From contig OZ020598.1 of the NCBI GenBank assembly GCA_963971535.1, forward strand, positions 101,851,496 through 101,915,495: a stretch of 64,000 nt of DNA, written 5' to 3'. The notes beneath the pieces were generated by a model. It worked only from the letters and a program-made list of their open reading frames with translations. It had not been told where the DNA came from and did not search any database. The DNA comes from Notolepis coatsorum. Taxonomy: Eukaryota; Chordata; Actinopteri; Aulopiformes; Paralepididae. Shown piece after piece: positions 1 to 64,000 of the stretch. A program made the position numbers and the translations under genes. Every line of letters starts with the position of its first letter. The first letter of the stretch is position 1.

Positions 1-125
1 AGTGTTCTTCCCCCTTTTTACTGTATAAGAAAGAATAGAAAACGCATTGCAATGACACCATGCAGATAGTGGACAGACTATATGATGGGATTCAAGTTCG
101 CGTTTTTGTTGCTCATAGGCATGCT

Positions 126-178
126 GTCAGAGTATGATATCTTAATCAAACATTCTAGAACATTTGTCGTCACAGATC
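126..178 (-). repeat. Diverged single unit of the 45-bp heat-shock-element repeat
   Basis: This stretch reads, in reverse complement, like one unit of the arrays at 37421-37935 and 58078-58786. It shares the order AATCAAACATTCTAGAACAT followed by TTTG and a GTCACAG block. The core TTCTAGAA keeps two head-to-head GAA pentamers. It is a lone, diverged copy about 37 kb from the main array. The similarity was read by eye. Confidence 0.6.
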
Positions 179-1063
179 ATGTCCTAATAAAACATAGGCT
201 ATGGCATGGATCGTGATATTGTGTGGACTGTTATTATTACTGTACACCGGTACCACCCATTGTGACAACAGCCTTGTGAGTCCCGCACACAAACATGATG
301 GAATTCAAGTTCATGTATTGAAAGGCGGCTACATCATACATGCAGTGAGATTCATTGTTCTTGTATATGCTCTCGTATTATATTGTTTATATAGGCTACC
401 CAATACTGACATCAAAATAGATTGTAGTATGCCTCTAGAAATCATATGCAGCAGGTAGAAAATTGACGGGAGATCCATCGCGATTTGGAATAGAATTGAG
501 GAGAACTTTAATCCCTGTGTATTAATCAAACAACACGGGAAAAGGCAGTCATATTCCAGCGCGGTCTTTATTAGCCGACAACAAAATAGATGCCTCTAAA
601 AATCATATAGCCAATCGAACACAACTAATAAAGGCATTCATATTACAGCACGGTTATGATGACACACAACCAACGCCAAACAGTGGTCAACGAACGGTCT
701 TTATTAGTATTTTGAGCTGTCCAGGCAGAATTGCAGCAATGGTCTTAGGGTTAGTAAGGCTCTAATCAGGGCTTTCCCCAGGATTTTCAAACAAGATGGT
801 GCTGAGTCGCAACTAGGGGGTGGTCCGGAAGCGGGCTATTATTTGCAATAATATCTGACATCACCGTTTACAAATCCGCCTTTTATTTATCCCATAATAC
901 GTAATAGTGTCTTCTTGGTTCGACAGCAGTGAATTCTCCGTGGAGTTTCTCAGAGTCCCGCTCGGGTCAGTCCATTATTTCACATCCCATGGGGGGTGTT
1001 TCCTCATTTTCATGACCATATATGGATAATCATGCACGAGCATTGACGGTAGAACAAAGTGGT
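179..1063. other. No gene recognised
   Basis: AT-rich sequence with short open frames only and no recognisable domain. Two imperfect copies of a GATGG(G/A)ATTCAAGTTC motif (near 84 and 297) hint at an old local duplication. I see no RNA gene or intact mobile element here. Confidence 0.5.
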
Positions 1064-1198
1064 ATTCATCAACACGGAGGAGCATAGAGCCTGCTTACGC
1101 ACTGTGTGATGAATCCCGACTTCCCTGTGCGTACACTAGTTCTACATTCCGTGCTTACGTGTGGAAATAGAAATGTTCTACGCACACTATTGATGAAT
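1064..1198. repeat. Possible short inverted-end element (MITE-like)
   Basis: The stretch starts with ATTCATCAA and ends with TTGATGAAT, a 9-bp inverted match 135 bp apart. The Ty3/Gypsy integrase frame loses its family similarity exactly at the right end, so this insertion (or a deletion) may have removed the end of that element. No clear target duplication is visible. Confidence 0.3.
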
Positions 1199-2110
1199 GA
1201 GGGCCCTGGACTCCACCCGGAGAGGGAGATCATGGGTGGAAAGCCAAACCCACTGCCCAGGATAAAAAACCGGAGCCGGACGATGTTTACGGTTAGCCTG
1301 CCGCTGAGCCTTAACCGAGGCCTTCTGAAGCGCCGTCCGCACCCTGTTCCACGTCCTGTGACAGCGAGCCACGTGTGCCTGGGCCGATGGCACCTCAGCC
1401 TCCTGCTCCTGTTCGGGAAAAAGAGGAGGTTGAAAACCATATTTAAACTGAAAGGGAGACATACCAGTAGAGGAGGACAGAAGGGTATTATGCGCGTACT
1501 CAGCCCAGGCCAACCTCCTACTCCTAGCACTTCAGGACACCCTCCAGATCCTGGTTGACGCACTCCGTCTGCCCGTTCGACTGCGGATGGAACCCAGACG
1601 ACAGGCTGACGGAGGCGCCGAGGGCGGCGCCGAGGGCGGCGCCGAACGCCTTCCAAAACCTGGAGGCGAACTGAGGGCCCCGGTCGGACACAATATCCAC
1701 TGGAAGCCCATGGACCCGAAAGACGTGCTGCACCACCAGGTCAGCCGTCTCCCAAGCCGAGGGGAGCTTGGGAAGGGGAATGAAGTGAGCCGCCTTGGAG
1801 AATCGGTCCACTACCACCCAGATGGCAGTGAACCCATCCGACAGAGGAAGGCCAGAAATAAAATCCAGGGATATGTGCGACCAGGGACGCTTGGGAATAG
1901 GAAGCGGCCGGAGAAGACCCGCCGGGTCTTACTGCACGCACACCGGGCAGGCCGCTACAAAGGAGCGTGTATCCCCCTCCTCTGTTGGCCACCAAAACCT
2001 CCTACGGATAAACTCCAGGGTTCTGGCGGCTTCAGGGTGACCGGTGAGAGAGGATGCATGCGCCCACTGCCTTGGGCACATACATCCGCCCCGGAGGACC
2101 CCCACTGGGA
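1199..2110 (-). pseudogene. Gypsy integrase region, truncated
   Basis: The catalytic core is visible as [12 protein letters not shown] (first Asp), [16 protein letters not shown] (second Asp) and [12 protein letters not shown] (Glu), the DDE residues that join element DNA to the genome. The C-terminal part (1199-1513) ends at [14 protein letters not shown], inside the GPY/F-type region, and stops where family similarity is lost. A 12-bp unit is repeated near 1618-1645, giving an extra GAAL block in the core. Several frames are needed to read it. Confidence 0.88.
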
Positions 2111-2170
2111 TCGGGCTCCCGTGTCAGAGCCGATCTTACCACCCTATGCCCCATGACACGGGTGCCAAAA

Positions 2171-3718
2171 TCAAGGCCTGTGGAATAATAGGGTGGGGCT
2201 TCTCCTCCCAACCCGGAAGGTCCAACTGGCGAGACAGAGCGTCAGGTTTGACATTCTTGGAACCGGGTCGGAAAATCGAAATCGAGTGAAGAATAACGCC
2301 CACCTGGCCTGGCCAGTGTTAAGGCGTTTAGCCCCTTGGATGTAAGCCAAGTTCTTATGATCAGTCCAAACAATGAAAGGATGTGCCGCCCCCTCTAACC
2401 AATGGCTCCATTCCTCCAGTGCCAAATTGATCGCCAATAACTCCCGATTACCCACATCGTAGTTACACTCAGCCGAAGACAGACGGCGTGAAAAAAAAAG
2501 CGCAAGGATGCACCTTACCGTCCTTTGAACATCTCTGAGAGATCACCCCTCCCACCGCGATGTCAGAGGCATCCTCTTCCACAATGAACGGAATCTCTGC
2601 ATCGTGGCGGATCAGTACAGGGGCAGAGGTAAATCGACGTTTGAGGTCGCAGAAGGCCGACTCTGCCCTAGGCGACCATTCAAAGCCAGGGAGAGAGGAC
2701 TTAGTGAGAGCTGTTAATGGATTGGCTAAGGCGCTAAAATTGCGAATAAAGCGCCTGTAAAAATTTGCAAAGCCCAAAATACGTTGTAACTCCTTGAGCG
2801 ACGAAGGCTGTGGCCAATCCAAGACTGCACTCACCTTAGCTGGATCAATGCGAAGATCACCCTTCGTCAACACAAAGCCCAGGAAGGAAACGGTGTCAGT
2901 GTGAAACACACACTTCTCTGCCTTACCAAATAGTTGATGCTTAAGGAGACGTTGAAGCACCTCATGAACATGCAGTTGGTGTTGCACCATATCGCGAGAA
3001 AAAATTAGGATGTCATCTAAGTACACAAAAACGGACACCCCAATTAATTCCCGCAGCACGTCGTTAACCAGGGCTTGGAAAACTGCCGGAGCATTAGCTA
3101 AACCAAAAGGCATGACTAAATACTCATAATGCCTGTTAGGCGTGTTAAATGCAGTCTTCCACTCGTCCCCCTCCCTAATCCTGACCAAATTCTATGCATT
3201 ACGTAAGTCAAGTTTAGAGAAAACCTGTGCCTCCTGTAAGCACTCAAAGGCGGTGTCCATGAGAGGCAATGGGTATCGGTTCTTGATGGAAACGTTGTTC
3301 AATCCCCTATAATCAATGCACGGCCGCTGACTCCCATCCTTCTTAGCAACAAAAAAGAAGCCAGTGCAGGGGATGTGGACAGTCGAATATGCCCCGCGGA
3401 CAGTGCCTCTCGAATATAAGTGTTCATGGATACTGTCTCGGGGCGAGAGAGAGAAAACATCCGCCCACGGGGTGGAGAAGTACCAGGTAGAAGATTAATG
3501 GGGCAGTCGTAAAGTCTATGAGGTGGTAGTGTGTTAGCACGCGTTTTACTAAAAACGTCCACCAGGTCAAAATAGACCACAGGCACTCCTGCTAAATCGG
3601 GAGATACGAAGGAGTCTGCAACACTCACCGTCATCCTGGAGAGAGACAAAAGAGGGGGGGGGTGCGGGTGAACTCTCGCCAGCATCAGCCTTGACGCCGC
3701 TTCCCATGGAGAGTTCAC
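2171..3718 (-). pseudogene. Gypsy reverse transcriptase and RNase H region
   Basis: The N-terminal part (3299-3718) carries the [15 protein letters not shown] approach to the polymerase. The palm (2469-3188) has [16 protein letters not shown] and the catalytic [10 protein letters not shown] (YLDD), then [16 protein letters not shown] of the connection. RNase H follows in 2171-2455 with [12 protein letters not shown]. The frames do not join: a TAG stop sits right after the motif A aspartate region (LDLRNA, near 3193) and there are shifts near 3299 and 2460. The copy cannot make a full enzyme. Confidence 0.92.
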
Positions 3719-4088
3719 CCGTAGCCCAATTATTACAGGGGTTATGTAATGCGAGCCAGGGGTGGCCTAATACAATCAAAGAACAGGGAGACATGACAAC
3801 AAAACATTTCAACAGTTCCCACCTATTACCCACCACCTGCACCCGTAGCTGCCCGGTGCGTTGTGTAATGAGGCCACATCCCAGAGGTTGCCCATCCAAA
3901 GATTGGACGGGCATGGGTACCTCTAGGGTTTCTACAGGGACCCCCCACTCCATAGCCAACCCCTCGTGCATAAGATTCCCCGCCGCACCAGAATCCACCA
4001 ATGCCCTGGTGGTTTTAACAATATCCCCCCACCCAACAGAAATGTCAAACAGTATGATTGTCCTCAATGACTGGGAAAAAATGCCCAC
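3567..4088 (-). pseudogene. Gypsy aspartic protease region
   Basis: The frame contains ALVDSGAAGNLM, the catalytic D-S/T-G motif with its flap-side context, and downstream VLGHPWLALHNP, matching the second conserved block of Ty3/Gypsy proteases. This enzyme cleaves the Gag-Pol polyprotein. It is joined in a different frame to the reverse transcriptase N terminus (3299-3718), so the polyprotein is interrupted. Confidence 0.85.
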
Positions 4089-4109
4089 CTGCTAGAAGCT
4101 TCCCCGACC

Positions 4110-5076
4110 CTAGCGGGCCCCCCCATTTCCCGACTGTCCCCGACAGGTGGAGAAGCAATGCCCCGTGCGGCCACAACGAAAACACCGCTTCTCATCAATG
4201 TATTTGTGTCTGTCCGCCTCGGACAGGCTGAGGGCGCAGAGTTGCATGGGTTCGCCACCCAGGCTCTCTCTAGGATGGGGAAGTGCGGGGGGTTCGACAC
4301 CGAAAGAAGGGCGGAAGAGTGCCTGCGACAAGGCTCCCCTCTTGCGCTCCCTCTCCCAATGTCGGTTATCGACCTTGATAGCCAAGGTAATGAGGTGGTC
4401 CAGGCGCTCGGGTAGCTCACGAGTTGCCAGCTCGTCCCGCATGTGCGCTGAGACCCCCTGGGTAAACAGCACGCAGCAGGGAACCTCCGGCCAGGCCACC
4501 TCCCGAGCCACTATGCGGAAATCGATTGCATAATCTGCAACAGTGTGAATGCCCTGCCGGCAGGACAGGAGTCGACTGCCGGCCTCGTAAATGGAAATCA
4601 CCCGGGAGGTATCAAATACATGACGCATCTCCCAGGTAAATGCATACACATTGTTGCAGATCAGCGACCCATTCTCCCACTCCACAGTAGCCCAGGAGAG
4701 CGCCCGACCAGTAAGCAAAGTGATGATGTAAGCTACCCGAGACATATGAGAGGGGAAAGTGCGGGGTTGTAGTTGGAAAATAAGAGGGCACTTAGTGACA
4801 AACTCACGACATCCCTCCGGTCTTCCTCCGTAGCGGTCAGAGGGTGGCAGCCTTGGCTCCCGGATGATGTCCTCTCTCCGGTCAGGAAGTCCCAGCTGCA
4901 AGTCCCCTGGTTGCTTCCATCTCGGCAGCATTGGAACGAACGTTGTTGACCGCCGCCAGCGCCGAGTTAGCCCTCTCCCGGGAGGATACCGACATGTCTC
5001 CTAGCCTGCCCAGCTCGATGCTGACGGCCGACTGGCGGTCGAGAAGAATCCTTAGCTGGTCCCGCTGCGCAACCAT
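4110..5076 (-). pseudogene. Gypsy gag relic with CCHC zinc knuckle
   Basis: The main frame (4110-4931) encodes about 270 residues. It has a capsid-like middle (ITLLTGRALSWATVEW) and near its C terminus a CX2CX4HX4C zinc knuckle (CFRCGRTGHCFSTC), the nucleic-acid-binding motif of retrotransposon nucleocapsids. The N-terminal part continues in another frame at 4882-5076 (a leucine- and arginine-rich helical stretch), so at least one frameshift separates them. Gag packages the element RNA in the cytoplasm; this copy is broken. Confidence 0.85.
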
Positions 5077-5121
5077 CTCCTCTCATATTCCTCCATGGTA
5101 CTCATCGTTGGTCGAGGCTTC

Positions 5122-5538
5122 TGTTACGTATGGGGGTGATAGTGGTAGTGAGTCCAATGGTGGAGGAGACAAGGAAAGATGGAGATAGGTAGCTCTTTCT
5201 AAGGATGTGTCTTTATTAAAACACACAGAGCAGCGATTATCCATGAAAGACACCGGGCGTCAACAGAGAAAACAGAGCAAAAGTAACATAAGTGTACAGC
5301 GAGTGGCTCAGCAACCTCTGACCAGCTCCTTCCCACACGAACGGATATCTGAAGCCTCGACAACAAGACAAGGGAACAGAGAATAAATAAGTAGTCACAA
5401 ACCCAACATTCCAATCAATTAGCAGTGACAGCAAATTGACAGCACAGTGACAGCAACCAGTGGAGAGTACCAATCAGAGACACACAGGAATGTGGGCGTG
5501 ACAACCAAAATGCAAATACCAACCACCAGGTGACAACA
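5122..5538 (-). repeat. 5' LTR of the Ty3/Gypsy element
   Basis: Read on the minus strand this 417-bp block starts TGTTGTCACC and ends CGTAACA, the usual TG...CA termini. It contains an AATAAAG polyadenylation-type signal near 5215. It directly precedes the gag region. There is no second copy in the window to fix the ends, so the boundaries are inferred from the terminal dinucleotides. Confidence 0.65.
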
Positions 5539-5552
5539 TTCCAGAATGACAG

Positions 5553-5986
5553 CTGGGTTCCCGGGAAGCGTCTATTCTTTTACCAACAAACTTGCATTTT
5601 TCTGCGATCTGATTGGCCACTGACGTTTCTGGTCATGTGACATCTGCGGCAATCGTGTGACGCCTGTTTCTATCACTGGTTAAGCTTAGGCACTCTTTCG
5701 AAGTTGGTTAAGGTTAGAGTTTGTCTTATAGCAGGGCGATAGAACACCAGCCCTGATTCCAAACTCTAACCATAACCAACTTCGAAGGAGTCGCCTAAGC
5801 TTAACAAGTGATAGAACTAGGCGTTAGGTAGTTTGCAGGCTGTTAGAGGCAGAAATAGGCGCAGAAACAGGCATCACACGATTGGCGCAGATGTCACATG
5901 ACCAGAAACGTCAGTGGCCAATCAGATCGCGGAAAAATGCAAGTTCGTTGGTAAAAGAATAGACGCTCCCGGGAGAGGGAACCCAG
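5553..5986. mobile_element. Foldback (palindromic) DNA element
   Basis: The left arm from CTGGGTTCCC is matched in reverse complement by the right arm ending GGGAACCCAG. The match continues inward through ATTCTTTTACCAAC, ATCTGATTGGCCACTGACG and the TTAAGGTTAGAG stretch, leaving a loop of only some 35 bp. The right arm has one extra insertion of about 50 bp (near 5815-5865). There is no coding capacity. This looks like a non-autonomous MITE or foldback element. It shares TTAAGGTTAG-type motifs with 13860-14150. Confidence 0.8.
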
Positions 5987-6715
5987 AACGTTACACTAAA
6001 CGGTGGAATTCTGGGAATATCAGTTTTCTGTTTGAATCTCACACACAAACCTATAAACTTGCTACGTCATGCTCTGATGTCAAGTGAAATCGGGCCGGGA
6101 TTATGGACACAGAAAAACAGCAGCAGAACCACAGCCAAGGCCAATGAGTCAGAGTTGGAAATAATATTAATTGTTTTTCTTTTAATAAACATTGAAAAGG
6201 CGTTCCACAGACCCGAACACCACACACAGGTTAATTAAAACCGTACACCCACTACAGCTGAAACAAAGAAAACATGCTATTATTGGATGATTTAGAGAGA
6301 TTTCTATACAGCTCATTTTAAATTAAATGGGATTTCCTTGTCAAATGCAAAAGCAGTGAAGGGAGACCGACAGAAAAGGCATTACATTTGTTTCATCTGT
6401 CTTGTTTCCAGATTGCTAAATCGAATCTGAGATCTGAGTCCCATTATTATCACTGAAAATAAACCAGTTTGTAATGTCCACACTTAGGCTATTAGTAATT
6501 ATAATAAGCATGCAGGAGTCAGTAGGCTGTGGCGTTATCCCTCCATGTTTATTCCTTGCTCTCAGAACATTCACATCATAGTCGCTTCAGGCGCGTACCG
6601 TAACTCCAGGACACACTTCCTGGTTGTCGCCTATTGTGCCTATTGTGCCGCCTAACGGTGTCGGTGGTAATAACAGCATATTAACAATAATACTAACAAT
6701 ACAGAACACAACACA
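5987..6715. other. No gene recognised
   Basis: Contains only short frames (the longest at 6032-6238) with no domain I recognise, and AT-rich stretches. At 6716-6739 it ends in a half unit of the 65-bp repeat found after the L2 element. Confidence 0.5.
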
Positions 6716-6757
6716 GTTGTTCTAAGATCAGCCTACAGTTTATTATCCTCTCTGCCT

Positions 6758-7762
6758 GTGTTCCCCCGGGCCGTGGCAGTGCCTGGGAGACCTCGCCAGG
6801 CTGGCTATGTTGCTCCACTGGGTGATTTCCCAGGACTACATTCATTCATTGACAGTGCCTGCTCTGCCTCGTGGCCGCCTGATGGGAACGCCTGCCAGGT
6901 GCCCCGCAGCAGGAAGCGGGCTCCCTCCCGGAGTCCTGCTCTCTCGCCCCTCTCGCTACAGCATCCTCCTGGCTTTTGCTCTCCGGTGGCCAAGCGTGGT
7001 CGCCTGCAGGATCCTGTGCCGGAGTCTCCTACTCTGAATGGATCGGATGCAGAGTCTATGGACACACCTGCTAGCACAGGATTGCTAGCGTTGGATAGCA
7101 TAGCCAACGTTACCCTTTCCCTCCTCTCTGGTGTTGATGCTACAAGCTTAGCTATCCCTACCCCCTCCGTGGTTAATGCTGCTACCATAGCTAGTGTTTC
7201 CCCTGGTGCTAGCAACTTACCTAAGGCTAGCACAGCTGGCCCCAAGTTCACTAGCTTTCACATCCCCCCTCCAGAGTATATCGTCCTGGGTGACTCTATT
7301 ATCAGATATGTTAACATCCCAAATGCCATCTCATACTCTTACTCCGGGGCTAAAATTCTGGATTTAATTCAATTCCTCCCAGGTATTGTTGAACGCAACA
7401 AGTCAGCACACACAGTGATTGTCCATGTTGGCACAAATGACATCCGGGGTAAGGGGGGGTCAATCAAGTTAGGCAATGATTACAAGACACTGGGAATGAT
7501 TATAGAATGCCTGGGGAAAAAATGTATATTCTCCGGTTTACTCCCCACTCTTGACCGAGGCTCCGAAAATTTTAGCCGGACATACAGTGCTGATAGATGG
7601 TTATCTGGCATTTGCGATGCTCGTGGTTTTGGTTACATCAGCAACTTTGATGCATTTTGGAAAAAACCTAGCCTGTTCCATGACAGATTACATCCCAACA
7701 CCAAGGGAAGAAAAGTCCTAGCTAGCAATTTTCACTGCTATGTCAGGTCTGCCTCAAAGTGA
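6758..7762 (+). CDS. L2 LINE ORF1 with SGNH/GDSL-type esterase domain
   Basis: The frame is open for 334 codons but begins without an ATG. The first in-frame ATG lies near codon 100, so the true start is uncertain and the 5' end may be truncated. The N-terminal half is Pro/Ser rich. The C-terminal half holds the SGNH hydrolase blocks: YIVLGDSIIR (block I, with the catalytic Ser), VIVHVGTNDIRG (block III) and HDRLHPNTKG (block V, with the Asp-x-x-His pair). ORF1 proteins of CR1/L2 LINEs carry this esterase and bind the element RNA. The product of this copy could be functional. Confidence 0.85.
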   Translation: MFPRAVAVPGRPRQAGYVAPLGDFPGLHSFIDSACSASWPPDGNACQVPRSRKRAPSRSPALSPLSLQHPPGFCSPVAKRGRLQDPVPESPTLNGSDAESMDTPASTGLLALDSIANVTLSLLSGVDATSLAIPTPSVVNAATIASVSPGASNLPKASTAGPKFTSFHIPPPEYIVLGDSIIRYVNIPNAISYSYSGAKILDLIQFLPGIVERNKSAHTVIVHVGTNDIRGKGGSIKLGNDYKTLGMIIECLGKKCIFSGLLPTLDRGSENFSRTYSADRWLSGICDARGFGYISNFDAFWKKPSLFHDRLHPNTKGRKVLASNFHCYVRSASK

Positions 7763-7807
7763 TGTCAGGACTATAGGTCTTCTCAGCACCACTCCCTCCA
7801 CCATGAC

Positions 7808-10800
7808 ATGTCACAAGTGCAGCCCCTCCAAGCTGTAACTTACGAAGAGCCTATTACGCAGCTACCTGTAGGCCTACATACATTACAAAGAGACAATTTG
7901 ATGTACATTAATTATCATTGTGCCCTCTCCTCCCCGCCTCCCGCTCCCATTCCAACAATTGTGGGCTACAGGCCAAGTAAACTGCCGGTGGGCAGGCGAT
8001 GTAGAGGGGGTCACCTGCACGCACTATCCATAGGTACTCCAGCTAACCCAGAGAATAGCTCCACTATTAAAATGGCCCTCCTCAATCCTCGATCCATAAC
8101 CAACAAGTCTTTTATTATAAATGACCTTTTTGTCCGGGAAGAGTTAAGCTGTCTATTTCTTGTAGAGACTTGGCAAAGAGATCTGGAACAGACCCATCTC
8201 AATGAACTCTGTCCGCCGAACTGTAGCTCCATTAGCACTCCACGGCTATCTGGTCGTGGAGGTGGCCTTGCGTTGGTCCATAAAACTTCTATTGCATGTC
8301 GGACAGTGAACTCTGAGTCCTTTCAATCCTTTGAACTACAAATCACCATAGTTGGCAGAGCGCATCCATTTTATTGTATTTTAATTTATCGCCCTCCTGG
8401 CTCCACTAGTCTTTTTTTTAACCGAGTTTACTGAGTTACTTACATCAGTGATTAAGCTGGACAACGTGCTGGTCACCGGTGATTTTAATTTTCATGTTGA
8501 TGACGTCACATCAAAGGCTGCATCAGATTTTCTCGCGATTACTGACTCTTTTAATTTTGTTCAGCATATTTCGGGTCCTACTCATGTAGCCGGGCATACT
8601 TTAGATTTAGTTTTCTCACATGGGTTAAACATTAAGAATGTCAACCTCCAGGATTTCCATCTGAGTGACCATAAGTGTATACTTTTTGATGTTTGTTTTA
8701 ACTCTGATGTGCTCCCTCATAACCAGATGACGCACAGACGTATAATTAAGCAAAACTCTGCAGATACATTTTCAACATTATTTGACTCTGATGTTCTGTC
8801 CAATTGCAACGAGTTAGAGTCCCTTGTGCAGTCTTTTCATGACCAATGTTCCACTATTTTGGACATAGTTGCTCCTTTTAAATCCAGACCTGCCTCCCGT
8901 ACCAATTCTACTCCCTGGTTCAATGAGTCTATCCGCAGTTTTAGACGTCAGTGTAGAAAGACAGAGCGTTTATGGAAAGCCTCCAAGCTTGAAGTCCACA
9001 GGTTACATCTCAAGGAGCTATTGGTCCAGTTTAATGACATGATAAGGGATGCAAGAACTGCATATTTTGCTAATCTAATATCATCCAACAAGGGAAACTC
9101 AAGGGTTTTGTTTGAAACAATCAATACTATTGTTGCTCCTATGCCTCCATGTGTACCTGTATATTCTTATACTGACTGTAATAACTTTTTGAATTATTTT
9201 GTGGATAAGGTCAGTGGTGTTAGAGCAGGCATCTGCCCCTCATCCCTTTCTGACAGCCTTCCTACCACTGTCTCTCCTCCTCTCACGCTGCTAGACTCGT
9301 TCTCTCCAGTCACCTTAGAGCAGGTTTCTATAGTGCTGCACAAAACGAAACCCTCTTTTAATCCCCTTGATGCTGTTCCCTCATCCCTGATTTTAGAGGT
9401 CCTTGACTCAATTGGTCCCACAATTCTGTCAATAATTAACCGCTCTCTGGCATCAGGTTCTGTCCCTAGCCTTTTTAAACATGCCATAGTTCAACCTCTT
9501 TTAAAAAAGGCTAACCTAGACCCCTCTCTTCCTGAGAATTACAGACCAATCTCCAAACTACCTCTGCTGTCCAAGGTGCTGGAGAAAATTGTGGCTGAGC
9601 AGCTTCTCATGGTTCTAGAAACCCATAATCTGCATGACCCATTCCAATCAGGCTTTCGGAAATTTCATTCCACCGAAACAGCCCTTCTTAAGGTTACCAA
9701 TGACATTGTAATGGCTGCAGATGATGGTAAACACTCACTATTAGTTTTATTGGACCTCAGCGTAGCCTTTGACACGGTTGATCATGTGGTTATGGTGCGT
9801 AGGCTCAATGATGTGTTTGGGATCTCTGGGTCAGCACTGAGATGGTTCTCATCTTACCTAGCTGATAGAAGCTTTTCTGTGTCAGTGGGTCAGTTCATGT
9901 CGGACTCTACCCCACTGTCCTGTGGGGTTCCGCAGGGTTCTGTGCTAGGGCCAATGCTGTTCTCCCTATATATGTTTCCCCTAAGCCAGATTATTAAACG
10001 TTTTAATGGAATATTTTATCAATTTTATGCGGATGACATCCAATTGTATTGTTCTTTTAAGCCCAGTGAGTGTAATCGTTTTTGCATTATTAATGAATGC
10101 ATCGATGCCATCAAGAGCTGGATGGCTGATAATTTCCTTCAGCTTAATGCAAGTAAGACAGAAGCCCTCATTATTGCTCCCGACCACATCATCCCCATTA
10201 TAAAAAATTCTATTGGACCCTTAGGTCAGTGTGTCAAACCTCATGTGAGGAACTTAGGTGTAATTTTTGATGACTCTCTGTCTTTTAACAGCCATGTCAA
10301 CCAGCTCACACGGTCATGTTTTTATCAGCTCAGAAACATTGCCAAATTAAGATTTGTTGTTTCTAGAGCTGAAATGGAAATGATCATCCATGCTTTTATT
10401 TCATCACGCCTGGACTATTGCAATTCAATTTTTACCTGTCTGGATAAATCTGTGCTAAACCGCTTGCAAATCATTCAAAATGCAGCGGCAAGGCTTTTAA
10501 CTGGGACAAGTAGGCGTGCCCACATCACCCCCATTTTATCCACTCTACATTGGCTCCCCATTAATTATCGTGTCCATTTAAAAATTCTTGTTTTAACTTT
10601 TAAAGCCCTCCAAGGTAGATCCCCTGTGTACATTTTTAATTTACTGCGCCCCTACTCCCCCAGTCGTGCACTTAGGTCCTCCCACCAAAATCTCCTGGTT
10701 GTCCCACGGACCCGGTTAATAACAAAAGGTGACCGGTCCTTCCAATTTATGGCCCCTACCCTTTGGAACACCCCCCCCTTTCTATGCGTTCACTTGACTC

Positions 10801-10855
10801 CCTATCCACTTTTAAGGAACAGTTGAAAACGTTTTTATTCAGACAGGCTTTTAAA
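7808..10855 (+). pseudogene. L2 LINE ORF2: AP endonuclease and reverse transcriptase, two frameshifts
   Basis: The endonuclease part (7808-8434) has LLNPRSITNK, a VETW block and the IYRPPGS block. After a shift at a run of eight T (8412-8419) the frame resumes with VTGDFNFHVD and LSDHKCI. The reverse transcriptase follows: PLLKKANLDPSLPENYRPIS, LLVLLDLSVAFDTVDH (motif A), GVPQGSVLGPMLFSLYM, and the catalytic QFYADDIQLY. The C-terminal LINE region (SRLDYCNSIF, LHWLPINYRVHLKIL) is present. A second shift at a run of eight C (10771-10778) alters the last 20-odd codons. The enzyme would nick target DNA and copy the element RNA there. Confidence 0.92.
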
Positions 10856-11075
10856 TAATTCCTGGTTGTATACGTTGTTTATTTATTTATAATTGTTGTT
10901 TTGTTTTTAGTTGCACTCATATTTAGTTATTTAATTGTAACTATGCTTACGATGTGTCAGAATTGTTTTATGTGTAGTGCGTTCATCTCTATGTTGCTAT
11001 GTTTTACTTCTGTGAAGCACTTTGTGATTTTATCTGAGAAAGGTGCTATACAAATAAAGTTTACTTACTTACTTA

Positions 11076-11312
11076 CAGTATTATTGTTTGTGTCAGTTCT
11101 GTGACAGACGGTAACCACTGGCTGTTCTAAGATCAGCCTACAGTATTATTGTTTGTGTCAGTTCTGTGACAGACTGTAACCACTGGCTGTTCTAAGATCA
11201 GCCTACAGTATTATTGTTTGTGTCAGTTCTGTGACAGACTGTAACCACTGGCTGTTCTAAGATCAGCCTACAGTATTATTGTTTGTGTCAGTTCTGTGAC
11301 AGGCTGTAACAC
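11076..11312 (+). repeat. 65-bp tandem repeat, about 3.6 units
   Basis: Units start at 11076, 11141, 11206 and 11271, each beginning CAGTATTATTGTTTGTGTCA and ending CTAAGATCAGCCTA. A partial unit lies on the other side of the L2 LINE at 6716-6739, showing that the LINE inserted into this array. Confidence 0.92.
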
Positions 11313-11524
11313 AGGCTGGTTCATCACAGGACAATGTTATGCACTCATTTGTTAGCAGATGCACATGATTATATTTAGGTCATATGGCTTAAGGCCATTC
11401 TCTTATTTGTTTCTTATTTTCTGTCATGCACCACATGTTCAGAATGTAATATACTACCATGGTGGCATCCTGTATCCTACGCAATACATCAGATTTAGTA
11501 CCAAGTGAGTGTTAAGGTGAGTGT

Positions 11525-12280
11525 TTGTTTAAAGTGAGTGTGTGCATGTGGATGTTAGTCGTTGACTCCCCAAACTACAGAGGCCTGTTTGAGGACATCT
11601 CCCTCAACTTCGATACTTGTCATGTATCTCAGAGCTCCACCATAAAAAACCTTGGAGTCATTTTTTATTCCTCCCTCTCATTTAATGCACATATTATATT
11701 TATAAATGTCACCAAAATTGCCTTCTTCCATCTTCGTAACATCGCAACAATTCGCCCTATTTTAACTCTGGCTGACGCTGAAACCCTAATTTATGCATTT
11801 GTCTCATCACGTCTAGTCGGTCTAGAATACTGTAACACGCTTCTTTCAGGCCAACCTAATTCAAGCATTAAAAATCTCACGGATAGCCTACTAACAAAAA
11901 CTAGAAAATGTTATCACATGACACCAGTCTTGTCCTCCCTATTAAAGCCAGATCTGACTTTAGTGCTACTCCTCACTTACAACATTTAAAATGGGCTCGC
12001 ACTGCTCTATCCATCCAATCTCATCTCATGATACTCGCCCGCTCGTGCTCTGCGCTCACAAAATGCTGGGATTCTATCGATCCCTAGGGTTAAAAAGAAA
12101 TCCACCGGCCACAGAGCCTTTGTCTACCGCGCTCCCTACCTGCTCTGTCGAAGCTTTTAAATCCTTGCTTAAGACCCATCTTTTCTCTCTCTCCTTCAAC
12201 ATACCCTGATCTCACCTGGTCTGGGACTGACCCTTAGTTTAATCTGTCTAGTTTAGTTAGGCTGTCTGTTTTCTGGTCCC
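11525..12280 (+). pseudogene. L2-type LINE ORF2 3' remnant
   Basis: The frame 11525-11989 holds a diverged LINE C-terminal region: STIKNLGVIFYSSLSFNAHI, FFHLRNIATIRPIL and AFVSSRLxxLEYCNTLLSG, the same blocks as in the L2 element at about 10240-10440. A second frame (11991-12209) ends with SFKSLLKTHLFSLSF-like sequence (read AFKSLLKTHLFSLSF), the usual last coding residues. It is broken by shifts and has no 5' part. Confidence 0.8.
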
Positions 12281-13605
12281 ATGTCTGCTTTTCTGCAGAC
12301 ATTGGATACTTTTTTAACCCCTGTCCCTGTCGCCTATTGCTGCACCTCCTCATCCATCACGCTCAACATAGGGGCCCCCCAGGGCTGTGTTCTGAGCCCC
12401 CTCCTCTACTCCCTGTACACACATGACTGCGTAGCACAGCGGAACAACAACACCATCATCAAATTTGCTGATGACACAGTAGTGGTGGGCCTGATCTCTG
12501 CCAACGACGAAAGGGCCTACCTGGAAGAGGTAGAGAACCTGTCACAGTGGTGTCAGGAGAACTGCCTCTCCCTGAACGTCAGCAAAACAAAAGAGATGAT
12601 TGTGGACTTCAGGAGGTCGGGGGTCAAGGACTACAGCCCCCTCAGCATCGACGGGGCACCGGTTGAGAGAGTGAACAGTTTCAAGTACCTCGGAGCCCAC
12701 ATATCCGAGGACTTGACATGGACCACACACATTGACAGTGTTGTGAAGAAGGCACGACAACGCCTCTACTTCCTCAGGCGCCTAAGGAAGTTCCAAGTCA
12801 GTCAGAAGATCCTTAGGAACTTCTACTCATGTACAATAGAGAGCATCCTGACCGGCAACATCACCTCCTGGTTTGGGAATAGCACTGCACAAGACCGTAG
12901 CAGACTACAAAGAGTGACAGGTTCAGCCGAACGCACAATTGGAGGGGGGCTTCCCACCCTCCAGAACATTTACAACAAGCGGTGCAAGGGGAAGGCTAAG
13001 AGAATTATTAAGGACTCGAGCCACCCGAACAACTGCCTCTTTGAACTGCTGCGGTCAGGCAAGCGATACCGGAGTCTTAAGGCGAGCACAGAAAGACTCA
13101 GAAGAAGCTTCTATCCCCAGGCCATCAGGCTGCTAAACGAACAATAAACACTATGCAACAACCATCAAATGCACACAGCACACACACCCACACACTCACT
13201 CAAACAAACAACACACTGCAGCACCCACTCTCCACACTTTAGATCACACAAACACACTTTACACTTTATATTTATTGATAAAGGATTTGCACTACAACTC
13301 GTACACCTACTGTGAATTGTACCTAAATTGCACCTCGTCCCATTTCTGCCTTGCACTATATAGTATTGTATATTAGTACACTGCACAGTATTGTATATTG
13401 TATGGTAACTACGTCTATTCTGCATCGAACATTGTACATATGTCTAAACTGAACACTGTGACCTCATTTTTTTACTTCTAATTTTACTATGTTATTTTAT
13501 TTCATACTTATCTTGTCTTGCACAGTCTCTGGAGCGTAACAGTAAGAAGCATTTTGTATAAAAGTATTCTGTACTTCTGTATGACAAATATTAAAGAAAC
13601 TTGAA
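12281..13605 (+). mobile_element. LINE 3' fragment, Rex1/Babar-like
   Basis: The frame to 13147 encodes the second half of a reverse transcriptase: GAPQGCVLSPLLYSLYTHDC, the catalytic KFADDTVVVG (motif C, FADD), CQENCLSLNVSKTKEMIVDF, and the C-terminal RRLRKFQVSQKILRNFYSC to RSFYPQAIRLLNEQ. The 3' UTR (13148-13605) is A/C rich and ends TTAAAGAAACTTGAA. It lacks the first half of the enzyme and any endonuclease, a typical 5' truncation. The clade assignment to Rex1/Babar (CR1 group) is from memory of family style; the reverse transcriptase call itself is firm. Confidence 0.85.
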
Positions 13606-14236
13606 CTATTAACAGCGGAGCAGTGCTGCCGTTGCTTCCGCGTTTTCCCTGATTGGCTGCGACACGCCCCGCGGCAGGCGAGGCAACCGCAGAGCGGAGC
13701 GGCAGAGCTCGGAGCGGAGCGGCAGAGCTTGCGGCATTATGTAACCGCCCTAATCCGCCATGATTTTCATTCGAAGCTCAGCTCACCTGGCAGCGCAGCG
13801 GTCCTGCGGTCCGTTGTTGACAAGTTCGAATCCCATCAAATTTTTTTTTTAACGTGTATTCTTTCGCCGGTTAAGGTTAGGCATGGGTTAAGGTTAAGGT
13901 TAAGGTTAGGCATTGTTTCGGAGTTGGTTAATGTTAGAACGGTTAAGTTTAGGCGCTGTTAAGGAGCTGGTTAAGGTTAGAGTTTGTCTTAGAGAATGGC
14001 AATATTCTTTCTATGGTTAAGGTTAGGCATGGTTAAGGTTAAGGTTAAGGTTAGGCATTGTTTCGGAGTTGGTTAAGGTTAGAACGGTTAAGTTTAGGCG
14101 CTGTTAAGGAGCTGGTTAAGGTTAGCGTTTGTCTTAGAGAATGGCAATAGACAGCCTATTTCCGCATTGCCGCTCTCTCGCGCTGCCGCGGTCACATGGT
14201 CAAATTGTCACATTCTTGCACTCCTCCGCTGTTAAA
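13606..14236. mobile_element. Composite MITE-like element with TTAAGG repeats and a tRNA-like stretch
   Basis: The ends read TTAACAGCGGAGCAGTGC and, in reverse complement, TTAACAGCGGAGGAGTGC, a 17 of 18 match. Inside lie a GC-rich part, a tRNA-like stretch (13778-13838) with an A-box-like TGGCAGCGCAGCGG and a B-box-like AGTTCGAATCCC, and two copies 145 bp apart of a GGTTAAGGTTAGG-rich block (13870-14000 and 14015-14148). The TTAAGG repeats are not the vertebrate telomere repeat TTAGGG. There is no coding capacity. Confidence 0.6.
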
Positions 14237-15680
14237 AAGCAACACGCGTCCCTGTCCCTCTGAGTGTATATCGATATAGACATTCCAGTGACCTTCTACC
14301 TCATACTGGACAGAAGCACCACCGGTCCCATGGAACAGGTTCATACTGCCTTCTGCCTGACCTGTAGCGCTGAACTTTACCTGCTCTGCCTCAACCTGCT
14401 CTGAGTGGTTTCTCCTGCCCCCCCCCGGGGCATATAGCCCTGAGCCATCGTCTTGTATCTCATCCTGTATACAAACGCTTGCAGTAGTTCTTAGTTCTAT
14501 TTATTACTTAATTTCACAATTCTCTTATATACTTTGATTCTATTGTCACCATGTATGCATAATATATATGCTTATTACATGTATTTATTGCTCCAATTCC
14601 GCCCACTACAAACTTGGGAACTCTCCAACCCCTGTCCCCTTCTCCCTATCTCTCTGAGTGGTTGTCTCGGGGTGATGGCCAAGATTGCAGTGACTGTTCT
14701 ACGCCCACATTGGTTATGTGCACCACTGAGATCATGGATCAGCCTCATACCGTCTTCTGTCCGACCCACAACGTCTAAACCATGCCTGTTCTAGTTCACT
14801 GATGGGTTAAGTACTTATATATACTTATAATACATATATACTTACTACATGTATCTATTCTATTCACATATATGCTTACTACATGTATCTATTCTATTCA
14901 TATATATGTTTACTACATGTATCTATTGCTATGTCCGCCCATCACAAACACGCAAACTGTCTAACGCCTGTCCCCGTCTCCCTGTGAGTGGATGTCTCGT
15001 GGTGATGACCAAAATGGTGGACGTCCCGTGGTGATGGCCAAGAGGATACAATCCGATACGTCGGATTCATACTCATGTGCAAACGGAATATGACTCTGAT
15101 ATTTTTAGCTCCGAGCCTTGACATTTAGCTGTTATCCTATATCCATACTAGTGCTCGTTTCCCTATGCTTTTTCATTTGTTGTTGCTGTTCTTAGCTCTA
15201 TTCTATTTCAATCTTTCAAACATTTTCTTATGTACCCCAGTTGCTATTGCATGTACATATTTCTGTTTTATTACACATATATGTACGTACATGCCAACTA
15301 TTTTGCCGTTTTATTCTCCATCCATTGATGATCCATAGCAACACTACTACCACCGACATCTAAGAAGGGAGATCCCCCCTTGAACGGCCTTTCTAAGGTT
15401 TCTCTCCTCCACATTGCCTGTGGTGCTTTTTTCCTATTGCTAGGTTTTTTTGTGAGTTTTTCGTTACCTTCGCTGGGGTATGTCTGGGAGTGTTGCATTT
15501 ATTTATTTTACATTTATTTTGGATTTCATGGTGTTTTTTAGTTTTTTGTTCTTGATTTATTGTGTGGTTTCTTCTTGACTTCTTTAATAAAGAAGACGTG
15601 TCCGGCCCATGGGGACATTAACGTGTGTTGTCGGGCCTTACAAATACATTTGATTTGATTTGATTTGATTTGATGTGTGT
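14237..15680 (+). repeat. LINE 3' UTR-like remnant with TTTGA tail
   Basis: No coding region is recognised. The segment has repeated ACATGTATCTATT motifs (14840-14930), two related CTCTGAGTGG...GGTGATGGCCAAG blocks (14655-14680, 14985-15040), and near 15590-15650 the ending GTCGGGCCTTACAAATACATT followed by (TTTGA)n to 15673. That ending is typical of L2-like LINE 3' ends in fish. Confidence 0.55.
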
Positions 15681-15704
15681 GCAATGAGTGTAGATGGATG
15701 GGTT

Positions 15705-15855
15705 GATACTGAGTTACATGGAGTCATTTAGCATCCTGATGGCCTGGGGATAGAAGCTCCCCTCCAATTGTGCGTTCGGCTGATTGGGCCACTCTCTGCA
15801 GTCTGCTGCGGTCGTGTGCGGTGCTACTGTATTCCCAAACCAGGAGGTGATCTTC
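15705..15855 (-). pseudogene. Rex1/Babar-like LINE fragment, internally deleted
   Basis: In reverse complement this matches two separated parts of the LINE at 12281-13147: the CCTCCTGGTTTGGGAATA to CGAACGCACAATTGGAGGGG part and, joined directly to it, the AAGCTTCTATCCCCAGGCCA part. The join removes about 140 bp present in the other copy. Confidence 0.75.
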
Positions 15856-15864
15856 TGACTCACT

Positions 15865-16896
15865 GACTATGAAAGATAAAGTAAATGTTCAGGCTCAGTA
15901 TAGACAACAGCAGGCCTGCTAGCTAAGACAGATAAAGTAGAGGTTCAATATAGACAACAGCCGGCCTGCTAGCTAAGACAGATAAAGTAGAGGTTCAGTA
16001 TAGACAACAGCAGGCCTGCTAGCTAAGACAGATAAAGTAGAGGTTCAGTATAGACAACATCAGGCCTGCTAGCTAAGACAGATAAAGTAGAGGTTCAGTA
16101 TAGACATCAGCAGGCCTGCTAGCTAAGACAGATAAAGTAGAGGTTCAGTATAGACATCAGCAGGCCTGCTAGCTAAGACAGATAGAGTAAATGTTCAGTA
16201 TAGACAACATCAGGCCTGCTAGCTAAGACAGATAGAGTAAATGTTCAGTATAGACAACATCAGGCCTGCTAGCTAAGACAGATAAAGTAGAGGTTCAATA
16301 TAGACAACAGCCGGCCTGCTAGCTAAGACAGATAAAGTAGAGGTTCAGTATAGACAACAGCAGGCCTGCTAGCTAAGACAGATAAAGTAGAGGTTCAGTA
16401 TAGACAACATCAGGCCTGCTAGCTAAGACAGATAAAGTAGAGGTTCAGTATAGACAACAGCCGGCCTGCTAGCTAAGACAGATAAAGTAGAGGTTCAGTA
16501 TAGACAACAGCAGGCCTGCTAGCTAAGACAGATAAAGTAGAGGTTCAGTATAGACAACATCAGGCCTGCTAGCTAAGACAGATAAAGTAGAGGTTCAGTA
16601 TAGACAACATCAGGCCTGCTAGCTAAGACAGATAAAGTAGAGGTTCAGTATAGACATCAGCAGGCCTGCTAGCTAAGACAGATAAAGTAGAGGTTCAGTA
16701 TAGACATCAGCAGGCCTGCTAGCTAAGACAGATAGAGTAAATGTTCAGTATAGACAACATCAGGCCTGCTAGCTAAGACAGATAAAGTAGAGGTTCAGTA
16801 TAGACAACATCAGGCCTGCTAGCTAAGACAGATAAAGTAGAGGTTCAGTATAGACAACAGCAGGCCTGCTAGCTAAGACAGATAAAGTAGAGGTTC
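15865..16896 (+). repeat. 50-bp minisatellite, about 20 units
   Basis: Units of exactly 50 bp begin at 15911, 15961, 16011 and so on to 16861, with the core GGCCTGCTAGCTAAGACAGA. Units differ at a few positions (AAAGTAGAGG or AGAGTAAATG; CAACAG, CAACAT or CATCAG; CAGG or CCGG). The variants recur in the same order, so blocks of units were copied together. Confidence 0.96.
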
Positions 16897-16912
16897 ACAC
16901 GTTCCAGCCCTC

Positions 16913-17137
16913 GTGGTCAGAAGAGTGGAGTTCCGTGTTTCAGAAGGGCCGTGCTTGTGTGGACTTTATGTCTTGAAGATGTTGTTTGCTGAAAGGTCGA
17001 GTGTTAAACACCTTTTTGAGACAAAACATGAGAAAGCTTTCAAGGATGAGGCAGATAAGGCTGAACCCATCAAACGTGCCATGTGCAGGTATGGGAAGCA
17101 AGCATTTCACAAGGATGGCAGCATTACAATGTCCTGA
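16913..17137 (+). pseudogene. Possible BED-finger/hAT-type transposase fragment
   Basis: A 74-codon frame reads SSVKHLFETKHEKAFKDEAD, resembling the H...H half of a BED/C2H2-like finger (HLFETKHEK) seen at the start of hAT-derived and ZBED-like proteins, followed by a charged helical stretch. It begins directly after the 50-bp minisatellite and is cut at both ends. The assignment is tentative. Confidence 0.35.
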
Positions 17138-17439
17138 TTATGGAAGAAAACCCATTGCTATGCATGTTACCTATATGGATGGAATACAATTACACATTTT
17201 GATGTGGTGTCATAATTAAACTTAATGTTAACCTTAATGTTGATATGGCACACTGATTAACAAGAACATTTTAAAGTGGCACTTCAAATCAAAAAGGTAT
17301 AGAGGGAGGGTTTTCCATAATTGCATAAGTGGATACAGTATATCAGTCATAAACAGGGACATATTGTATACGTTTTGTACACAAAACTATGAAACGTTTT
17401 TGCTAAATGATATACTGAATTATGTTTATTTTTTGCATT

Positions 17440-17612
17440 TTTGTATTTATTTTTTGTAAATAGTGTAATGTAAAAAGGGTAGGCAATTATAAGCCTCGGC
17501 TTCAGCCTACACCTTTTCGGTCATTTAATTTCTTTCGTTTTTTTTTTTTACTTCTACTACTATGCTTTGTAAAAAAAAATTACGAAATAAAATCATTCAT
17601 TCATTCTATGAC
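17440..17612 (+). repeat. LINE-like 3' end with ATTC tail
   Basis: The segment GCCTCGGCTTCAGCCTACAC...TTTTCGGTCATTT, a T-rich run, then AATAAAATCATTCATTCATTC has the form of a LINE 3' UTR with polyadenylation signal and microsatellite tail. The family is not determined. Confidence 0.5.
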
Positions 17613-17999
17613 CATGATATCATCACATCGTTGTATGGCCATGGCCAATTGAATGTTATTTTCTTTTTTCCTTTTTTACCATTGGGGACTATACAAATAT
17701 GTCAATATCATGAACATACCCATTGCATCTTAGGTTACAAAGAAAGATACAATGGCTTTACAAATAGATTGTCATATTCATCCAAGTATTAAAACTTGGA
17801 ACATGTTTTAACATTTTTACATTTCACAACATCTTTATTAGGTTTCAATGTCACCTAAAAAACTTTTTATGGAGGTTTTATGAGATTTAGATGGAGAGCC
17901 ACGTGTGTAAACATACGGGGGAGTTCACATTATCAGCCACATCTGTGACCATGGATCAGAAGAAGAAGATCAGGCTCATTGCCCTCCTTTACATGTGGA
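17613..17999. other. No gene recognised
   Basis: AT-rich single-copy sequence with no domain, RNA or clear repeat that I can name. Confidence 0.4.
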
Positions 18000-18390
18000 T
18001 ATACCATCACCATTAGTCTGGATGGAGTGGTATCCCAGAAGTAAGTCAAGGAGAAGCCGCCTATTCTCAGTCCTTGCCCCACAATGGTGGAACGAACAGT
18101 TAGGACAGCCGAAACCCGTCCAATCTTTCGCCGTCGACTAAAGACGCACTTCTTCAACCATTATCTGAAATGAAAAAAATATATATATACTGTATATATA
18201 TGTCTAACCCTAACTATACTGTCATGTCCTAATATACTAACCTACACTGTAGCACTCAACACTTTGATGAACATTGTTACTCAGCTGATAGAGTTGTGCC
18301 CTTCCTGATGACTTGTCGTACAGAACTTGTAAGTCGCTTTGGATAAAAGCGTCAGCTACAGTAAATTACTAAATGTAAATGTAAGTACTT
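18000..18390 (+). repeat. L2-like LINE 3' end
   Basis: Reads as the last coding part (CCCACAATGGTGGAACGAAC, then AAGACGCACTTCTTCAACCA) plus the 3' UTR ending AAGTCGCTTTGGATAAAAGC and ATTACTAAATGTAAATGTAA. The same family occurs on the plus strand at 20845-21135 and on the minus strand in all three duplication copies. An AT microsatellite lies at 18178-18202. Confidence 0.75.
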
Positions 18391-18730
18391 CGCACTTGCA
18401 AGAGTCCAATTCCATGAAGTCCTGGCCGGAGTAGAACCCAGCATTACGAGGATGGACACCAACTACCAGGAGGCTAATAGGCTACATACATATATCTTTT
18501 AAAATATTATGTTCCAGCCATCTGGGAGTCCCTGGTATGGTTATGTATATATGTATTTATTGTGGGGATTGGGAGGTGGGAGGGGGGCGTTTGATGTCTG
18601 ATGTTTCATGTTGATGTCCCAGTGCTTTTAACAAACTGTACCGCAAACAATTACCACCAACCATCATTGTGTGGAGTTAAAGTATTTTGTATCTTGTATC
18701 TTGTTGTTCATGGCCATCTGGGAGTCACTG

Positions 18731-18790
18731 GTAATAATAATAATAATAATAATACATTTATTTTATATAGCGCCTTACATTAGGCATCTC
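18731..18790 (-). repeat. AAT microsatellite plus L2/SINE-type tail
   Basis: In reverse complement: AATGTAAGGCGCTATATAAAATAAATG then (TATT/ATT)n, a LINE- or SINE-type 3' end. It splits the 30/33-bp minisatellite, since a GGCCATCTGGGAGTCACTGG unit lies just before it. Confidence 0.6.
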
Positions 18791-19135
18791 AAAGGGGTAG
18801 GGGAGTCCATGGCCATCTGGGAGTCCCTGGTAGGGGAGTCCATGGCCATCTGGGAGTCCCTGGTAGGGGAGTCCATGGCCATCTGGGAGTCCCTGGTAGG
18901 GGAGTCCATGGCCATCTGGGAGTCCCTGGTATGGTCCATGGCCATCTGGGAGTCCCTGGTAGGGGAGTCCATGGCCATCTGGGAGTTCCTGGTAGGGGAG
19001 TCCATGGCCATCTGGGAGTCCCTGGTAGGGGAGTCCATGGCCATCTGGGAGTCCCTGATATGGTGCATGGCCATCTGGGAGTCCCTGGTATGATGCATGG
19101 CCATCTGGGAGTCCCTGGTATGGTTCATGGCCATC
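18785..19135 (+). repeat. 33/30-bp minisatellite derived from transposase coding sequence
   Basis: About 11 units, each with CATGGCCATCTGGGAGTCCC. Spacing is 33 bp (with GGTAGGGGAGTC) or 30 bp (with GGTATGGTC or GGTATGATG). In frame the unit reads MAIWESLV plus GES or a 2-residue variant. Outlying units occur near 18519 and 18707. The last unit runs straight into Harbinger transposase coding sequence. Confidence 0.93.
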
Positions 19136-19680
19136 CCTACTATGGAGGATTGGAGGACCATCGCAGACGGCTTCCATCAGCATTGGAACTTCCCCAACTG
19201 TGTGGACGCCATAGATGGGAAGCATGTGGTGATCCAAGCACACTCCAACTCGGTGCACTTTAATTACAAGGGGACATACTTTGTTGTCCTCTTGTCAGTT
19301 GTCAATGCCAACTATGTCTTCCGGCTAGTTGACGTTGGTGGATAAGGCACGACCAGTGATGACGGACACCTTGTACAACTTTGGGCCTCAGACACCTGGG
19401 GCCTCAGGTACCTGGGGCCTCAGACAGCTGGGGCCTCAGACACCTGGGGCCTCAGACAGCTGGGGCCTCAGACACCTGGGGCCACAGACACCTGGACCTT
19501 CCACCAGATGCAGTGGTTCCTGGAGCAGAGCACCATGGACCGATGCCTCGTCAGCGATGAGGCCTTTTCCCTTTTCGCAGGAACATGATGCAACCCTTCC
19601 CAGTCGCCAACATCACCAGAGAGCAGAGGACGTACAACCACTGCCACACAACCATCTGTGTCCTTCACAGCTCCCTGAGG
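19094..19680 (+). pseudogene. PIF/Harbinger transposase (HARBI1-like) relic
   Basis: The frame reads AIWESLV, then DWRTIADGFHQHWNFPNCVD, AIDGKHVVIQA, NYKGTYFVVLLSVVNANY and DVGG. AIDGKH with the following NYKG block is the first catalytic Asp region of Harbinger DDE nucleases. The frame stops near 19345. After a short tandem repeat, further family sequence reappears in other frames (MMQPFPV...REQRTYN near 19587-19645). It is interrupted and has no start. Harbinger transposases cut and paste elements with 3-bp target duplications. Confidence 0.85.
19384..19492 (+). repeat. 16-bp tandem repeat
   Basis: About six and a half units of CTGGGGCCTCAGACAC and close variants, lying inside the Harbinger relic. 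Confidence 0.9.
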
Positions 19681-20344
19681 GTCACAACCATTTGATTTTA
19701 TTTGATCGATTTTTTTTATTTGTCTGGAACATAAAAACATAAAACAAGAGGACAGGGAGACAGAAGGGACAGGGAGAAGTAAAAACAAATGTATCAAGCC
19801 CTGCCGCTTCCTTACAATATTTTACATTATAATATAATACAAATAAAAATAATATAACAAATAATGAAATTTTTTATAAAAGTACAGTTTTATATATACA
19901 AATATCCAAATGAGGAAAATAAATATATTAGGCAGTCACATGACTTCTCAAGCTCCTCTCTCTTATATGTCTCCATAAGTGCTGCTGCTGCTGCTGCTGT
20001 TCTCCAGGATGGGCTCCTACGATGACATATGGGAGGCCATTCCAGTGACCTTCACCTCACACTCTTGTCAGGAGGGTGCTGTATCTTGGCAGGACGACAC
20101 AGTGTAATTGGTGCACCATTGAACCCAAAGGCTCTTTTAAGAGCCGTCCATATTCTTGGACGAGCGTAGTTTAATGTGCACCTGCACAGCGAACTGTCTG
20201 CACAAGCACTCTAGAGGGTCTTGCACACGTGAATTTAGTTTGACAGTTATTGAGAGTACGTGCGTTTGAATATGATGTCAGCAGTGATTGGTGCGATTTA
20301 ATCCTTGTGTTGTATTCATTACAGCTCAATGAAATGATAAGGTA
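19681..20344. other. No gene recognised
   Basis: T- and A-rich sequence, with a purine-rich stretch (ACAGGGAGACAGAAGGGACA) near 19752 that may be part of a LINE 3' UTR, a short CTG run near 19980, and no domain that I recognise. Confidence 0.4.
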
Positions 20345-20577
20345 GCAGTCAGTCCCTATAAGACAAGGTCGTCTCGTAATCAAATGGTTCCCGGTTCGAT
20401 TTCCCCGCTCCTCTCGGGCAGTGTGTCAAAGTGTCCTTGAGCAAGACACTTAACCCCTAATTGCTCCCGATGAGCAGGTTGGCACCTTGCATGGTTGCCT
20501 CCGCCATTGGTGGGTGAATGTATGAGTGAACAAAATAAAAGCGCTATATAAATGTACCATTTACCATTTACCATAAA
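20345..20577 (+). mobile_element. V-SINE-type SINE
   Basis: The start is tRNA-like: CTCGTAATCAAATGGTTCCC then CGGTTCGATTTCCCC, with the B box GGTTCGATT. The central part, GTCCTTGAGCAAGACACTTA then ACCCCTAATTGCTCCC, is the conserved V-SINE-type core. The LINE-like tail AAGCGCTATATAAATG ends in repeats of ACCATTT. It is transcribed by RNA polymerase III when active and moved by a partner LINE. Confidence 0.82.
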
Positions 20578-20713
20578 CATACCCATTGCATGTTAAGCTA
20601 TATTAAGCTATACAAAAAGGAAATACAGGTACCATGTTATGGGAGAGTGACAAACAGTTCCATTATAATGTCATATGTATTCATTATCTAACCTATGATT
20701 AAACCCATCAGAA

Positions 20714-20734
20714 CCCCCCCCCCCCCCCCCCCCC
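20714..20734 (+). repeat. Poly-C run
   Basis: About 21 consecutive C. Length calls in such runs are often unreliable. A similar run lies at 23795-23813. Confidence 0.9.
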
Positions 20735-20844
20735 TCTCCTGTGCTACAACACCCAATGGCAGATATGCCTTGTAAAGGTTGGGAAAGCCAGAGACAGCTG
20801 TTATCAGCCTTTCTTCCATAAACTATGAACGATTGTATCATGTC

Positions 20845-21135
20845 ACTGGCACTCGCTCCCCATCGCCGCACAAATCCGCTTCAAGGTCCTCGACCTGGCA
20901 TATCACGCAGCGAAGGAAACAGCTCCCGCCTACCTCCGATCAATGGTCTCTAACCACACACCCTAAAGACCCCTCCGCTCTACATCCTCTGGCCGCCTCA
21001 GACCCACTCCTATCCGAGCTCCGGGAGGGTCATCAAAGAGAAGCCGCCTATTCTCGGTTCTCGCTCCACAATGGTGTAACAAACTTTCCACCGGTTAGGA
21101 CAGCCGAAACCCCACCAATCTTTAATTACATAATA
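20845..21135 (+). pseudogene. L2-like LINE ORF2 C-terminal remnant
   Basis: Family blocks appear in order: CGCACAAATCCGCTTCAAGG, GCTCCCGCCTACCTCCGATC (APAYLRS-type), CCGCTCTACATCCTCTGGCC, GGGAGGGTCATCAAAGAGAA, and CTCCACAATGG. This is the family on the minus strand at 29570-30060. There are several indels and the element ends without its usual tail. Confidence 0.75.
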
Positions 21136-21257
21136 GGGTGAGCAGATTTTCAAAATCTCTAAATGGTCTCAAGCAGACCATGCATCACCATGCACATGCA
21201 TAGATTCTGTGCAGATCAATCAAATCTCAGTTAGCCCTAAACTAAACATTATTGATG

Positions 21258-21430
21258 TCTCTATTTTATTTAACCTTTATTTAACCAGGAAAGTCACATT
21301 GAGATTAAAAATATATTTTTCAAGTGAGACCTGGCCAAGACAAGCTGCAGCAAAGGAATACAAAAGTTGCACATGAATACAAAAAACAACAACAAATTAC
21401 ACAAATACACTAAACAACCAATATCAGAGC
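21258..21430 (-). repeat. Probable LINE/SINE 3' tail
   Basis: In reverse complement this ends CCTGGTTAAATAAAGGTTAA then ATAAAATA, a common fish retroposon 3' terminus. No coding part is seen. Confidence 0.45.
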
Positions 21431-21594
21431 CAGAGGCAACCTAGCAGGGCAGGCAGCAACAACAGACAGACATATGTGCGTGCGATTGATTTTTTTGGAT
21501 GTGCATGTGAAGAACGCATTAGCCGTACTCCTCTCGACATGTCATTGCACAAACGCGCACATCGCAGAAAAAGTCTTGCATATTAATTAAGTAA

Positions 21595-21756
21595 GGGATA
21601 ATGTATAGCTACGAGGTCATTGTCGCAAAATACAAAATACTTAAAATACTCCGACACAGAGTTTAGAATACCGAGGCGCCTCGCCGAGGTGTTCTAAACG
21701 TCAGTGAAGGTCAATTATTTTGCGACAATGACCGAGTATATGCTATACATTATCCC
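21595..21756. repeat. Long imperfect hairpin (foldback element end)
   Basis: GGGATAATGTATAGC and GGTCATTGTCGCAAAATA at the left pair with TATTTTGCGACAATGACC and GCTATACATTATCCC at the right. The wider segment to 22078 has another pairing (TTATTACATGGC at 21760 with GCCATGTAATAA near 22060) and an inner stem around AGGTCCATTATCGAGTAATA. This suggests a non-autonomous DNA element of about 490 bp. Confidence 0.6.
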
Positions 21757-22084
21757 GCTTATTACATGGCTAACTTACTAACAATACCTAATTAATTTTA
21801 CACCATCGACAAGACGAGATCAAATGCAGACGCAGTTCTTTTCTGTCGCTCCGCGCTGTCATCACCGGCAGCTTCGCCGGCAGCCGGCAGGTGTGTCTGA
21901 TTGGCTGCACTGATGCAGTGTGTGTCAGTGGGCTTGATTGCTACAGCTGCGAACAGTGGTCATTATTGCTCGGCAGAGGTCCATTATCGAGTAATAATGG
22001 ACCTCTGACGAGCGCTATTGACCAATCACAATCAAGCATTTCGGCGAATGTTAAAACGCCATGTAATAACGTTATATAATGTTA

Positions 22085-23041
22085 GTTTTCTGACTGTAAA
22101 ACCTCAGAGGGACACAAACAAGATGTTGAATGGTGATGGGACATGTCCCTAGTGGAAATTTCCCGCCTGCGCAGGCCTACCTAGCTTCTTCTTTTTTTAA
22201 TGGCAAATTGCATGCAGACCTTTCGCCACCAACTGTGTCGTGTTATGTTTCACATTCATGATCTAAATTCATCAATGAACAAAGTCTCAGTTGCTTCCTC
22301 CAGTAAATATTCCCTATAATTAACTAAACAAAACAAAGCAAAACAACAACCAACAGAACCCCAGCCTACTGAGACCAGTGGGCCTGAGGTGGCGGGAACA
22401 TATCTCTCAGTATCTCCTCCAGTTGCTGAGAAGAACTTTAAGAAATTAGTTGCAGTAACTATCACTTCTGTTTGCTGCCTCTTCTTTGTTACTTCTCCGG
22501 TGTAGTAAATCACCATAGCTGTAAATGTCTCTTCTCCATCCAGACACATTCCTCTTGTTCTCCTCTTCCAGACTGTTTCACTTCACTGGGCTCCCTGACC
22601 TCCACCCCTTTTCACTGCCTCAGCATTATGACACTTTATCAAGTACTCAGATTCTATTTACCTACATTTCCTTCACTTTCCTCAGGCCTCCAAGAGGCCG
22701 TGTGTCGTGAGCACCTCCGCGGTTCACACACTTAACCTTCTGTAGTGTGGCAGTGAAAGGGTTAACTTGTACTTCTTCAAAACTCAGCAACAGCGACAAG
22801 CTCTGCTCCCTCTGTCCATCGCTGTACTATGTCAGACGTTTCACTCCACAAATATCACTATCATTAATACACAATTATATCATACAGTAATGTTAAATAA
22901 CTGCAAAATATTGAAAGATGAAGTAATAAAGGAAAAAGGGGCAAAAGCACTTACTCCTAGGACATTTCTTGACGCTTTTACAGCCCAAAATACAAAAAAA
23001 GATCCAGGCGGAATTCTATAATGGTAGGTTTAAAAGAGGTT
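22085..23041. other. No gene recognised
   Basis: An open frame on the minus strand (22256-22549, about 97 codons, with a hydrophobic GSVGCCFALFCLV stretch) matches nothing I know. A TTAACC...GGGTTAAC inverted pair at 22732-22765 is similar to piggyBac-type ends. The rest is unremarkable. Confidence 0.35.
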
Positions 23042-23045
23042 TTAA

Positions 23046-23492
23046 CCCTTGAAAGTTGAAATACAGTGTGTGGGATGGCATCACAAATTATTGTTAAAAA
23101 AACACACAAACATTTAATATTTTCAATATATCTTTCAATATAAATGCAAAGTGTAATATTTCTGGGGGTAATTGTTACAGGCTAGCACATGTCAATGATT
23201 AGCAAGAACACTGAGTTTGATGGCTTTTTTGTAATGTCAGATTTAACAACAACCCTTTTCAGAAAAGTGGGAGTATTTCTTTTTAAATCTGACATTACAA
23301 AAAAAACTAAAAATCCATCATTAAGAGTGTAACCTATAATTCTACCAGGTGAAAGAAAGTGGAGTTAAAAAAAAGAAAAATTAAATAATAAAAAGATAAT
23401 AAAAAAATACACACCTTTGCCACATATATTGGCTACAAACACAACCACTGCAAAGTTATCAAATAAATAACAATCTCAAAGGCACACAAGGG
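23046..23492. mobile_element. piggyBac-type MITE, 447 bp, TTAA target duplication
   Basis: TTAA occurs at 23042-23045 and 23493-23496. The ends between them read CCCTTGAAAG and, in reverse complement, CCCTTGTGTGCC. CCCTT ends flanked by TTAA are the piggyBac hallmark. Inside is a stem made by GTAATGTCAGATTTAA (23232) and its reverse complement TTAAATCTGACATTAC (23283). There is no transposase, so the element is non-autonomous. Confidence 0.72.
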
Positions 23493-23813
23493 TTAAACAA
23501 ATGTTACAGGTCGACAGGACAAGGCTCCCCCCGCTGACCCCTCTATAACATGACTTTAACTTGCACCTTCTTTTCTTTTTTACACAAACACCTTTTAGAT
23601 TTACACCTAAGGCTTGTTTAACCCACTGGATTACCTGGCCGTTGGACTAACATCATGTGCTGTAGGCTATGGATTTTCACATAACCAAGACACAACGGCG
23701 AACAACTTGAACTGTGTGTTGCGGGATGGCTCTTCTACAGCTGGGTCCAGAACCTTACTAACGTTATTAGATTGCTGATTCCGACCCGCAGGTGCCCCCC
23801 CCCCCCCCCCCCC

Positions 23814-24953
23814 GCCCCCAGCTTCTGCTAGTCTTCCCATAGGTGCGTGATGATGAGATCATGGAGTTACACCTGAGAGCCCATCGTCAAAATGGCAGAC
23901 ATTTTGCATCCTCCAGCTTCGTCCTCCATCCATCCATCTCTTCCTCCACTGCGGCCTCAGAGGCTCCTCATCGGGGGCTCCTCAGCACCCCATCCCCCCC
24001 CAGTTAACTGCCCTTTTGTTACCTCCCTGTGTAGAGTTGACACTGATAGCAGTTTCCTCTCCATTAGGTGTTGATCCAACGGAACCGCTTTTTTCATTAA
24101 CACACCACCATCACACACTTCTGCCGGCATACTAGTTGAATCTATGGGATTATTTGTCAATTTGCTGACGTCCTTACGTGATTATTTCACACATCCCCAC
24201 TCCGCAAATCCAAAACAAACGAAAATGAAAACAAACCAACAATTTTCTCTCCTCAAATGATCTAGCATACTCAATACTCAAAACCTCAACAAGAAGCTCG
24301 ATGGCTCTTTCTCAGTTCAGCTTAGCCACTACAGCTCAGCTAAGCAAGCTACTTTAGCTACTCAGTCTTGTGGGGTTCTATTTTTAAATGACAACTCAAA
24401 TGAACCATTCAGATGGCATTGCTCGTTCATTCCTTTTGTTCCATTGGTTAGGAGCACAGAAAAGTGTTCCCGTGAGAGTTTCAAATCAAAACGTGAAGAA
24501 ATACAATTCAGTCACATTGACCCCAAAATGCATTTTGGGTTTCATAAACTGTTGGAAAGAGGATATTTGTAGCTTTCTAATGATAGCAATATCGTCATTG
24601 TACTCCAAATATGATGTGAGATACGGCACATTGTATAAATGACCCAGGATTTTGAGAAAGGGTTTTTAGTACATTTTGAGGCATTTATTCAAATGAATAA
24701 GAACCATAAAACAAATTAATCTAGACATGTTTTCACAAACACATACACACACTATACTGTTCTCTCTTTGTCACCTGGCACACATCAATCCATGGAACAG
24801 CGGCACTCACATACTGTACAGCGCACGCCCATTCCAACGTGCACGTTCAGGACAGTGACTCCACCGTGAACTGCTCTGACATGAGATGCAGAGGCCTATC
24901 TTAGCTGCTTCTGAGATGGTTTAGAATAATTAAAAACAACCAAGACAGTCCCG
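23814..24953. other. No gene recognised
   Basis: Single-copy sequence with short frames only. There is a CTCAG/CTTAGC-rich stretch near 24310-24370 (TCAGCTTAGCC, CAGCTAAGCAAGCTAC). I see no coding domain, RNA gene or transposon end that I can support. Confidence 0.4.
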
Positions 24954-25450
24954 GTTTCCTATGACTACTCATTTGAATTTCAAATCAGCACACTGCCTAT
25001 TGAGCCATAGACATACAGTTGGTCTGAAATCTTTGTTAGTCTATTGCTCATGCATGTTTTCCTGTCCCTTGACAACAGCAATGCAATCTATAGCCTAATG
25101 AATAAATAAATACCAAACATTTATTTCATTACCTGGTTTATGAGAGGACAACAAATCCATTATTTGGGGTAATGGTCCATTACTTGGGGTAACGGTTTCT
25201 AAAGGGGTTAAATAATTGATTGATTGTGCGCCAACTTCAACTGGCATGCCGTCAGAAAGTATTCGCTGATCAGTGGAATCCATTGCTCATCAGGGCTGCC
25301 CCTCTCATAATATTGGTGTTTAACAGTCTTACTAATTATTGTTTACGTGAATTCATTGATCATATTGATTAGGCTAACTACAGTAGAGGACGAGGATTGT
25401 ATGTTTTTTCCCAAGATAATTTGTGAGGGAAAGTGGCGCGGAAGAAAGAT

Positions 25451-25744
<294 letters not shown>

Positions 25745-25870
25745 AGTTTCCCACAGTTAACATTATTGGGCGAACAAGAAAAAGATGAACATGTTCAGTC
25801 TATTGTAAAGACCCTGCTGTGTTACAGACGTGTCATTCATCCGTGGTTTAGTTTCAGGGACACCTGTAGT

Positions 25871-26526
25871 AGAGGAGGAGGGGAGGAGGAGGGGAGGAGG
25901 AGGGGAGGAGGAGAGGAGGAGGGGAGGAGGAGAGGAGGAGGGGAGGAGGGGAGAAACAGCCCAGTGCTGCGTGTAGAGGAGGGGGGAGGAGGGGGGGAGT
26001 AACAGCCCAGTGCTGTGTGTAGAGGAGGGGGGAGTAACAGCCCAGTGCTGTGTGTAGAGGATGGGGGGGGAGGAGGGGGGGAGTAACAGCCCAGTGCTGT
26101 GTGTAGAGGAGGGGGGAGGAGGTGGGGGAGTAACAGCCCAGTGCTGCGTGTAGAGGATGGGGGAGGAGGTGGGGGAGTAACAGTCCAGTGCTGTGTGTAG
26201 AGGAGGGGGGGGAGGAGGGGGGGAGTAACAGCCCAGTGCTGCGTGTAGAGGAGGGGGGAGGAGGGGGAGGAGGGGGAGGAGTAACAGCCCAGTGCTGCCT
26301 GTAGAGGAGGGGGGGAGGGGGGGAGAAACAGCCCAGTGCTGCCTGTAGAGGAGGGGGGAAGAGGGGGGGAGAAACAGCCCAGTGCTGCGTGTAGAGGAGG
26401 GGGGAGGAGGGGGGGAGAAACAGCCCAGTGCTGCGTGTAGAGGAGGGGGGAGGAGGGGGGGAGTAACAGCCCAGTGCTGCGTGTAGAGGAGGGGGGAGGA
26501 GGGGGGGAGAAACAGCCCAGTGCTGC
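25871..26526 (+). repeat. G-rich minisatellite, copy A
   Basis: Begins with short GGAGGAGGG units and continues as units of 40-55 bp with AACAGCCCAGTGCTG, (C/T)GTGTAGAGGA and a run of G and GGA. The plus strand is strongly G-rich with many runs of 4-8 G, so it could form G-quadruplexes. Long open frames here reflect composition, not genes. Confidence 0.95.
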
Positions 26527-27667
26527 TGTTGTTTAGTGGCCCTGTCTCCCGCTTGTCATCATGAAAACCCTTGTACTGTATAAAGCTAAGTCTTTCTTTC
26601 ATATTCTCAGCGACACAGAGCCGGAGGGAGGAGTTCTGATTGGACCAGAGTAGATTGACAAGAGTTTGCTGGTAGCTTGTCGTCATTGCTTTTAATCAAG
26701 CTTCAAAATTGTATTCATCATCGGAATCTGAAGAGTTTGATATTTTGAAAGCCAAGACTTTGTTTATTTAAAATCAAACAAAAACCCCAACATGACCAAA
26801 AATCAATAAGTTAACATAAATCCACGTTTATCTAGAAATGCACCGTTGCGACATCTGATTTTGATAGAGCACGTCACATTTGTTAAGTCATCAGGTATAA
26901 GGTCTGGAGCGGCTCCATGGACAATAAACCTGACGTCTTCTCTGGCTGCCCCCGAGTTTTCGCTGCGGCTATAGGAAAATTAATGGATTATTAATAGGCG
27001 GCTCCTCGCTTCATCTGTGGTTCATGCAGCTGTGGTCCCCTGAACAAAGCACTTTAATATACATGTCTCTCTCTGATAAGGCAGGGTTTTTTGAATTTTA
27101 AGCAACAGTTTAAAAAAAAATGCTGGCAAAAAACTAGCTCAGCTTTGCAGATGAGGTCACCCAACATCGCCGGCGTCAATACTTCATTTATAGCAATTTA
27201 GCTTTTAGAAATTGGAATGTTAATTAAACATAAATCCTTTGGTGAAACGCAATTTTCATATTAACCCCACTTGCAGTATCAACAACATTACAGGTAAACA
27301 GGGGAGGAAAATACTGTTAATTTCTGCCATTGGTGTGTGTGTGGGGGCGGGGGGTGTACTGGGGCTTGTCATAACACGTGCCATTTACATTTACATTACA
27401 CATACATACACGTGAGAGGTATATGAACGATTGTTGTATAGAATGACACTGGGATCAGCCAGGGGGGTGTTCAGTGCATACAGGTAAATGTTCCATTATG
27501 TGGTAGAATCGAGAACACTACTATAGAATAAAGCTTTATTTCAGAAAAAAAAATTAGAAAACGAACATTATGTGAGTCCACAAAATCAATACATTGATTC
27601 TACGAACAAGCTCTCGACTTTATACCTGATGACATCACAAGATGGAGTCTTGCTTCTCTGGTTTCTG
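26527..27667. other. No gene recognised (copy A spacer)
   Basis: Unique spacer repeated in copy B at 45217-46357. AT-rich, no domain or RNA gene seen. A short GGGGGCGGGGGG tract lies near 27342. Confidence 0.45.
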
Positions 27668-28128
27668 GCAGAGAGAGTAGCTCATGTTTATGTGGATATC
27701 ACTGGGAGAGAGATAGTAGCTCATGTTTATGTGGATATCACTGGGAGAGAGATAGTAGCTCATGTTTATGTGGATATCACTGGGAGAGAGATAGTAGCTC
27801 ATGTTTATGTGGATATCACTGGGAGAGAGATAGTAGCTCACGTTTATGTGGATATCACTGGGAGAGAGATAGTAGCTCATGTTTATGTGGATATCACTGG
27901 GAGAGAGATAGTAGCTCACGTTTATGTGGATATCACTGGGAGAGAGATAGTAGCTCATGTTTATGTGGATATCACTGGGAGAGAGATAGTAGCTCATGTT
28001 TATGTGGATATAACTGGGAGAGAGATAGTAGCTCATGTTTATGTGGATATCACTGGGAGAGAGATAGTAGCTCATGTTTATGTGGATATCACTGGGAGAG
28101 AGATAGTAGCTCATGTTTATGTGGATAT
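27668..28128 (+). repeat. 39-bp minisatellite, copy A, 12 units
   Basis: Units contain GTAGCTCATGTTTATGTGGA and ATATCACTGGGAGAGAGATA. The period of 39 is a multiple of three and lacks stops in one frame of each strand, so both strands look open (AHVYVDITGREIV on plus, SYYLSPSDIHINM on minus). The array is cut by a hAT element; two more degenerate units follow it at 29275-29320. Confidence 0.97.
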
Positions 28129-29164
28129 CAGTGGCGAATCCTTATGGAAGCCAACGGAAGCCATGCCTCCCTAATATTAAAATATGAATTAATATGAAAT
28201 ATGAAATATGAATTTTTTTTTTTTTTTTTTTTTTTTAATATAGTTTACATTCTTTTTCATCTGTGCATCTGTGTTATAATTTTTTTTTTTTTTAAATGTC
28301 GCCCTCTTCTCCTTCTCACTCCCTCTAACACACTGTCAGCCTCACTATGCTCACTGCAGCAGGAGAGGAGGCAGATGGTAGGTCTCTTTCTCCAGGCTTC
28401 CAGCATTATAGAGTCCAAATCCGATCCTAGCCAATCAGATTCGAGCTGACTGCCACAGCTGACTGCCAGAGGAAAACACTCAGCATATTTCCCCTCTGCA
28501 ACCCGTAACTGTTCCCACGGGCCGAATATTGCCCCAATCCTCGCGAGATTAAATCCACGGGGACCTCTCGGCGTGCCGAAGCTTTTCCTAAATCACTTCC
28601 ATCATCGAAAACGAGGGGAAAAGGTCGGCTCGCGACCCTGAAAATGTCGCGTGATTTTAAAAACGCTGTATTAAGTGAGCCTATTATGGGATCCACGCGA
28701 GCTTTCTATCGTGGAAACATCTGGGCGTCCCGCAACTTTTACTCAATCACATGTAGCCCCTAAAATGCTTAGAAAAGGAAAACAAAAAGCGTGGAATAAA
28801 CTCGCCGAAACGGAAAAGTGTCCCACAGGCGCGCCGTGATTCCGATCTGCGTGAAAATATTCACGGCCATAGATGAGACCGTGGGAAACCTTTTTGCAAC
28901 CGAATATGTGTCTCGAATTTGCTCCCACGCGGCGCGCAAAATCGTGCAAGGAAAAATCGGACCAAAAATTAACCAATGCTCCAGCAGTATTAATGACCCT
29001 GATGTAAACAAGACAAACGTCTTTCTCTGGTCTGCATCCCCTTATACAATTGTGTGTATTGAGCCGTACTGTATTGTACCCATTCTGCAATCTGTTAAAT
29101 AAATAAAAAGAAAGTTTGACTGGCCGCCGAGCCATACTGTAGTGTACATGGTGACTGCTTGACT

Positions 29165-29195
<31 letters not shown>

Positions 29196-29274
29196 TAATA
29201 AAAATATTTAATAATTTTTTTTTTTATAATTTTTTTTTGGCTTCCCCTGTTATTTTACCCACGCGACGCCACTG
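28129..29274. mobile_element. hAT-type non-autonomous DNA transposon, copy A
   Basis: The element starts CAGTGGCG and ends CGCCACTG, and is flanked by the perfect 8-bp duplication GTGGATAT (28121-28128 and 29275-29282). The 8-bp duplication with CAG...CTG ends defines hAT. The target was a unit of the 39-bp minisatellite. Inside are T and A runs and a CpG-rich part (28500-28960) but no transposase domain. Its ends pair only over the first 10 or so bases. Confidence 0.92.
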
Positions 29275-29569
29275 GTGGATATCACTGGGAGAGAGAGAGT
29301 AGCTCATGGTTATGTGGATATCTCTGGTACAAGGGGAAAAAAATTGTGCATGGGCAAACTCAGCTCCCCGTAGCATTTAAGCAGCCTCTCCCTGCTAATT
29401 CAGAGCGGGCAAAAGGAATAACAAACTCCATAGATGTTTTATGCCAACAGATCTGCGACCCTACTCTGTTGTAGAGAATGTTCGTTTTAAACACGTGTTG
29501 AATGTGATTGAGCCCCGCTACGATGTTCCCTCTCGTCCACATTTTAGCCAGCAAGTCATAACAGCTCTT

Positions 29570-30060
29570 TACATTAACATTTACATTTAGTAATTTAGCT
29601 GATGCTTTTATCCAAAGCGACTTACAGTACAAGTTCTGTACGACAAGTCAGCAGGAAGGGTACAACTCTATCAGCTGAGTAACAATGTTCATCAAACAGT
29701 GTTGAAACTTGGGTGCTGCAGTGTCGAGTGCATAGTAGTAATTTAATTTCAGATATTGATTGAAGAAGTGTGTTTTTAGTCTTTTGGGGTTTCGGCTGTC
29801 CTAACTGTGATGGGAAGTTCGTTCCACCATTGTGGAGCGAGGACCGAGAATAGTTGGCATCTCTTTGATGACCCTCCCGGAGCTTGGATAGGAGTGGGTC
29901 TGAGGCGGCCAGAGGATGTAGAGCAGAAGGGGTTGTGGTTGTATAGTTAGAGATCATTGACCGGAGGTAGGCGGGAGCCGTTCCCTTCGCGGCGCAGACA
30001 TGCCAGGTCGAGGACCTTGAAACGGATTCGTGTGGGTTTATAAACAAACACAAGCTGTAG
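29570..30060 (-). repeat. L2-like LINE 3' end, copy A
   Basis: On the minus strand: a C-terminal coding remnant (APAYLRSMISNYTTTTPSAL, SDPLLSKLREGHQRDANYS, SSLHNGGTNFP) then the 3' UTR with AAGTCGCTTTGGATAAAAGC and ATTACTAAATGTAAATGT. It is the same family as 18000-18390 and 20845-21135. Confidence 0.82.
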
Positions 30061-30189
30061 TCGTCCAGGACTTATCCAGGCTTAAGATTTTTGCTCTCAT
30101 CACCGACGGGGTGGACATCTAGGGCTACTGAGAGCTACTTAACAGCGAGGCAGAGGAGCTGCAGGGGGGGGGGGGGGGGTGCAGAGGCC

Positions 30190-31305
30190 CGGGAGTACAG
30201 TTCCTGTCACACCAGAGGTACAGTTCCTGTCACAACAGAGGTACAGTTCCTGTCACAACAGGGGTACAGTTCCTGTCACAACAGAGGCACTGCGGTTTAG
30301 TTCCTGTCACAACAGAGGTACAGTTCCTGTCACAACAGAGCTACAGTTCCTGTCACAACAGAGGTACAGTTCCTGTCACAACAGAATTACAGTTCCTGTC
30401 AAAACAGAGGTACAGTTCCTGTCACAACATGGGTACAGTTCCTGTCACAACAGAGGTAGAGTTCCTATAACAACAGGGGTACAGTTCCTGTCACAACAGA
30501 GGGACAGTTCCTGTCACAGCAGAGGTACAGTTCCTGTCACAACAGAGGTACAGTTCCTGTAACAACAGGGGTACAGTTCCTGTCACAACAGAGGTACAGT
30601 TCCTGTCACAACAGAGGTACAGTTCCTGTCACAACAGGGGTACAGTTCCTGTCACAACAGAGGTACAGTTCCTGTCACAACAGAAGTACAGTTCCTGTCA
30701 CAACAGAGCCACAGTTCCTGTAACAGCAGAGGTACAGTTCCTGTCACAACAGAGCTACAGTTCCTGTCACAGCAGAGCTACAGTTCCTGTCACAACAGAG
30801 CTACAGTTCCTGTCACAGCAGAGCTACAGTTCCTGTCACAGCAGAGCTACAGTTCCTGTCACAGCAGAGCTACAGTACCTGTCACAGCAGAGGTACAGTT
30901 CCTGTCACAGCAGAGCTACAGTTCCTGTCACAGCAGAGGTACAGTTCCTGTCACAGCAGAGGTACAGTTCCTGTCACAGCAGAGCTACAGTTCCTGTCAC
31001 AACAGAGGTACAGTTCCTGTCACAACAGACATACAGTTCCTGTCACAACAGAGGTACAGTTCCTGTCACAACAGAGGTACAGTTCCTGTCACAACAGAGC
31101 TACAGTTCCTGTCACAGCAGAGCTACAGTTCCTGTCACAACAGAGCTACAGTTCCTGTCACAACAGAGGTACAGTTCCTGTAAACACAGAGCTACAGTTC
31201 CTGTCACAACAGAGCTACAGTTCCTGACACAGCAGAGGTACAGTTCCTGTCACAGCAGGGGTACAGTTCCTGTCACAACAGAGCTACAGTTCCTGTCACA
31301 ACAGA
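30190..31305 (+). repeat. 23-bp minisatellite, copy A, about 48 units
   Basis: Units contain ACAGTTCCTGTCACAACAGA plus GGT or GCT. Because 23 is not a multiple of three, one open frame passes through all three readings every 69 bp. The right half is enriched for CACAGCAGAGCT variants. A poly-G run precedes it (30166-30178). Confidence 0.97.
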
Positions 31306-31399
31306 CAATGCTAGAGATATTGTGATGTGCCAGTGAGACGGCAGCACTGAGAGCCGCCAGCAAACTTGCATGGATTAACTTTTTATTACTGGCTCCTTT

Positions 31400-31402
<3 letters not shown>

Positions 31403-31440
<38 letters not shown>
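31403..31440 (+). repeat. (AT)n microsatellite, copy A
   Basis: About 38 bp of AT. The same locus is about 126 bp in copy B and 58 bp in copy C, the clearest length difference between copies. Confidence 0.97.
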
Positions 31441-31443
<3 letters not shown>

Positions 31444-31985
31444 GACAGACTCAGGGGTGTACTGAGCTGTCACCAGATTGGAATTAATAAAATACACACG
31501 GCACAAGGTAGAAGCAAGTTTAACAGCAGTTTTATTGCTGTTTAGGGGGAAAGAAGGGGTTAATGTGAGTGTCAGCCAATCCATAATCGATGAGAATCGT
31601 TATTGTCCGATAGCGGGGGTCGGTACGCGGGGATCGGTTCTCATACGGGCAGGGGCTGATCTGGGAGAAGAGACGTCGGGCAAGCAGGGGTCGATACCAA
31701 AGTGGGTTCTCAGACAATCGAAGGGTCGGGCACACAGCAGGGATCTCCTTCCAAATACATACAGATGCAGCTCTCAGGCGTCTGAGCTCTGCTCTGCTCT
31801 GCTACTGCGGTAATCATGCACCATTAACCTGGCAGTGCTGTTAACGAGAGCTGGATCTGTAGCATTGGTTACGCACACAGCAATCTCCTCCTCTTCTCTA
31901 TATCTCTCCTCTTCACTTACTTTTTCTCCGTCCTCCTCTCAGGTTTCACCGTAGCTAGTCCAATGATTCATTCTCTCTGTCTCCA
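31441..31985 (-). repeat. LTR-like block, copy A
   Basis: On the minus strand this ends ...GAGTCTGTCACA, with GCAATAAAACTGCTG as a polyadenylation-type signal about 90 bp before. The form suggests a retrotransposon LTR (probably Gypsy- or BEL-type). It follows the end of the BEL/Pao relic on the minus strand, where a 3' LTR would lie, but no matching 5' copy is seen, so the link is unproven. Confidence 0.5.
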
Positions 31986-32003
31986 TTTTCTAGTATGTTG
32001 TAA

Positions 32004-33635
32004 TTACGCATTGATTGAGCTCACATGTCCCGTGCACGTCTGGCACAGGTGCGGGAGGGGCTTGAGCAGGGCCAGTCTTGCCTTCGGCATGACGAAGGCA
32101 ACATGAAGCTTGTTGTCATCACTCATCTGTAGCAGAGAGCTGTCGTTGAGAGCTCGCCGTTCAGCTACTCTTCTGCGGTTCGGCATCTTGAGGACTGCAT
32201 TCCTCACTGGTAGGCCGATGCTGTAGTGGTCATCTGTAAGTTGCACAGACTGGGAGACCAGTTCCAGAAACTGGAGGTCGTCCCTCGACTTCTCAAGCCG
32301 GTCGTTTTGACGCTCTGGGAAGTCGTTCTTGAACTGTTGACTCCAAAGTTCATCTAGCGTGGTCACAGATGTGCGGTTGGACGTGACTTGTATGAGTCCA
32401 CTGGTCGTTTCAAGGCCATCTACTCCTCTGAGGAGGCCGTTGACGAACCAGTCCAATCGTGTTTTCACCGCGTATGGCCCTTCCTCCAGGCGGGGTACCA
32501 CCTGCCATGGTTCCCTTGCCTTGGGTACGTCGGTCCCGAGGAGAAGGCCTATCTCAGCCTGGATCTTCGGGTTCGCACTTCACTGAGATGGGGCCCCTTA
32601 TCGACTTCCTATTGCGGTGGGATGTTCCGGTAACTAACAGGTATTGACTTCTGAGAGAAGGTATTGGGTCGCTCTAGGAAGTTGTCGCTGTCCAAGCCAC
32701 AGACTTCTAAACCAGACACCATCTGGCTGCTCACAACCGGCTCGCCTCCCATGGTCTTTAGCAGGATACTTGTCTTCCTGCCGGTGATGTTAAGCGCTGC
32801 CATTAACTTCTCTGTGCAGACAGTGACGTTGCTGCCTGGGTCCGGGAACGCGTAGGTAGCCACCATCTTGTTGCCTTGCTTGGGTTGATGTGGACCGGAA
32901 CGATAGCCAAGATGCTTTCGACGTTGCCGGCCCCATTAGCTCTGTCGGTCCTGGTTTCTGCATTGATGCCTCCACTGACCCTAGGACTGGCTTCGCCCTC
33001 TTCTTCCTCTTGTTCTTTCTGGGTAGCGCCGCCTGGTGCTCTGGAGCTGAGAAGGTCACCAGGTTCCCTTATTATCGGGACGGTCAGTGAAGCGGGCCGA
33101 GCCTGCTTGCGGGCTTGGGATTCGTCGGTCTTCCCTTTCTCTATGTAAGAGCTCCTTCCCCTAATACGGGACCCTTCGTAGGGGGTTCGTTGGCCCCCAC
33201 GCTCTCCCAGTACTTGGAGCTTAGCCTCTACCTCAGCTAACGCAGCCTGGCCTCTGTAACTCCTCTCTTTTCTCTTATCTTAGCTAAAATCCGAGCATCC
33301 CGTGCACCCTGTGCTGCCCTCTCTGCATCCTGTGCCGCCCTCTCTGCATCCTGTGCCGCCCTTAGCTTAGATGAGTCTGCTAAGAACTGAGCCTCCTCTT
33401 CATCGAGTTGTCGTGTTCGCCTTTGCGCGGAAAGCCGGGCCTTCAACCCGACCCTTTCTAATTCAACTTTCCGACGCGTGTTGGCCGATGATCTCCTGGG
33501 AAGCGTGGTGGATGGTGCTTTCGACCCTTTCCCTCCGAAGCCGGATGCGCTGTCGTCTGGCTCAATATCATCTTGGTGCTTCCTAGACTCCTTTGTACGC
33601 TTAGGCACCTTTTCAACCTTCTTAAGTTTCGACAT
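32004..33635 (-). pseudogene. BEL/Pao retrotransposon gag and protease relic, copy A
   Basis: The ATG at 33635 opens a basic, helical gag N terminus (MSKLKKVEKVPKRTKESRK, then an AAQDAERAAQDAERAAQ coiled-coil-like repeat) to 33237. The protease-like part (32609-32866) has YAFPDPGSNVTVCTEKLM (DPGS in place of the D-S/T-G motif), ILLKTMGGEP and VSGLEV. A third part (32004-32501) has EGPYAVKTRLDWFVNGLLRG, the block that precedes BEL reverse transcriptase. The parts are in different frames and the polymerase, RNase H and integrase are missing. Confidence 0.82.
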
Positions 33636-33989
33636 TTTGTGGGTCTCGTGTTCTCGTGTTCTTCTTCTCTGGTTCTTCTTCTCGTGTTCTTCTTCTCGTG
33701 TTCTTCTTCTCATGTTCTTCTTCTCATGTTCCCTTTTCCTCTTGGAACAAAGTTTTCTTACTAATGTGTGGGCCGGGGCTCCACTCCACTGGTCAAATTA
33801 CTTACTCGTGAGTAGTACGTCCGTTGATAAAGAAAAGCAATGTCCACAGATGCTCCGTTTATAGTAAAGATATTCAAATGGTTTATTTGCAAAGTCTTTC
33901 TTTACAGAAGTGGTCCTAAATCTACTTTCCTAAATATTCTTGTCACTCATGCACATACTACTACAAGGTAAGAAAACTGTTTTTTCCCT

Positions 33990-34453
<464 letters not shown>

Positions 34454-34479
34454 CCAAAACACTTGTTATTTTTTTTTCA

Positions 34480-34590
34480 CCCTTGTAATAATAATAATAC
34501 TTTATTTGTATAGCACTTTTCATACAGAAGTTGCAGTTCAAAGTGCTTCACAACAGTAAAAAATATAGGCATAAGCGAGCATGAGCACGG
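34480..34590 (-). repeat. L2/SINE-type 3' end, copy A
   Basis: In reverse complement: GAAGCACTTTGAACTGCAAC then GAAAAGTGCTATACAAATAA and AGTATTATTATT, the typical L2-like terminus with an ATT tail. Confidence 0.7.
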
Positions 34591-35069
34591 TAAGGTAAAT
34601 CACAGTGTTTCACATTAGGACCTAGTATCCCAATAGGTTCTCTGTTTAGTTTCATTCAAGTTTCAAGTTTCAGTACAAAGATAGTTTAAAATGATTCGGT
34701 TTAGAAATAAACTAAGAATTATAAAATGGAACAGACATATGTGATGGATACACAACCCCACTAAGGTGGTGGGGGGGGTTGCTGCATTGTCATTGACATG
34801 TAAATAGGTGAGCCAGGGAGGGAGAGAGCGAGAGAGAAAGTGTCAACAGTAGTCATTATGTGTCGCCATCAAGTGGTCATTATGTGTCAGTACATGATCT
34901 CCCATTCTAAAGACAGTAGGGGTCATCTGACCCCTTCCCAGCGGGAATCGGTGACATTTTGTCCATGGCTGTGCTAGGTGAAGGGTTAACGGACGAATGT
35001 AGTCAATGGAATTGAGTTAATAGCCCTCACAAGTATAGTACCGTAATAAAAACTTGTGTGTGTGTGTGG

Positions 35070-35113
<44 letters not shown>

Positions 35114-35297
35114 TATGAGAGAAAAAGACAGAAAGAGAGAGAGAGAGAGAGAGATATGTTAACATCTCATACTGCAGTGGCGGTGGGCGGATAGGGGTTG
35201 GGGGGCGGTTTGTTGGGGGGGCGGGCGGGTGTGGGCGGGGGTGGATATCGTCCCATGTCCACGCGGGGCTCGAACCGCCGACGTCTCTCCTCCCCTG
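34591..35297. other. 3' flank of the ABCG4-like gene, copy A; microsatellites
   Basis: Holds a GT tract (35056-35109), a GA tract (35130-35153) and a G-rich stretch (35190-35245) before the stop codon. On the minus strand this would be the 3' UTR. No AATAAA lies close behind the stop and no poly-A tract marks a retrocopy end. Confidence 0.5.
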
Positions 35298-37226
35298 TCA
35301 GCGCTCCAACTTGACCTTGCAGCGCAGCACCAGGTATGTGGCCAGGCGCAGCACCAGGAAGAAGATGCCGAGCGCGATGAAGTCCACGTACAGCTTGGCG
35401 TCCTCCACATCCAGCATGTGCAGCACCTCCCCCGGGTTCTGGAACTTACACGGCGGCGTGGGGCAATGCAGCTCGGTGCGGTTATCGTAGATGGACAGGA
35501 TCAGCCCCTCGAAGCCGTACCTCACGTAGGAGGTGTAGGAGCTCCACTGCAGGTATTTGGGAATGGTGTCGAAGTTGATGAAGAAGCCGGAGAACAGCAA
35601 CACTGGGATGGCCGTGATCGGACCCACGAATGTCGCCACCTCCAGCGAGGGGGACGCGGCCCCTATGAGCAGACCCAGGGACTGGGCTACCAGGGCGGTG
35701 GAAGTGCAGAGAGCCATGAAGAGCAGGAAGCGATGTGTTTCGGGAGGCTGGTCTGTCATCCAGTACACTATACTGCAGTACATGATGGGACATAAGACCT
35801 GGAATGGTATGTCGGCCATGGTCTTGGCCAGGTAGTAGGCATTCACGCTGTACCAGTAGTTCAGATGTTCCCTCAGGAACACAGACATCTCCAGCGGAAA
35901 GGTGAGGACGGTGGGCATCAGGGCGGCGAACATGAGGAACATCATTGAGAAGAAGAGGAAGCCCGTGTTGTTGAAGACCTTGCTGGCGTCGTTGCCGATG
36001 TTCAGATACAGCAAGCCAATCAGGACCCCGATGCACAGGTGGGACATCGCCCTGAAGTGAGTCAACACCATGTCCCTGCGTATAGTAATGAAGGTCCTTT
36101 TGAAGAGGATGCAGAACTGTTTGAAGGTACTCGTGGCAAAGGTGTGTGTCTCAATGGTGCCCTCAATGGTGTCGCTGTGACACTGGGAGTGACAGGAGTC
36201 GCTTTTGTCGCTGGAGTTCTTCTTGTCCCCTTCTGAGCACAGACCGCCCTGGATGGCCTTGAACAGCACCGGGTTCATGTCCCCGTACTCCCCTGACGCC
36301 ACCTCCATGATGAAGTCAGCAGGGTTGTGATAGGTGGGACAGTGAAGGCCCAGGTTCTTCAGGTAGGGTATGAGGTAAGGGACTGTACCCTTGTATATAC
36401 ACTGGCCCTGACTGAGGATGTAGAGCTTGTCAAACATCTCGAAGAGCTTGGCGCTGGGCTGGTGGATGGTGCAGATGATTGTCCTTCCTCCCAGAGCCAG
36501 AGACTTCATGAGAGACACCACCTGGAAGCAGGACGCACTGTCCAGACCACTGGTGGGCTCATCGAAGAACATGACAGGGGGGTTGTTGACCAGCTCCAGG
36601 GCGATGGCCAGTCTCTTACACTGCCCTCCTGACAGGGAGATGGTCCTGGTCTGGGCACACTCCTGAAGACCCAGAGCGATCAGGATCTCATCCACGAGTT
36701 CCATCTTCACCTTTATGCTCTCGTTTATCTTCAGATTAGCTGAGACCATCATGGCCTCCCGCGTGGTCAGGTGAGGCAGCAGCATGTCGTCCTGCATGAT
36801 GTAGCAGGACATCTTCCTGAAGTTCCTCAGGTTGCGCACCTGTCCGTTCACCAGGATCTGACCCTTCATCCCCGTCTCCCTGTATCCAGCCAGGATGTTC
36901 ATCAGGGTGGACTTCCCAGCTCCAGAGGGCCCCATGATGCCAACCAGCTCCCCGTTGTTGAATCTCCCCGAGACACACTTGAGCAGCTCTTTGTAGCCTC
37001 TTCTCCGCCAGCAGGGGCCCTGGCGGATGGTGTAGGAGAGTTCGGTGAACTCCAGGTCCACGCCGGAGCGGTGGGGCAGGTGGGAGAAGCGCTGGGCCTC
37101 CGTGATGTGGTTCTCCACCTTCTTGAGGTGTGTGAGCAGGGGCTCCTGGGTGGAGTTGGGGGTCTCTTCCATGGGGATGGTCACGGAGGCGACCGGCCCC
37201 GGCGGCTCCAGAGAACTCTCAGCCAT
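35298..37226 (-). CDS. abcg4: ABCG4-like half-transporter, single exon, copy A
   Basis: 642 codons without interruption, close to the family's usual 646. Domains: cytosolic ATP-binding half with Walker [10 protein letters not shown] (99-107), Q-loop Q145, signature LSGGQ (198-202), Walker B VMFFDE (218-223) and H-loop H255; a linker (325-365); then six predicted membrane segments (about 393-637) with [15 protein letters not shown] and the family end [11 protein letters not shown]. The N terminus ([10 protein letters not shown], then [17 protein letters not shown]) and HTFATST place it with ABCG4 rather than ABCG1. ABCG1/G4 act as dimers in sterol efflux. The ATG at 37226 has G at -3 and +4; the frame stays open 66 bp further upstream without another ATG. 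The residue after LSGGQ is Cys where Arg is usual. Vertebrate ABCG4 has many introns; none is here, so I infer a retrocopy. Confidence 0.93.
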
Positions 37227-37399
37227 GTCGGCAGATGCTTTCCACAGCAAAACGGTAGGCAAGGCACCTTGGTTGAGAAATGCAGGCTTCAATCTATGTT
37301 GTTTAGTCTATCTGTTCAGTACTGTTCAGTACTGTTTCACGATGCACAGTCCCATCCAGTCTGGTCGAAGATGCAACTGACACAGAGAGAGAATCGTGG

Positions 37400-37409
37400 C
37401 TATATATAG
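37400..37409 (-). promoter_or_regulatory. TATA box of the ABCG4-like gene, copy A
   Basis: CTATATATAG lies about 180 bp upstream of the ATG and 11 bp from the first heat-shock-type site. Transcription would start near 37375 and leave a 5' UTR of about 150 nt. Inferred from sequence only. Confidence 0.6.
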
Positions 37410-37420
37410 AGACCCAAATG

Positions 37421-37935
37421 TTCTAGAAGGTTCGGTTATGACATCATGCATACTGTAACATCACAAATGTTCTAGAATGTTCTATTATGACAGCATACTG
37501 TAACATCACAAATGTTCTAGAATGTTCTATTATGACATCATGAATGGTCTATTATGACATCATACTGTGACATCACAAATGTTCTAGAATGTTCTATTAT
37601 GACAGCATACTGTAACATCACAAATGTTCTAGAATGTTCTATTATGACATCATACTGTGACATCACAAATGTTCTAGAATGTTTGATTATGACATCATAC
37701 TGTGACATCACAAATGTTCTAGAATGTTATATTATGACATCATGAATGATCATACTGTGACATCACAAATGTTCTAGAATGTTCTATTATGACATCATAC
37801 TGTGACATCACAAATGTTCTAGAATGTTCTATAATGACATCATACTGTGACATCACAAATGTTCTAGAATGTTTGATTATGACATCATACTGTGACATCA
37901 CAAATGTTCTAGAATGTTCTATTATGACATCATAC
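37421..37935 (-). promoter_or_regulatory. 45-bp tandem array of heat-shock-element-like sites, copy A, 11 units
   Basis: Each unit carries TTCTAGAATGTTC, i.e. TTC-nn-GAA-nn-TTC, the three-pentamer consensus for heat shock factor; eight of eleven units are complete and three end TTT or TTA. Each unit also has TGACATCAT (a cAMP/ATF-type site in which the central CpG would have decayed) and often a TGTGACATCACA block. It lies directly upstream of the ABCG4-like TATA box. Confidence 0.85.
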
Positions 37936-37946
37936 TGAAACCGAAA

Positions 37947-37955
37947 TATATATAG
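37947..37955 (+). promoter_or_regulatory. Second TATA-like site, far end of the array, copy A
   Basis: TATATATAG in GAAATATATATAGCTTTGGC. It faces away from the ABCG4-like gene when read on the plus strand. The same block is at 34186-34194, 54862-54870 and 58796-58804. No plus-strand gene follows it in this copy; a LINE is inserted 12 bp later. Confidence 0.45.
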
Positions 37956-37967
37956 CTTTGGCTCTTA

Positions 37968-38951
37968 TATGCTCTGACTCGGCTGCTGCACTGATGGCTC
38001 TGAGTGCAGGTGGGTCTAAAGCTCGCCCTGATCTCATTCAGGAAATAATGTTGGTTTTATATAGGATTGCGAAGGCAGGCTGGTCAGTGGAGTTTTGTTG
38101 GGTCCCGGGACACGCTGGGATTGCGGGGAATGAGATGGCTGACTCCCTTGCCAAACAGAGCCTGGGAAGGGAGGAAGAGATAGGTATTTCAATGGGAAGA
38201 GTAGAACTCAGAGATAAGATAAAGAAAGGAGTTGAGGCTGAGTGGCAGGATGAGTGGGAAAGGGGGACCAAGGGAAGGCACTATTTCTCTCTGCAGCCTC
38301 GGGTCAAGATCAAGGTGGAGGGATATGGGTCAAGGAGTGATAGGGTGAAGATGTGTAGACTGAGGCTGGGGCACTGTGGGTTGAACAGTAGCTTGTTCAT
38401 TGTGGGCAAACATCCAGATGGGGTGTGTGAATGTGGAGAGACTGAAACTGTCGGGCATGTCTTCCTAGAATGTGAAAGGTATAGCAAAGAGAGGGAAATC
38501 TTTTATAAAAGTCTGGTAGAGCTGGGAGTATCTTCCTTCTCTCCTAAATCATTCTTTGGCATGGATAATGAGAACCACCAGTTGATCACAGAGGCAGTGC
38601 TGACATTTCTGCATGCTTCAGAGTTGTACCAGAGGATATAGCGTTAGTGTATGTATTAGTATTGGACAGGCAAGAGGAGCAGAGAAGAAGGAGAAAGTGT
38701 GAGTTGAAGAGGCCTAAAGATGGAACACCACTAGTGTAGTATAAGAAATCCCGCGGAGGGGGGCTCAGACAGGAAGTAGCAGCAGTAGCTGCACTCCAAT
38801 GGACAATGTAGGTGATGACGGGGTCCAGTAGAAGAAGAAAAAGAAGGAGAAGAAGGAGAAGAAGAAGAGCCCATAAAAAGAATTGCGGAGGGCAGTAATA
38901 CGCCTCGATGCGTCTACTCTGCCGGAAATTCAAATAAGAAGAAGAAGAAGA
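37968..38951 (+). mobile_element. Nimb/I-clade-like LINE 3' fragment with RNase H
   Basis: The frame to 38641 holds an RNase H domain (ALICSDSAAALMALSAGG, then FCWVPGHAGIAGNEMADSLA) followed by a Cys/His-type ending (CRLRLGHCGLN, CECGETETVGHVFLECERY). The 3' UTR ends GGAAATTCAAATAAGAAG with a (GAA)n tail. An RNase H after the reverse transcriptase is typical of I/Nimb LINEs. It interrupts the promoter-like module of copy A between GGCTCTTA and ATTAATCATAAC; copy B is uninterrupted at that point. Confidence 0.85.
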
Positions 38952-38982
38952 TTAATCATAACATTCCCATAAATCATATCCG

Positions 38983-39136
38983 GCGGGGTTTGTTGAACGG
39001 TGTTCCCATCTGGGTTGGCGTCGGGTAGTGGGGCTATGGGTCCAGCCGACATGGTAAACATGTTGCGTGTCTGTGCACAGGCAATTGTTGTCTTGGGTTC
39101 CACATTGCCTGGCGTTAGGCTGCAGTAGTATAAGGG
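38983..39136. other. Unassigned sequence between copy A and the DIRS element
   Basis: Begins exactly where similarity to the duplication unit ends. No coding domain or repeat recognised. Confidence 0.4.
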
Positions 39137-39211
39137 CAGGGCCGCTTGGGAGAAATGTGAGGCCCTGTGCGTTTTTAGACGCGAGGGCCCCCATCTCCTG
39201 GGGCGGCCCTG
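39137..39211. mobile_element. Tiny hairpin element with CAGGGCCGC/GCGGCCCTG ends
   Basis: 75 bp with a 9-bp perfect terminal inverted repeat. Flanking octamers TATAAGGG and TGTAGGGG match at six of eight positions. This may be a miniature hAT element; the call is tentative. Confidence 0.4.
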
Positions 39212-41089
39212 TGTAGGGGGCTATTGTTTCATTTTGTCACTCTGCTATGAGAAGGTCTGTCTTGCTACAGCTTTCTCTCCTCTCAAACCATTCATACTGA
39301 CGGTCAATCGGTATACTGGGGGAGTAGTGTGGGGGGGGGGCTTTGTTTACCTTTTTTGGTAAATGGGCTAAACTAGGGCTGGTGTTCTGTTGTGAATATT
39401 TTGAATGAAGACGGGTCTGGTCCGTCTCCCCTTAAAATTTGTGTGTATGGGTTTGCTCATTCTACAGTTTTTGTGGTTTAGCTCTTTTATTCATTTAACC
39501 TTTTCATGGTCCACACCACAGTGGAGGGTGCTGTTTGCAATCACCACTGGTGCTCCATGTTAACGTCAGTCCTTTGTTTTTGATATATTGAAACAATGCC
39601 CCGCCCGGCCGACACCATGGGTCGGCCTGGCGAGTGGCTGGTGGGCTGTTAAGGCTTGTACCGCCACGGTATGGAATTGGCAACGATTAGAACTGTGTTC
39701 GAATTGGTGTTTTTTCTATTACAGAAATGGTGTCTGGTGGAGGGGCCTTGAGGGCCGGCCGACGTCGACACATCGCGCACGGTGTTGGTAAACCACTCCG
39801 TCGAGGATGTTGACGTTATTAGCTTTGACCCAGCCGCAAGCTATAACCGCTCAGGGTTCCCCTCTCCGCAGGGGATTTTGGTCTTCTGCTGGAGCGCGGG
39901 CGGTATTGTCCTAGGCCCTACACCGCCTCACACCGCGCAGCCAGAAGAAGAGAGAGCACGGCCTCGTCAGCGGCGATGACGGGGCCCTCGACAGGCGGCC
40001 ATGTTTCCCCCGCCAGTGGTGCCCTGGTTGGAGAATCGACAGGGTATCGCGAGGCCGACAGTCTTGGCGGCCGAGGGATCGGCCATTTTGGGTGATTTCG
40101 GTGTTGGTAAACCACTCCGTCGTCATTTTGCCGCGAGCAGCCCGCTCCCCGTTCAATCCTCTCTCTGGTATCCCCAGAAGCGGGGCTCTGAGCGTTCTCC
40201 TTTGGCTGCGGGCCGCGAACCTTCATTGAAGCGTATGCGGCCCCATTCTTCGCTTCTCATGGAGACAGGGGCTGACACCCAGTTGATGGCTGAGCCTGGG
40301 TCTGTCCGTGAGAATGTTGTGCTGTCAAGCGGCTCCCACACCTTGAACTGTGTTGGTTGAGCCTGGTGTTACGTCTGTCAACTTAAGTGTTGTCAGCAGG
40401 GGGGCTCGAAACCTTTTGAGGCACACAGTGCGGGCTTCCCCGGCCTCGCCTTCGCCAGGCCAGGTATCATGTTGGTGCTCCCACTCCTGGAATATTGGCA
40501 AGTGGTCGCAGCTCACATGGTTTGGGGTGGTAGTGATATCACTGCAGGGCTACGGTGTGTAGGAACCCATGGGGGCCTTACACCTTGCATGTCCGGCTGC
40601 AGAACGACTCCTTCAGCATGTTCTGGAGGGGTGTTCAGTGGGGGGGCTTTTTTGATCGGAAGCCCCCCGTATCAGACAGGCCCTTTTTCTGTCGGGGTTC
40701 CCCCTTGGGTGCGATTGCCTCGTGGGTGGTGTCAGGGTCAGGTGTTCCGACACGGAACGCGCTCCTCGCACGATTCCAGGGTTGTCTTCGCACAGCGGGG
40801 GGGACCGGGCCAACTATCTACAGTTCCTGGCGGACCTGCGCCACGTGACGGCGGGTGCGTTGGGAGTGTCGTCACATATGACTACGGCAGTACCATATGT
40901 CGAGGTAGATGGAGAGAATGGTGAGGCGGGGACTTGTGTTTACACAACCCCACCCGTTTTCAGGTTTGGTACAGACCCTGTTGTCGGGGTCTTTAGCAGG
41001 GACAGCTCTGGTCGACGAGATCCAATCTCTGTGGACGAAGCAAGCCATCGTCGTGGCGTTCTCCTCCCGGTGTTCTCTGCCCGAGAAGT

Positions 41090-41420
41090 CGGGAGGGAGG
41101 GGTGTAAGACCCAGGCTGGACCTGTCCCATGGGAAGGTTCAGCATTTTTTGGATCGTCTCCTACCTGTTGAACACTGTCAGGTGGGGGTCTGGTTCTCCT
41201 CCATAGACCTGTAGGATGCGTATGCGCATCCCCGATCTTCCATCCTAGGGCTTACCTACGCTTCCTTTGCAGGGTTAGCGTATGAGTACCAGAGGCTGCC
41301 GTTCGGTTTTCTCTGGCTCCCCGCATCTTCACCAAGTGCGTGGAGGCCGCACTGGGGCCTCTGCGTCATCCGGGGTTACGGAGTGTTCTGCCCTGATGAC
41401 GTTCTGGTCCTTCGCGGTCA
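41090..41420 (+). pseudogene. DIRS reverse transcriptase relic
   Basis: Family blocks visible: VRPRLDLSHGKVQHFLDRLL, WFSSIDL followed by a TAG and DAYAH (motif A, broken by the stop at about 41212), then YEYQRLPFGF and IFTKCVEAALGPLR in other frames. The polymerase copies the element RNA in active members; this one cannot. Confidence 0.82.
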
Positions 41421-41559
41421 AGGTGGATCGTCAGGTCTCGTACCAGGCAGGTCTCTACCAGCCTGGGGTTGCTGTACACTGGATGTAGAGTATTCCTCTT
41501 CCCAGTCAACGGTTGGAGGGCTATGGGCATCCATCTCGGAGCGTGTTGTCAACACGCTC

Positions 41560-41935
41560 GGGAGGTTCCGTCCTAGGACGGTTACGGCGCTGTCTCACGT
41601 CGCGTTTTCACCGACGCCTCCCTCGCTGGTGATGCGTCGGGCCAACGCAGTAGGGGGCAGCTGGCAAACCATGCTGCCCGGTCTGCGCTACGTTCAATGT
41701 GTTGGTGTTGAAAGCGGTCCTTCTGGTCCACAAATGGTGTTGATCAGGACGGACGATACGACGTCAGTGTCGTGTATCGACAGACAGGGAGGAGTACGCT
41801 CCCCCTGTCTGCACCAGGCGGCGGGCGGCTGGCTATGGGCGTCCTCCATCTGCGCGGCCTAAGGGCTCCCCACATCCCCGGCAGGGAGAATGTGGGTGCA
41901 GGTGTACTGTCGCGGGGCGGCCCTCATCCTGACGG
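41560..41935 (+). pseudogene. DIRS RNase H relic
   Basis: VFTDASLAG (catalytic Asp block, near 41608) and IRTDDTTSVSCIDRQGGVRS (near 41750) are the DIRS RNase H motifs. A TAA stop follows near 41860 and frames shift around it. Confidence 0.75.
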
Positions 41936-42129
41936 GTGAGGATTGCGTCTGGACATGGCCAGGCAGGTCTGGGACCGATGCCGTGCCGCCAGGGATTCTT
42001 CCCCATACATCTGTTAGGTCAGTTGTTGGGACGGGTACGTTGAGGGGCGCAGGTTCTTGATCCTGATGGTGTTACCATCTGGACTGCACATGCTCCCTCC
42101 ACTGTCGCGCTTACGCGGGCAGATGACGT

Positions 42130-43090
42130 ATGTTCCAAGTGTGGTGTAAGGCAAGGGGCCTGGACTCAGTCTCCTGCCCCCTGGTTGCTGTCCTTAGTTA
42201 CCTCCAGTCTCTCCTTGATAGACTGTCGGCTTCGACGGTGAGGGTATATGCAGCAGCTATATCCTCCTATCATGAGGGGTTTGAGGGGATGTCTTGTTCA
42301 GCCACCCTCTTGTGAAGCGTTTCCTGCTTGGCGCTCGACGCGTTAAGCCGGTGCAACGCTCCTTGGCTCCGACTTGGGATCTTCAATTGGTCCTCGGTCG
42401 GTTGTCCTTGGCCCCGTTTGAGCCGCTCGAGCGGGCGCCGTTGGGACAGCTGTCCTTCAGGACCGCGTTCCTTCTGGCTGTCACTTCCGCTAAACGCGTA
42501 GGTGAGCTCTGTGCTCTCTCGGTACATCCAGTACATCCAGAGTGCCTGTCTTTTCGGACCGATTGCGGTGTCACTCTGCGACCTAATCCTGCTTTCGTGC
42601 CTGAGAATATCCGGAGTTCCTTCCGCTCCCGGGATATTGTGGTTCAGGCGTTTCGTCCTCCTCCTCACACTGGTGAGTTAGATGCGGGCCTTCACCTGTC
42701 ATGTCCAGTCCGTGCTTGGGGATTTACCTCAGCCGTACTCAGGATTTCAGGGTTACCGACCAGCTTTTTGTCTGTTACGGTGGGGCTCGTGCTGGTAAGG
42801 CACTGTCGGAGCAGCGCCTGTCCCATTGGTTGTGCGAGGGTGTTACCCTCTGCTACACGCTGGCTGGGCAGGATCCCCCTGGGGGCGTCAGGGCGCACTC
42901 CACTCGTGGGGTGGCTGCCTCTGCCGCTCTCCTGGGTGGGGCCTCGGTGGAGGCCATCTGTGCTGCAGCTTCATGGTCCTCCCCGGGCTCCTTTGTAAGG
43001 TTTTTCCTCATGGACATGACCGGGGGTTCTGTCTCCCAGGCGGTTCTGGGGTCTGTGGCCTTTCCTGCTTCCCGTCCTTTGGTCGGGTAG
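42130..43090 (+). pseudogene. DIRS tyrosine recombinase relic
   Basis: The N-terminal part has STVRVYAAAISSYHEGF. The catalytic part has FLLAVTSAKRVGELCALSV (first Arg), PLGGVRAHSTRG-like sequence (read GVRAHSTRGVAASAALLGG, His-x-x-Arg) and EAICAAASWSSPGSFVRFF. In related elements the last block usually reads RFY; here it is RFF, so the presumed nucleophile Tyr seems lost. At least one frameshift (near 42300) and one near 42735 break the frame. Confidence 0.85.
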
Positions 43091-43359
43091 CAGGAGTGTA
43101 TGGGTATGGGCCGCAGTGTGTTGAGTCACACGTGGTTCCGCCTGTACGGTGTGTTCAAGGGGTTCTGGCTCCCTCTTGTTCGCATTCAGGTGGAGTTGAC
43201 TGCGCCCCCCCTTCGTTAGGAAGGATGGGGTGACAGGGCTCCCCGCACCCCTTGATGTGGGCTTACGGGTCCTCAGGGGGTACATCTGTCGGGTCTCGCG
43301 CCCGCTCTTCCCCATTATCTCGTAAGGCTCAGAGCGGGACGCGATGCTATACGATATAT

Positions 43360-43417
43360 AACGATAGGTTATGTAGATAACCTAGTTATATTAGTATAGG
43401 CTAAGCGTCCCGCTCTG
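43360..43417 (+). repeat. Left arm of the DIRS 58-bp inverted repeat
   Basis: Starts AACGATAGGTTATG and ends GTCCCGCTCTG. It is the exact reverse complement of 43614-43671. A direct repeat ATCTCGTAAGGCTCAGAGCG also occurs at 43317 and 43601. Together they form the DIRS-type terminal and internal complementary regions. Confidence 0.9.
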
Positions 43418-43613
43418 CGCGCCCTGAGTTCCCTCTTGAGGGATCTTTTCCTGGGACGGGTTTTGGCGAGGAAGGGTGTTTCATGACCAGGGTCATGGTT
43501 ATATGGGCGGTGGCCACCATAAGGGGCGGGGCCCCATACAGGTGGGGTGCATGTGTTTTTGTTCGTGGGAGATACATTAGGTATCACAGGAGATATGAGT
43601 ATCTCGTAAGGCT

Positions 43614-43671
43614 CAGAGCGGGACGCTTAGCCTATACTAATATAACTAGGTTATCTACATAACCTATCGTT
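43614..43671 (-). repeat. Right arm of the DIRS 58-bp inverted repeat, element terminus
   Basis: Exact reverse complement of 43360-43417. It ends ...CTATCGTT, where the last GTT is also the first three bases of duplication copy B (GTTTCCTATG), as expected for a recombinase-mediated junction with a few shared bases. Confidence 0.9.
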
Positions 43672-44165
43672 TCCTATGACTACTCATTTGAATTTCAAAT
43701 CAGCACACTGCCTATTGAGCCATAGACATACAGTTGGTCTGAAATCTTTGTTAGTCTATTGCTCATGCATGTTTTCCTGTCCCTTGACAACAGCAATGCA
43801 ATCTATAGCCTAATGAATAAATAAATACCAAACATTTATTTCATTACCTGGTTTATGAGAGGACAACAAATCCATTATTTGGGGTAATGGTCCATTACTT
43901 GGGGTAACGGTTTCTAAAGGGGTTAAATAATTGATTGATTGTGCGCCAACTTCAACTGGCATGCCGTCAGAAAGTATTCGCTGATCAGTGGAATCCATTG
44001 CTCATCAGGGCTGCCCCTCTCATAATATTGGTGTTTAACAGTCTTACTAATTATTGTTTACGTGAATTCATTGATCATATTGATTAGGCTAACTACAGTA
44101 GAGGACGAGGATTGTATGTTTTTTCCCAAGATAATTTGTGAGGGAAAGTGGCGCGGAAGAAAGAT

Positions 44166-44479
<314 letters not shown>

Positions 44480-44603
44480 AGTTTCCCACAGTTAACATTA
44501 TTGGGCGAACAAGAAAAAGATGAACATGTTCAGTCTATTGTAAAGACCCTGCTGTGTTACAGACGTGTCATTCATCCGTGGTTTAGTTTCAGGGACACCT
44601 GTA

Positions 44604-45216
44604 GTAGAGGAGGAGGGGAGGAGGAGGGGAGGAGGAGGGGAGGAGGAGAGGAGGAGGGGAGGAGGAGAGGAGGAGGGGAGGAGGGGAGAAACAGCCCAGT
44701 GCTGCGTGTAGAGGAGGGGGGAGGAGGGGGGAGTAACAGCCCAGTGCTGTGTGTAGAGGAGGGGGGAGTAACAGCCCAGTGCTGTGTGTAGAGGATGGGG
44801 GGGGAGGAGGGGGGGAGTAACAGCCCAGTGCTGTGTGTAGAGGAGGGGGGAGGAGGTGGGGGAGTAACAGCCCAGTGCTGCGTGTAGAGGATGGGGGAGG
44901 AGGTGGGGGAGTAACAGTCCAGTGCTGTGTGTAGAGGAGGGGGGGGAGGAGGGGGGGAGTAACAGCCCAGTGCTGCGTGTAGAGGAGGGGGGAGGAGGGG
45001 GAGGAGGGGGAGGAGTAACAGCCCAGTGCTGCCTGTAGAGGAGGGGGGAGGAGGGGGGGAGAAACAGCCCAGTGCTGCGTGTAGAGGAGGGGGGAGGAGG
45101 GGGGGAGAAACAGCCCAGTGCTGCGTGTAGAGGAGGGGGGAGGAGGGGGGGAGTAACAGCCCAGTGCTGCGTGTAGAGGAGGGGGGAGGAGGGGGGGAGA
45201 AACAGCCCAGTGCTGC
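44604..45216 (+). repeat. G-rich minisatellite, copy B
   Basis: Same units as 25871-26526, but about 45 bp shorter overall, with at least one unit fewer. Confidence 0.95.
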
Positions 45217-46357
45217 TGTTGTTTAGTGGCCCTGTCTCCCGCTTGTCATCATGAAAACCCTTGTACTGTATAAAGCTAAGTCTTTCTTTCATATTCTCAG
45301 CGACACAGAGCCGGAGGGAGGAGTTCTGATTGGACCAGAGTAGATTGACAAGAGTTTGCTGGTAGCTTGTCGTCATTGCTTTTAATCAAGCTTCAAAATT
45401 GTATTCATCATCGGAATCTGAAGAGTTTGATATTTTGAAAGCCAAGACTTTGTTTATTTAAAATCAAACAAAAACCCCAACATGACCAAAAATCAATAAG
45501 TTAACATAAATCCACGTTTATCTAGAAATGCACCGTTGCGACATCTGATTTTGATAGAGCACGTCACATTTGTTAAGTCATCAGGTATAAGGTCTGGAGC
45601 GGCTCCATGGACAATAAACCTGACGTCTTCTCTGGCTGCCCCCGAGTTTTCGCTGCGGCTATAGGAAAATTAATGGATTATTAATAGGCGGCTCCTCGCT
45701 TCATCTGTGGTTCATGCAGCTGTGGTCCCCTGAACAAAGCACTTTAATATACATGTCTCTCTCTGATAAGGCAGGGTTTTTTGAATTTTAAGCAACAGTT
45801 TAAAAAAAAATGCTGGCAAAAAACTAGCTCAGCTTTGCAGATGAGGTCACCCAACATCGCCGGCGTCAATACTTCATTTATAGCAATTTAGCTTTTAGAA
45901 ATTGGAATGTTAATTAAACATAAATCCTTTGGTGAAACGCAATTTTCATATTAACCCCACTTGCAGTATCAACAACATTACAGGTAAACAGGGGAGGAAA
46001 ATACTGTTAATTTCTGCCATTGGTGTGTGTGTGGGGGCGGGGGGTGTACTGGGGCTTGTCATAACACGTGCCATTTACATTTACATTACACATACATACA
46101 CGTGAGAGGTATATGAACGATTGTTGTATAGAATGACACTGGGATCAGCCAGGGGGGTGTTCAGTGCATACAGGTAAATGTTCCATTATGTGGTAGAATC
46201 GAGAACACTACTATAGAATAAAGCTTTATTTCAGAAAAAAAAATTAGAAAACGAACATTATGTGAGTCCACAAAATCAATACATTGATTCTACGAACAAG
46301 CTCTCGACTTTATACCTGATGACATCACAAGATGGAGTCTTGCTTCTCTGGTTTCTG
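45217..46357. other. No gene recognised (copy B spacer)
   Basis: Counterpart of 26527-27667, essentially identical by eye. No domain or RNA gene seen. Confidence 0.45.
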
Positions 46358-46857
46358 GCAGAGAGAGTAGCTCATGTTTATGTGGATATCACTGGGAGAG
46401 AGATAGTAGCTCATGTTTATGTGGATATCACTGGGAGAGAGATAGTAGCTCATGTTTATGTGGATATCACTGGGAGAGAGATAGTAGCTCATGTTTATGT
46501 GGATATCACTGGGAGAGAGATAGTAGCTCACGTTTATGTGGATATCACTGGGAGAGAGATAGTAGCTCATGTTTATGTGGATATCACTGGGAGAGAGATA
46601 GTAGCTCATGTTTATGTGGATATAACTGGGAGAGAGATAGTAGCTCATGTTTATGTGGATATCACTGGGAGAGAGATAGTAGCTCATGTTTATGTGGATA
46701 TCACTGGGAGAGAGATAGTAGCTCATGTTTATGTGGATATAACTGGGAGAGAGATAGTAGCTCATGTTTATGTGGATATCACTGGGAGAGAGATAGTAGC
46801 TCATGTTTATGTGGATATCACTGGGAGAGAGATAGTAGCTCATGTTTATGTGGATAT
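46358..46857 (+). repeat. 39-bp minisatellite, copy B, 13 units
   Basis: One unit longer than copy A. The order of variants (CACGTTTATG, GATATAACTG) differs from A, showing turnover after duplication. Confidence 0.97.
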
Positions 46858-48461
46858 CAGTGGCGAATCCTTATGGAAGCCAACGGAAGCCATGCCTCCC
46901 TAATATTAAAATATGAATTAATATGAAATATGAAATATGATTTTTTTTTTTTTTTTTTTTTAATATAGTTTACATTCTTTTTCATCTGTGCATCTGTGTT
47001 ATAATTTTTTTTTTTTTTAAATGTCGCCCTCTTCTCCTTCTCACTCCCTCTAACACACTGTCAGCCTCACTATGCTCACTGCAGCAGGAGAGGAGGCAGA
47101 TGGTAGGTCTCTTTCTCCAGGCTTCCAGCATTATAGAGTCCAAATCCGATCCTAGCCAATCAGATTCGAGCTGACTGCCACAGCTGACTGCCAGAGGAAA
47201 ACACTCAGCATATTTTCCCCTCTGCAACCCGTAACTGTTCCCACGGGCCGAATATTGCCCCGATCCTCGCGAGATTAAATCCACGGGGACCTCTCGGCGT
47301 GCCGAAGCTTTTCCTAAATCACTTCCATCATCGAAAACGAGGGGAAAAGGTCGGCTCGCGACCCTGAAAATGTCGCGTGATTTTAAAAACGCTGTATTAA
47401 GTGAGCCTATTATGGGATCCACGCGAGCTTTCTATCGTGGAAACATCTGGGCGTCCCGCAACTTTTACTCAATCACATGTAGCCCCTAAAATGCTTAGAA
47501 AAGGAAAACAAAAAGCGTGGAATAAACTCGCCGAAACGGAAAAGTGTCCCACAGGCGCGCCGTGATTCCGATCTGCGTGAAAATATTCACGGCCATAGAT
47601 GAGACCGTGGGAAACCTTTTTGCAACCGAATATGTGTCTCGAATTTGCTCCCACGCGGCGCGCAAAATCGTGCAAGGAAAAATCGGACCAAAAATTAACC
47701 AATGCTCCAGCAGTATTAATGACCCTGATGTAAACAAGACAAACGTCTTTCTCTGGTCTGCATCCCCTTAAGGCCTCTACATGCTACAGCAACTTCAAAG
47801 CAACTGCAACACAACATCGGCGCGATTTCAGCGCGGTTGTTTTAGAGGGTCTTGTAGACTGTGTTGCTTGGACGTTGCGTACATGTCCCCAGAATCTAAT
47901 CTGAACAACCGTTGCGTTGATATTGCGTAGCAGTGATTGGTTGGTTAGCGAATGGGGCGGGGCTGTCATAGAATAATATTAGTCCCGCAGAGAATAATAT
48001 CCTCCATTGTTGAAGCCAGCGTTGACGCTAAATAATCAGCGTCACATAGCTCGCCTTTTTCTGAAAACCCAAGCACATATTGTTCCATAGCATACGCCTT
48101 CAGTTGATCATGACAAATCCTCTCTTATCTTGACGATTAAAAAGCCTCCATAATTTAGTAAATAAAGCTGTAGCCAGCCAGCTAGCATTGGGTCTATTCA
48201 AAATGCTATCCACATTAGCTACTTAGCTAACCAAGTAAATACAATGGTATCCGTCCTGAGGTAACGTTAAATACAACGTTTGCTAGTCGAAATGACTGGA
48301 CACACACAGGGACAAGTTAAACATCAATCAAGTAATTTATTCCAATAGGTAGTTTGAGCTGCATGTGAGCCGAGGTCCTCTCCATTGGAAACTAATGATG
48401 TTACGGTAACGTTAGCTCGAAAAGCACAGAAAGTTAAGCTGCTAGCAACAGACACTATAAC

Positions 48462-48668
48462 ACTTCCGGTCGGGGGTTTTCAAAATAAAAGAGCGACGTC
48501 TAACATCACCGGAAATACGTTTATTTTGTACATTATCCAAAGTTAACACGAACCTAAACTAACTTTAGATTAGTTTAGGTTCGTGTAACGTTAGATATTG
48601 TAAAAAATAAACGTATTTACGGTGCTTTTAGACTCGCTCTTTTATTTTGAAACCCCCCGCCCGGAAGT
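48462..48668. repeat. Nested palindromic element, about 207 bp
   Basis: ACTTCCGG...GTTTTCAAAATAAAAGAGCGA at the left pairs with TCGCTCTTTTATTTTGAAAC...CCGGAAGT at the right, and inner parts (AATACGTTTATTTT with AAAATAAACGTATT; TTAACACGAACCTAAACTAA with TTAGTTTAGGTTCGTGTAA) pair too. A near-complete hairpin without coding capacity, nested inside the Harbinger element. Confidence 0.8.
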
Positions 48669-48834
48669 AAAAATTATGCTTATTTTTCTGCTTTTATCAA
48701 TGGGTTGGTTGAGAAGGGAAGCGTCATCTATCTAGGGAACCTAGCTACATACGGGGTACAATGTTACATAGGCTGCGCGTTGATTTTGCAGAAGCATAAA
48801 GGTAGAGTGTCTGCAACACCGTTGCTTTGTCGAT

Positions 48835-49615
48835 GTTGTGTCGAAGAATAGCACTGCAAAAGACCAAAGCAGACTACAAAGAGTGACACGTTCAGCCGAA
48901 CGCACAATCGGAGGGGGGCTCCCCACCCTCCAGAACATTTACTACAAGCGTTGCAAGGGGAAGGCTAAGAGAATTATTAAGGACTCGAGCCACCCGAACA
49001 ACTGCCTCTTTGAACTGCTGCCGTCAGGCAAGCGATACAGGAGTCTCAAGGCGAGCACAGAAAGACTCAGAAGTAGCTTCTATCCCCAGGCCATCAGGCT
49101 GCTAAACGAACAATGATTGAACACTACACAACAACAACCACCAAACACACATAGCACACACATCCACACGCACACACTCACTTTAAACAAACACACTGCA
49201 GCACCCACTACACACACTTTATAGCACACACCCACTTTAAACAAACACACTGTAGCACCCACTCCCCACACTTTATATTTATGGATGAAGGATTGCACTA
49301 CAACTCGTACACCTTACTGTAAATTGTACCTAAAATTGTACCTCATCCCATTTCTGCTTTGCACTAGATAGTACTGTACATTAGTACACTGCATAGTTGT
49401 GTATTGTATATTATATGGTAACTCAGAACATTGTACATATGTCTATACCGAACAACTGTGACCTCATTTTCTTCTTCTAAATTCATGCTATATTATGTTA
49501 TTATGTTATTTGATACTATCTTGTCTAGCACAGTCTCTGGAGCGTAACAGTAAGAAGCATTTTGTATGAAAGTATTCTGTACTTCTGTATGACAACTATT
49601 AAAGAACTTGAACTT
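48835..49615 (+). pseudogene. Rex1/Babar-like LINE 3' fragment nested in the Harbinger element
   Basis: Matches the 3' quarter of the LINE at 12880-13605: RLQRVTRSAERTIGGGLPTL, KAKRIIKDSSHPNNCLFELL, SFYPQAIRLLNEQ, then the same A/C-rich 3' UTR ending TTAAAGAACTTGAA. It is heavily 5'-truncated and in frame to its stop at 49116. It inserted about 37 bp from the right end of the Harbinger element. Confidence 0.9.
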
Positions 49616-49767
49616 GAAGTTGCTTTGAATTTGCTGTAGCATGCAGAGGCCTTTATACAATTGTGTGTATTGAGCCGTACTGTATTGTACCCATTCTGCA
49701 ATCTGTTAAATAAATAAAAAGAAAGTTTGACTGGCCGCCGAGCCATACTGTAGTGTACATGGTGACT

Positions 49768-49800
<33 letters not shown>

Positions 49801-50180
49801 AAATATTAATAAAAATATTTAATAATTTTTTTTTTTATAATTTTTTTTTGGCTTCCCCTGTTATTTTACCCACGCGACGCCACTGGTGGATATCACTGGG
49901 AGAGAGAGAGTAGCTCATGGTTATGTGGATATCTCTGGTACAAGGGGAAAAAAATTGTGCATAGGCAAACTCAGCTCCCCGTAGCATTTAAGCAGCCTCT
50001 CCCTGCTAATTCAGAGCGGGCAAAAGGAATAACAAACTCCATAGATGTTTTATGCCAACAGATCTGCGACCCTACTCTGTTGTAGAGAATGTTCGTTTTA
50101 AACACGTGTTGAATGTGATTGAGCCCCGCTACGATGTTCCCTCTCGTCCACATTTTAGCCAGCAAGTCATAACAGCTCTT

Positions 50181-50671
50181 TACATTAACATTTACATTTA
50201 GTAATTTAGCTGATGCTTTTATCCAAAGCGACTTACAGTACAAGTTCTGTACGACAAGTCAGCAGGAAGGGTACAACTCTATCAGCTGAGTAACAATGTT
50301 CATCAAACAGTGTTGAAACTTGGGTGCTGCAGTGTCGAGTGCATAGTAGTAATTTAATTTCAGATATTGATTGAAGAAGTGTGTTTTTAGTCTTTTGGGG
50401 TTTCGGCTGTCCTAACTGTGATGGGAAGTTCGTTCCACCATTGTGGAGCGAGGACCGAGAATAGTTGGCATCTCTTTGATGACCCTCCCGGAGCTTGGAT
50501 AGGAGTGGGTCTGAGGCGGCCAGAGGATGTAGAGCAGAAGGGGTTGTGGTTGTATAGTTAGAGATCATTGACCGGAGGTAGGCGGGAGCCGTTCCCTTCG
50601 CGGCGCAGACATGCCAGGTCGAGGACCTTGAAACGGATTCGTGTGGGTTTATAAACAAACACAAGCTGTAG
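50181..50671 (-). repeat. L2-like LINE 3' end, copy B
   Basis: Counterpart of 29570-30060 with no difference that I noticed. Confidence 0.82.
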
Positions 50672-50805
50672 TCGTCCAGGACTTATCCAGGCTTAAGATT
50701 TTTGCTCTCATCACCGACGGGGTGGACATCTAGGGCTACTGAGAGCTACTTAACAGCGAGGCAGAGGAGCTGCAGGGGGGGGGGGGGGGGTGCAGAGGCC
50801 CGGGA

Positions 50806-51895
50806 GTACAGTTCCTGTCACACCAGAGGTACAGTTCCTGTCACAACAGAGGTACAGTTCCTGTCACAACAGGGGTACAGTTCCTGTCACAACAGAGGCA
50901 CTGCGGTTTAGTTCCTGTCACAACAGAGGTACAGTTCCTGTCACAACAGAGCTACAGTTCCTGTCACAACAGAGGTACAGTTCCTGTCACAACAGAATTA
51001 CAGTTCCTGTCAAAACAGAGGTACAGTTCCTGTCACAACATGGGTACAGTTCCTGTCACAACAGAGGTAGAGTTCCTATAACAACAGGGGTACAGTTCCT
51101 GTCACAACAGAGGGACAGTTCCTGTCACAGCAGAGGTACAGTTCCTGTCACAACAGAGGTACAGTTCCTGTAACAACAGGGGTACAGTTCCTGTCACAAC
51201 AGAGGTACAGTTCCTGTCACAACAGAGGTACAGTTCCTGTCACAACAGGGGTACAGTTCCTGTCACAACAGAGGTACAGTTCCTGTCACAACAGAAGTAC
51301 AGTTCCTGTCACAACAGAGCCACAGTTCCTGTAACAGCAGAGGTACAGTTCCTGTCACAACAGAGCTACAGTTCCTGTCACAGCAGAGGTACAGTTCCTG
51401 TCACAGCAGAGCTACAGTTCCTGTCACAGCAGAGCTACAGTTCCTGTCACAGCAAAGCTACAGTACCTGTCACAGCAGAGGTACAGTTCCTGTCACAGCA
51501 GAGCTACAGTTCCTGTCACAGCAGAGGTACAGTTCCTGTCACAGCAGAGGTACAGTTCCTGTCACAGCAGAGCTACAGTTCCTGTCACAACAGAGGTACA
51601 GTTCCTGTCACAACAGACATACAGTTCCTGTCACAACAGAGGTACAGTTCCTGTCACAACAGAGGTACAGTTCCTGTCACAACAGAGCTACAGTTCCTGT
51701 CACAGCAGAGCTACAGTTCCTGTCACAACAGAGCTACAGTTCCTGTCACAACAGAGGTACAGTTCCTGTAAACACAGAGCTACAGTTCCTGTCACAACAG
51801 AGCTACAGTTCCTGACACAGCAGAGGTACAGTTCCTGTCACAGCAGGGGTACAGTTCCTGTCACAACAGAGCTACAGTTCCTGTCACAACAGACA
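50806..51895 (+). repeat. 23-bp minisatellite, copy B, about 47 units
   Basis: Same units as 30190-31305 with one or two units fewer in the CACAGCAGAGCT-rich part near 51360-51430. Confidence 0.97.
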
Positions 51896-51987
51896 ATGCT
51901 AGAGATATTGTGATGTGCCAGTGAGACGGCAGCACTGAGAGCCGCCAGCAAACTTGCATGGATTAACTTTTTATTACTGGCTCCTTT

Positions 51988-52661
<674 letters not shown>

Positions 52662-52679
52662 TTTTCTAGTATGTTGTAA

Positions 52680-54311
52680 TTACGCATTGATTGAGCTCAC
52701 ATGTCCCGTGCACGTCTGGCACAGGTGCGGGAGGGGCTTGAGCAGGGCCAGTCTTGCCTTCGGCATGACGAAGGCAACATGAAGCTTGTTGTCATCACTC
52801 ATCTGTAGCAGAGAGCTGTCGTTGAGAGCTCGCCGTTCAGCTACTCTTCTGCGGTTCGGCATCTTGAGGACTGCATTCCTCACTGGTAGGCCGATGCTGT
52901 AGTGGTCATCTGTAAGTTGCACAGACTGGGAGACCAGTTCCAGAAACTGGAGGTCGTCCCTCGACTTCTCAAGCCGGTCGTTTTGACGCTCTGGGAAGTC
53001 GTTCTTGAACTGTTGACTCCAAAGTTCATCTAGCGTGGTCACAGATGTGCGGTTGGACGTGACTTGTATGAGTCCACTGGTCGTTTCAAGGCCATCTACT
53101 CCTCTGAGGAGGCCGTTGACGAACCAGTCCAATCGTGTTTTCACCGCGTATGGCCCTTCCTCCAGGCGGGGTACCACCTGCCATGGTTCCCTTGCCTTGG
53201 GTACGTCGGTCCCGAGGAGAAGGCCTATCTCAGCCTGGATCTTCGGGTTCGCACTTCACTGAGATGGGGCCCCTTATCGACTTCCTATTGCGGTGGGATG
53301 TTCCGGTAACTAACAGGTATTGACTTCTGAGAGAAGGTATTGGGTCGCTCTAGGAAGTTGTCGCTGTCCAAGCCACAGACTTCTAAACCAGACACCATCT
53401 GGCTGCTCACAACCGGCTCAACTCCCATGGTCTTTAGCAGGATACTTGTCTTCCTGCCGGTGATGTTAAGCGCTGCCATTAACTTCTCTGTGCAGACAGT
53501 GACGTTGCTGCCTGGGTCCGGGAACGCGTAGGTAGCCACCATCTTGTTGCCTTGCTTGGGTTGATGTGGACCGGAACGATAGCCAAGATGCTTTCGACGT
53601 TGCCGGCCCCATTAGCTCTGTCGGTCCTGGTTTCTGCATTGATGCCTCCACTGACCCTAGGACTGGCTTCGCCCTCTTCTTCCTCTTGTTCTTTCTGGGT
53701 AGCGCCGCCTGGTGCTCTGGAGCTGAGAAGGTCACCAGGTTCCCTTATTATCGGGACGGTCAGTGAAGCGGGCCGAGCCTGCTTGCGGGCTTGGGATTCG
53801 TCGGTCTTCCCTTTCTCTATGTAAGAGCTCCTTCCCCTAATACGGGACCCTTCGTAGGGGGTTCGTTGGCCCCCACGCTCTCCCAGTACTTGGAGCTTAG
53901 CCTCTACCTCAGCTAACGCAGCCTGGCCTCTGTAACTCCTCTCTTTTCTCTTATCTTAGCTAAAATCCGAGCATCCCGTGCACCCTGTGCTGCCCTCTCT
54001 GCATCCTGTGCCGCCCTCTCTGCATCCTGTGCCGCCCTTAGCTTAGATGAGTCTGCTAAGAACTGAGCCTCCTCTTCATCGAGTTGTCGTGTTCGCCTTT
54101 GCGCGGAAAGCCGGGCCTTCAACCCGACCCTTTCTAATTCAACTTTCCGACGCGTGTTGGCCGATGATCTCCTGGGAAGCGTGGTGGATGGTGCTTTCGA
54201 CCCTTTCCCTCCGAAGCCGGATGCGCTGTCGTCTGGCTCAATATCATCTTGGTGCTTCCTAGACTCCTTTGTACGCTTAGGCACCTTTTCAACCTTCTTA
54301 AGTTTCGACAT
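52680..54311 (-). pseudogene. BEL/Pao gag and protease relic, copy B
   Basis: Counterpart of 32004-33635 with the same breaks, so the damage predates the duplication. One visible difference changes TMGGEP to TMGVEP in the protease part. Confidence 0.82.
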
Positions 54312-54665
54312 TTTGTGGGTCTCGTGTTCTCGTGTTCTTCTTCTCGGGTTCTTCTTCTCGTGTTCTTCTTCTCGTGTTCTTCTTCTCATGTTCTTCTTCT
54401 CATGTTCCCTTTTCCTCTTGGAACAAAGTTTTCTTACTAATGTGTGGGCCGGGGCTCCACTCCACTGGTCAAATTACTTACTCGTGAGTAGTACGTCCGT
54501 TGATAAAGAAAAGCAATGTCCACAGCCGCTCCGTTTATAGTAAAGATATTCAAATGGTTTATTTGCAAAGTCTTTCTTTACAGAAGTGGTCCTAAATCTA
54601 CTTTCCTAAATATTCTTGTCACTCATGCACATACTACTACAAGGTAAGAAAACTGTTTTTTCCCT

Positions 54666-55108
<443 letters not shown>

Positions 55109-55137
55109 CCAAAACACTTGTTATTTTTTTTTCACCC

Positions 55138-55245
55138 TTGTAATAATAATAATACTTTATTTGTATAGCACTTTTCATACAGAAGTTGCAGTTCAAAGTG
55201 CTTCACAACAGTAAAAAATATAGGCATAAGCGAGCATGAGCACGG
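55138..55245 (-). repeat. L2/SINE-type 3' end, copy B
   Basis: Counterpart of 34480-34590. Confidence 0.7.
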
Positions 55246-55729
55246 TAAGGTAAATCACAGTGTTTCACATTAGGACCTAGTATCCCAATAGGTTCTCTGT
55301 TTAGTTTCATTCAAGTTTCAAGTTTCAGTACAAAGATAGTTTAAAATGATTCGGTTTAGAAATAAACTAAGAATTATAAAATGGAACAGACATATGTGAT
55401 GGATACACAACCCCACTAAGGTGGTGGGGGGGGTTGCTGCATTGTCATTGACATGTAAATAGGTGAGCCAGGGAGGGAGAGAGCGAGAGAGAAAGTGTCA
55501 ACAGTAGTCATTATGTGTCGCCATCAAGTGGTCATTATGTGTCAGTACATGATCTCCCATTCTAAAGACAGTAGGGGTCATCTGACCCCTTCCCAGCGGG
55601 ATTCAGTGACATTTTGTCCATGGCTGTGCTAGGTGAAGGGTTAACGGACGAATGTAGTCAATGGAATTGAGTTAATAGCCCTCACAAGTATAGTACCGTA
55701 ATAAAAACTTGTGTGTGTGTGTGGGTGTG

Positions 55730-55764
<35 letters not shown>

Positions 55765-55954
55765 TATGAGAGAAAAAGACAGAAAGAGAGAGAGAGAGAG
55801 AGAGATATGTTAACATCTCATACTGCAGTGGCGGTGGGCGGATAGGGGTTGGGGGGCGGTTTGTTGGGGGGGCGGGCGGGTGTGGGCGGGGGCGGGGGTG
55901 GATATCGTCCCACGTCCACGCGGGGCTCGAACCGCCGACGTCTCTCCTCCCCTG
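55246..55954. other. 3' flank of the ABCG4-like gene, copy B
   Basis: Counterpart of 34591-35297. The GT tract (55710-55760) and the G-rich stretch (55850-55900, with an extra GGGGGC) differ slightly in length. No other feature seen. Confidence 0.5.
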
Positions 55955-57883
55955 TCAGCGCTCCAACTTGACCTTGCAGCGCAGCACCAGGTATGTGGCC
56001 AGGCGCAGCACCAGGAAGAAGATGCCGAGCGCGATGAAGTCCACGTACAGCTTGGCGTCCTCCACATCCAGCATGTGCAGCACCTCCCCCGGGTTCTGGA
56101 ACTTACACGGCGGCGTGGGGCAATGCAGCTCGGTGCGGTTATCGTAGATGGACAGGATCAGCCCCTCGAAGCCGTACCTCACGTAGGAGGTGTAGGAGCT
56201 CCACTGCAGGTATTTGGGAATGGTGTCGAAGTTGATGAAGAAGCCGGAGAACAGCAACACTGGGATGGCCGTGATCGGACCCACGAACGTCGCCACCTCC
56301 AGCGAGGGGGACGCGGCCCCTATGAGCAGACCCAGGGACTGGGCTACCAGGGCGGTGGAAGTGCAGAGAGCCATGAAGAGCAGGAAGCGATGTGTTTCGG
56401 GAGGCTGGTCTGTCATCCAGTACACTATACTGCAGTACATGATGGGACATAAGACCTGGAATGGTATGTCGGCCATGGTCTTGGCCAGGTAGTAGGCATT
56501 CACGCTGTACCAGTAGTTCAGATGTTCCCTCAGGAACACAGACATCTCCAGCGGAAAGGTGAGGACGGTGGGCATCAGGGCGGCAAACATGAGGAACATC
56601 ATTGAGAAGAAGAGGAAGCCCGTGTTGTTGAAGACCTTGCTGGCGTCGTTGCCGATGTTCAGATACAGCAAGCCAATCAGGACCCCGATGCACAGGTGGG
56701 ACATCGCCCTGAAGTGAGTCAACACCATGTCCCTGCGTATAGTAATGAAGGTCCTTTTGAAGAGGATGCAGAACTGTTTGAAGGTACTCGTGGCAAAGGT
56801 GTGTGTCTCAATGGTGCCCTCAATGGTGTCGCTGTGACACTGGGAGTGACAGGAGTCGCTTTTGTCGCTGGAGTTCTTCTTGTCCCCTTCTGAGCACAGA
56901 CCGTCCTGGATGGCCTTGAACAGCACCGGGTTCATGTCCCCGTACTCCCCTGACGCCACCTCCATGATGAAGTCAGCAGGGTTGTGATAGGTGGGACAGT
57001 GAAGGCCCAGGTTCTTCAGGTAGGGTATGAGGTAAGGGACTGTACCCTTGTATATACACTGGCCCTGACTGAGGATGTAGAGCTTGTCAAACATCTCGAA
57101 GAGCTTGGCGCTGGGCTGGTGGATGGTGCAGATGATTGTCCTTCCTCCCAGAGCCAGAGACTTCATGAGAGACACCACCTGGAAGCAGGACGCACTGTCC
57201 AGACCACTGGTGGGCTCATCGAAGAACATGACAGGGGGGTTGTTGACCAGCTCCAGGGCGATGGCCAGTCTCTTACACTGCCCTCCTGACAGGGAGATGG
57301 TCCTGGTCTGGGCACACTCCTGAAGACCCAGAGCGATCAGGATCTCATCCACGAGTTCCATCTTCACCTTTATGCTCTCGTTTATCTTCAGATTAGCTGA
57401 GACCATCATGGCCTCCCGCGTGGTCAGGTGAGGCAGCAGCATGTCGTCCTGCATGATGTAGCAGGACATCTTCCTGAAGTTCCTCAGGTTGCGCACCTGT
57501 CCGTTCACCAGGATCTGACCCTTCATCCCCGTCTCCCTGTATCCAGCCAGGATGTTCATCAGGGTGGACTTCCCAGCTCCAGAGGGCCCCATGATGCCAA
57601 CCAACTCCCCGTTGTTGAATCTCCCCGAGACACACTTGAGCAGCTCTTTGTAGCCTCTTCTCCGCCAGCAGGGGCCCTGGCGGATGGTGTAGGAGAGTTC
57701 GGTGAACTCCAGGTCCACGCCGGAGCGGTGGGGCAGGTGGGAGAAGCGCTGGGCCTCCGTGATGTGGTTCTCCACCTTCTTGAGGTGTGTGAGCAGGGGC
57801 TCCTGGGTGGAGTTGGGGGTCTCTTCCATGGGGATGGTCACGGAGGCGACCGGCCCCGGCGGCTCCAGAGAACTCTCAGCCAT
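55955..57883 (-). CDS. abcg4: ABCG4-like half-transporter, single exon, copy B
   Basis: Same 642-codon uninterrupted frame as copy A, with all ABC motifs at the same positions and the same Cys after LSGGQ. By eye I count four base differences to copy A: three silent and one that changes residue 327 from Gly to Asp (AIQDGLC), in the linker between the ATP-binding and membrane halves. The conserved frame, with change mostly at silent positions, argues that it was not a dead copy at the time of duplication, though the number is too small for a test. Start and stop are chosen as in copy A. Confidence 0.93.
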
Positions 57884-58056
57884 GTCGGCAGATGCTTTCC
57901 ACAGCAAAACGGTAGGCAAGGCACCTTGGTTGAGAAATGCAGGCTTCAATCTATGTTGTTTAGTCTATCTGTTCAGTACTGTTCAGTACTGTTTCACGAT
58001 GCACAGTCCCATCCAGTCTGGTCGAAGATGCAACTGACACAGAGAGAGAATCGTGG

Positions 58057-58066
58057 CTATATATAG
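58057..58066 (-). promoter_or_regulatory. TATA box of the ABCG4-like gene, copy B
   Basis: CTATATATAG, same position relative to the gene as in copy A. Confidence 0.6.
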
Positions 58067-58077
58067 AGACCCAAATG

Positions 58078-58786
58078 TTCTAGAAGGTTCGGTTATGACA
58101 TCATGCATACTGTAACATCACAAATGTTCTAGAATGTTCTATTATGACAGCATACTGTAACATCACAAATGTTCTAGAATGTTCTATTATGACATCATGA
58201 ATGGTCTATTATGACATCATACTGTGACATCACAAATGTTCTAGAATGTTCTATTATGACAGCATACTGTAACATCACAAATGTTCTAGAATGTTCTATT
58301 ATGACATCATACTGTGACATCACAAATGTTCTAGAATGTTTGATTATGACATCATACTGTGACATCACAAATGTTCTAGAATGTTCTATTATGACATCAT
58401 GAATGGTCTATTATGACATCATACTGTGACATCACAAATGTTCTAGAATGTTCTATTATGACATCATACTGTGACATCACAAATGTTCTAGAATGTTCTA
58501 TTATGACAGCATACTGTAACATCACAAATGTTCTAGAATGTGCTATTATGACATCATACTGTGACATCACAAATGTTCTAGAATGTTTGATTATGACATC
58601 ATACTGTGACATCACAAATGTTCTAGAATGTTCTATTATGACATCATACTGTGACATCACAAATGTTCTAGAATGTTCTATAATGACATCATACTGTGAC
58701 ATCACAAATGTTCTAGAATGTTTGATTATGACATCATACTGTGACATCACAAATGTTCTAGAATGTTCTATTATGACATCATACTG
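58078..58786 (-). promoter_or_regulatory. 45-bp tandem array of heat-shock-element-like sites, copy B, 15 units
   Basis: Same unit as 37421-37935, with 15 TTCTAGAA cores against 11 in copy A. Complete TTCnnGAAnnTTC patterns are in most units; some end TTTG or TGCT. Two CATGAATGGTC spacers show that blocks of several units were duplicated. Confidence 0.85.
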
Positions 58787-58795
58787 AAACCGAAA

Positions 58796-58804
58796 TATAT
58801 ATAG
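58796..58804 (+). promoter_or_regulatory. Second TATA-like site, far end of the array, copy B
   Basis: TATATATAG in GAAATATATATAGCTTTGGC. Here the following GGCTCTTACACAGATTAATC is uninterrupted and leads into the AAT microsatellite. No coding frame follows. Confidence 0.45.
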
Positions 58805-58862
58805 CTTTGGCTCTTACACAGATTAATCATAACATTCCCATAAATCATATCCTTCTATTTGA

Positions 58863-59060
<198 letters not shown>

Positions 59061-59199
59061 CCATCCAATCTTGGGACCCCATGACCCCCCTCCACCCCCT
59101 ATCTACCTTCATGACACTGCTAGCCCACGCATGGCTAGGGAGATGGCATTGTGGTGGTCTGCTAAGGGTGTTAAATTTACTCTCCATTTTATTTGTTTT
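59061..59199. other. Junction sequence between copies B and C
   Basis: 139 bp found nowhere else in the window. It ends CATTTTATTTGTTTTCAG directly before copy C, which looks like a splice acceptor (pyrimidine-rich tract plus CAG). No coding domain seen. Confidence 0.6.
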
Positions 59200-59985
59200 C
59201 AGATGGTAGGTCTCTTTCTCCAGGCTTCCAGCATTATAGAGTCCAAATCCGATCCTAGCCAATCAGATTCGAGCTGACTGCCACAGCTGACTGCCAGAGG
59301 AAAACACTCAGCATATTTTCCCCTCTGCAACCCGTAACTGTTCCCACAGGCCGAATATTGCCCCGATCCTCGCGAGATTAAATCCACGGGGACCTCTCGG
59401 CGTGCCGAAGCTTTTCCTAAATCACTTCCATCATCGAAAACGAGGGGAAAAGGTCGGCTCGCGACCCTGAAAATGTCGCGTGATTTTAAAAACGCTGTAT
59501 TAAGTGAGCCTATTATGGGATCCACGCGAGCTTTCTATCGTGGAAACATCTGGGCGTCCCGCAACTTTTACTCAATCACATGTAGCTCCTAAAATGCTTA
59601 GAAAAGGAAAACAAAAAGCGTGGAATAAACTCGCCGAAACGGAAAAGTGTCCCACGGGCGCACCGTGATTCCGATCCGCGTGAAAATATTCACGGCCATA
59701 GATGAGACCGTGGGACACCTTTTTGCAACCGAATATGTGTCTCGAATTTGCTCCCACGCGGCGCGCAAAATCGTGCAAGGAAAAATCGGACCAAAAATTA
59801 ACCAATGCTCAAGCAGTATTAATGACCCTGATGTAAACAAGACAAACGTCTTTCTCTGGTCTGCATCCCCTTATACAATTGTGTGTATTGAGCCGTACTG
59901 TATTGTACCCATTCTGCAATCTGTTAAATAAATAAAAATAAAGTTTGACTGGCCGCCGAGCCATACTGTAGTGTACATGGTGACT

Positions 59986-60018
<33 letters not shown>

Positions 60019-60102
60019 AAATATTAATAAAAATATTTAATAATTTTTTTTTTATAATTTTTTTTTGGCTTCCCCTGTTATTTTACCCACGCGACGCCAC
60101 TG
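59200..60102. mobile_element. hAT-type element, copy C, left part missing
   Basis: Matches 28372-29274 of copy A, ends CGCCACTG and is followed by GTGGATAT. The left 243 bp of the element are replaced by the junction sequence. Differences to A include CCCACGGGCGCACCGTG for CCCACAGGCGCGCCGTG. Confidence 0.9.
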
Positions 60103-60397
60103 GTGGATATCACTGGGAGAGAGAGAGTAGCTCATGGTTATGTGGATATCTCTGGTACAAGGGGAAAAAAATTGTGCATGGGCAAACTCAGCTCCCCGTA
60201 GCATTTAAGCAGCCTCTCCCTGCTAATTCAGAGCGGGCAAAAGGAATAACAAACTCCATAGATGTTTTATGCCAACAGATCTGCGACCCTACTCTGTTGT
60301 AGAGAATGTTCGTTTTAAACACGTGTTGAATGTGATTGAGCCCCGCTACGATGTTCCCTCTCGTCCACATTTTAGCCAGCAAGTCATAACAGCTCTT

Positions 60398-60888
60398 TAC
60401 ATTAACATTTACATTTAGTAATTTAGCTGATGCTTTTATCCAAAGCGACTTACAGTACAAGTTCTGTACGACAAGTCAGCAGGAAGGGTACAACTCTATC
60501 AGCTGAGTAACAATGTTCATCAAACAGTGTTGAAACTTGGGTGCTGCAGTGTCGAGTGCATAGTAGTAATTTAATTTCAGATATTGATTGAAGAAGTGTG
60601 TTTTTAGTCTTTTGGGGTTTCGGCTGTCCTAACTGTGATGGGAAGTTCGTTCCACCATTGTGGAGCGAGGACCGAGAATAGTTGGCATCTCTTTGATGAC
60701 CCTCCCGGAGCTTGGATAGGAGTGGGTCTGAGGCGGCCAGAGGATGTAGAGCAGAAGGGGTTGTGGTTGTATAGTTAGAGATCATTGACCGGAGGTAGGC
60801 GGGAGCCGTTCCCTTCGCGGCGCAGACATGCCAGGTCGAGGACCTTGAAACGGATTCGTGTGGGTTTATAAACAAACACAAGCTGTAG
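60398..60888 (-). repeat. L2-like LINE 3' end, copy C
   Basis: Counterpart of 29570-30060. Confidence 0.82.
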
Positions 60889-61012
60889 TCGTCCAGGACT
60901 TATCCAGGCTTAAGATGTTTGCTCTCATCACCGACGGGGTGGACATCTAGGGCTACTGAGAGCTACTTAACAGCGAGGCAGAGGAGCTGCAGGGGGGGGT
61001 GCAGAGGCCCGG

Positions 61013-62172
61013 GAGTACAGTTCCTGTCACACCAGAGGTACAGTTCCTGTCACAACAGAGGTACAGTTCCTGTCACAACAGGGGTACAGTTCCTGTCACA
61101 ACAGAGGCACTGCGGTTTAGTTCCTGTCACAACAGAGGTACAGTTCCTGTCACAACAGAGCTACAGTTCCTGTCACAACAGAGGTACAGTTCCTGTCACA
61201 ACATAATTACAGTTCCTGTCAAAACAGAGGTACAGTTCCTGTCACAACAGGGGTACAGTTCCTGTCACAACAGAGGTACAGTTCCTGTAACAACAGGGGT
61301 ACAGTTCCTGTCACAACAGAGGGACAGTTCCTGTCACAGCAGAGGTACAGTTCCTGTCACAACAGAGGTACAGTTCCTGTAACAACAGGGGTACAGTTCC
61401 TGTCACAACAGAGGTACAGTTCCTGTCACAACAGAGGTACAGTTCCTGTCACAACAGGGGTACAGTTCCTGTCACAACAGAGGTACAGTTCCTGTCACAA
61501 CAGAAGTACAGTTCCTGTCACAACAGAGCCACAGTTCCGGTAACAGCAGAGGTACAGTTCCTGTCACAACAGAGGTACAGTTCCTGTCACAACAGAGCTA
61601 CAGTTCCTGTCACAGCAGAGCTACAGTTCCTGTCACAACAGAGCTACAGTTCCTGTCACAGCAGAGCTACAGTTCCTGTCACAGCAGAGCTACAGTTCCT
61701 GTCACAGCAGAGCTACAGTACCTTTCACAGCAGAGGTACAGTTCCTGTCACAGCAGAGCTACAGTTCCTGTCACAACAGAGCTACAGTTCCTGTCACAGC
61801 AGAGGTACAGTTCCTGTCACAGCAGAGCTACAGTTCCTGTCACAGCAGAGCTACAGTTCCTGTCACAACAGAGGTACAGTTCCTGTCACAACAGACATAC
61901 AGTTCCTGTCACAACAGAGGTACAGTTCCTGTCACAACAGAGGTACAGTTCCTGTCACAACAGAGCTACAGTTCCTGTCACAGCAGAGCTACAGTTCCTG
62001 TCACAACAAAGCTACAGTTCCTGTCACAACAGAGGTACAGTTCCTGTAAACACAGAGCTACAGTTCCTGTCACAACAGAGCTACAGTTCCTGACACAGCA
62101 GAGGTACAGTTCCTGTCACAGCAGGGGTACAGTTCCTGTCACAACAGAGCTACAGTTCCTGTCACAACAGAC
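61013..62172 (+). repeat. 23-bp minisatellite, copy C, about 50 units
   Basis: Same units as in A and B, two or three more of them, with the poly-G run before it reduced to seven G. Confidence 0.97.
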
Positions 62173-62265
62173 AATGCTAGAGATATTGTGATGTGCCAGT
62201 GAGACGGCAGCACTGAGAGCCGCCAGCAAACTTGCATGGATTAACTTTTTATTACTGGCTCCTTT

Positions 62266-62268
<3 letters not shown>

Positions 62269-62326
<58 letters not shown>
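62269..62326 (+). repeat. (AT)n microsatellite, copy C
   Basis: About 58 bp of AT. Confidence 0.97.
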
Positions 62327-62329
<3 letters not shown>

Positions 62330-62871
62330 GACAGACTCAGGGGTGTACTGAGCTGTCACCAGATTGGAATTAATAAAATACACACGGCACAAGGTAGAAG
62401 CAAGTTTAACAGCAGTTTTATTGCTGTTTAGGGGGAAAGAAGGGGTTAATGTGAGTGTCAGCCAATCCGTAATCGATGAGAATCGTCATTGTCCGATAGC
62501 GGGGGTCGGTACGCGGGGATCGGTTCTCATACGGGCAGGGGCTGATCTGGGAGAAGAGACGTCGGGCAAGCAGGGGTCGATACCAAAGTGGGTTCTCAGA
62601 CAATCGAAGGGTCGGGCACACAGCAGGGATCTCCTTCCAAATACATACAGATGCAGCTCTCAGGCGTCTGAGCTCTGCTCTGCTCTGCTACTGCGGTAAT
62701 CATGCACCATTAACCTGGCAGTGCTGTTAACGAGAGCTGGATCTGTAGCATTGGTTACGCACACAGCAATCTCCTCCTCTTCTCTATATCTCTCCTCTTC
62801 ACTTACTTTCTCTCCGTCCTCCTCTCAGGTTTCACCGTAGCTAGTCCAATGATTCATTCTCTCTGTCTCCA
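62327..62871 (-). repeat. LTR-like block, copy C
   Basis: Counterpart of 31441-31985. Confidence 0.5.
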
Positions 62872-62889
62872 TTTTCTAGTATGTTGTAA

Positions 62890-64000
62890 TTACGCATTGA
62901 TTGAGCTCACATGTCCCGTGCACGTCTGGCACAGGTGCGGGAGGGGCTTGAGCAGGGCCAGTCTTGCCTTCGGCATGACGAAGGCAACATGAAGCTTGTT
63001 GTCATCACTCATCTGTAGCAGAGAGCTGTCGTTGAGAGCTCGCCGTTCAGCTACTCTTCTGCGGTTCGGCATCTTGAGGACTGCATTCCTCACTGGTAGG
63101 CCGATGCTGTAGTGGTCATCTGTAAGTTGCACAGACTGCGAGACCAGTTCCAGAAACTGGAGGTCGTCCCTCGACTTCTCAAGCCGGTCGTTTTGACGCT
63201 CTGGGAAGTCGTTCTTGAACTGTTGACTCCAAAGTTCATCTAGCGTGGTCACAGATGTGCGGTTGGACGTGACTTGTATTAGTCCACTGGTCGTTTCAAG
63301 GCCATCTACTCCTCTGAGGAGGCCGTTGACGAACCAGTCCAATCGCGTTTTCACCGCGTATGGCCCTTCCTCCAGGCGGGGTACCACCTGCCATGGTTCC
63401 CTTGCCTTGGGTACGTCGGTCCCGAGGAGAAGGCCTATCTCAGCCTGGATCTTCGGGTTCGCACTTCACTGAGATGGGGCCCCTTATCGACTTCCTATTG
63501 CGGTGGGATGTTCCGGTAACTAACAGGTATTGACTTCTGAGAGAAGGTATTGGGTCGCTCTAGGAAGTTGTCGCTGTCCAAGCCACAGACTTCTAAACCA
63601 GACACCATCTGGCTGCTCACAACCGGCTCGCCTCCCATGGTCTTTAGCAGGATACTTGTCTTCCTGCCGGTGATGTTAAGCGCTGCCATTAACTTCTCTG
63701 TGCAGACAGTGACGTTGCTGCCTGGGTCCGGGAACGCGTAGGTAGCCACCATCTTGTTGCCTTGCTTGGGTTGATGTGGACCGGAACGATAGCCAAGATG
63801 CTTTCGACGTTGCCGGCCCCATTAGCTCTGTCGGTCCTGGTTTCTGCATTGATGCCTCCACTGACCCTAGGACTGGCTTCGCCCTCTTCTTCCTCTTGTT
63901 CTTTCTGGGTAGCGCCGCCTGGTGCTCTGGAGCTGAGAAGGTCACCAGGTTCCCTTATTATCGGGACGGTCAGTGAAGCGGGCCGAGCTTGCTTGCGGGC
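62890..64000 (-). pseudogene. BEL/Pao protease relic, copy C, cut by window edge
   Basis: Counterpart of the left part of 32004-33635, with the same protease motifs (YAFPDPGSNVTVCTEKLM, TMGGEP) and the same breaks. The gag start lies beyond the window. Confidence 0.8.

Follow-up and report, generated by a model that had tools for sequence, protein, structure and literature searches.

ONSEN of Arabidopsis is an LTR retroelement of the Copia type with heat-responsive elements in its LTR. In Caenorhabditis, Helitrons carry many clustered heat-shock elements (HSEs), at more than 10 per kb, and have spread near genes, and the relevant parts of that report suggest, with the HSE pattern used there, that in the genomes covered such clusters are confined to Helitrons (Garrigues et al. 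2019, PMC6927752). Human satellite III is described in passages of two further papers (PMC8535310, PMC8379338) as tandem DNA bound by heat-shock factor (HSF), and for mouse cells a section of PMC4326385 gives a 6-fold heat induction from one HSE with a TATA box and an almost 400-fold induction from five HSEs. LTR-mediated retroposition (Tan et al. 2016) has been described for zebrafish among others, according to portions of PMC5408686 and PMC8232201. Judged by titles and abstract starts, none of the papers listed for ABCG4 as an intronless gene, retrogene or teleost retrocopy, for ABCG4 together with heat shock or HSF1, or for the 13-base HSE written as letters deals with the system described here.

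The window, that is, the whole 64,000-nucleotide stretch of DNA analysed here, is repeat-rich fish DNA with one segment in tandem copies that are about 99% identical over their gene part. We observe a 45-bp tandem array at 37415-37937 (minus strand; 10.8 copies according to TRF), which splits at AAATGTTCTAGAA into 11 units of 49, 45, 67, 45, 45, 45, 55, 45, 45, 45 and 36 bp. When an HSE is defined as at least three alternating nGAAn pentamers, 8 of these 11 units hold a strict TTCnnGAAnnTTC (seven as TTCTAGAATGTTC and one as TTCTAGAAGGTTC), as do 11 of the 15 units of a second array at 58072-58786 (minus strand). An earlier note on this DNA had assigned both of its motifs to each unit, which goes slightly too far: TTCTAGAA is present in all 11 units of the first array (by construction of the split), TGACATCA in 9 and the strict HSE in 8, and the commonest unit pairs one HSE with two TGACATCA. 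The same note's description of a heat-shock-element-like tandem array with a TATA box 11 bp away is confirmed, with a palindromic CTATATATAG at 37400-37409 (minus strand), the first HSE at 37421 and the minus-strand ATG at 37226. On the gene strand the array ends in TTCTAGAACATTTGGGTCTCTATATATAGCC, where the last TTCTAGAA and TATATA are 20 nt apart from start to start; this is the closeness of HSEs to a TATA box that is looked for in a heat-inducible promoter.

The motif scan against shuffled 45-bp units that the earlier note had called for bears out the HSEs of the array, in that a strict HSE appeared in only 71 of 100,000 shuffled units and 27 of 100,000 dinucleotide shuffles; it appeared in none of nine other minisatellite units tried from the window. 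Over its full length the window contains 21 strict HSEs, compared to a mean of 0.34 and a largest value of 2 in 100 shuffles. Nineteen of the 21 lie inside the two arrays, and the only strict ones outside them, at 34026 and 54702, sit in a diverged relative of the array promoter. A 23-base piece of the unit had no matches in scans of prokaryote and viral contigs, as expected for fish DNA.

In the second copy of the segment, the array is accompanied on the minus strand by a leader exon (57895-58003), an ABCG4 retrogene (55955-57883) and a second LTR with a diverged HSE cluster (54441-54948). The two gene copies differ by 4 bases and one amino acid (G327D), a third gene copy lies just outside the window (L031, L061), and the unit number of the array varies between the tandem copies (11 versus 15). 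Directly outside the first array stands a 5'-truncated LINE-like insert with an RNase H domain (37962-38930) that is absent in the second copy. Each duplicated segment also carries a minisatellite with a 23-bp unit and over 40 copies (30195-31305, 50806-51893 and 61015-62171), and the open reading frames (ORFs) at 40361-42998 resemble what we take to be a DIRS-type element with a tyrosine recombinase.

The gene next to the first array is an intronless ORF at 35298-37226 (minus strand) for 642 amino acids with ABC_tran and ABC2_membrane domains, an ABCG4 homologue that is 81-87% identical to the 120 proteins listed. A 109-nt leader exon (37238-37346, minus strand) precedes it, and the two meet at 37237-37238 (minus strand) in the exon-exon junction GCTGTGGAAAG / CATCTGCC. 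This leader is common to five other loci (L003, L004, L007, L035 and L047). The window leader is about 93% identical to that of L035 (8 differences in 109), and those of L003, L004, L007 and L035 are 95-100% identical to L035's. In these four of the five loci GGAAAG is followed by the splice donor GTGAGT, where the window reads GGAAAG followed by CATCTGCC, and the L047 leader (83%) has no splice donor at the junction position. All four intron-bearing ABCG4 loci have an acceptor, ccccgcag followed by C[A/C]TCTGCC, directly before the junction point. Leader donor and ABCG4 acceptor thus meet exactly at the window junction, which argues that the gene was copied from spliced RNA, and an AATAAA (34501-34506, minus strand) with an A9 tail about 23 nt past it (34469-34477, minus strand) agrees with this reading at the 3' end. 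An intronless copy of a multi-exon gene, with an exact exon junction and poly(A), has the marks of a processed retrogene, and the window ABCG4 is best read as an intronless retrocopy of a chimeric spliced RNA with a leader that is found behind HSE arrays.

The pattern CATCTGCCGACATGGCTGAG, with at most 2 mismatches, has 11 matches in the genome (reversed control, 1), namely, the three tandem retrocopies, one retrocopy each on C4 and C24, the four intron-bearing ABCG4 loci and two sites without ABCG4. Among the intron-bearing loci, the ABCG4 match breaks after amino acid 82 and resumes about 1 kb further on in L056, the one of the four in which a second exon was seen, and it stops at amino acid 77 within the 1.5 kb seen in L057, L062 and L063. 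The four intron-bearing exon-2 loci lie at C21:142.1-142.5 Mb and C6:161.16 Mb, three of them within 0.4 Mb, so the source ABCG4 gene itself seems to be duplicated. An HSE array is found upstream of each of the five ABCG4 retrocopies seen. At C4 and C24 the array lies 1.1-1.5 kb upstream, with about 1 kb of other sequence between array and leader (LINE-like by eye at C4), and the leader differs from the window's, containing a TTGTTGTTTCCGGCTA that is common to leaders of klhl10-like loci. The C4 retrocopy has a 642-amino-acid frame with 19 differences from copy 1. These two retrocopies may stem from retroposition events of their own or from a 5' part that was exchanged later.

With respect to the rest of the genome, a 26-base piece of the unit has 6,034 exact matches (3,027 + 3,007) in 3.42 Gb, with none for the reversed control, and the 68 arrays seen per 100 listed 26-mer matches (x 60.34) extrapolate to about 4,100 arrays genome-wide; exact-pattern counts of this kind are lower bounds, and scoring covers the best candidates only. 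We sampled 25 array loci from the 26-mer matches listed for contig C1 within its first 32 Mb, leaving out L005, L006 and L008 as overlaps; the sample includes near copies (L003/L035 and L004/L007) as well as loci with three arrays (L040) and two arrays (L041), one each of which was examined for TATA geometry. Counted from the first base of the final TTCTAGAA, TATATA follows at 19-21 nt in 14 of the 25 loci and a TATA-like form at 15-21 nt in 19, with none in 6. Upstream, TATATA was found within 95 nt in 5 of the 25, although the downstream pattern admitted looser forms than the upstream one. Array and TATA box together are a dispersed core-promoter cassette, with HSE repeats and a TATA box about 20 nt on.

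Downstream of these 25 arrays, on the same strand, we find a klhl10-like exon 1 within 400 nt in 14 loci and at 1.6 kb in one more, an ABCG4-type leader exon in 5, and in 1 a RING gene (Pfam RING) starting MAQQGV, which we take to be finTRIM-like. In 5 of the 25 the array's strand showed no recognised gene start downstream, and in two of these 5 a klhl10-like exon lies on the opposite strand. At C1:17573625-17598109, five arrays with four 26-mer matches each follow at a spacing of about 6 kb, the first (L051) preceding the MAQQGV RING gene, which hints at a promoter common to a tandem gene family. The klhl10-like exon 1 has 1,363 exact genome-wide matches, a minimum for the copies of this exon rather than the number of functional genes. 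When the 59 exact exon-1 matches listed in C1:0-56.3 Mb are set against 100 listed 26-mer matches, 30 have a 26-mer at most 700 nt upstream in the right orientation and 29 are without an exact 26-mer upstream, with 0 of 59 in any other arrangement of exon 1 and 26-mer (random placement expects 0.03, at most 2). Exons 1 and 2 join in frame in all three loci examined, BTB, BACK and Kelch domains are found, and the joined exon 1+2 protein matches KLHL10 proteins (best, 62% identical). Judging by this placement, many genes of the very large klhl10-like (BTB-BACK-Kelch) family are predicted to have the cassette as their promoter.

HSEs are also found with LTR elements. Exact matches to a 24-base piece from the outer flank of the array number 107 in the genome, and among the 100 listed there are many same-strand pairs 1.4-12 kb apart. 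Clear paired LTRs, 95-99% identical over 368-703 bp, are present in 5 of the 14 fetched loci (L027, L025, L024, L026 and L023), and a scan of 10 ORFs found Peptidase_A17 (Pao type) in L026, L029 and L033 and DUF5641 in L029. Relatives of the flanking LTRs therefore have the paired direct LTRs and Pao-type pol domains of BEL/Pao LTR elements; the short ORFs of the window itself yielded no Pao-type pol domains. Of the 26 loci with the LTR flank, 24 contain at least one strict HSE (11 of 12 among L009-L020 and 13 of 14 among L021-L034); counted by different places this is 22 of 24, because L018 coincides with L033 and L014 with L034. The third copy of the window segment is among these loci, as L031.

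In the window, the stretch after the TATA box (37347-37399, minus strand) matches a BEL/Pao-type LTR, to about position 397 of the L027 LTR, and the U3 edge of this first LTR lies at 37926-37970 (minus strand), with a plus-strand TATA-like ATATATATAGC. The ABCG4 promoter is an LTR fragment to position ~397 in which the 45-bp array replaces the ordinary HSE cluster. A second LTR (33765-34460, minus strand) corresponds to L027 LTR positions 1-263 and 459-688 with the TATA part missing, contains a diverged HSE cluster at about 34010-34095 and a (TAA)n tract, and is followed below by sequence common to the inner parts of the element family. We reject ABCG4 as the simple cargo of an LTR pair because the first LTR is cut at ~397 and the second continues into more of the element. 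Nor is the gene flanked by two complete LTRs, as a product of LTR-mediated retroposition would be; the second LTR is without its first bases and positions 264-458. One locus, L047, combines LTR, array and leader exon, which connects the LTR and array settings; clear LTR flanks were seen at no other of the 25 array loci.

Two further observations concern these LTRs. The plus-strand TATA-like ATATATATAGC, at 34185-34195 and 37946-37956, borders both HSE modules, and a transcript begun at the copy near 34190 would cross ABCG4 in the antisense direction. Four loci with LTRs of the BEL/Pao-type family (L024, L025, L027 and L029) have an ORF with an immunoglobulin domain, presumably MCAM-like, which in L024 and L025 is fused to an MLV-type integrase C-terminal domain and is apparently a second host gene captured by BEL/Pao-type elements.

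We consider it probable that a portable heat-shock-type promoter was spliced, via its leader, to ABCG4, and that the product was then retroposed and tandemly duplicated. The array would be the enhancer part of a portable core promoter composed of HSE repeats, a TATA box about 20 nt on and a short leader; this cassette would drive many klhl10-like family members, and related HSE clusters would form the U3 of BEL/Pao-type LTRs. A transcript that presumably began at the HSE promoter would have had its leader exon spliced to ABCG4 exon 2. This chimeric RNA, spliced and polyadenylated, would then have been reverse-transcribed to end up behind an HSE-bearing LTR fragment, with reverse transcription perhaps jumping to an LTR-element template, a putative route by which U3 reached its upstream position, and the unit of promoter and intronless ABCG4 would have been tandemly duplicated afterwards. 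From the motifs we infer that HSF proteins bind the arrays, one trimer per HSE, and many trimers beside the TATA box would give strong stress-dependent initiation. The array promoter would then drive ABCG4 today, switched on, as predicted, by heat, by proteotoxic stress or by germ-line HSF; a dose effect of repeat number would be expected, and the TGACATCA motifs may add ATF/CREB-type input.

ABCG4 would thus be under stress control or under germ-line HSF control, the latter because the main client family is KLHL10-like. KLHL10, HSF2, HSF5 and CREM have testis roles, and KLHL10 works in spermatids. It is quite possible, though short of an even chance, that the cassette is a germ-line promoter and not a heat sensor, its repeats binding HSF2 or HSF5 together with CREM/ATF-type factors (at TGACATCA) in spermatids, and that ABCG4 was captured because retrocopies come from germ-line transcripts. 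Both the KLHL10-like identity of the main downstream family and the joining of an HSE with two TGACATCA in the commonest unit are in line with this reading, whereas HSEs of the TTCTAGAA type also make up a published heat reporter for HSF1, as given in a section of PMC4326385. The germ-line and heat readings are mutually compatible.

We find it conceivable, if doubtful, that LTR and array are methylated or heterochromatic and that the ABCG4 retrocopies are the unused passengers of a silent remnant. The third pentamer is among the variable columns within the arrays (columns 17-19, of six variable ones), the longest invariant run in the units is equalled in 2,214 of 20,000 random placements, which gives no signal of selection, and HSE triplets are hardly better kept than their neighbours across 31 LTR copies (0.833 versus 0.815; 26 of 169 shifts reach this value). 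This lack of better conservation at HSE positions, in units and in LTR copies, is what a silent remnant would lead us to expect, and so are the repeat-rich surroundings and the youth of the retrocopies. Exon 2 shows a dS of 0.018-0.116 to the intron-bearing loci; dN/dS among retrocopies of different loci is 0.30-0.76, on few changes, and for the window copy versus those loci it is 0.98-2.36, on 1-2 synonymous changes. By these comparisons the ABCG4 retrogene is evidently young, so the open frame alone does not show use of the predicted protein, and for the same reason we set aside evidence of constraint from a neutral-stop simulation and from invariant-column counts. A long protein branch may belong to the intron-bearing ABCG4 genes too. 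Against a silent remnant stand the HSE array upstream of all five retrocopies and the absence of stops in 501 codons of each of the five, though few would be expected at such an age.

The earlier note had proposed a minisatellite that works as a multi-site heat-shock enhancer for the transporter gene; that such a minisatellite grew up locally as the enhancer of this one gene is now very improbable: the differing unit numbers of the tandem copies (11 versus 15) would suit it, but the same unit and TATA geometry recur at many places with other genes, the leader is present at 5 of the 25 sampled loci, and the genome-wide dispersal of the 26-mer (6,034 matches) rules out a local origin. What holds of that proposal is the multi-site HSE promoter directly on the TATA box of an ABCG4-like gene; with a dispersed cassette and a retrocopied gene, the local minisatellite is refuted as origin and would survive as function. 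Although HSE arrays in mobile DNA are known from Helitrons (in the parts of PMC6927752 concerned), spread of the array within a Helitron, as in Caenorhabditis, is scarcely credible here: the relatives carry LTR pairs and Pao-type domains, and a hairpin-before-CTRR scan of three window stretches gave one loose match per gene copy, which falls within the leader exon.

Should these promoters function, HSF would control a very large set of gene copies in a vertebrate, going far beyond the chaperones, and would do so via a mobile core promoter. We suggest, tentatively and with more doubt than confidence, that this fish genome has made a heat-shock promoter portable, such that roughly four thousand arrays (extrapolated) would bring under the control of HSF a klhl10-like family in which exon 1 has well over 1,000 copies, together with RING/finTRIM-like genes, LTR elements and captured host cDNAs, that leader splicing into host genes and retroposition would manufacture stress-controlled genes, and that unit number would vary per copy. 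The scale, if true, is that of the 1,363 exact exon-1 matches, with an exact array piece upstream of about half of the sampled ones. The portable promoter joined to ABCG4 offers a testable case of retrogene promoter acquisition in which the event is still recorded at the splice junction, and dose can be tested on the natural arrays, which have 11 and 15 units and stand before nearly identical genes.

Compared to the described systems, the fish arrays are like ONSEN in having heat-responsive-type elements in an LTR and unlike it in host and element type (a fish and BEL/Pao, versus a plant and Copia). As tandem DNA they resemble human satellite III as portrayed in passages of PMC8535310 and PMC8379338, which is a pericentromeric satellite, whereas the fish arrays are a dispersed core promoter. 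With the Caenorhabditis Helitrons, as they appear in parts of PMC6927752, they share clustered HSEs in mobile DNA near genes (11 strict HSEs in the 715 bp of the second array), and such a cluster in a vertebrate, with more than 10 HSEs per kb, counters the suggestion in that text of Helitron-only clusters; they differ in their vertebrate host, in belonging to LTR and gene-family promoters with no Helitron end found, and in placing HSEs at a TATA box as a core promoter. LTR sequence beside an intronless, polyadenylated host cDNA recalls LTR-mediated retroposition as outlined in portions of PMC5408686 and PMC8232201, although here the first LTR is cut at ~397, the second leads into the element and the cDNA begins with a spliced leader. 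Finally, multimerised TTCTAGAA-type HSEs on a TATA box are the design of the artificial reporters in the relevant section of PMC4326385, from which the fish arrays differ in being natural, in having 8 + 11 strict sites in the window's two arrays and in carrying TGACATCA in between.
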